This document shows positions 1 to 34,916 of a DNA stretch of 34,916 nucleotides, one piece after another. This stretch comes from a virus. The translations under genes and the position numbers were made by a program. The notes under the pieces are model-generated. The model ran no database searches. It saw only the letters and a program-made list of their open reading frames with translations, and had not been told where the DNA came from. The stretch covers positions 1-34,916 of the IMG/VR virus record IMGVR_UViG_3300005735_000011. The stretch is one strand, 5' to 3'. Every line of letters begins with the position of its first letter. Within the stretch, counting starts at the first letter, position 1.

Positions 1-16
1 AGACTTTGGAGAGCTT

Positions 17-38
17 CTAAGACTCTAAGGAGTCTTAG
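17..38. other. Perfect inverted repeat (stem-loop)
   Basis: CTAAGACTC at 17-25 and GAGTCTTAG at 30-38 are exact reverse complements separated by TAAG, giving a 9-bp stem with a 4-nt loop. No T-run follows on the plus strand, so it is not a standard intrinsic terminator in that direction. It could be a terminator remnant, a protein-binding palindrome, or the 3' structure of a transcript coming from outside the window. Confidence 0.6.
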
Positions 39-75
39 CCTGCGCATCAAGTCAGTTAAAGACTTTAAAGACTGT

Positions 76-109
76 GGGGTGGGCAGGTCACCATGGGGGG
101 TGGGGTGGG
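76..109 (+). other. G-rich tract with G-quadruplex potential
   Basis: Five runs of three or more G lie on the plus strand at 76-79, 81-83, 95-100, 102-105 and 107-109, with loops of 1, 11, 1 and 1 nt. This meets the usual G3+ quadruplex pattern and stands out in AT-rich DNA. No coding frame explains it. Function is unknown. Confidence 0.5.
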
Positions 110-320
110 TATATACTACTGCTTATACATTTTTACGAGGATTAGGTGGAAACTAGAATAGCGCCTCAGCTTTAAAGGGCTTATAAGGGGAGAGGTATAT
201 ACAGATGATGTACATGACTTATATATCTATATAACGGTGGGGACGTTAATATAATTATACCGTTGAGATCCCGTTTTGTCAAGAGAAAGTATATATAAAT
301 GTATATTTATTTGAAAGAAT

Positions 321-343
321 ATATACATATACATATACATATG
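321..343. repeat. Tandem ATATAC hexamer, three copies plus partial
   Basis: ATATAC is repeated exactly at 321-326, 327-332 and 333-338, followed by ATATG. The 3' end makes the 10-bp palindrome TACATATGTA at 336-345. It lies in a broadly A/T-alternating stretch, easily melted or bent, upstream of the promoter. This may be simple low complexity. Confidence 0.55.
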
Positions 344-395
344 TAAAGATAATCCATTTATTTATACATATATATAACTAAATGTTATAAAAGAC

Positions 396-424
396 TTGAC
401 AGATCAGTAAACCAGCGGTATACT
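396..424 (+). promoter_or_regulatory. Sigma70-type promoter for the packaging/structural genes
   Basis: TTGACA at 396-401 is a perfect -35 box and TATACT at 419-424 a 5/6 -10 box, with an ideal 17-bp spacer. The usual start point, 6-7 nt after the -10 box, falls at 430-431, the A of the terminase small subunit start codon. The transcript would then be leaderless or nearly so. The AGAGG just before the ATG lies in the discriminator and would be largely absent from the RNA. Confidence 0.75.
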
Positions 425-430
425 AGAGGT

Positions 431-829
431 ATGAAGAATAAAGAACTCACAGAAAAACAAGAAGCATTCTTAGCAAACTTACCAACCGTAGGAGGTGATC
501 CGAAACAAGCAGCACTATTAGCTGGTTATTCGGAGTCCAGCTATCCTGCTGTGGTAAAAGCCTTGCGCCAAGAGATCCTTGACATAGCAACAGGGATCTT
601 AGCGCAATCTGCCCCTAAAGCAGCTATGAAGCTAGTAGAGGTTATGGACAGTAATGCGCCTATTCCTCAAGCTAATATGCGTATACAGGCTGCACAGACC
701 ATTTTAGATCGTGTAGGGCTAGGAAAGAAGGACACATTGGACGTAAATGTAAATACTACAGGTGGAATTTTTGTACTCCCCACTAAGAAAGAAACAGTAA
801 TAGAAGGTGAGTATGAAGAGATCGAGTAG
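431..829 (+). CDS. Terminase small subunit (TerS)
   Basis: Likely the DNA-recognition subunit of the packaging motor: it binds the phage packaging site and hands DNA to the large subunit. The 132-residue protein opens with LTEKQEAFL at about residues 6-14, followed by KQAALLAGYSE (about 25-35). This is the N-terminal helix-turn-helix pattern of small terminases. The rest is helical and suited to oligomerisation, with an acidic C-terminus that may contact the motor. The ATG at 431 is needed because LTEKQ lies immediately after it. It is the first gene after the promoter and lies upstream of TerL, the canonical order. Its 3' end overlaps the next gene by 17 bp. Family assignment rests on motif and position. 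Confidence 0.82.
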   Translation: MKNKELTEKQEAFLANLPTVGGDPKQAALLAGYSESSYPAVVKALRQEILDIATGILAQSAPKAAMKLVEVMDSNAPIPQANMRIQAAQTILDRVGLGKKDTLDVNVNTTGGIFVLPTKKETVIEGEYEEIE

Positions 830-1037
830 TACAATACCCTTTGGTTATAAATTGAACGATGATAATACTTTAGATGCCGTCCCAGAAGAACTAGAGGCTT
901 TGGCATCTATTGTACCTATGATAAAGGATAACAGTTTATCCCTTCGTGAAGGCAGCATGTACCTTACAGACCTGACAGGCAGACCCATAAGCCATACAGG
1001 TCTAAAGAAGATTGCTGATAAACGCACCTTTGGATAA
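813..1037 (+). CDS. Small protein, possible detached TerL N-terminal segment
   Basis: This 74-residue protein is squeezed between the terminase subunits, overlapping TerS by 17 bp and the TerL frame by 26 bp. I chose ATG at 813 because AAGGTG at 803-808 is a well-placed ribosome binding site; GTG at 807 would sit inside it. Visible motifs are IPFGYKL near the start, SLREGSMYLTD in the middle and TGRPISHTGLKKI near the end. This PFGY...SLR...TGR.ISH.GL pattern resembles the helical 'recombinase' segment of large serine recombinases. From memory, a similar segment is fused to the N-terminus of TerL in some marine phages. It may act as a terminase accessory DNA-binding piece; the function is not proven. 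Confidence 0.7.
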   Translation: MKRSSSTIPFGYKLNDDNTLDAVPEELEALASIVPMIKDNSLSLREGSMYLTDLTGRPISHTGLKKIADKRTFG

Positions 1038-2694
1038 GAAAGACTGGGAACTAAACCCAGATAACTATGCCAAAGATGAAGATGGAGAGTTTATCCTAAA
1101 GAAAGATGGGACTCCACGCAAGAAGTCTGGTCGTGCCAAAGGCTCCAAAGGCCGAGGATATAACTACCATTCAGAAACCAAAGCTAAACAGGCTGCTAAA
1201 CGAGCAGTAAAAGAGAAACAAAAGAAACTCAAAGCAGCCCAGAAGAAAGTAGACAACTACAAAGAGTCTATAAAACAAACAACTAAGGCTGTAGAAAAAA
1301 AGGGCATCTTCAGCGAAGAAGAGCTAGAAGCCCTGCCAAAGAGCTTGCGAGAAGAAGCTAACGAAAGTGTTATCTTCAAAGCCAATGAAGGCCCACAAGA
1401 GGACTTCCTTGCAGCAGGTGAGACTGATGTGTTGTTTGGTGGCGCAGCAGGTGGTGGTAAATCATACGCAATGATAGTTGATCCACTGCGCTATGCACAC
1501 AGATCTGCCCATAGAGCATTGATACTTAGACGCTCTATGCCAGAACTACGAGAGATTATAGACAAGAGCCGAGAACTCTATCCGAAAGCCTTCCACGGGG
1601 CTAAGTACAAAGAAGTAGAAAAGATGTGGACTTTCCCTAGTGGGGCTAAAGTAGAGTTCGGCTTCTTGGAACGAGATGCAGATGTTTATCGTTATCAGGG
1701 TCAAGCATATAGCTGGATAGGCTTTGATGAGATTACACACCTGCCAACAGAATTTGCATGGAACTACTTAGCGTCACGGTTAAGAACCACTGACCCTGAG
1801 ATAGTTCCTTACATGCGTTGTACAGCTAACCCAGGTGGTGCTGGAGCGCATTGGGTAAAGAAGCGGTACATAGACCCTAATCCGCCTCACGAGCCTTTCA
1901 TGGGCGCTGACGGCCTTACAAGGAAGTTCATACCCGCAAGCTTACAAGATAACCCTTACTTAGCTAAGGATGGACGTTACGAGCAGATGCTAAAGGCTCT
2001 GCCACCCACACAGCGCAAGCAGCTCCTAGACGGAGATTGGGATGTAGCGGAAGGAGCAGCCTTCACAGAGTTTAGCAGACTAGACCATGTGATAACCCCT
2101 TTTGAGATCCCGATCCACTGGGAGCGTATAAAAGGAATAGATTACGGTTACGCATCTGAATCAGCCTGTGTATGGGGAGCAGTAGACCCAAGTGACGGAA
2201 CATTGATTATATATAGAGAACTGTACCAAAAAAACTTACTAGGTACAGAACTTGGAGAGCTTATAACCAACATGGAGCTTGATGATCCCTTTTCAGTTCA
2301 GGGAGTCCTAGATACAGCGTGTTGGTCAAGAACAGGTACAACAGGCCCTACAGTCGGTGAGACTTTGCAAAAGCAAGGACACAAGCTACGAAGGGCTGAT
2401 AAGAACAGGATTCAAGGAAAAATTCAAATCCATGAATACTTGAAGATTACTCAAAGCGGTAGACCACGCATTCAAATATTTAATACATGCCCGAACCTGA
2501 TACGAGAACTTCAAGGTATTCCTCTGGATAAATCTAACCCAGAAGATGTAGATACAAGAGCATCTGATCACGCATACGATGCGTTACGTTATCTCATAAT
2601 GTCTAGACCTAGAAATGCTAATCCTCTAGATCGTATGAGAGACATAAAACTTGAACAGTCTTACAGACCAGTAGACTCGAACTTTGGATATTAA
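1012..2694 (+). CDS. Terminase large subunit (TerL), ATPase-nuclease
   Basis: Motor of DNA packaging: the N-terminal ATPase drives translocation and the C-terminal RNase H-fold nuclease cuts the concatemer. Counting from TTG at 1012, Walker A is GGAAGGGKS (about 143-151), Walker B WIGFDE with D239/E240, and the coupling motif CTANPGG begins at C270. Likely metal-binding nuclease acids are D377 (KGIDYG), D434 (GVLDTA) and D519 or D523 (SDHAYDALRYL). Residues about 30-100 are a Lys/Arg-rich helical extension. The first in-frame ATG lies after the Walker A motif, so translation must begin at TTG 1012 or 1030, or arrive from the preceding frame by a +1 shift. At 560 residues it is of normal to slightly long size. 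Confidence 0.93.
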   Translation: MLINAPLDKKDWELNPDNYAKDEDGEFILKKDGTPRKKSGRAKGSKGRGYNYHSETKAKQAAKRAVKEKQKKLKAAQKKVDNYKESIKQTTKAVEKKGIFSEEELEALPKSLREEANESVIFKANEGPQEDFLAAGETDVLFGGAAGGGKSYAMIVDPLRYAHRSAHRALILRRSMPELREIIDKSRELYPKAFHGAKYKEVEKMWTFPSGAKVEFGFLERDADVYRYQGQAYSWIGFDEITHLPTEFAWNYLASRLRTTDPEIVPYMRCTANPGGAGAHWVKKRYIDPNPPHEPFMGADGLTRKFIPASLQDNPYLAKDGRYEQMLKALPPTQRKQLLDGDWDVAEGAAFTEFSRLDHVITPFEIPIHWERIKGIDYGYASESACVWGAVDPSDGTLIIYRELYQKNLLGTELGELITNMELDDPFSVQGVLDTACWSRTGTTGPTVGETLQKQGHKLRRADKNRIQGKIQIHEYLKITQSGRPRIQIFNTCPNLIRELQGIPLDKSNPEDVDTRASDHAYDALRYLIMSRPRNANPLDRMRDIKLEQSYRPVDSNFGY

Positions 2695-2696
2695 CT

Positions 2697-3071
2697 ATGA
2701 AAAATAAAAGCATGAAAGTTAAATATAGCAACGGTGGCAGTGTATCTACCCATAAACGTATTGGTGATTTAGATATTTCTGTAGGTGCTTCAGGCAATAA
2801 GAAGTATATGTCTTCTGGAGCTTCAGCTTCACTAAAGAAAGGCCCCTTTACAATGTCACACTCCGAAGGTCTAGATCACTATAAGAATAAATTTAATAAA
2901 GGCAAGATTAATTATAGCAACAGCTCTATTGGTGTAGATACAAAAGTAGGTCGTTTTGGCATTGATAAGAAAGGCAATGCAAGTTACAGTTACAAAACCA
3001 AAGGCGGCACACAAATTTCTGCACGAGCAAATAAACGTGGCGGCAGTGTCAACATCTTTAAAGAGCTATAA
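2697..3071 (+). CDS. Small Gly/Lys/Ser-rich phage protein of unknown function
   Basis: A 124-residue basic protein that begins 2 nt after the TerL stop and is probably translated by coupling, since no good ribosome binding site precedes it. An ATG at 2712, giving MKVKYSNGG, is an alternative start. It is rich in G, S, K and alternating polar/aromatic residues, which suggests beta structure. The N-terminal VKYSNGG matches VKYSTGG and VKYAEGS near the starts of two other virion proteins in this window, and its C-terminus carries RGGSV. It sits between terminase and portal and is probably a minor head or virion protein. I do not recognise the family. Confidence 0.65.
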   Translation: MKNKSMKVKYSNGGSVSTHKRIGDLDISVGASGNKKYMSSGASASLKKGPFTMSHSEGLDHYKNKFNKGKINYSNSSIGVDTKVGRFGIDKKGNASYSYKTKGGTQISARANKRGGSVNIFKEL

Positions 3072-3080
3072 GGAAACTAA

Positions 3081-5273
3081 ATGACTAACGAAACAGGCAA
3101 CAGCCTATTTGACACAGCTAATGAACTCTACTTTAAACCTATTGAGGGTGAAAGTAGCTATGAGTTAGATGTAGAAGAAGAGATACGCAACCGCTTAGTC
3201 GGCTTAGTTGAAGATCGCTTCATGGAAGCAGAGAACGCACGAGATGTAGATGAGCAGCGTTGGTTGACGGCTTACCACAACTTCAGAGGCTTATATGGCC
3301 GCAACGTGAAGTTCCGTGAGTCTGAGAAGTCTAAAGTCTTCGTTAAAGTAACTAAGACAAAAGTGCTTGCAGCCTTTGGTCAGTTAGTAGATGTTATCTT
3401 TGGCACAGGTCAATTTCCAATTGGCATCACAGAAACAAAACTTCCTGAAGGTATTTCTACTTATAAGCACGTATCAGTAGGCGGAACAGGCATTGAAATG
3501 TCTGAGGGCGAAGAAGCCCCAGAAGAAACGACCGAGACTCCACCAAACCCATACGATGTAGGATATGTCGGTGACGGTAAAGTATTAAAAGCTGGAGCCA
3601 CTATAACAGCAGGCGCTTCTATTTTTGAAGAAGAAATAAAAGCTGCTGAAGAAGAAGGTAAGATTTCTTTTGCTGAAGGCCCTAGTCCAGACCCACAAGT
3701 CTTAGAGATTGCTCCAGCTAAAGAAGCTGCACGTAAAATGCAGAAGCTTATCCACGATCAGATTGAAGAATCAAGCGGCTCTAGTGAGTTACGCAATGCA
3801 ATCTTTGAGTCTGCATTGTTTGGAACAGGTGTTGTTAAAGGCCCATTTAACTTTAATAAAACTATTGGTCGTTGGGAAACAGATGCAGAAGGCAACCGCA
3901 ACTACAGCCCTATTTCTGTACGTGTCCCACGCCTTGAGTTTGTAAGCATCTGGGATTTCTTCCCTGATCCTAGTGCAACAACTATTGAAGAGTGCGAATA
4001 CATTGTACATCGACATAAGTACAATCGCAGCCAGCTTAGAGCTTTATCTAAGATGCCTTACTTTGATAAGGATGCTATTCGTGAATGTCTCCAGATGGGG
4101 CCTAACTACGAAGAGAAAGATTACGAACATGAATTAAAAGACGATAACAGATCAGACGATGCAGGATCAGCACAGTTTGAAGTTTTAGAATACTGGGGAG
4201 TTATGGACGCTGAATACGCTCGTGAAGTCGGAATGGAATTACCAGACGAGGTAGATGATTTAGATGAAGTTCAAATCAATGCTTGGATTAGTAACGGCAA
4301 GCTTCTCAGGAGTGTTGTCAATCCATTTACTCCTCACCGAATTCCCTATAATGCTTTCGCTTATGAGCGCAATCCTTATAGTTTTTTTGGTATTGGCGTT
4401 GCGGAAAATATGGATGACTCGCAGCAAATAATGAATGGTCATGCTCGAATGGCTATCGACAACTTAGCTTTAAGTGGCTCTCTCGTCTTTGATGTGGACG
4501 AATCAGCCCTTGTAGGCGGTCAAAGTATGGAGATATATCCCGGAAAAGTATTCCGCCGTCAAGCGGGACAAGCCGGACAGAGCATCTATGGAATGAAGTT
4601 TCCTAACACATCACAAGAAAACATGATGATGTTTGATAAGTTCCGACAGCTTGCAGATGAGCAGACAGGTATTCCTAGTTACTCACATGGTCAGACAGGC
4701 GTACAAAGCATGACACGTACTGCATCAGGCATGTCTATGCTACTAGGTGCAGCGTCACTAAACATTAAAACAGTAGTTAAGAACTTAGATGACTTCTTAC
4801 TCAAGCCTCTTGGCGAAGCTTACTACCAGTGGAACATGCAGTTCTTTGAAGGCGCACTAGATGTAGAAGGCGATTTAGAAATTAAAGCTATGGGTACAAA
4901 TAGCTTAATGCAGAAAGAAGTACGTAGTCAACGACTAACGATGTTCTTACAGACTGCACAGAATCCTGCTATCGCACCGTTTGTTAAGATCTCTAAGATC
5001 GTTAGCGAGCTTGCATATAGCTTAGACTTAGACCCTGATGAGATCTTAAATGATCCTGAAGAAGCTGCAATCATGGCACAAATTATAGGAGCACAGAATG
5101 CTGGACAAACAATTGGCGGCGAAGCTGTCGCCCCTAACGAGCAACAAGGAGCTATGGTCGGCCCTGATGGAGCACCTCCACAACCTCAAGACCTTGGAGC
5201 TACAGGCACTGGTGGCGGCAACATCGGAACAGGAAATGTTCCGCAGGCAGGGGAGAGTGAATTCTCTGGTTAG
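3081..5273 (+). CDS. Portal (head-tail connector) protein
   Basis: Dodecameric ring at the capsid vertex through which DNA enters and leaves. The 730-residue length, the position after TerL and before scaffold/capsid, and the sequence style fit large podovirus portals. The N-terminal half includes RWLTAYHNFRGLYGRN and an acidic insertion (about 130-215). The core has EYIVHRH, FAYERNPYSFFGIG and MTRTASGMSMLLGAA, typical of the wing/stem region. The C-terminus is a low-complexity Gly/Gln/Pro tail. A ribosome binding site AAGGA lies about 7 nt before the ATG. After the stop, the +1 frame stays open to 5325, so a short extra ORF or a frameshifted extension is possible. Confidence 0.85.
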   Translation: MTNETGNSLFDTANELYFKPIEGESSYELDVEEEIRNRLVGLVEDRFMEAENARDVDEQRWLTAYHNFRGLYGRNVKFRESEKSKVFVKVTKTKVLAAFGQLVDVIFGTGQFPIGITETKLPEGISTYKHVSVGGTGIEMSEGEEAPEETTETPPNPYDVGYVGDGKVLKAGATITAGASIFEEEIKAAEEEGKISFAEGPSPDPQVLEIAPAKEAARKMQKLIHDQIEESSGSSELRNAIFESALFGTGVVKGPFNFNKTIGRWETDAEGNRNYSPISVRVPRLEFVSIWDFFPDPSATTIEECEYIVHRHKYNRSQLRALSKMPYFDKDAIRECLQMGPNYEEKDYEHELKDDNRSDDAGSAQFEVLEYWGVMDAEYAREVGMELPDEVDDLDEVQINAWISNGKLLRSVVNPFTPHRIPYNAFAYERNPYSFFGIGVAENMDDSQQIMNGHARMAIDNLALSGSLVFDVDESALVGGQSMEIYPGKVFRRQAGQAGQSIYGMKFPNTSQENMMMFDKFRQLADEQTGIPSYSHGQTGVQSMTRTASGMSMLLGAASLNIKTVVKNLDDFLLKPLGEAYYQWNMQFFEGALDVEGDLEIKAMGTNSLMQKEVRSQRLTMFLQTAQNPAIAPFVKISKIVSELAYSLDLDPDEILNDPEEAAIMAQIIGAQNAGQTIGGEAVAPNEQQGAMVGPDGAPPQPQDLGATGTGGGNIGTGNVPQAGESEFSG

Positions 5274-5325
5274 TTTAGAGTCCCTTAAAGAGCAAGTAGC
5301 TGAAGCAAAGAATAGGAAAGAATAA
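5257..5325 (+). CDS. Possible 22-residue mini-ORF or +1 extension of portal
   Basis: In the frame +1 to portal, a GTG at 5257 opens a 22-residue helix-like peptide containing SLESLKEQVAEAKNRKE. It ends at a TAA one base before the ATG of the next gene. The same frame is open from 5098, so it could instead be reached by a +1 shift at the portal stop, giving an alternative C-terminus. GGGGAG is too close to the GTG to be a convincing ribosome binding site. It is kept because the peptide looks like real coding sequence and fills an otherwise unexplained 53-bp gap. Confidence 0.25.
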   Translation: MNSLVSLESLKEQVAEAKNRKE

Positions 5326-5326
5326 T

Positions 5327-5911
5327 ATGTATGATGAATTTAAAGTGAAGTATGCAGAAGGTTCAATGCTCACAACTCCTGAAATGGAACTTGAGGATAC
5401 TTACTCCAACATCCCTGAAGATGAGATGGCAGCAGCAGAAGCATCTCAACTTCCTGATGATGAGATGGTAGACAAATTCCAAGACTTCGTATTAGGCGAA
5501 GCTCTTACAGAAGAAGAACAAGATATGCTTTCAGAAACTTTGGAAGGCAATCCAGAATTAGCAATGGTCTTTGATAAAGTCTTAGACGTTGCAGCAGAAT
5601 TCTCTGGTGAAGGTTCCGTAGAAGGAATCGGTACTGGAGTATCAGATTCGATACCAGCTAGGTTATCGGACGGTGAATTTGTTTTCACCAAAAAGGCTGT
5701 CGATTCAATAGGCGCAGAAAACCTCCAACTTATGATGGATGAGGCAGAACGTGCGTTTGATGAAGGCAGTCGTGTACAAAAAGCATTTGGCGGTTTAACT
5801 ACAGATCCACTCGATAATGAAAAAGTAGACGGTGTGACTATGGTTAACGGTACTAATGATGAGATCAAAAAACAAATGATGTCAGCAAATAGAATGCCAA
5901 GTCTTTTATAA
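5327..5911 (+). CDS. Virion-associated protein with SDSIPARLSDGEFV motif
   Basis: An acidic 194-residue protein directly after portal. Residues 6-12, VKYAEGS, repeat a motif found near the N-terminus of two other virion proteins here. Residues about 100-123 contain GTGVSDSIPARLSDGEFVF. This is the T/S-D-S-I-P-A-x-L-S-x-G-E-F/Y-V signature that recurs in phage tail tape-measure and other virion proteins, whose exact role is unsettled. KAFGG follows near residue 152. The first 80 residues are strongly acidic and helical. The neighbourhood suggests a minor head, portal-associated or assembly protein. The molecular function is unknown. Confidence 0.75.
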   Translation: MYDEFKVKYAEGSMLTTPEMELEDTYSNIPEDEMAAAEASQLPDDEMVDKFQDFVLGEALTEEEQDMLSETLEGNPELAMVFDKVLDVAAEFSGEGSVEGIGTGVSDSIPARLSDGEFVFTKKAVDSIGAENLQLMMDEAERAFDEGSRVQKAFGGLTTDPLDNEKVDGVTMVNGTNDEIKKQMMSANRMPSLL

Positions 5912-6051
5912 TCGGTAAGGCTACCTAAATTTATTTAGCCCCTTACTAACTTTTAACCTAGAGGCCACCTTTTGACTCAAGACCCTGTTGTGTTTAGCTA
6001 ACTTAACAGCCACCTTGAAAGACGAAAAGCCCCAATAGGAGTGTGATAATT
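5912..6051 (+). other. Intergenic spacer with potential RNA structure
   Basis: A 140-bp gap, long for this compact genome. GTAAGG (about 5914-5919) can pair with CCTTAC (about 5940-5945), enclosing CTAAA/TTTAG. CTGTT at 5985-5989 can pair with AACAG at 6005-6009. GCCACCTT occurs at 5964-5971 and again at 6009-6016. No T-run follows either structure, so neither is a clear terminator. AGGAG at 6037-6041 is the ribosome binding site of the scaffold gene. A processing site or weak regulatory element is possible. Confidence 0.4.
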
Positions 6052-6888
6052 ATGTCTAACGAACAAGTAGTAGAAGAAATTGCAAATCCATATAATGCTA
6101 AAAAGTCTTGGCATACGCCAGATGAAGGTAGTATGGAAACAGCAGAAGGAGTATTCTTTGAACGACCAGAAAGCAAACAGGCTACCCCAGATGAGGCCCC
6201 TGAAGAAGCTGCTGAGAAAAAGCGAAGAACTAATTACAAGAAACGATACGATGATTTAAAGAAACATTATGACGAGAAGGTTGCGAATTTTAAGCAACGA
6301 GAGTTAGAACTGCAAGCTGCGGCTGAGAGCAACGCTCCACAAGTCCAGTTAAAAAGCGCAGAAGACCTCGAAGCGTTTAAAAATCAATATCCTGATCTAT
6401 TCGATACAGTAGAGACTGTTGCTCATTTAAAAACTGAGGAACAAACTAAAGCACTTCAAGCTAAAATGGATATGATCCAAGAACGTGAAAACATGATAGC
6501 ACGAAGAGAAGCTGAAGAAACTCTGCGTAGTAAGCATCCTGACTTTGAAGACATTCGAGGCGATGATGCTTTTCACGATTGGGCAAAAGAGCAACCTGAG
6601 CAAATCCAAGGTTGGATCTATGAGAACCCTGATAATGTAGCTCTAGCAATCAAAGCTATTGATTTATATAAATTAGAATCTGGAGTTTCTACTAAAGGTA
6701 AACGTAAGACTAAAGCGTCACAAACCACTGGATCAGCAGCGGACATGGTATCTACTAAAACAACTAATGTAGGCACTGATGAAGCTCGGATCTGGACAAA
6801 ACGGGAAATTAACGCTCTTAGTATGGACGAATATGATAAGTATGAACAAGAAATTGATCGTGCAGTTATGGAAGGCCGAGTGCGTTAA
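6052..6888 (+). CDS. Capsid assembly (scaffolding) protein
   Basis: Internal scaffold that directs procapsid assembly and leaves before or during packaging. The 278-residue protein is highly charged and helical throughout: an acidic Pro-containing N-terminus (about 1-55), a long coiled-coil-like stretch rich in K, E and Q (about 55-170), HPDFEDIRGDD (about 162-172), and a basic KGKRKTK segment (about 219-225) that could contact the capsid protein. It lies immediately upstream of the major capsid gene, the usual order. I use ATG at 6052 rather than GTG at 6043 because AGGAG at 6037-6041 is 10 nt from the ATG but only 1 nt from the GTG. Sequence signature alone is weak, so the call leans on context. 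Confidence 0.8.
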   Translation: MSNEQVVEEIANPYNAKKSWHTPDEGSMETAEGVFFERPESKQATPDEAPEEAAEKKRRTNYKKRYDDLKKHYDEKVANFKQRELELQAAAESNAPQVQLKSAEDLEAFKNQYPDLFDTVETVAHLKTEEQTKALQAKMDMIQERENMIARREAEETLRSKHPDFEDIRGDDAFHDWAKEQPEQIQGWIYENPDNVALAIKAIDLYKLESGVSTKGKRKTKASQTTGSAADMVSTKTTNVGTDEARIWTKREINALSMDEYDKYEQEIDRAVMEGRVR

Positions 6889-6924
6889 TTCTAAAACTTT
6901 TCTTTTTTTTAGGAGTAACACAAC

Positions 6925-7905
6925 ATGACACAATATTTCCAAGGTACAACCGGCAACGGCGTAGGGACTAACTTCGACCCTGATTCAACTCTAACTGATG
7001 GCACTAACTTTTTACCAGAGATTTACAGTAAGAAGGTTTTAAACTTCTTCCGTAAAGCTTCTGTAGTAGAAGCAGTGACTAACACAGATTATGAAGGCGA
7101 GATTTCAAACTTCGGCGACTCTGTAAAGATCATTAAAGAGCCTACAATTTCTGTAAGCAACTACACTCGTGGCGCTGATATTGATCAAACATACATTCAA
7201 GATGAAGTAGATACTCTTGTTGTTGATACAGCTAAAGCTTTTAAATTCATCGTAGATGATATTGAAAGCAAAATGTCTCACGTAAACTGGAAAGAAGTTG
7301 CTGCGTCTTCAGCTGCATATGCACTGAAAGACAAGTATGACGAAACAGTCTTAGCAGCTATGTTTACTGGTGTATCTACAGGTGGTGATTTTGATCACGC
7401 TATTGGTTCTAACAGTAGTACTGATATTGTTGATATGGATGTTAATGCTGGTAATCTTGATATTGGTTTTGCAGATGGTGAACTAGATCCTTTAGACGTT
7501 ATGGCTCGCATGGCTCGTCTTCTTGATGAGCAGAATGTACCAGAAGAAGGTCGTTTCTTTGTAGCGCCTCCTTCATTTTACGAAGTGTTAAGCCAGTCTG
7601 GTTCTAAGTTATTGTCAGTAGACTTTAACGCTGGTCAAGGCTCAATCCGTAATGGTTTGGTAAGTTCTGGTAAGTTGCGTGGCTTTGAGATGTATAAGTC
7701 TAACAACATTGCAACTCCAACTGATGCTGCTGGTAAATGTATTGCTGGTCACGTTTCAGCAACTGCAACAGCTCAGACTATTGTCAACACTGAAGTTCTT
7801 CGTGATCCTTCAAGCTTTGGCGACATCTGTCGTGGTTTGCATGTATTTGGCGCTAAGGTCTTACGTCCTGAAGCCCTAGTATCTGCTCACTACGGTATCG
7901 ACTAA
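6925..7905 (+). CDS. Major capsid protein
   Basis: Shell-forming protein, 326 residues, presumably HK97 fold. The N-terminus has FLPEIYSKKVLNFFRKASVVEAV (in part the N-arm/E-loop start). A middle section contains GDSVKIIKEPTISVSNY and VDDIESKM, and the C-terminal half has PEEGRFFVAPPSFYEVL and GFEMYKSNNI, the pattern of capsid proteins in many podoviruses. A strong ribosome binding site AGGAG lies 10-11 nt before the ATG, preceded by a T-rich tract. It is the only gene followed at once by a clear intrinsic terminator, consistent with the need for high expression of this message. Confidence 0.88.
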   Translation: MTQYFQGTTGNGVGTNFDPDSTLTDGTNFLPEIYSKKVLNFFRKASVVEAVTNTDYEGEISNFGDSVKIIKEPTISVSNYTRGADIDQTYIQDEVDTLVVDTAKAFKFIVDDIESKMSHVNWKEVAASSAAYALKDKYDETVLAAMFTGVSTGGDFDHAIGSNSSTDIVDMDVNAGNLDIGFADGELDPLDVMARMARLLDEQNVPEEGRFFVAPPSFYEVLSQSGSKLLSVDFNAGQGSIRNGLVSSGKLRGFEMYKSNNIATPTDAAGKCIAGHVSATATAQTIVNTEVLRDPSSFGDICRGLHVFGAKVLRPEALVSAHYGID

Positions 7906-7927
7906 TCACTAGATAGTCTATAAGTGC

Positions 7928-7956
7928 GAGGGGTGTAAAAGCCCCTCAATCTTTTT
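7928..7956 (+). terminator. Intrinsic terminator after the major capsid gene
   Basis: GAGGGG at 7928-7933 pairs with CCCCTC at 7942-7947 across an 8-nt loop, followed by AATC and five T (7952-7956). This is a standard rho-independent form of moderate strength. The tail genes downstream have no obvious promoter, so read-through may set the capsid-to-tail expression ratio. Confidence 0.75.
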
Positions 7957-7967
7957 AAGAGGTTTAA

Positions 7968-8126
7968 ATGGCACTACAAAACACAAACAATAAAAAATTT
8001 ACTTTAAAGTCTAAAAATAAACAACACAGTAGAGTACGACAGTCAGCTGTCAGTAATGAACAGTATTCAGATAACTGGGATGCAATCTTTAAAAAGAAAG
8101 ATAAAAAAACTACCGAGGAAAAGTAA
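7968..8126 (+). CDS. Small basic protein between capsid and tail adaptor
   Basis: A 52-residue, Lys/Asn/Gln-rich protein (MALQNTNNKKF to KKTTEEK). A good ribosome binding site, AAGAGG, lies 5 nt before the ATG, and its stop codon directly abuts the ATG of the adaptor gene. GAGGAAA within its last codons serves as that gene's ribosome binding site, so the two are probably coupled. The NEQYSDNWDAIF segment (about 30-41) is the only part that looks folded. Position suggests a head decoration, completion or adaptor accessory role. I do not recognise the family. Confidence 0.65.
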   Translation: MALQNTNNKKFTLKSKNKQHSRVRQSAVSNEQYSDNWDAIFKKKDKKTTEEK

Positions 8127-8900
8127 ATGGCAACATCATATTTAGATTTGACAAATGAACTTCTTCGTGAGTTAAATGAAGTACCATTAACATCTGGTGA
8201 CTTCGGTCAAGCATTAGGCGTTCAAGCGTATGTTAAAGACTGTGTTAATCGTGCATACTTTGATATTATTAATGAAGAACCTCAATGGCCTTTTTTATCT
8301 GCGGCAGAGTCAGGTGGTGTTAATGACCCAATGATGGGTAACGTCAAGGTAGATACTGTAGCAGGACAAAGATTTTATGAGTTAAAAGCTTCAAGCTCTG
8401 ACATTACAACAGATTATAGTTCAGTAGATTGGGACACTTTCTACTTAACAACTGTAGGCGTAGCAGGAGAGACTGCACCATATGTAGCAGCTAACTTACG
8501 TTTTACAACAACAGAAGAATGGAAAGATTATTTAAGATTACAAGAAAATTTAGATGATGCCGATACACAGGCACATGGTCAACCTTCAAGAATTATCCGA
8601 AGTCCTGATGGACGTAAGTTTGGATTAAGTCCAATCCCAAACAAAGTTTATAGTGTTTGGTTTTCAGCTTGGGTTCTGCCTACAAAGCTTTCAGTATCTA
8701 CAGATGAAATTGTATTCCCCGAAATGTATACGTCTGTACTTCTTGCTAAAGCACGTTATTACATTTGGCAGTTTAAAGATAACCCTCAGTCAGCTGCATT
8801 CGCACTTGATGATTATAAAAAAGGATTAGATTCTATGCGTTCTAATCTTATTGAGCCTGTACCTTCATACTTCAAAGACGACAGAGTGAGATTTATTTAA
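8127..8900 (+). CDS. Tail tubular protein A-like adaptor (gp11 type)
   Basis: Head-to-tail adaptor forming the ring between portal and the short tail. The 257-residue length and the N-terminus (LDLTNELLRELNEVPLT, then VKDCVNRAYFDIINEEPQWPFL) match the helical start of podovirus adaptors. The middle has YLRLQENLDD and RIIRSPDGRKFGLSPIP, and the C-terminus a helix with YYIWQFKDNPQSAAFALDDY. This helix-beta-helix pattern is common in gp11-like proteins. The stop TAA overlaps the next start codon (TAATG), so the hub protein is translationally coupled, as expected for proteins needed in fixed ratio. Confidence 0.75.
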   Translation: MATSYLDLTNELLRELNEVPLTSGDFGQALGVQAYVKDCVNRAYFDIINEEPQWPFLSAAESGGVNDPMMGNVKVDTVAGQRFYELKASSSDITTDYSSVDWDTFYLTTVGVAGETAPYVAANLRFTTTEEWKDYLRLQENLDDADTQAHGQPSRIIRSPDGRKFGLSPIPNKVYSVWFSAWVLPTKLSVSTDEIVFPEMYTSVLLAKARYYIWQFKDNPQSAAFALDDYKKGLDSMRSNLIEPVPSYFKDDRVRFI

Positions 8901-10495
8901 TGGCTGCTTCGCAACCTTTTGGTTTTGTATGTCAAGGCGGATTAGATACTAATACTAATCAGCTTGCTGCGCTTGGAAATGCTGGCGTAGCAATGGAGCT
9001 TGTAAACTTTGAAGTTGATTCAGACTCAGGCTACCGTAGAATAAACGGTTATACACCTTATGGTACAGCTAAACCAAACGGCACTAATGATATTAAAGGC
9101 ATTATGGCTTATGCAGGCGGAGTCCTTGTATGTAGTGGTGCAAACATTATGTTTACAATTGATGGCACTACTTGGGTTAATGTAGCACGAGCTGGTCAAA
9201 GCAATCAAACTTACAACCACACTGATTTTTTTAATCTTGGTCTTGAGGATAGAACGGGTCAAGGCCAAACAAGTTTTATATACGAAGAAGGTGCAGGTGC
9301 TCAAGGTACAGTTATTATATTAGATGGCAATAACCTTCCTTATATTCTTAAAATTGAAGGTACAGGAGCTTTAACTTCTAGGACGTTTCATGGTCATACG
9401 TTTGTAATAGAAAACTCTACAGCCCCGACTGTCGGAACTATCCACGAAACACACTTACTAGCTGCTGCTGGAACTAATTTATATATTAGTGACGGAGGAG
9501 ATCCTAAAACTTTCACTGGCGGTGCAGCAATAACTTTATTAGATAACATTATAGGCATAAAAAGCTTCCGTGACGATGTAATTGTATTCTGTGCTAATAG
9601 TATTTATAAAGTTATTAATGTTTCTGATTCAGCCAATTTAGCTATTGTACCTATCACACAAAACGTAGGTTGTATTGCAGCTCAGAGTATTCAAGAAATA
9701 GGTGGCGATTTAGTATTCCTAAGCCCTGATGGTATTCGTACTGTTGCAGGTACTGCTCGCATAGGTGATGTAGAGTTAAGTTCAGTAAGTCGTCAAATTC
9801 AACCTCTCTTTTCAGATCTTACAAGGTCTGTTGGTTCTTATGTAATTTCAAGTGTAGTTATCCGTAATAAAAATCAATATCGCTTTTTTTACTCTACGCT
9901 AACTCAAAGTGTTTCAAGCTCTAGAGGTGTTATAGGGACACTAACTAAAGATGGATTTCAGTGGTCAGAAACAAAAGGAATACAGGCTCACGCAATAGAT
10001 TCAAGCTTTGATACTAACGGAGAAGAAGTTTATTATCATGGCGATAAAGATGGTAATATTTTTCTGCATGATGAAGGCAAAAGCTTTTATTCAGATGTAG
10101 GCGGTTCTCAAACTCCTTTTAATATTAACTCTAGGTTTGTCACACCCTTTTACGATTTTGGGGATGTAGGTAGTAGAAAAACATTACACTATGTAAAAGT
10201 TTCTGTTAGTCCTGAAGACTCCGTAGCTCCTACATTACAAGTAAAGTATGATTACAACTCTATAGATTCTCCACAACCTCCAGCTTATCAAATGACTACC
10301 ATTCCAGTTCCTTCTGTATATGGTACAGCTATATTTGGTGTAAATGCTTTTGGAGGCATAGGCGACCCAATGATTAGACAGGCCGTACAGGGCAGTGGAC
10401 ACACAGCAAATTTTACAATTCAAAGTAATGACCAAGCTGGTTCGTATCGAATCAACGGTCTTTTCATAGATTACGTTCCCGCAGGTAGGAGATAA
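8900..10495 (+). CDS. Tail hub/nozzle protein (tail tubular protein B-like)
   Basis: A 531-residue beta-rich protein that probably forms the distal tail tube or nozzle. It opens with QPFGFVCQGGLDTNTN and ELVNFEVDSDSGYRRINGYTPY, typical of phage tail proteins that stabilise the tail and bind the fibre. Repeated segments such as THLLAAAGTNLYISDGGDPKTF, DDVIVFCANSIYKV and GDLVFLSPDGIRTVAG (in parts) read like successive beta-propeller blades. The C-terminus includes SNDQAGSYRINGLFIDYVP. It lies between adaptor and fibre genes, the usual order. Assignment to the T7 gp12 role is by context and fold impression rather than clear homology. Confidence 0.65.
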   Translation: MAASQPFGFVCQGGLDTNTNQLAALGNAGVAMELVNFEVDSDSGYRRINGYTPYGTAKPNGTNDIKGIMAYAGGVLVCSGANIMFTIDGTTWVNVARAGQSNQTYNHTDFFNLGLEDRTGQGQTSFIYEEGAGAQGTVIILDGNNLPYILKIEGTGALTSRTFHGHTFVIENSTAPTVGTIHETHLLAAAGTNLYISDGGDPKTFTGGAAITLLDNIIGIKSFRDDVIVFCANSIYKVINVSDSANLAIVPITQNVGCIAAQSIQEIGGDLVFLSPDGIRTVAGTARIGDVELSSVSRQIQPLFSDLTRSVGSYVISSVVIRNKNQYRFFYSTLTQSVSSSRGVIGTLTKDGFQWSETKGIQAHAIDSSFDTNGEEVYYHGDKDGNIFLHDEGKSFYSDVGGSQTPFNINSRFVTPFYDFGDVGSRKTLHYVKVSVSPEDSVAPTLQVKYDYNSIDSPQPPAYQMTTIPVPSVYGTAIFGVNAFGGIGDPMIRQAVQGSGHTANFTIQSNDQAGSYRINGLFIDYVPAGRR

Positions 10496-10499
10496 AAGA

Positions 10500-13400
10500 A
10501 TGACAGGTTATAGTAGAACAAGAACCTTTACAAATAATGAGACAATCAATGCAGACGATTTTACTACTGAATTTGATAATCTTACAGCGGCTTTTAATGG
10601 CGTAAGCGGCCACGATCATAGTGGAGGCACTACAGGTAAACCTATTAGCATGGTAGGGAACACTGACGGGTTCACTAAGATCACAGCTAATGAAGGAACT
10701 AATGAGCTAAGATTTTATACTAACGTATCTAGCGCAGCCGCTTTACAGTTCTCAGTTAAAGATGGTGTCATTGAACCAAATGCAAATAGCGATTTAGATA
10801 TTGGTACAACTGCTAAACGCTTTAAAGACTTGTATGTCGATAGTGCTACGGTAACAGGAAATATTGTTGTAGATGGAACAGTAGACGGAATTGATATTGC
10901 AGGTTTAAGCACAACTGTAGGCACTAAAGCTGATGATAATGCTGTTGTAAAATTAACAGGCAATCAAAGTATTGCAGGTGTTAAAACTTTTAGCGATAAT
11001 ATTAGTGCTGCAACTATAGGTGCAAGCGGAGCTATTACTGGCGGATCTTTTGTAATCGGCAGTGCAAACATTAGCGAAGCAGAGCTTGAAACAATTGACG
11101 GTGTAACGGCTGGCACAGTCGCTGCGAGCAAAGCGGTTGTTGTAGATGCAGCTTTAGACATCACAGGCTTCAGAAACATTACACTAACCGGCGAACTAGA
11201 TGCAGCAACATTAGATGTGTCAGGAAACATTGCGGTTGATGGAACTGTAGATGGTCGTGATGTAGCAGCGGACGGCATAAAACTAGATGGTATTGATGAT
11301 GATGCAGATGTGACGGGAACTGCAAACGTGGTTGCTGCTCTTACTGCTGGCAATAATATTACTATTGCTGCTAACGGCACGATAACTGCTACAGATACTA
11401 ACACTGTATACACTGGTGGTACAAACGTAACTATTGATGGTAGCAATGTAATATCTTCTACAAATACAACCTATTCAACAGCTACATCAAGCACTGCTGG
11501 ATTAGTTAAAATTGGATATGTAGAAAATAATAAAAACTACCCTGTAGAATTAAGCTCTGATAAAATGTATGTTAATGTTCCTTGGGAAGATTCTCAAACA
11601 GCAGGAACTGGACTATCATTATCTGGTGGCGCATTTAGTGTTAACGCTTCTCAGACTCAGATTACTTCTGTAGGCGCACTAGATGGTGGTAGCATTACTT
11701 CCAACTTTGGTACAATTAACATTGGATCTAATACTATCAGCACCACAGGCACTATAAATGCAGGAACTGTTAAGTTCCCTTCTCACACAAACGACACGTT
11801 AAAAATTACAAGCACTACAGACGGCACTGCATCTCATTTAGAGTTCTGGGTTAGTGACGACCTTACTGACACTTTTAAGTTTATCACATCCCAGTACTCA
11901 GTAGATGGTGGAGTCTACGCAGAACTTATGACCCTAAAAGCTACAGCTACAGGCGCTGGAAAAGCTTTACTGGCAGTTGATGGTCAGACAAATACACTAG
12001 GTTTAAAGCTTACAAGCTCTCAAGTAGTTACCAGTATTGATACAGACTTAACCGCAGTTTCAACAGCGCATGATACATTACCAACAGCTTTAGCGGTTAA
12101 AACTTATGTAGACGCTCAAGCAGCTGCGGCAAGCGATGGTGATATTACATCCGTTGTAGCTGGATCAGGTTTAACAGGTGGTGCTGTTTCTGGCGATGCT
12201 ACATTAAATGTAGGTGCTGGAACAGGCATTACTGTTAATGCAGCGGACATAGCTATAGACTTAAACGATCTTACAACTTCTACAGCAAGCGCTGACGGAG
12301 ATTTCTTTGTTGTTGTAGATGATGCAGGAGAACAGAAAAAATTAACTAAAGGAAACATTGACCTATCAGGCTTGAACAACGATGCAAATTGGACATCTAA
12401 TTCAGGCACTGTGACTTCTGTTGGAGTCGGTGCAGGCTTAGATGTTGTTAATGGCAATACAACCCCAAGTATTTCTTTAGATCTTTCTGAACTTACAGAC
12501 ATGACTGCTGATGTTGTAGGAACAACTGAGGTAATTTTAAATAACGGCGGCACAAACTCTCGAAAAGCTATCAGTGAAATAAAACTAAGCCAATTCAACA
12601 ACGATTCAAACTTCTCAACCACTGTTGGTACAGTAACAGGAGTGACAGTAGGCACAGGACTAGATGTTGTTAATGGCACTACAGCGCCTTCTATTACTTT
12701 AAATTTATATGAAATTGCTGCTTCTGTTACAAACGCAAATGCCGCCCACTTTTTAGTTACGGATTCTTCAGGTACTGCACATAGAATAGCTAGAGGTAAT
12801 GTTAATCTTTCAGACTTTAATGATGATTTAGTTTATACTAATAATGCTGGTACAGTTACTTCTGTGAGTGTAGGTACAGGCTTAGACGTTTCTAACGTGA
12901 ATACAACCCCAAGTATTTCTTTAAATCTTTCTGAACTTACGTCATCAACTACTTCAGCCGATGCTTATGATCTTATTGCATTAAAAGAAGACGGCACTTT
13001 ACAAAAAGTTCGTAGAGAAAATATAACTCTTGCAGGCTTTGATGGTACTATCCCACAAGGAACAGTTACAGGGGTTACAGCTACAGCGCCTGTAGTTTCT
13101 TCTGGAGGAAACACTCCTATAATAAGCATGGTGGCAGCGACAACCGAAGTTGATGGTTATATGACTTCTGCACAAGCAGAAAAACTTGCAGGTATCGCAG
13201 AAGGAGCTACAGCCGGTGGTGGAATTTCTCAAGTAACAGTAAACACAGGACTAGATGTTGCAAATGGTACAACCGCACCTGATATTTCTTTAGACCTTTC
13301 CGAACTAGAAACTTCAACTACTAATACTGATGGAGCTTTCTTTGTAGTTACTGATAGTTCCAATGATCAACACAAGATTACAAAAGGTAATATTGATATT

Positions 13401-14723
13401 TCAGGGTTTAATAATGATAGTGGTTTTACTTCTAACGCAGGCACAGTGACATCTGTAACCGGAGGAACAGGTGTAGATTCTTCAGGCGGTACTACACCTA
13501 GTCTTAGTTTAAATCTAAATGAATTAGTAACTGATACAGGCACAGTAACTGCATTTGCCGCTATAGTCGGAACAGCTAGTAAAAAAGTTGCTCCTTCTTC
13601 TATTCCATTGTCAGTCTTTAGCAATGACTCTAACTTTACTTCAAACGCTGGTACGGTAACAAGTGTTTCTGTCACAGCGCCGCTTGAAGTTAGTAACGGA
13701 TCAACTACCGCTGCGCTTAGTATTTCAGCAGCTACAAACGAGAATGATGGCTACATGACTGCTACACAAGCAGCAAAACTTGCAGGTATTGCAGAAGGAG
13801 CTACAGTAGGTTCAACAGGCCCTGATTCAATTACAGCTGGAAATGGCTTAACGGGTGGCGGTGACAGTGGGGCTGTTTCCCTTGCAGTAGGCGGAGGAGA
13901 CGGTATAGTGGTAACAGCTACTACCGTTAAAGTAGATAGTTCAGTATTACGAACTACCGGAACACAAAGCATAGGCGGAAACAAAACATTTACAGATCCT
14001 GTAGTTATAAGTACAGACACTAATGACTCTGGAAGCACTTTAACAATTCAAGATACTGAGCAAGGAGCAAGTCAAAGACCTGTTATAAAACTTGATCGTC
14101 AAAGCGCAAGTCCCGAAGTTGGAGATGAAATAGGTGCAATAGAATTTCATGGACGTAGAGAAGGCCCTGCAAGTGTTCAGTATGCAGAAATTAAAGCTGA
14201 AATAAATAATAAAGAAGCAAACACTGCTGAAGGTCAGCTTGTTTTTTCTGTTAGCGATTATACAAATCATGCTGCTGGAGGCTTTAAAGAAGTCTTAACT
14301 ATAAATGAGGACGGGGCAACTATTGTAGGTAATGTAGTTGCAGATTCTTTTCAGGGTCAGATGAAAACTGAGTTGAGCACAGATACATCATTCAGTGTGA
14401 CAGAAACAATAGCAAAACGTAATAGCCGTATAGTTTATACTAATAACGGAGCTGATTCAGTATTTAATTTACCTACTATTTTTACATCTGTTACTGCTGA
14501 ATCTGTTCCAGAAGGTACAACTTGGACACTTATAAACTATTCAGATCAAAGAATAAAAATACAAGCTCCTGTAGGCTATACGCTTTCTAGACTTGTAGGA
14601 GGATCTAAATTAGATACTTCATCAGGGGGTTTTTCATACCTAAACGCTTATGGAGCTTGTGAGATAATGGCTCAAGGTTTAGGATCATCTAACTTTTTAG
14701 TTTACGGAAGCGAGTTGACTTAA
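10500..14723 (+). CDS. Long repetitive tail fibre protein
   Basis: Host-recognition fibre, 1407 residues. The first 60 residues (SRTRTFTNNETINADDF, then GHDHSGGTTGKPI) are a virion-attachment module seen in many podovirus fibres. The shaft is built of Gly/Thr/Ser-rich repeats with GTVTSV...GLDV.N..TTPSISL.L.EL units (about 560-1090), two copies of KLAGIAEGAT and paired TGNQSIAGVKTF / TGTQSIGGNKTF modules. Residues about 1180-1290 have a globular look (DRQSASPEVGDEIGAIEF). The C-terminus (FNLPTIFTSVTA to LVYGSELT) resembles a distal trimer tip. No intramolecular chaperone protease motif was recognised. A ribosome binding site AGGAG sits in the end of the preceding gene. Confidence 0.85.
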   Translation: MTGYSRTRTFTNNETINADDFTTEFDNLTAAFNGVSGHDHSGGTTGKPISMVGNTDGFTKITANEGTNELRFYTNVSSAAALQFSVKDGVIEPNANSDLDIGTTAKRFKDLYVDSATVTGNIVVDGTVDGIDIAGLSTTVGTKADDNAVVKLTGNQSIAGVKTFSDNISAATIGASGAITGGSFVIGSANISEAELETIDGVTAGTVAASKAVVVDAALDITGFRNITLTGELDAATLDVSGNIAVDGTVDGRDVAADGIKLDGIDDDADVTGTANVVAALTAGNNITIAANGTITATDTNTVYTGGTNVTIDGSNVISSTNTTYSTATSSTAGLVKIGYVENNKNYPVELSSDKMYVNVPWEDSQTAGTGLSLSGGAFSVNASQTQITSVGALDGGSITSNFGTINIGSNTISTTGTINAGTVKFPSHTNDTLKITSTTDGTASHLEFWVSDDLTDTFKFITSQYSVDGGVYAELMTLKATATGAGKALLAVDGQTNTLGLKLTSSQVVTSIDTDLTAVSTAHDTLPTALAVKTYVDAQAAAASDGDITSVVAGSGLTGGAVSGDATLNVGAGTGITVNAADIAIDLNDLTTSTASADGDFFVVVDDAGEQKKLTKGNIDLSGLNNDANWTSNSGTVTSVGVGAGLDVVNGNTTPSISLDLSELTDMTADVVGTTEVILNNGGTNSRKAISEIKLSQFNNDSNFSTTVGTVTGVTVGTGLDVVNGTTAPSITLNLYEIAASVTNANAAHFLVTDSSGTAHRIARGNVNLSDFNDDLVYTNNAGTVTSVSVGTGLDVSNVNTTPSISLNLSELTSSTTSADAYDLIALKEDGTLQKVRRENITLAGFDGTIPQGTVTGVTATAPVVSSGGNTPIISMVAATTEVDGYMTSAQAEKLAGIAEGATAGGGISQVTVNTGLDVANGTTAPDISLDLSELETSTTNTDGAFFVVTDSSNDQHKITKGNIDISGFNNDSGFTSNAGTVTSVTGGTGVDSSGGTTPSLSLNLNELVTDTGTVTAFAAIVGTASKKVAPSSIPLSVFSNDSNFTSNAGTVTSVSVTAPLEVSNGSTTAALSISAATNENDGYMTATQAAKLAGIAEGATVGSTGPDSITAGNGLTGGGDSGAVSLAVGGGDGIVVTATTVKVDSSVLRTTGTQSIGGNKTFTDPVVISTDTNDSGSTLTIQDTEQGASQRPVIKLDRQSASPEVGDEIGAIEFHGRREGPASVQYAEIKAEINNKEANTAEGQLVFSVSDYTNHAAGGFKEVLTINEDGATIVGNVVADSFQGQMKTELSTDTSFSVTETIAKRNSRIVYTNNGADSVFNLPTIFTSVTAESVPEGTTWTLINYSDQRIKIQAPVGYTLSRLVGGSKLDTSSGGFSYLNAYGACEIMAQGLGSSNFLVYGSELT
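12404..13745 (+). repeat. Tandem ~160-220 bp repeats in the tail fibre gene
   Basis: Seven units begin with a GTVTSV-like strand at about 12404, 12627, 12848, 13059, 13220, 13438 and 13648, spaced roughly 160-225 bp. Some stretches are almost unchanged at DNA level: the stretch around CAACCCCAAGTATTTCTTTA occurs near 12461 and 12905, and the KLAGIAEGAT segment at about 13161-13212 recurs at 13754-13806. Near-identical DNA suggests recent duplication or exchange between units, a known way to vary fibre length. Confidence 0.75.
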
Positions 14724-14724
14724 T

Positions 14725-15420
14725 ATGATGAACGTTGCTGGCATTTTAGCCGATCAAAATAAATATTTTCCCACCCATACTCAACAAGTTATTGAGTATG
14801 AGTTAGAATTTTTTATATATAATGGATATAATTATGGGTATTCTTATATTAGCGAATACCAAAACTATGGTACAGCTAAAAATGTTAGTGATGAATACGG
14901 CTTAACTAAGCCAAGCGATACAACTATGGTTACGGCAAACTCACTTTATAATAGTCAGACTAATGTTTATACTAATACTGCTAAAAATTTAAACATTTTA
15001 AGTTTTCGTTTTAATTATTATGTGGACGGTAAAAAAATACGTTTTGAAAATTATGGAGCTTACGGTACTGTCGAGACTACTCTTCCCGATTTTAAATATG
15101 ATAATGTGTTTGGAAGAATGGAATGTCATCATGGTGTCCTTCAAAGAAGGCCACAGAATTCAGCTATAAAAGAGTTTGGCCCAGATGCGGGTGATAATTT
15201 TTCACCTGAAAACACAAGTCCAGTTAGCCTATATTTAGCTGATACCGACCTAGACCCTTCAACTGTCTTTAGCAGATATTGTCCTAGTCCGTATTATTGT
15301 CAACAAGGTAGATTAGATTTTGCTAATAACCAAGAAATGATTGACTCAATGGAAAGCCTTGCTGTAACAGGTGCAATAGAAAAACTTAGAGTTTTTTATT
15401 CAGGAATACTTCCATATTAA
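14725..15420 (+). CDS. Unknown protein following the tail fibre
   Basis: A 231-residue protein starting 1 nt after the fibre stop, with tandem ATG codons and no clear ribosome binding site, so it is probably coupled. It is unusually rich in Tyr, Asn and Phe, for example FIYNGYNYGYSYISEYQNY at about 31-49. It has a Cys/His cluster MECHHGVLQRR (about 132-142) and a paired YCPSPYYCQQ (about 184-193). These Cys/His residues could bind metal or form disulfides. The fibre-adjacent position is where many phages keep fibre tips, receptor-binding proteins or fibre assembly factors. I do not recognise the family. Confidence 0.65.
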   Translation: MMNVAGILADQNKYFPTHTQQVIEYELEFFIYNGYNYGYSYISEYQNYGTAKNVSDEYGLTKPSDTTMVTANSLYNSQTNVYTNTAKNLNILSFRFNYYVDGKKIRFENYGAYGTVETTLPDFKYDNVFGRMECHHGVLQRRPQNSAIKEFGPDAGDNFSPENTSPVSLYLADTDLDPSTVFSRYCPSPYYCQQGRLDFANNQEMIDSMESLAVTGAIEKLRVFYSGILPY

Positions 15421-15444
15421 GTTTTAATTCAGTAAGGAGCTACC

Positions 15445-15945
15445 ATGCTTAAAATTATTAAAGAAAATACAACTATAAGTAACGAACAGTTAGAAACGCT
15501 TTATAATTCTAATAAATTAAAAGTAACAACATTGTTAAGGTTTGAAAGTCTTGACGTAACAAAAGCTATTCCTGAAAGTAATGTAGAAGCTAGGCTCAAT
15601 GCTATAGCGTGGCATTTTAATTTTCCACCATTACAAGCATTAAAAATTGTTGATGACACAAACCCAGAAACAGTTTTAGGTTATTTGTCAGCAACTTTAG
15701 TAAATAATAAACTACACACAGGTTTAAATTTATCACCTTATTCTTTATCTGAATTAGTTCTTGCTATACATTCATTTATGGTTGAAGAAGAATTAAATAC
15801 TTGGCAGGGTTGGTCAACATACACACCTACTGAAAAAGAAGAATTTATTAATTCTTTAGGTAGACCAGACCTTTTTGAATATCTGGGGTCAAGCAATATA
15901 GATATTGAATTTGAAGATTGCGTTTTTGATTACAATAGAATATAG
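15445..15945 (+). CDS. Unknown protein, possible tail-fibre accessory
   Basis: A 166-residue protein with an excellent ribosome binding site (AAGGAG, 7 nt before ATG). It reads as a compact alpha/beta globular protein: helical start (KENTTISNEQLETLYN), central AIAWHFNFPPLQALKIVDD, then VLGYLSATLVNNKLHTGLN, and an acidic C-terminus IDIEFEDCVFDY. No signal peptide or membrane span is visible. It lies between the fibre block and the holin, so fibre assembly or modification is the best contextual guess. I considered an acetyltransferase-like fold from the GYLSA segment but cannot support it. Confidence 0.65.
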   Translation: MLKIIKENTTISNEQLETLYNSNKLKVTTLLRFESLDVTKAIPESNVEARLNAIAWHFNFPPLQALKIVDDTNPETVLGYLSATLVNNKLHTGLNLSPYSLSELVLAIHSFMVEEELNTWQGWSTYTPTEKEEFINSLGRPDLFEYLGSSNIDIEFEDCVFDYNRI

Positions 15946-15954
15946 GATTTTATT

Positions 15955-16131
15955 ATGAGTTCAGTACCGACCCCAGAAACAGTAAAAGAAGTAGTAGACG
16001 TAGCAGCAGCTTCTACAGGCATCATGGCTTTAGCAGCTTGGTTGCCGCCTACGGCATCGTTATTTACAATAATATGGTTAGGTATTCGTATTTATGAATC
16101 TGAAACTATTCAAAAGTTATTGAACAAATAG
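15955..16131 (+). CDS. Class II holin
   Basis: A 58-residue inner-membrane protein that probably forms the lysis pore or triggers lysis. After a polar N-terminus (MSSVPTPETVKEVVDVAAA) come two hydrophobic stretches, about 20-31 and 34-46, separated by PP. A charged end, RIYESETIQKLLNK, follows. The ASLFTIIWLGIRIYE segment closely follows the pattern of T7-like podovirus holins (hydrophobic I-I-W-x-x-I/L-R-I-Y/W-E). Both termini would face the same side. It lies between tail and internal-protein genes, as holins do in several podoviruses. Its stop is followed 7 nt later by the next start. It falls below a 60-residue length cutoff. Confidence 0.75.
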   Translation: MSSVPTPETVKEVVDVAAASTGIMALAAWLPPTASLFTIIWLGIRIYESETIQKLLNK

Positions 16132-16138
16132 GTAATTG

Positions 16139-19100
16139 ATGAGTAAAAACCGTAGCAAAAGAAATACTAAAGAGGCTTTGAAAAAATTAAAAGCCAAACG
16201 TGCTCGTGTAAAATATAGCACTGGTGGTTATCGAAGCGACCAGTCTCTTGGTTATACTCCGTCAACAGGTAATACATCTGTTCGCCAGATACCTCTTTTT
16301 ATTCCAAGAGAAGATTTTGGTGATTTTGATGTCGAAGACGACCCTTTTGATCAAAGTGATTACCTTGATGTAGGCTACGATCCGACTTCTAGTGGTGGCA
16401 TGAGTGTAGGAACATACGGATTCAATACAAATATTCCAGCACCTACTGGCGTTGGTATTAATGGTGGCTCAGGAGGCGGTGGTTCAAGCGCAGGCGGGCA
16501 AGGCGGGAGAAATAGAACTCCAACTGAAGAAAAAACTGAAGAAGAAAAGAAAAAAGAACAAGAAGAAAGAGATGCTGCAAACGAAGCTTTTGGTTTTCCC
16601 ACTAGCTCCGATAGGTCTTCAGAAGATGATGCAGACGAAGCGGATGCTACTGGTGATGGCACACTAGAGGGTGGCGGTGACGGTGGCGGCGGTGATGGTG
16701 CTGAAGAACCTCCACCTCCAGTTGTAGAGCCTGTTGATGAGGAAGAGCCAACTACAGGCGGTACATCACAAACAGGCAGCGACACTAGCGTTTCTACTAC
16801 AGGGCAACAACAACCATTATCAAGTCAACAACGACTAGAGCCTTCTGATTTAGAAGGTATGACTTTTAATGAGCGTAATGCAAAGTTAAAAGAATATGGC
16901 ATTGAAGAAAAACCTCTACCAGATTCTATGAAGACTTATGGAGAACAGTATGTCACTGATAGCGGAAGACCTCCTATATATTATGGTACTGCTGATCAGC
17001 CCGATGAACCTACTGTAGGTGACATAGCAATTGATTTTGCTAAAGGTGTAGTCATAGATGTAGTGACTGGCGCTGTGCTTGGTGTTTTAGCTGCAAAACA
17101 TTTTGGATTACCTGTTAATGAAGTAATGAAGATGTTTGGTAAAGCGGCATTTGGTGAAAGTGTTCCTACAAGACTAACAGGCATACTTCTAGACCAGTCA
17201 GAAAAAATTCCATATATAGGCCCAGTAATTGAAGGCGTAAGAGATATTCCGGGGACTGTAGGAGACTTTCTTAGCGATTCATTTATGAGTGGCTCAGATA
17301 CTGTTTTTCCAGATACAGGAGCAGGTACATTTGGTTATGATCCTACAGGCGGTATTAGCGTAGGCACAGGTGCAGGGACTGTAAGCGAAAGCGGTGGTAC
17401 AGCTACTTCAGGAACTACTGCTGCAACTGGAATTACTGAAAGTACAAATCCTATTGATGTACCTGAAGATAAAGGTGATCGTGGAAGAGCTAGTGATGAA
17501 GATGAAGATAAAACAGAAGATACATCAACAACATATGATAATTCTGATTTAGGTACACTATTAGGTAACTTAGATCTTGACGGAAGAAACGGAGATAACG
17601 GCATGGCAATTGAAAGAGATGAAAACGGTGTTCCTATTGATGCGACTAGCGACACTGGAACGGCAGGAAAGCTTACGAAGACGACTTCTCCGATTATCGA
17701 AACTATAGATGGGTCAGACCCCACTATAGCCAAGACAGACAAAACTCTCACTACTCAACAGGGTGACATAGAGCAACTAGCTCCTATGGAACAGGCCACA
17801 GCACCTACTGTATCGGCAGAGACTTTAAAGCCTGTTGAAGCCGCAGCCCCTACTACAGTAGATCAAGCCGCACCCGTACAAGCTCAGACAGTACAGACAG
17901 TTACAGCTGATCAGGTAAGAAAACAAAAAGGTTTAGAAGCTTTTAATCAAACGCCTGAAGTAGCTGAGTTTAAAGCAGCATCAGAAGCTCATATGGCTAA
18001 TCCTGAGCGTGTAGCGTTAATGGAAGCACGTAAAGCGGCAGCTGAATCGGGTGATACAGGCGCACAAGCACAAGCTGAAGCAGCCTTAAAAGCTTTTGAT
18101 GCAGACATGAACGCACGAGGCGAAGCTCTAGGTCGCAAGCAACAAGAGTTTATATCTACCTACGGAGATCCTGTAGCCGCTAAAGGTAAAATTACTGAAG
18201 GCTCTACAGCCGTTGCAACTGACGCAACACTTACTGAAAGGGCCGGAGTAGCCGAGCGTGACACAGCAGCAGAGCAAGCAGCGTTAGCACAAGAAGTAGG
18301 CTTTGATGTCTCTACGAAGTCTATGGTAGATCCTGTGACAGGTGAGAAGATCCAAGTAGCTGCAACACCTGCGGCAGAAGCAGCTCAGCGTGAAGCTATT
18401 ACAGATGACACGTTTACACCGATGGAAGCTGCACAGATTACAGAAACTTTAGGTTATGAAGCAGTTCAGAATCGTCCAGTTAAAGGTGAAGCAGCTCAAG
18501 GTGCAGCAGTTGAAATGCTTGCAGAAGTTGGTGATATGCCTCCTGCGATTGCAGAAGCTATTGTAGAAGACCCTGCAAAAGTAGAAGCTCAGCTAGATAA
18601 TGAGCCTGTAGAAGTTAGAGCCGCTATAGCTGCACTACCTACAGAAGCTTTAATGTCTTCACAGATGGAAAACTTGTTAGGTTCTTTAGAAGAAAATAAA
18701 GTTCCTGTATGGGCTAGACCAGCAGTAGATGCAACCAACGCAATGTTAGCTAAAAGAGGTCTGTCATCTTCTACCATTGGTCGTGATTCATTATTTAATG
18801 CTATTATTCAAAGTGCATTACCTATCGCTGAAAACAATGCTAATGCTTTACAGAAGCGAGCAGCACAGAACTTAGACAACCAACAACAAGCTAATCTTAC
18901 TACAGCTAAGTTAGACATGGAACGCCGCATGAATAACTTAGCTAATCAGCAAACAGCAGCATCTCAAACAGCTCAATTGTCTAATGACATGAAGAAACTT
19001 CAAAGTTCTTTTAAACAAGAAGCTGTAATAACTACTGCTACACAACAGCAGCAAGTACGTCTACAAAACTTAGAGAACCGTCAAAGAACTGCTGAACAGA

Positions 19101-20383
19101 ATAACAGAAACCAGCAAGAAACAATGGCGTTGAATCTAGGCAATCAACAACAAATGGAACTCGCTAACCTTGAGATTGAAGCTCAAGTAAACAGCGAAAA
19201 CATGAGTGCTGAGAATCAAAGACGTTTAGCAGAAATGAATGTAGCTGCGGAGTTTTTGTCTAAGAATGCTGAGTTGAAAAACTCTATGGACATTGCTAAC
19301 ATGAGCACTGAAGCTCAAATGAAATTAGCAAACCTACAAGCTCTTAACCAAGCAAGCTCAGATAATTTAACAGCTCAACAACAAACTGAGTTAGCTAACA
19401 TGGAAGCTGACTTAAAAACAAAATTAACGCAGGCCGATATTGCAAGTTCTATGGGTGTAGCACAGTTAAATGCAGACCAACAACGAGCTGTAGTTAATGC
19501 CCAAACGGTTGCTAATATTGATCTAGCTAAGTTTGACGCTAAACAACAAGCAGAGCTGGTTAATAGTAAGTTTGCTCAGACAATGACGTTAGAAAACTTT
19601 AATGCTGAAAACACAGCTATCTTGCAAAATGCTACAAGCCAAGCTTCTATGGATTTAACAAACGCAGACAACCGAACTAAAGTATCCGTTACTAATGCTC
19701 AAAACTTTTTGCAAATGGATTTAGCTAATTTATCTAATGACCAACAAGCATCTATTTTAAAGTCTCAACAAGAACAACAGATTCTTTTATCTGATACCGC
19801 AGCAGCAAACGCTACAGCACAATTTAATGCTGAAAGCACAATGCAAACAGATCAGTTCATGGCTACGTTAGGTGCTCAGATAGATCAGTATAACGCTACT
19901 GCTATTGATTCTATGTCTAAGTTTAATATAGAACAAGAGAACAAAGTCAATGCAGAAAACGCAGGCAATCAATTAAAAGCTGATATGGCTAACGCTTCAC
20001 TGGCTTCTGAGACAGAACAGTTTAACTTAAACATGGCAAATCAACGTGATCAATGGAATGCTTCTAACAGACAAACAATCCAACAAAGTGATCTAACATG
20101 GCGTAGAAATGCAAACACTGCGGATACAGCAGCTATTAATGACGCAAATAGACAGAATGTACAAAACGCTTTTAACATGAGCTTACAACAACAAAATCAA
20201 TTGTGGCTAGAACTTAGAGATGAGGCTACGTTTGCAAACAATAATTACGAAAACAACCAACAAAGAATAGTACAGCTTACAACTGCGGCTATGGCAGCGG
20301 ACACAGCTTATGCAGCAGCGGGAACAACGCCTGCTCAAAGCTTGGCTGAAACTTTAAGCAGCATTGGTTTAATAGATACATAA
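16139..20383 (+). CDS. Large internal virion (ejection) protein with Q/N-rich helical array
   Basis: A 1414-residue protein. ATG at 16139 is preferred over the in-frame TTG at 16136. The basic N-terminus ends in VKYSTGG (about 24-30). Next is a disordered Gly/Asp/Glu/Pro-rich region (about 85-230), a hydrophobic patch (VVIDVVTGAVLGVLAAKHF, about 303-321) and an Ala/Glu-rich helical zone (about 540-850). Then comes KRGLSSSTIGRDS followed by FNAIIQSALPIAENNA (about 870-900), a phrase typical of podovirus ejection proteins. Residues about 900-1390 are a long array of LANL..EAQ.N.EN.SAEN-like helices rich in Gln, Asn and Ala. Probably it is stored in the capsid core and ejected ahead of the DNA; that role is inferred. 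Confidence 0.7.
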   Translation: MSKNRSKRNTKEALKKLKAKRARVKYSTGGYRSDQSLGYTPSTGNTSVRQIPLFIPREDFGDFDVEDDPFDQSDYLDVGYDPTSSGGMSVGTYGFNTNIPAPTGVGINGGSGGGGSSAGGQGGRNRTPTEEKTEEEKKKEQEERDAANEAFGFPTSSDRSSEDDADEADATGDGTLEGGGDGGGGDGAEEPPPPVVEPVDEEEPTTGGTSQTGSDTSVSTTGQQQPLSSQQRLEPSDLEGMTFNERNAKLKEYGIEEKPLPDSMKTYGEQYVTDSGRPPIYYGTADQPDEPTVGDIAIDFAKGVVIDVVTGAVLGVLAAKHFGLPVNEVMKMFGKAAFGESVPTRLTGILLDQSEKIPYIGPVIEGVRDIPGTVGDFLSDSFMSGSDTVFPDTGAGTFGYDPTGGISVGTGAGTVSESGGTATSGTTAATGITESTNPIDVPEDKGDRGRASDEDEDKTEDTSTTYDNSDLGTLLGNLDLDGRNGDNGMAIERDENGVPIDATSDTGTAGKLTKTTSPIIETIDGSDPTIAKTDKTLTTQQGDIEQLAPMEQATAPTVSAETLKPVEAAAPTTVDQAAPVQAQTVQTVTADQVRKQKGLEAFNQTPEVAEFKAASEAHMANPERVALMEARKAAAESGDTGAQAQAEAALKAFDADMNARGEALGRKQQEFISTYGDPVAAKGKITEGSTAVATDATLTERAGVAERDTAAEQAALAQEVGFDVSTKSMVDPVTGEKIQVAATPAAEAAQREAITDDTFTPMEAAQITETLGYEAVQNRPVKGEAAQGAAVEMLAEVGDMPPAIAEAIVEDPAKVEAQLDNEPVEVRAAIAALPTEALMSSQMENLLGSLEENKVPVWARPAVDATNAMLAKRGLSSSTIGRDSLFNAIIQSALPIAENNANALQKRAAQNLDNQQQANLTTAKLDMERRMNNLANQQTAASQTAQLSNDMKKLQSSFKQEAVITTATQQQQVRLQNLENRQRTAEQNNRNQQETMALNLGNQQQMELANLEIEAQVNSENMSAENQRRLAEMNVAAEFLSKNAELKNSMDIANMSTEAQMKLANLQALNQASSDNLTAQQQTELANMEADLKTKLTQADIASSMGVAQLNADQQRAVVNAQTVANIDLAKFDAKQQAELVNSKFAQTMTLENFNAENTAILQNATSQASMDLTNADNRTKVSVTNAQNFLQMDLANLSNDQQASILKSQQEQQILLSDTAAANATAQFNAESTMQTDQFMATLGAQIDQYNATAIDSMSKFNIEQENKVNAENAGNQLKADMANASLASETEQFNLNMANQRDQWNASNRQTIQQSDLTWRRNANTADTAAINDANRQNVQNAFNMSLQQQNQLWLELRDEATFANNNYENNQQRIVQLTTAAMAADTAYAAAGTTPAQSLAETLSSIGLIDT

Positions 20384-20403
20384 TAAATTAAAGAGGAAAT
20401 ATT

Positions 20404-21510
20404 ATGGGCATTACAAGTATTTTAGGTTTTTTAGGTTCAGGCTATAATGCCGCCAAGGATGTTGTTAAAAACGTTGGTAAAGCATTTATAGACATTGGAA
20501 AAGACATCGCACAAGTAACTTATGATACGGGTAAACTTTTTGGCGAGGTGGCCGTAACCGGCACGTTAGGGATGCTCAACGCACTGCCCGGAATTGGTGG
20601 TGCTCTTGCTGACGGGCTTGTAGCAGGCACAAGTGCTCTATTTGGGGAAGATAGTTTTGTAACTAAAGGGGTTACTTCATTGATGGAGTTTTCTAAGAAT
20701 GTAGGCAGCACAGCTGTAAACACTTTTAGAACTATAACTACAGGTGTTGCTGATACAATTAATAATTTTTCTGGCACAGCAGCTAAAAAATTAGGGTTAG
20801 ATGCTAAAGGAGCTTCTGATAATTTCTTTGGCCCTAACTCTGCTTTCGATAAAAGCTTTGGAGACAAATCAAAATTTAAAAACCTAACTAAAACACAAGA
20901 AGATGTTGACGCTTTAACTAAAGCTTTTGATACTGCGGCTAAAAGTGATCCTGCTTTAAATATAGATTTAACGCCTTTTGATGTAAATAACTTAGGCCCT
21001 TCTTCTATAGACTTGTCAAGCAATGTTGCTAAAGCAACGGCAGAGCCAATCAACTTAGAAAGCACGATAGGTTTAGGTAAAGAAACACTAGGTCAACCTG
21101 TGGGCTTAGATGTAGCGGGTGCAGCCAAACCTAGCTTACTTCAAAGGGGCTATGAAGGTGCTAAGAAGTCTGTTAAGCGTGGATTTGGAGCAGCTAAAGA
21201 TGCAGCAATAAAAGAAATTACTGATGCGCCTGAAACTTTACTTACTGAATATGTTTCAGGTAAAATCAGAGACAAGATCTATGGTACACCAGAAGCTCCA
21301 GAAGCTCCAGACTACGGAAGCTCTTATGCAGGTTATGCTAGTGGTAATGTAGTGCAAGCTAACACTATTCAGTCTCGTTCTTCTACTTTAAGTGCGGATC
21401 AGTTTATGCGACCTTATCAACCTAGAAGTGGTAGTTGGGGTTATAATGCGACACAGTCAAATGTGTACGGTCAAAGAATGAGTCAACTTTATAAACCTCA
21501 AAACGTATAG
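20404..21510 (+). CDS. Internal virion protein, possible membrane-active component
   Basis: A 368-residue protein with a good ribosome binding site (AGAGGAAA). The first 110 residues are a series of Gly-rich amphipathic and hydrophobic helices (GITSILGFLGSGYNAAKDVV, then GTLGMLNALPGIGGALADGL), as expected for a protein that inserts into or crosses a membrane during ejection. The middle is polar and the last 90 residues include EAPEAPDYGSSYAGYASG and end in YGQRMSQLYKPQNV. Neighbouring large virion proteins and its size suggest an analogue of the small T7 core protein gp14, but sequence homology is not visible to me. Confidence 0.6.
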   Translation: MGITSILGFLGSGYNAAKDVVKNVGKAFIDIGKDIAQVTYDTGKLFGEVAVTGTLGMLNALPGIGGALADGLVAGTSALFGEDSFVTKGVTSLMEFSKNVGSTAVNTFRTITTGVADTINNFSGTAAKKLGLDAKGASDNFFGPNSAFDKSFGDKSKFKNLTKTQEDVDALTKAFDTAAKSDPALNIDLTPFDVNNLGPSSIDLSSNVAKATAEPINLESTIGLGKETLGQPVGLDVAGAAKPSLLQRGYEGAKKSVKRGFGAAKDAAIKEITDAPETLLTEYVSGKIRDKIYGTPEAPEAPDYGSSYAGYASGNVVQANTIQSRSSTLSADQFMRPYQPRSGSWGYNATQSNVYGQRMSQLYKPQNV

Positions 21511-21524
21511 GTAGGTATTAAATA

Positions 21525-22145
21525 ATGTCTGATATTGCAGAACAGTTAGAAAAAGAAGCAGCGTCTAGAAAGCGAGCAATTCCGGGATCTTCATTAACGA
21601 ATGATCCAAAGAATCCTGCGCCTTTTGAACAAGCGCCTAAGTTTACAGATGTGCATGTAGCAGCTGAATTTGTTTGGGTTAAAATGATTCAGCCTAAAGC
21701 TTACATTGGTTTGATGCAGACTTTAGATCAAGGTGTACCTGTTATGACTATAACACAGGCACTACTTACTGAAGGCTTTCAAGGAGGATTATGGAACCCT
21801 GATTTAATGTTGATGCTTATTGAGCCTACTGCTTACATGCTTATTGCTTTAGCAGAAAGAGCAGACATTGAGGTAGTAATATACAAAGGACAGTTAGATG
21901 ATAAAGACGATACTGAAGAAATTTTAGGTGTGAGTTTTGAAGAGCAGCGAATTAGAGAAATGAAAGAGTCTGCAAAGTCTGGAAATGTTCCGCAGAATAT
22001 TGTAACTCCTGCAATGCTTGAAGAGCTAGAAAGTTTACCAGACAGAGAAAGTATTTTAGCAGCTCCTACACCTGAAGCTGAGGCAGCTCCTGAAGAAGCA
22101 CCAGCTCCAGAACAAGAAAGTTTAATGGCCCCTCCACAAGCTTAA
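21525..22145 (+). CDS. Conserved phage virion-associated protein, unknown role
   Basis: A 206-residue protein. Residues about 18-48 contain AIPGSSLTNDPKNPAPFEQAP, which is PG-x-SLT-(x)n-P-x-x-PF (in part). Residues about 55-110 contain QTLDQGVPVMTITQALLTEGF and GLWNPDLMLMLIEPTAYM. This layout recurs, from memory, in many marine phages next to structural genes. The C-terminal 45 residues are a disordered Ala/Pro/Glu tail. There is no signal peptide; the hydrophobic stretch around LMLMLIEPTAYMLIALA (about 103-119) could be a buried helix or a membrane contact. It lies among ejection proteins and is probably a virion or assembly factor. Confidence 0.65.
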   Translation: MSDIAEQLEKEAASRKRAIPGSSLTNDPKNPAPFEQAPKFTDVHVAAEFVWVKMIQPKAYIGLMQTLDQGVPVMTITQALLTEGFQGGLWNPDLMLMLIEPTAYMLIALAERADIEVVIYKGQLDDKDDTEEILGVSFEEQRIREMKESAKSGNVPQNIVTPAMLEELESLPDRESILAAPTPEAEAAPEEAPAPEQESLMAPPQA

Positions 22146-22157
22146 AGGTAAAACATA

Positions 22158-24074
22158 ATGGAAAATAGAGACGATATTACAAACTATGCTAGTTCTATGC
22201 TTGCTGGAAGTCGTAAAAGAAAAGACGATCAGTATAGAGCATTTAAAAATGATCGAGATCGAATGGCTTCAGAAGCACGTAAGCGTGAACGAAAGCAATT
22301 GCTTTATGGTTACGGTGCAAAAGCTCTGTTGTCTATTGGCAATACTATGGTTAGACAATCTACAGAAAATTTCTTAAACCAAGAAAAGTTATTGCAGAAT
22401 AATATTAAGTTTAAATCTGCGGTAAACGGAGCTACTGATCGTAATAACCAACGTCAAGAAGCTCTTTCTTACGAAGGTGGCGAAGCAGAATATTATCGGG
22501 CTAAAGCTGCGGCAGAGATTACAACTGCATTTAATAGAGCAATCCCCGACTCATATAGCGCAACTCAACGTGCTCAACTTCTTTACAACGAAAGCGTAGA
22601 GGCAGGTAAACAACTACAAAAACTTTATGCAGACTCTGCTGACCAAGACAGGCTATTAATAGAGCGTGTAGGTGAAGACGGAGCTGAGGCTTATAACAAA
22701 GCTTTAGTTGCTGGTAGAGGAACTGATATAGGCTCTACGCTTTATCGCAAGTTTAAAGGGTTGTTTAAGAAAGGTGGAGATCCTTTAGATAATAGTTTAA
22801 AAGAATCTGAAGAGCTTATGAACATTGCCGGAGGTGTTAAAGCCTATGGAGAGCTGCGAAGAGAAGGTTTATCTCCATTTAGATCTAAAGAAAAAGTAGC
22901 TGAGTGGACAGCAGCTGCTGATGGAATGCCTTTGCAGATTGAAAGCTCTAAACTTGTTGAAATAAAAAGTAGTTTTATTCCTGAGTTTGGTGACGGTAAG
23001 CCTGTAGCGACAACAAAAACTTTTAGAGAAATTAAATATAAAAATAATCCTGTTCCTAAATATATAGATTTACAAACTCAAAGTGAAGTGACATCTTTTG
23101 ATATTGCAAACGTAACAGCTGCTAGTATAGTTCTTAAAAACAACTCAACAGAAATAAAGCAACTTAAAGTAGCAACAGCTCAGAATTTACCTAAAGATGA
23201 TCTAGATGTTTTAGGTACATATAACAGTTTACTTGTTGAAGATGCTACTGATAAAGATAGAGTAATAGATGTTGCAGATAATCAATACGCTAGAATGTAC
23301 ATAACTGGACAGCATTTAAAATCTAGGTATGGTTTTAGAGCTAAGCAAGCTGAAGTGTTGGCAGCTAAGATGCACGTAATTAATACTAAAACGATGATAG
23401 ATACAAAGGGATGGGGGACAACTGCTAATAATGAAAATAATCTTTTAACAGATAAATATGGTTCTCATCCTATGGTAGCTTACATGGCTATATTAGATAT
23501 TAAAGAAAATAGTCCTGTGTCTGTTAGCTTTAGTCCTAAAACTAAAAAAGCTTTATTAACTGACTATGCTAAAAATATTTCGTTTTATGATTCTAGACTA
23601 AGCACTGAAGCTCAAAAAAATCTTCGTACTTTAATTGCAGAACGGCCAGAAGCTGCGATGGCGTTTGAGAATATTCTTAAAGGATCTGAAGAACCACCTA
23701 CAGTTCCAGAACCTGTTGTATCAACATCAACATCAACCACACCTGTAGCTGCTCCTAAAACATATACTGAAGATGAAATTAATAAAGCTTTGAAGTATCA
23801 CTTTAGAACAAACTCATCTAAACAGAAAGCTGCTTTGGCTGGAAACCTTGACCAAAAAACACAGATCTTTAATGCTGTGGGTGGACAAAGTATTTTAGAT
23901 TCACAGAATAAAAAGCAAGCAAGGACTGATAAACTTGTTAAAGCTTTTAAATCTGCTAGTCAAAAACAAAAAGCAATTAACGGTTTAAGTGCTACAGATA
24001 AATTAGTATACGATTCATTAAAATCAAAAGCTGAAAAAGAAAAATTCTTAGCTGATAAAAGTGGAGCTGTTTAA
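22158..24074 (+). CDS. Internal virion protein, helical
   Basis: A 638-residue, mostly helical protein. The N-terminus is strongly basic and arginine-rich (SRKRKDDQYRAFKNDRDRM, then ARKRERKQLLYGYG), suited to DNA or capsid-core contact. FKKGGDP occurs near residue 208, matching the aromatic-x-x-GG motif elsewhere in the window. A Pro/Thr/Ser linker (about 514-536) separates a C-terminal Lys-rich helical domain. Its stop overlaps the start of the giant downstream protein (TAATG), so the two are made together. Position and size fit a T7 gp15-like ejection protein, but this is inferred from context. Confidence 0.6.
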   Translation: MENRDDITNYASSMLAGSRKRKDDQYRAFKNDRDRMASEARKRERKQLLYGYGAKALLSIGNTMVRQSTENFLNQEKLLQNNIKFKSAVNGATDRNNQRQEALSYEGGEAEYYRAKAAAEITTAFNRAIPDSYSATQRAQLLYNESVEAGKQLQKLYADSADQDRLLIERVGEDGAEAYNKALVAGRGTDIGSTLYRKFKGLFKKGGDPLDNSLKESEELMNIAGGVKAYGELRREGLSPFRSKEKVAEWTAAADGMPLQIESSKLVEIKSSFIPEFGDGKPVATTKTFREIKYKNNPVPKYIDLQTQSEVTSFDIANVTAASIVLKNNSTEIKQLKVATAQNLPKDDLDVLGTYNSLLVEDATDKDRVIDVADNQYARMYITGQHLKSRYGFRAKQAEVLAAKMHVINTKTMIDTKGWGTTANNENNLLTDKYGSHPMVAYMAILDIKENSPVSVSFSPKTKKALLTDYAKNISFYDSRLSTEAQKNLRTLIAERPEAAMAFENILKGSEEPPTVPEPVVSTSTSTTPVAAPKTYTEDEINKALKYHFRTNSSKQKAALAGNLDQKTQIFNAVGGQSILDSQNKKQARTDKLVKAFKSASQKQKAINGLSATDKLVYDSLKSKAEKEKFLADKSGAV

Positions 24075-27000
24075 TGTCAGATACCTTATTAAGTAGGATG
24101 GAACAAATACATTCTCGAATGAGTAACTTCGAGGACGTATCCGATGAAACTTTATTAAGTGATTCAGAAATAGATCAAATATCATCTTATGAGTTAAACA
24201 ACATAGCTAACTTTGAAAACAATCCAGAGGTTGTTCAAGACTATGATACTTTAACATCTTACTTGGGAGAGAATCAAGACTTCTTAACTAAGATGATGGA
24301 CAGTGATCAAGGCCCCGCTGAAATGATGCGTGATGATTTTATGCGTATTACTTCAGTGGCTGGTAAAGCTAGTGCATTAAAAGATGCTCCTGAAGAGGTT
24401 AAGGCTGCTTATAGAAACCTTAGAGAAAAGTGGGAAAGTGCAGAAGTAACTGGAACTGATGAAGTGCTTGACGCTGTTAAAGACTACGGCATGGATGTAC
24501 TTGCAAACTTTGAAACTATCCCAACTGTATTATCTGTAATGTTTGGAGGTATTGGTGGTGCAGGTGCTAGTGCGTCAGTACGTACTGGTGCTAAAGTGGG
24601 TTTATCTAAAGCCTTACAGAAAGCAGCAGCTAACCCAGTTAAAAGCACAGCAGCTTATACAGGCGCTATTACAGGCGTTCAAGACTTAGCTATGCAAGAC
24701 CTTGAGATTGAAATCGGTGAGCGTAAAGATGGCATTGATTTAGGTCAGACAGCTACAGCGGCTGGTGTAGGTACAGTTATTGGCGGTGGTCTTGCATACG
24801 GTATGGGTAAAGTGGCAAGTAAATACGCATCAAAGCGTTTAGATAAAGATTTAAACGAAGTTCCGCAGCTTAGTGACAGTAAAGGTATAGAGCTATACAA
24901 CGAAGGTATAGAAGGCGAGTGGATTCCTGCAAGCGGTGAAGCTGTTATAAAAGCTACTAATCGTTTGTTAGAAGGCCCTGAAGGTGCTACAATTGATCTT
25001 AAAGATGTTAATAAAGCAGCAGATGCTTTTGTAGAAGAAGTCGGTGGTGGCGATGTAGCAAAGGAAGAATTTAAAACTATTGTTACTGGTGCATTAAAAT
25101 CAGGTGCAACAGGTGAAAAGATAAAAAATAAAATAGCTTTTGGAGTTTGGAAAACTGCAACAGATTTAACTGGCAATATGTTTGGTAAAAGTGCTGGCGT
25201 ACTTACTCCATACACTAAGTTTTCTAAAACAGCCAAGACACTTCAAACACGCCTTAGCCACGAGTTTGCTGAAGGCTTTGGTAAAACAAAAGAAAGAATT
25301 GGTATGGACTTTAGCGAAGCTGCCGCAGCTATTACAGGTGGTTTTAATCGTAAGTATAATGAAATCGTAGAGCCTTTAGCTTTAAACACTATTAAAGGTA
25401 ATCTATCTGATGAGGTTAATGATGCGTTAAATAAAGCTATTCGTGGCGACATGAGAGGTACTCCTGCAAATATCCAGAAAGCAGCTACAGAAATACGAGG
25501 CTTGTTTAAAAACATTGGCGATCAACTGTACTCAGAAGGTATTATAGCAAATAAAATAGATAACTATATACCCCGTATGTGGAATCGTAAAGCTATTGAG
25601 TCGGATCAAGATTCTTTTGATAATTTACTTCTTTCTTCTGGCGAAGCTAAAGACTTAACAGAGGCACGAAGAATTTCTGACAGTATGTTGGATATTGAAA
25701 ATCAATTAGACGGTGGTACAGGCGGACAGTTCTTTGCATCTAAACGTAAGTTTAAGTTTAAGAATGACGCAACATTTGTAAACTTTTTAAACACTGACTT
25801 AATGGATGTTACATTAGATTATAACTTCCAAGCTGGTAAAGCTCTAGCTAAGAAAAAAGTATTGTTAGCTACTAATGAGAAAGAGTTTATAAACAACTGG
25901 ATTAATCCTATTGTAAAAGAAATGAAAGCCTCTGGCAAGACTCTTGATAAGAAAGAGCGAGAGCAGATTAGAGAGCTATACCGTTCTGCTACTGGTGAAA
26001 ACATGGGGCGTTACGGATCTAAAATGCAAACGGTTGCTGACGGTTATACTTTAGGAACACGTTTAGCTTTGCTTCCTCTTGCAACTGTTGGTAGTTTAAC
26101 AGAGGTATTTATTAATATTGGTAAGTCTGGAGTTTTAAATTCTGTAAAGGGCTTTAAAGAAGCTTCTGAACTTAGCTTTAAAAAGGCTACAGGTGATCTC
26201 CACAGTGAACTTAAAAACCGTCACGGCTTAACGGCTGCTGAAGCTTTCCGTGAAATGAAAAGCTTTGGTATTGCAATGGAACAGGCACAGGCTCAAATCG
26301 GAAACCGTTTAGCTGGAGAAGATCTTGCTTCTGAAACTATGCAGAATGTAAGTAACAAGTTCTTCCGTATGAACTTCCTAGACCAGTGGACAAAGTTTGT
26401 TCAGACCGCTTCGTTTGCTAGTGGTAAAAATCTTATTCGAGAAAATTTAGATCTTATCGCAGCTCATGGTAATCAACCGCCTACTGCTAAGATAGAAACT
26501 CTTATAGGTGAATTAAACGAACTTAACATTGATTATAAAAAAGGTGTTGAGTGGGTAAATAAGGGAGCTAAAAATACAGATGCGTTTTATGATGAGATGT
26601 TAGGTGGAGCTGCACGATATACCAACTCTGTAATCTTACAGCCTTCTGCGATGTCAGGACTTAAACCTTTACTGCATTCAAACCCTAAGACTTCAATAGC
26701 TTTTCAGTTGTTGGGCTATCCCGCAGCTTTTACAAACACAGTTCTTAAAGGAGCTGCGAAGGCTATAACTAAAGATACAAAAAGGAACGCACCAAGGCTT
26801 GCATTAGCAGGTTTACTTATGACTGAAACAGCCCGCATGACTAATTACTTTAGAAGTGATGGTAAAAGCGAAAGAGATGTTACGCCTACAGAAGCTAGAT
26901 TAAGTGCTATTAAGCGTTGGGGTGGTAACGGTTTACTTTTTGACAACTTACAAAGAGCTTCAGATGCTGCAAAATATTCAGGCACAGTGTCTGGATATGC

Positions 27001-30000
27001 TACTGCACCCTTTGGCCCCATTGCTTCTGATGTTCTTGGTTTAGCTTATGGTAAGTACCATCAAGTTTTAGGTACAAAAGTTCCTTTCTTTGGAGCCGGT
27101 AGCACAATAGCAGGCCCTGAGAACATGCGTAAGTACCGAGACATGCTTCGTGAAAAAGATAAAGATTTAAAAGGTCTTATTCCAGAATTTGAATATGATA
27201 TTCAGCGCCAGCAATTTCTTAAAGGTGGTGAAGTAAAAGTACCTAATGCGCCTGCTGAACCTGACGAGCGTATAAATAAATATACTGGATTGCCATACAA
27301 CTATGAAGCCGGTTCTGCTTTTATGGATGAACTAGATCCTAAGAAAGTAGAGCGTCAAGGGTTTGCAATAGGTGGTGCTGTAGCTAAAAAGCTTTCTGGT
27401 TACATAGCAGAAACTATTAACGAGGCTACTGATGGTATTTTAGATCCTAAAGTAATAAACCAAGCCGCTAAAGATATTGAAGATACAGCAGGTTTATCTC
27501 AGGCTAAAAGTACACAAGCTTTTGATGAATCATACGATCCTGATTATGCTGACTTTGGAAGCGTTGACGCTTATCAAGTAGATGAAATGGGTGGTCAAGA
27601 AGCTGTAGAAGATTATATTGCAGTAACAGTAAAATCTATTTTAAGAGAAAAAGATCAGAAGATTAAACCTTTCTCTGAAGAAACCTTAGCTATTCAAAAG
27701 TCTGGTAAGTCTGAAACATATGGCGAAGACTTTCAGCGTTCACGAGGTTATACCGAAGAAGAGATAGATGACTTTAACTATCAAGCTGAGTTAGCTGAGG
27801 AGCTTGACCCTGATCAAACTATGTACATGGATATACAGTCAGCCCTCAATGAAGTTAGAGATGATAGTGTAGCACACATTAGTACCTTAGCTGATCCTGA
27901 AAAGCTAGAAGCTGTTAAACAGTTTGATGATGTTATAGACATCTTTGCTAGAAACGATAAGTTTGTTCCTGCTACTAATGTTACTACTGAAGGTAAAAAG
28001 AAAATCGTAGCTAATTACATAGCTAATAACTCGGACAATCCTGACTTAATCTCTTCTCTAAAGGCTATGCAGAAAGATGCACCTCAAAAAATGACAGGCC
28101 AAGATGCAGTAGATCTGCTTCCAGAAGATCAAAGACTTAAAAACCTTGACGACTTCTTAGGTTCTTCAAAGGAACAAGAGCCAATGTATAGAGGCATCTC
28201 AGACTTTGGAGAGAAAGACTTTGAAGTAGCGTTTGTTTCTCCTCGTGAAATGGGTGTACACGTAGGTACTAGAGGTCAAGCTCAGTACATTATGGCTAAG
28301 TCTCTTAATGATAATAGAGCTATGAATGAGTTAGCGATTCCTTCAACAGGACAAAACAAAGTTACAAATAAAGAGATGGATGAGTTCTTTAGTGATGAAG
28401 TAGCTCGTAGACAAGAAACCACAATGGAAGATGTTGACTTTGATAATATTACTCAAGAAGAGTTAGACTACATGGGTTCAATGGACTTAGCGCCATCTAG
28501 TCGTATGCCAAGTGTCAGTATGACAAAAGGGTTTATTAATGTTAAGAATCCTTTGGAGTTTGATACTGATGCTTCAAACTGGACAGCAGAAAACCTACTT
28601 ACTACTTCGTATAGTCAGCTGTATGATGCAATTAGAAACGGACTAGGCAAGAAGATCCCTAAGAAGTTTGAGGATCGTTTAAATGCTTTATCCGAAGAAG
28701 CTCTTGAGGTTCCTAAGATCCCTGACATCTTTGACAGCTCTAAGCAGATACTCGATACAAGCTTTAGGCATATTGCTTTGACTAAGAAGCTACAAGGTCT
28801 TTTAGAAGATATGGGTTTTGATTCTATTAAGTATCGAAACATGGTGGAGCCTTCAGTAACTGGCGATAAAGGAAACTCTTCTTATATTCTATTTCGCTCC
28901 GAGCAGTATAAGAATGTAAACGCTAGTAAGTTTGATCAACAAGACAAACGTATGATGTTTAATGAAGGCGGTCTTTTATACAATGTTAAAAAAGGGGAAA
29001 CCCTAACTAAGATTGCTGCGGAAAACAATACAGATGTACAAACACTTGTAGCTTTAAATAAAATTAAAGATGCAGATAAGATAAATGTAGATCAAGAAAT
29101 AATGTTGCCGCAGAAGAAAGTAGCAAATATTGATAGAATGTTATGGGCTACTAAATATAACGCTGAAGATAAGCCACTTGAAGAACTTCTTTCAAAGTAT
29201 GATGCTGCACAGAACATTGAAGTAACTGACACAGTAAAAAATGTAGCTAAATATGCTGCAAATAGTGGTGCGTTTTCTAATGAACTGATGGATATGGGTC
29301 TAACACCTGCTGAACTTGAGCAGGGACTAATTGACTATTCTAAGATAGAAAGCTCTGGAGGTCATCTATCTAAGTCAAAACAAGTTAGCTCAGGAAAAGC
29401 ACAAGGTTTATTCCAAGTTATTTATCCTTCAGCTAAAAGTGTTTTAAAGCAAGGACAGTTTGGCCCTAAGTCTGCGGCGGCTGCGGGTTATACATTAGAT
29501 GAACTTAATAGCATGAGTAAAGAAGAGTTAAGAAGCAAGTTATTGAATGATGATAAGCTTAATGCTTTGTTTGCTTCAGCTATTATAATTCAAAAATTAC
29601 AAACTCTTAAAACTAAAAAAGAACCTAGAGTTAAAAAGAATTTGGGAAGTCTTGTGTCTAAAGCAATTGCACCTAAAATGACTGAAGGGTTTTATAGTGC
29701 TTTAGAAAAGGCAGCATTAAACCTAAAACGTAAAGAAGGAACAGGTCAAGGATTTATTAATGATCTCAAGAAGGGTGAGAAGGTAACATCAGACGAGCTA
29801 GAATTTACAGGCGTTGCTGACAAACTTAAAGATGTTAAGAAAATTTCTAAAGAAGAAGTACAAGAACTTGTATCAAATTCTAAAATAGAATTAAATACAA
29901 TTAAAGGGCAAGTAGATGGAGATTTTGAAACTGAATACGATCAATACACTTTATCTGGCAAGCCTGAAAACTATAAAGAAATTTTAATTAATATTCCAGA

Positions 30001-31021
30001 AAACACAAACAATGAAAAGTTAAATTCCGTGAAGTTTGAAAATACTCATTGGAACAATGCATCAAGACAAGCTGATAAAGATCCAAAAAAAGTTATTGCA
30101 CATTTAAGAGTGTCAGATGTTTTTAGTGGTAAAGATCCAAATAAAAAAGCTTTATTAATTGAAGAAGTTCAATCTGATTATCATCAGGCAGGAAGTAAAA
30201 GCGGTTATGATGGCAGTGCTGTTTTTTATACTGAAGAACAAGCAGAAGAAATAGCAGATGCTTATAGAGATTTATTTTATAGTAAGTTTACAAAACGCTT
30301 TGCTAAAGACTATGACGATGCAGAAGACTTAATGGAAGAAGCTTATGACTTTGCTGAGGACACTAGGGCAGTAATAGAGGAGTTACTTACACTGGGTCTT
30401 GCTAAAGAAAAAACTGGCGGTTTTGTTGAAAAGTTTTCAAACTATAAAATTAAAAATTTAGAGTTAGAAGAGGAACTAGCGTCATATACAAATATATATA
30501 ATCCAAACTACGTTGATGATCCTGACAAAGCTAATGCTGTTTATTTAAAAATGAAAGAACTAGAGAAAGATTTTATCGAAGAATTAAAAGATTCAGACCC
30601 TAGTGTAGAAAGAGCTTATAAGAAGTATCTTAATGACGATGTAGAGGATACACCTGTTCCTGAAGCACCGTTTAAAAAGACTTGGCATAAGTTAAGCATA
30701 AACAAAGCTTTAATTGAAGCTGCTGAACAAGGGAAGGATGCCATTGCTTTGACTACAGGTAAGCAGCAAGCACGAAGATATACATCTTCTGGACTAGGAG
30801 ATCAAGAAGGTCTAGGTAAAAAATATGATGGTGCATATCTTAAACACTTAAAAGCTTTTGGTAAAAAGTATAATGAAGAGGTTTCAATAGAAGACGTATT
30901 TCTTAGTGGTGTTGGTTCTAGGGAAGAGCCTGTATACTTCTTAAACCTTACACAAGAAATGAAAGACGATATACTAAAAGGTCTTCCGCAGTTTGCTGAA
31001 GGTGGTTTAGTAGAAGAATAA
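24074..31021 (+). CDS. Giant multidomain virion protein: ART-like, LysM, lytic transglycosylase
   Basis: A 2315-residue protein, probably ejected with the DNA. Residues about 140-250 are hydrophobic and Gly/Ala-rich. About 350-1040 are helical with FFRMNFLDQWTKF and PFGPIASDVLGLAYGKYH, a podovirus ejection-protein style. About 1370-1615 resemble the ADP-ribosyltransferase-like domain of phage polyvalent proteins (YRG at 1372-1374, GVHVGT..QA around H1396, GFDSIKY at 1581-1587, SYILF). LysM spans about 1636-1680 (YNVKKGETLTKIAAENN). A lytic transglycosylase follows, with likely catalytic E1759 in KIESSGG and GKAQGLFQV (1774-1782). Residues about 1889-2305 are a conserved phage module (IEEVQSDYHQ at 2029-2038, APFKKTWHKL, TTGKQQARRY). 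F-x-x-GG motifs at 1048, 1097, 1629 and 2307 fall at module edges. Confidence 0.82.
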   Translation: MSDTLLSRMEQIHSRMSNFEDVSDETLLSDSEIDQISSYELNNIANFENNPEVVQDYDTLTSYLGENQDFLTKMMDSDQGPAEMMRDDFMRITSVAGKASALKDAPEEVKAAYRNLREKWESAEVTGTDEVLDAVKDYGMDVLANFETIPTVLSVMFGGIGGAGASASVRTGAKVGLSKALQKAAANPVKSTAAYTGAITGVQDLAMQDLEIEIGERKDGIDLGQTATAAGVGTVIGGGLAYGMGKVASKYASKRLDKDLNEVPQLSDSKGIELYNEGIEGEWIPASGEAVIKATNRLLEGPEGATIDLKDVNKAADAFVEEVGGGDVAKEEFKTIVTGALKSGATGEKIKNKIAFGVWKTATDLTGNMFGKSAGVLTPYTKFSKTAKTLQTRLSHEFAEGFGKTKERIGMDFSEAAAAITGGFNRKYNEIVEPLALNTIKGNLSDEVNDALNKAIRGDMRGTPANIQKAATEIRGLFKNIGDQLYSEGIIANKIDNYIPRMWNRKAIESDQDSFDNLLLSSGEAKDLTEARRISDSMLDIENQLDGGTGGQFFASKRKFKFKNDATFVNFLNTDLMDVTLDYNFQAGKALAKKKVLLATNEKEFINNWINPIVKEMKASGKTLDKKEREQIRELYRSATGENMGRYGSKMQTVADGYTLGTRLALLPLATVGSLTEVFINIGKSGVLNSVKGFKEASELSFKKATGDLHSELKNRHGLTAAEAFREMKSFGIAMEQAQAQIGNRLAGEDLASETMQNVSNKFFRMNFLDQWTKFVQTASFASGKNLIRENLDLIAAHGNQPPTAKIETLIGELNELNIDYKKGVEWVNKGAKNTDAFYDEMLGGAARYTNSVILQPSAMSGLKPLLHSNPKTSIAFQLLGYPAAFTNTVLKGAAKAITKDTKRNAPRLALAGLLMTETARMTNYFRSDGKSERDVTPTEARLSAIKRWGGNGLLFDNLQRASDAAKYSGTVSGYATAPFGPIASDVLGLAYGKYHQVLGTKVPFFGAGSTIAGPENMRKYRDMLREKDKDLKGLIPEFEYDIQRQQFLKGGEVKVPNAPAEPDERINKYTGLPYNYEAGSAFMDELDPKKVERQGFAIGGAVAKKLSGYIAETINEATDGILDPKVINQAAKDIEDTAGLSQAKSTQAFDESYDPDYADFGSVDAYQVDEMGGQEAVEDYIAVTVKSILREKDQKIKPFSEETLAIQKSGKSETYGEDFQRSRGYTEEEIDDFNYQAELAEELDPDQTMYMDIQSALNEVRDDSVAHISTLADPEKLEAVKQFDDVIDIFARNDKFVPATNVTTEGKKKIVANYIANNSDNPDLISSLKAMQKDAPQKMTGQDAVDLLPEDQRLKNLDDFLGSSKEQEPMYRGISDFGEKDFEVAFVSPREMGVHVGTRGQAQYIMAKSLNDNRAMNELAIPSTGQNKVTNKEMDEFFSDEVARRQETTMEDVDFDNITQEELDYMGSMDLAPSSRMPSVSMTKGFINVKNPLEFDTDASNWTAENLLTTSYSQLYDAIRNGLGKKIPKKFEDRLNALSEEALEVPKIPDIFDSSKQILDTSFRHIALTKKLQGLLEDMGFDSIKYRNMVEPSVTGDKGNSSYILFRSEQYKNVNASKFDQQDKRMMFNEGGLLYNVKKGETLTKIAAENNTDVQTLVALNKIKDADKINVDQEIMLPQKKVANIDRMLWATKYNAEDKPLEELLSKYDAAQNIEVTDTVKNVAKYAANSGAFSNELMDMGLTPAELEQGLIDYSKIESSGGHLSKSKQVSSGKAQGLFQVIYPSAKSVLKQGQFGPKSAAAAGYTLDELNSMSKEELRSKLLNDDKLNALFASAIIIQKLQTLKTKKEPRVKKNLGSLVSKAIAPKMTEGFYSALEKAALNLKRKEGTGQGFINDLKKGEKVTSDELEFTGVADKLKDVKKISKEEVQELVSNSKIELNTIKGQVDGDFETEYDQYTLSGKPENYKEILINIPENTNNEKLNSVKFENTHWNNASRQADKDPKKVIAHLRVSDVFSGKDPNKKALLIEEVQSDYHQAGSKSGYDGSAVFYTEEQAEEIADAYRDLFYSKFTKRFAKDYDDAEDLMEEAYDFAEDTRAVIEELLTLGLAKEKTGGFVEKFSNYKIKNLELEEELASYTNIYNPNYVDDPDKANAVYLKMKELEKDFIEELKDSDPSVERAYKKYLNDDVEDTPVPEAPFKKTWHKLSINKALIEAAEQGKDAIALTTGKQQARRYTSSGLGDQEGLGKKYDGAYLKHLKAFGKKYNEEVSIEDVFLSGVGSREEPVYFLNLTQEMKDDILKGLPQFAEGGLVEE

Positions 31022-31081
31022 ACTGCAACACAACCGAAACGAATCACAGTAAGTATAATCAATCAGAGGTAAGAAGCCTTA

Positions 31082-31396
31082 ATGAACATAAATGAGCTAC
31101 CAATGGTACGTTTAACTTGGCAGGATGCACAGGATAGTGATGGGTGTTGGACTTCTATAGAAGATATTGTAGCACATGAGACAGCTACTTGTCAAGAGGT
31201 AGGGTGGCTAGTCCATCAAGATGACAGAAAAGTAATTGTAATGCGTTCAAGGATTGTTGAAGGTAATGAACTCAAGGAGGGTGGTGCTCACATTGCAATA
31301 CCTGCAAGTTGGGTAGTTAAAATAGAGGTACTACATACAGATGAAGAAGATAATGACAACGCTTTTAATTCTTATAAGTCCGTTCACGCAGGCTAG
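31082..31396 (+). CDS. Small conserved phage protein, unknown function
   Basis: A 104-residue protein with a ribosome binding site AGAGGTAAG before the ATG. Motifs such as VRLTWQDAQDSDGCW and EVGWLVHQDDRKVIVMRS form a compact beta-rich fold that I recall as a widespread small phage protein without assigned function. The C-terminus is acidic. Its last 56 bp overlap the next gene in a different frame. It opens the envelope/lysis block after the internal virion proteins, separated from them by 60 bp with no visible terminator. Confidence 0.7.
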   Translation: MNINELPMVRLTWQDAQDSDGCWTSIEDIVAHETATCQEVGWLVHQDDRKVIVMRSRIVEGNELKEGGAHIAIPASWVVKIEVLHTDEEDNDNAFNSYKSVHAG

Positions 31397-31904
31397 TGAA
31401 GCAAACGTAGGAGACTTTGGAACTAATCAGCAAGCAGAGACAATCACAACTACAACTGAAACTACAGTGAACCAAGAAGGGATGCCAGTAACTACAGCAG
31501 TAGCTCCTTCTACACCAACATACCAGACAGATACTTGTGTTGTTACGTCTGGTGCAGGGATGCAAACACTTCAGATAGGACTTAGTGCTTCAAGGATGAA
31601 GATAGATGAGAACTGCGAGCGTTTAAAGTTATCACGCCAGTTGTCCTCACTAGGTTTAAAGGTAGCAGCAACAAGTATTATGTGTCAAGACCCACGAGTT
31701 TGGTGGGCTATGAGAAACGCACAAACCCCATGTCCCATTAAAGGAAAAATAGGAGAAGAAGCCCTTGAATACTATAGCCAAAACCCTAAGTACGTCCCTG
31801 ATCAGCCTATCGTTGTCAACTCCACTAATTGCAAGCGACAACGACTTCGATATGACAGGGCTACAAAACGCCACAAGTACGATTACAAGTGTAATAACGA
31901 GTAA
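31341..31904 (+). CDS. Exported cysteine-containing protein of unknown function
   Basis: A 187-residue protein with a clear Sec-type signal peptide: two lysines, hydrophobic MTTLLILISPF, cleavage near TQASEA (about 16-21). The mature part begins with a Thr-rich linker, followed by a folded Cys-bearing region: DTCVVTSGAG, IDENCERLKLSRQL, IMCQDPRVWWAM, AQTPCPI, and near the end NSTNCKRQRLRYDR and YDYKC. Six spaced Cys suggest disulfides in the periplasm. The C..SG.G..., ENC.R, CQD and TPCP spacing looks familiar from phage lysis regions, but I know no function. It overlaps its upstream neighbour by 56 bp and its downstream neighbour by 140 bp, each in a different frame. Confidence 0.7.
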   Translation: MKKIMTTLLILISPFTQASEANVGDFGTNQQAETITTTTETTVNQEGMPVTTAVAPSTPTYQTDTCVVTSGAGMQTLQIGLSASRMKIDENCERLKLSRQLSSLGLKVAATSIMCQDPRVWWAMRNAQTPCPIKGKIGEEALEYYSQNPKYVPDQPIVVNSTNCKRQRLRYDRATKRHKYDYKCNNE

Positions 31905-32556
31905 CATTCAAGAGTATATTCAATGGACTCAAGAGTCTATGCTGGACGGTAACACAATCATTTACAACAACGATGACGGAACTAGCTACGAATTGACACC
32001 TGCACAGATGGATGTGTTTAACCAAGCGTATGCTGATGGATTAGTGAACAGCACTCCAGAGGCTTTGACAGCCGTCCTGCTTAACGATATGATTGACCTA
32101 GAGCAAGACACCTACGAGGGTGAGAAAGAGACTCTAATCGAAGCAGCAAGCGAAATAGCAGCAGTAACTAACATAGCTGAGATGCTTGTGGAAGGTGATC
32201 AACAAACTAAGATTAATGCTGAAGCCTACGCTACTGAGAATGACTTGAGAGCTATTAAAGAATCAAGCCGCCAGAAGTTTAACACAAGCATTAACGGTAT
32301 GTTAGAAGCAAGTATGACAAAGAATATGATTGAGGGCTATGCACAAGACTCGTTTGTTATCGATACAATAGCTTCGTCATTCATGGCTACAAATACAGTA
32401 ATGGATTTTTTTACAAACACTGCTGTATCAATTGATAGTTTAAATGTACGACAACTTAATTTAGATTGGAACCAACATAATGTAGGCGTAGAAAGTGAAA
32501 TGTATTTCCTTTACTCTGCTGAAGCCCAACAGACTTTGGAGATTATACCACGATGA
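31765..32556 (+). CDS. Exported helical protein, start nested in upstream gene
   Basis: A 263-residue protein using TTG at 31765. This start is chosen because AGGAG at 31751-31755 lies 9 nt upstream and because it gives a signal peptide (MNTIAKTLSTSLISLSLSTP, cleavage near LIAS, about 20-24). The next in-frame ATG (residue 30) lacks both. The mature protein is helical and polar (EGEKETLIEAASEIAAVTNI, FNTSINGMLEASMTKNM) without Cys, so it is likely periplasmic. The whole signal peptide lies in the 140-bp overlap with the previous gene. Its TGA overlaps the next ATG (ATGA). The role is unknown; context suggests envelope interaction or lysis. Confidence 0.65.
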   Translation: MNTIAKTLSTSLISLSLSTPLIASDNDFDMTGLQNATSTITSVITSNIQEYIQWTQESMLDGNTIIYNNDDGTSYELTPAQMDVFNQAYADGLVNSTPEALTAVLLNDMIDLEQDTYEGEKETLIEAASEIAAVTNIAEMLVEGDQQTKINAEAYATENDLRAIKESSRQKFNTSINGMLEASMTKNMIEGYAQDSFVIDTIASSFMATNTVMDFFTNTAVSIDSLNVRQLNLDWNQHNVGVESEMYFLYSAEAQQTLEIIPR

Positions 32557-32936
32557 AACCAGAACAAGTCGCACTATGGATAGGCATCGCTAGTTCAATC
32601 GGCGGTGCAGCAGTAGGATACGGAACACTAACAGAAAAAGTAGCAGCCTTAGAAGCTTCTACAGATAGCACATTACTAGAGTCACGTTTAACTAAACTAG
32701 AAGTGAGGATTGAAGATAATGATATATCACATATTGGCACTGAAATACAAGAGCTGCGTGGACAAATTGAAAACACAGCTGACAAAGTTTCAGGGATTGT
32801 TATCCCAAGCACAAGCGAAATTGAATCAGACATTCGAGTCCTTGAAACAGAAGTTGAAGCAATTGAAGGACGACTTGAAAAGCTCGGTTCAAAAGTTGAG
32901 AAAATAACTAGCAAGAAATCTAATCCTTTACTATAG
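32553..32936 (+). CDS. Candidate inner-membrane spanin (i-spanin)
   Basis: A 127-residue protein with one N-terminal hydrophobic span (about 8-27, ALWIGIASSIGGAAVGYGTL) followed by an almost continuous coiled coil: LTEKVAALEAS, LESRLTKLEVRIED, IQELRGQIENTADKV and LETEVEAIEGRLEKLGSKVE show heptad spacing of Leu/Ile/Val. One membrane anchor plus a periplasmic coiled coil is the i-spanin layout, the partner that connects to an outer-membrane lipoprotein to fuse membranes at lysis. It begins by an ATGA overlap, and the next gene harbours a nested lipoprotein ORF. Spanins share topology rather than sequence, so the call is structural. Confidence 0.55.
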   Translation: MKPEQVALWIGIASSIGGAAVGYGTLTEKVAALEASTDSTLLESRLTKLEVRIEDNDISHIGTEIQELRGQIENTADKVSGIVIPSTSEIESDIRVLETEVEAIEGRLEKLGSKVEKITSKKSNPLL

Positions 32937-32945
32937 AGGTTTAAT

Positions 32946-33434
32946 ATGTTTGGATTAATTACAATGCTTCTATCAACCCTTGGCGCTACAGGCATGGGTT
33001 CGATGTTAAAGATCCTTGGTGGGGCTGTACAGGCTCGTAACGAAGCCAAGGAAGCAGAGGCTAAACGAGAACTAATTCGAGATATGCAAATGAAGAATGC
33101 TGATCTTGAGTTTCAAAAGGCTATATTTGGAGATGCAAGCGATGACCCAGAAGCAACTATATTTACCCGTACTACTCGTAGGATTATTGCTCTTATCGGG
33201 ATGCTCAACTTTGCCACAATTTCAATTCTCTGTACCATCTACCCAACAGTCGAGCTTGTTACCTTCATCCCACCAGAGCAAACAAAAGAAATCAGCATCT
33301 TGTGGGGACTCTATAAGATGCCAATCGAACAAGGGATTACTACAGCCATCACTACTGGACATATATCTCTTGTCTCAATCACCACTCTGGGAGCTATAAT
33401 AGGTTTCTATTTTACACCGGCAGGAAAGAGGTAA
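32946..33434 (+). CDS. 3TM holin-like membrane protein
   Basis: A 162-residue protein with an N-terminal hydrophobic segment (LITMLLSTLGATGMGSML, about 4-21). A charged helix follows (ARNEAKEAEAKRELIRDMQM), then RTTRRIIALIGMLNFATISI running into LCTIYPTVELV (about 76-105) and a C-terminal span (ISLVSITTLGAIIGFYF, about 140-156) before TPAGKR. This arrangement fits the 'holin of three TMs' group known from gene-transfer agents and many phages. The ribosome binding site AGAGG is well placed. It sits after the i-spanin candidate, and a lipoprotein ORF lies inside its coding region in the +1 frame. It would be a second holin besides the gene at 15955. Confidence 0.6.
   Translation: MFGLITMLLSTLGATGMGSMLKILGGAVQARNEAKEAEAKRELIRDMQMKNADLEFQKAIFGDASDDPEATIFTRTTRRIIALIGMLNFATISILCTIYPTVELVTFIPPEQTKEISILWGLYKMPIEQGITTAITTGHISLVSITTLGAIIGFYFTPAGKR
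33142..33399 (+). CDS. Candidate nested outer-membrane spanin lipoprotein (Rz1-like)
   Basis: This 85-codon ORF lies wholly inside the holin-like gene, in its +1 frame. It starts with MTQKQ, has a hydrophobic core LYLPVLLVGLLLL and a textbook lipobox LSGC with Cys21. GGAG at 33129-33132 is 9 nt before its ATG. The mature chain of about 65 residues is Ser/Gln-rich with scattered Pro (STLPQFQFSVPS, LLPSS, LQPS, QSPLW), like Rz1-type o-spanins, whose genes are classically nested in the +1 frame of another lysis gene. In lambda the host gene is the i-spanin; here the i-spanin candidate is the gene immediately upstream. It may be chance, since shifted membrane-span codons also tend to be hydrophobic, but start, binding site and lipobox together argue against that. 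Confidence 0.5.
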   Translation: MTQKQLYLPVLLVGLLLLSGCSTLPQFQFSVPSTQQSSLLPSSHQSKQKKSASCGDSIRCQSNKGLLQPSLLDIYLLSQSPLWEL

Positions 33435-33437
33435 ACA

Positions 33438-33629
33438 ATGGCAGCAGCTAAGAAAAAAACTAAATCAAAAGTAAATGAGGCAGGTAACTACACTAAGCCT
33501 ACTATGCGTAAAAGATTGTTCAATAAAATCAAAGCGGGTACTAAGGGCGGTAAAGCTGGACAATGGTCTGCTAGAAAGGCTCAGATGCTTGCTAAAGAAT
33601 ATAAAGCAGCAGGAGGAGGTTACAAGTAA
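33438..33629 (+). CDS. Small basic conserved phage protein
   Basis: A 63-residue, strongly basic protein: AAAKKKTKSKVNEAGNYTKP, MRKRLFNKIKAG, KGGKAGQWSARKAQMLAKEY, ending KAAGGGYK. I recognise the AGNYTKPTMRKRLF...QWSARKAQ pattern as a widespread small phage/viral protein without known function. Two adjacent basic genes share this style (cf. the DUF5872 group). GAGG lies 7 nt before ATG. Its last codons contain GGAGGAGG, the ribosome binding site of the next gene, which starts within its stop codon (TAATG). Charge suggests nucleic-acid binding; this is inference. Confidence 0.75.
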   Translation: MAAAKKKTKSKVNEAGNYTKPTMRKRLFNKIKAGTKGGKAGQWSARKAQMLAKEYKAAGGGYK

Positions 33630-33883
33630 TGCCAATGAAGAAGTCACAGAAGTCTTTGAAGAAGTGGACTAAAGAAGAATGGGGTACTAAGTCTGGTAAG
33701 CCAAGCACTCAAGGCAAGAAGGCTACAGGTGAAAGGTATTTACCTAAGAAGGCTAGACAGTCTCTAAGCTCTAAGGAGTATGCTGCAACGTCAGCTAAGA
33801 AACGTAAAGATACTAAAGCAGGTAAGCAGCACAGTAAACAGCCTGCAAAGATTGCAAAGAAAACAGCGAGGCATAGAAAATAA
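33629..33883 (+). CDS. Small basic conserved phage protein (DUF5872-like)
   Basis: An 84-residue protein, about one third Lys or Arg: KKWTKEEWGTKSGKPS, RYLPKKARQSLSSKEYAA, RKDTKAGKQHSKQPAKIAKK. The W-x-x-E-x-W-x-T-x-S-G-K-P-S and RYLP-x-x-A features recur in small proteins of phages and larger DNA viruses that I recall under DUF5872, with unknown function. It has the strongest ribosome binding site in this block (GGAGGAGG, spacing about 8) and overlaps both neighbours by one base, so the three genes are coupled. Packaging, DNA condensation or virion nucleoprotein are possible roles, none proven. Confidence 0.75.
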   Translation: MPMKKSQKSLKKWTKEEWGTKSGKPSTQGKKATGERYLPKKARQSLSSKEYAATSAKKRKDTKAGKQHSKQPAKIAKKTARHRK

Positions 33884-34170
33884 TGGCTAAAGAAAAAGAT
33901 CCACGTTTAGCAAGAGCAGGTGTATCAGGGTTCAATAAACCTAAGAGAACCCCTTCACACAAAACTAAATCACATGTTGTAGTAGCAAAGCAGGGTGATA
34001 AAATAAAAACAATACGCTTTGGACAACAAGGTGTAAAAGGTGCAGGTAAAAACCCGACATCTGCTAAGGATAAAGCCCGTAAGAAATCTTACTATGCAAG
34101 ACATAATGCACAAGACTCTAAACCTAGCAAGCTGTCAGCTCGTTACTGGTCACACAAAGTTAAATGGTAG
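33883..34170 (+). CDS. Small basic conserved phage protein
   Basis: A 95-residue basic protein, last gene of the rightward block. It contains KRTPSHKTKSHVVVAKQGDK, TIRFGQQGVKGAGKNP, KARKKSYYARHNAQDSKPSK and ends SARYWSHKVKW. The KTIRFGQQGV...KAR(K/R)KSYYARH motif is familiar from a widespread small phage/viral protein of unknown function. It starts inside the TAA of the previous gene. Its stop lies inside the end of an opposite-strand gene (11-bp convergent overlap), and no terminator hairpin is visible between them. Confidence 0.75.
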   Translation: MAKEKDPRLARAGVSGFNKPKRTPSHKTKSHVVVAKQGDKIKTIRFGQQGVKGAGKNPTSAKDKARKKSYYARHNAQDSKPSKLSARYWSHKVKW

Positions 34171-34390
34171 GATGATTGAGGGCATCTAGCTCTTCTTCTA
34201 ATTGACGATGTAGGGGCTGTAGCTTTTCATTGCACAGCCTCAACAAAGTCCTCATCAATACCAAGTCATCACCTTTAAAAACCTTTGATAGATCCTTGTC
34301 GGGGATGCCACTAAGTTCAGTAACGACAACCCCTCCTCGGTCAAGAAGTAGTTTAAATGATATAAGATTCCCTTCTTTCTTATCTGTCAT
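34160..34390 (-). CDS. Small acidic/helical protein in the leftward operon
   Basis: A 76-residue protein, starting at ATG 34390 (MTDKKEGNLISF). A TTG at 34399 would add three residues, but the ATG overlaps the upstream stop codon as ATGA, a coupling seen twice in this operon. It has a short beta start (FKLLLDRGGVVVTELSG) and then a helical charged C-terminus (LMRTLLRLCNEKLQPL, QLEEELDAL). No known family is recognised. It is the last gene of the leftward operon carrying the ribonucleotide reductase and runs 11 bp into the convergent rightward gene. Confidence 0.65.
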   Translation of the reverse strand: MTDKKEGNLISFKLLLDRGGVVVTELSGIPDKDLSKVFKGDDLVLMRTLLRLCNEKLQPLHRQLEEELDALNHPTI

Positions 34391-34539
34391 AATACACAAC
34401 TACCAAGCATGGATTTGTAAACAATAATAAAAAAACAAGCCATCAAAGTATTAGCTCCCCAAAACCAAGCAAACATTTCAAAGGTATCTTTATTATCTTT
34501 AATGAATGTCTTGAGTTTTAGTTTCTTAGATTTTGTCAT
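34387..34539 (-). CDS. 50-residue single-span membrane protein
   Basis: Found by reading the minus strand; it is under the 60-residue cutoff. It starts at ATG 34539, overlapping the ribonucleotide reductase stop (ATGA), and its TGA overlaps the next ATG the same way. Sequence features: basic, Lys-rich N-terminus (MTKSKKLKLKTFIKDNK), aromatic FAWFW and one hydrophobic segment (LMACFFIIVYKSML), giving an N-in, single-pass topology by the positive-inside rule. Unrecognised. The tight double coupling is the main evidence that it is real. Confidence 0.65.
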   Translation of the reverse strand: MTKSKKLKLKTFIKDNKDTFEMFAWFWGANTLMACFFIIVYKSMLGSCVL

Positions 34540-34916
34540 ATCTCACACTGCCCCGCTACACAAGCAAGCTCTTGCGTTCCTGTAGTTGTATCTTCAGTTT
34601 CAAACTTACCCAGATCATCCCAGTTAATAGACGTTGGCATCTTGGCTAAGGCTTCTTTGTACGCTTCAGGTGTAATAGCTGTATATGGTGCTTGCTTGTA
34701 TACATGATCTGTACGAGGCAAGAAGCTAATCCCTGAACAACTATCCAGTCGATCCCACAGCCATTGACCTGCTGCTAGGAACTCCTCATCTGAGTAGTAG
34801 ATAGTTACACTTGGTTTGTGCTCACACCAATGGTTCTGATAAATTTCCCACAAGTCTAGTTGTGTCTGCACATTAAGTGAGTCAACGCTTGTAGATCCAG
34901 TAGGAGCTTTGATAGG
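34536..34916 (-). CDS. Adenosylcobalamin-dependent (class II) ribonucleotide reductase, C-terminal part
   Basis: Partial gene; it runs in from beyond the right end of the window, with 126 codons visible. The enzyme makes deoxynucleotides for phage DNA synthesis using coenzyme B12. Diagnostic segments are YQNHWCEHKPSVTIYY, LWDRLDSCSGISFLPR, DHVYKQAPYTAITPEAYKEA and the C-terminal ACVAGQCEI. The last has a C-x4-C pair like the mobile redox cysteines that re-reduce the active site. The pattern matches monomeric class II ribonucleoside-triphosphate reductases found in many marine phages. The reading frame is open through the window edge, and GTG 34871 is only an internal codon. The stop overlaps the next gene (ATGA). 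Confidence 0.88.
   Translation of the reverse strand, partial: PIKAPTGSTSVDSLNVQTQLDLWEIYQNHWCEHKPSVTIYYSDEEFLAAGQWLWDRLDSCSGISFLPRTDHVYKQAPYTAITPEAYKEALAKMPTSINWDDLGKFETEDTTTGTQELACVAGQCEI

Follow-up and report, generated by a model that had tools for sequence, protein, structure and literature searches.

A lipoprotein gene nested in a holin-like gene of uncultured marine phages as a candidate o-spanin

Spanin architectures have been classed as embedded, overlapped or separated, in each case by reference to the i-spanin gene, and embedded o-spanins have been described only within i-spanin genes, most of them starting at 0.4–0.5 and ending at 0.9–1 of the containing gene (PMC6139136). In both lambda Rz/Rz1 and T7 gp18.5/gp18.7, a small lipoprotein of the outer-membrane type lies wholly inside a membrane-protein gene, at approximately 0.4–0.9 of its length and often in the +1 frame, and is the sole or one of very few lipoprotein candidates of its genome. 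The locus analysed here resembles these pairs in all of these respects, but its containing gene encodes a holin-like protein with three transmembrane segments (3TM) and not one of the i-spanin plan, and an i-spanin does not constantly accompany it; no sequence similarity of the nested system to either pair was found. As in the separated spanins of the T4 type, the o-spanin gene does not overlap the i-spanin gene (PMC6139136), though in T4 it stands alone while the present candidate shares its DNA with a third gene, in which it is overprinted. The 3TM protein shares its three hydrophobic stretches and positive C-terminal tail with GTA_holin_3TM (PF11351) and class I holins, from which it differs by a charged segment of approximately 55 residues between helices 1 and 2 and by the nested gene. 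A remote homologue, gp70 of phage CRP-7, has similar small basic genes nearby but no nested lipoprotein. In the literature searched, which was mostly open-access, no o-spanin nested in a holin gene or in any other gene than that of an i-spanin was found, and the arrangement is apparently a variant not previously described.

The lysis genes of these uncultured marine phages are mostly unrecognised. The pair of a holin-like gene and a lipoprotein gene overprinted in it, which is kept over deep divergence, supplies an o-spanin candidate for phages that would otherwise be scored as spanin-free. Ordinary gene calling would overlook the nested gene. The pair is also a clear example of overprinting, in which the lipobox can be seen to shift and a remote homologue is without the second gene.

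The nested frame and its containing gene

The features considered here lie near the 3' end of the window, the whole stretch of 34,916 nucleotides that was analysed:

32553–32936, plus strand: gene for a 127-aa protein, a possible but not constant i-spanin, with a weak N-terminal TM segment (residues 6–24, hydropathy 1.43) followed by a coiled coil
32946–33434, plus strand: host gene, encoding a 162-aa holin-like inner-membrane protein (three hydrophobic stretches; remote similarity to CRP-7 gp70; PF11351 below cut-off)
33129–33132, plus strand: GGAG, likely ribosome binding site of the nested gene (sequence; conservation in the group)
33142–33399, plus strand: nested gene for an 85-aa lipoprotein precursor, candidate o-spanin (open frame and lipobox in both clades; reduced synonymous variation)
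33142–33204, plus strand: predicted lipoprotein signal peptide with the lipobox LSGC, Cys21 codon at 33202–33204 (sequence; conserved columns)
33202–33396, plus strand: predicted mature lipoprotein, 65 residues counted from the lipidated Cys, rich in Ser, Pro and Gln (composition against the recoded null)

The nested ORF occupies the +1 frame of the host ORF (32946–33434), running from an ATG at 33142 to a stop that ends at 33399. Its 85-residue product begins MTQKQLYLPVLLVGLLLLSGC, followed by STLPQFQF..., with the Cys as residue 21. The original prediction had described an ATG, a GGAG at a distance of nine bases, an LSGC lipobox and a tail rich in Ser, Gln and Pro, all of which were found in the sequence, although the tail is more correctly termed Ser/Pro/Gln/Leu-rich. 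The GGAG, a likely ribosome binding site for the nested ORF, is kept in the window-type group as GGAGA(T/C) or GGGGA. Since the nested frame is also open further 5', with its longest ATG start at 33097 and a second ATG at 33133, the start at 33142 is likely but unproven.

In the host protein, the hydrophobic stretches cover residues 3–21, 80–98 and 140–158, and the C-terminus is positively charged. The best match to GTA_holin_3TM reached 15.6 bits against a cut-off of 24.8 (E 0.024–0.041), and in none of the ten genomes was the curated cut-off reached. The designation as holin-like, which had been proposed originally, is therefore one of topology only and does not extend to membership of the Pfam family. 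Family searches gave no i-spanin match, a PDB sequence search gave no match, and tblastn against isolate phages gave none at E 0.01. Looser searches returned two remote relatives, gp70 of the Roseobacter phage CRP-7 (hhalign probability 96%) and a protein of Vibrio phage 2.275.O, neither of which has an open +1 frame; that of gp70 is full of stops, so the nested gene is no necessary property of the protein family. The AlphaFold model of the host protein is weak (pLDDT 62.6), and fold searches with it were uninformative.

Conservation and selection in two clades

A scan of IMG/VR yielded 80 homologous loci of 65–100% identity, with more from later scans, and the test set for clade A, to which the window belongs, consisted of 37 diverse sequences homologous to the 3TM gene, of less than 92% nucleotide identity. 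One alignment (A2), in which the row for L042 is out of frame, was left aside. As a null, host codons were re-drawn synonymously with the phages' own usage while the host protein was kept fixed. The +1 frame is open in all 37 sequences (0.01 expected), and all 37 carry the lipobox (2.0 expected). When the host gene of the window was itself recoded in 4000 trials, the +1 frame was open in about 0.1% of them, and an open frame, a lipobox and a hydrophobic core never occurred jointly. In the first IMG/VR set, the +1 frame is open across the signal and most of the tail in 69 of 69 distinct coding sequences. Across all 78 representatives the +1 stretch is free of stops, the +2 frame of the same stretch having 111 and 29.

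The Cys alone is weak evidence, because it arises almost inevitably where the host protein has Met before Leu or Cys. Throughout the 69 sequences the host Gly is encoded by GGG or GGC, which makes the residue at −1 Gly or Ala; GGG makes up 35 of the 712 Gly codons (5%) in the long frames of the window. The weight is carried by the flanking residues of the lipobox, the open frame and the hydrophobic core rather than by the Cys.

The second clade, clade B, comprises T7-like phages in which the host protein is 37% identical and its gene sits between scaffold and capsid. Its first contig came from a binned marine gammaproteobacterium, and the nested lipoprotein is present there. A scan for this clade found 197 related stretches, from which 80 loci were kept, and the +1 frame is open in 67 of 67 distinct sequences. 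Among the representatives, recoding predicted 0.08 open frames and 0.47 lipoboxes, while 27 and 26, respectively, of the 27 have them. One group has SLEW or SSEW at the ancestral position, with the lipobox LGGC six residues upstream of it; in another, LVGC occupies this upstream position, and other sequences are intermediates with both lipobox positions. The upstream lipobox was found wherever the ancestral Cys context is lost, with the exception of one group; in group L199, only a weak motif resembling LHAGC is present, which falls below the pattern. Without a protein, it would be difficult to account for a lipobox that changes position while the signal persists.

Retention of the +1 frame and lipobox among homologues, proposed beforehand as a check on the nested gene, thus extends over two deeply separated clades. 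The start proved more variable: an ATG lies 15–35 codons 5' of the Cys in most representatives (32 of 50 in clade A, 26 of 27 in clade B), but elsewhere it is replaced by GTG or TTG, and one of the 77 has no start.

Reduced synonymous variation, a further check that had been suggested, was seen only across the overlap, and in both clades. In clade A, the ratio of observed to expected pairwise synonymous difference is 0.90 5' of the overlap, 0.69 within it and 0.95 3' of it, with a minimum of 0.35 at the lipobox. Column tests confine the reduction to the overlap (p = 3.6e-7 in clade A and 4e-6 in clade B), values to be taken as guides because the columns are not fully independent. Host codons 77, 82, 83 and 87, in the signal and lipobox stretch, are among the most constrained synonymous columns. 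The host third base in the hydrophobic core is T in 62% (clade A) and 55% (clade B) of cases, compared to 28% outside the overlap in clade A; such a T becomes the second base of the nested codon and gives a hydrophobic residue. In the tail it is C in 43% and 37% of cases, compared to 16% and 21% outside the overlap, which gives Ser, Pro, Thr and Ala in the nested frame. The clade A tail accordingly contains 24% Ser and 10% Pro, where the recoded sequences lead one to expect 6% and 3%; a composition so far from the null indicates that it is itself selected and no accident of the frame. On these sequence patterns, 33142–33399 truly encodes a protein, in the +1 frame of the 3TM gene, and this product is almost certainly a lipoprotein.

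A candidate o-spanin and its possible partners

Lipoproteins were sought by a six-frame scan, which in the controls returned Rz1 and Bor and nothing else from lambda, and only gp18.7 from T7; the thresholds had been loosened after a stricter version missed lambda Rz1, so the scan is tuned on that control. The nested ORF is the sole candidate in the window, as well as in four other genomes (G001, G005, G011 and G013). In G009, the nested ORF escapes the scan, since with a standard start its n-region does not satisfy the charge rule, and a SleB-like hydrolase with a lipobox is reported instead, while in G004 the scan misses the shifted form of the lipobox and gives one other candidate. The same scan found no lipoprotein in the remote relatives CRP-7 and HTVC103P (most of the latter), and a spanin is therefore not obligatory in such phages. 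The residue at +2 is S, V, A, L, Q or P and never Asp in all 76 lipobox-bearing representatives, so sorting to the outer membrane is predicted by a rule from E. coli that is assumed to hold for the host bacterium. The mature part mostly comprises 49–84 residues across the representatives and is less Pro-rich than lambda Rz1. Searches of Pfam, PHROGs and NCBIfam with the nested protein gave nothing above noise. The SleB-like cell-wall hydrolase near the module in G009 (46982–46554, minus strand; locus L247) starts MKIILAWLVMMAAIISCKSCEG, which raises the possibility that export or lipidation applies to the endolysin as well.

Taken together, the predicted sorting, the size, the tail composition, the status as unique candidate, the position of the overlap (0.40–0.93 of the host gene length) and the holin-like host make an o-spanin the best reading of the nested lipoprotein, and a fairly likely one. 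A SleB-like hydrolase (PF07486) a few hundred bases away in other phages counts in the same direction. Counting against it are that no i-spanin constantly accompanies the module, that the clade B gene lies outside any lysis cassette, between scaffold and capsid, and that the host protein falls below the Pfam holin cut-off and the nested protein matches no family. The variable start codons and the empty scans of CRP-7 and HTVC103P weigh on the same side. Of the Rz1-type o-spanin in a 3TM gene put forward by the original prediction, the conserved nested lipoprotein gene is well founded, whereas the o-spanin role is inferred.

Late in infection, the nested frame would probably be translated off the mRNA of the holin-like protein via its own ribosome binding site, giving a small lipoprotein with a Sec signal, a lipobox, a lipidated Cys and a predicted destination in the outer membrane. 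As an Rz1-like outer-membrane subunit it would pair with an inner-membrane protein and disrupt the outer membrane after the action of holin and endolysin. The inner partner may be a nearby TM-plus-coiled-coil protein such as that encoded at 32553–32936, or the host protein itself, a candidate to be taken seriously.

The order in the window is a large virion protein with similarity to lytic transglycosylases, two signal-peptide proteins, the 127-aa gene and then the module. The 127-aa gene is absent beside the module in three loci (L003, L008 and L022) whose host proteins are 93–95% identical to that of the window, so this neighbour is no fixed partner, and a role as obligatory i-spanin is ruled out. 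A homologue was found in one of 15 other contigs, which may be incomplete, so that a phage may have the gene although its contig lacks it. The proposal that the upstream gene is the matching i-spanin, packing pore and both spanins into 880 bp, is hence unsupported as a general arrangement, the module also occurring beside unrelated genes. In L031 and L123 the PF07486 hydrolase precedes it by a few hundred bases; elsewhere it lies beside proteins that to the eye resemble PAAR proteins (L041 and L137), next to a 94-aa TM protein in L074 and L079, and within the T7-like morphogenesis region in clade B. Differing neighbourhoods of the pair were observed in L027, L031, L041, L074, L123, L137 and L154. 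Judging from these contexts, the host and nested genes apparently form a mobile unit of approximately 490 bp, which would represent a compact mobile lysis module. As a whole, this account of a nested lipoprotein gene, a probable o-spanin and a compact mobile lysis module is reasonably probable.

A more sceptical reading is that there is no gene, and that the open frame and the Cys result incidentally from the conservation of a hydrophobic host protein or from constraints on the RNA or the codons. The Cys does follow near-automatically from host Met-Leu or Met-Cys codons, but the null with the host protein fixed still gives only 0.01 open frames per 37, the lipobox changes position in clade B, and the switch of the third base from T to C matches the needs of a signal peptide followed by a Ser/Pro tail, which makes this reading extremely improbable; the recoding nulls of both clades rule out a chance by-product of the host protein. 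The product could also be a genuine outer-membrane lipoprotein whose task is not lysis but, for example, superinfection exclusion or a modification of the envelope. A spanin is not defined by a lipobox and outer-membrane sorting alone, lambda Bor is an example of a phage lipoprotein with a different role, the nested protein has a very weak match to Cor (E 0.24), and the T7-like clade carries the gene in its morphogenesis region. Exclusion lipoproteins usually vary with the receptor, however, and the nested gene persists across distant phages, is confined to the holin-like gene on several phage backbones, in some of them near a cell-wall hydrolase, and encodes a spanin-like Ser/Pro-rich tail, so a non-lysis task appears improbable.

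The o-spanin reading itself leaves room for the 3TM host protein as the inner-membrane partner, in a two-protein embedded spanin whose polytopic inner subunit may double as the holin. The host gene is the only one that always accompanies the nested gene, although such co-occurrence proves no interaction because nesting forces it; furthermore, a constant i-spanin neighbour is absent, and the overlap at 0.40–0.93 has the geometry of canonical embedded pairs (PMC6139136). In the weak structure model, a segment of approximately 34 residues between helices 2 and 3 would be periplasmic. In contrast, the host protein does not follow the i-spanin plan of one N-terminal TM segment with a coiled coil in the periplasm, the TRR at the end of the charged stretch preceding helix 2 suggests that this stretch is cytoplasmic, and the low pLDDT of 62.6 tells against relying on the model. 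Such a self-contained pair of host and nested proteins is unlikely, if somewhat less improbable than a non-lysis task. In its most far-reaching form, which is quite unlikely, the cartridge of approximately 490 bp would be a complete two-frame membrane-disruption device, in which a 3TM protein serving as holin and inner spanin subunit is combined with its lipoprotein partner, and which has spread through unrelated marine phages including a T7-like capsid operon.

Other genes were observed around the module in the window. The 2315-aa virion protein (24074–31021) has lytic-transglycosylase and LysM-like parts (PHROG 7348, E 3e-300). It is followed by two overlapping ORFs of 187 and 263 aa (31341–32556), each with a Sec-type signal peptide at its start and predicted to be secreted, the second of which is conserved in relatives. 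Downstream of the module, three consecutive small and very basic ORFs (33438–34170) correspond to PHROGs 17747, 14910 and 7595, which have no assigned function, and ORFs of this kind are also found near the host homologue in CRP-7. At 34536–34916, on the minus strand, the C-terminal part of a ribonucleotide reductase (PHROG 367) runs off the window.
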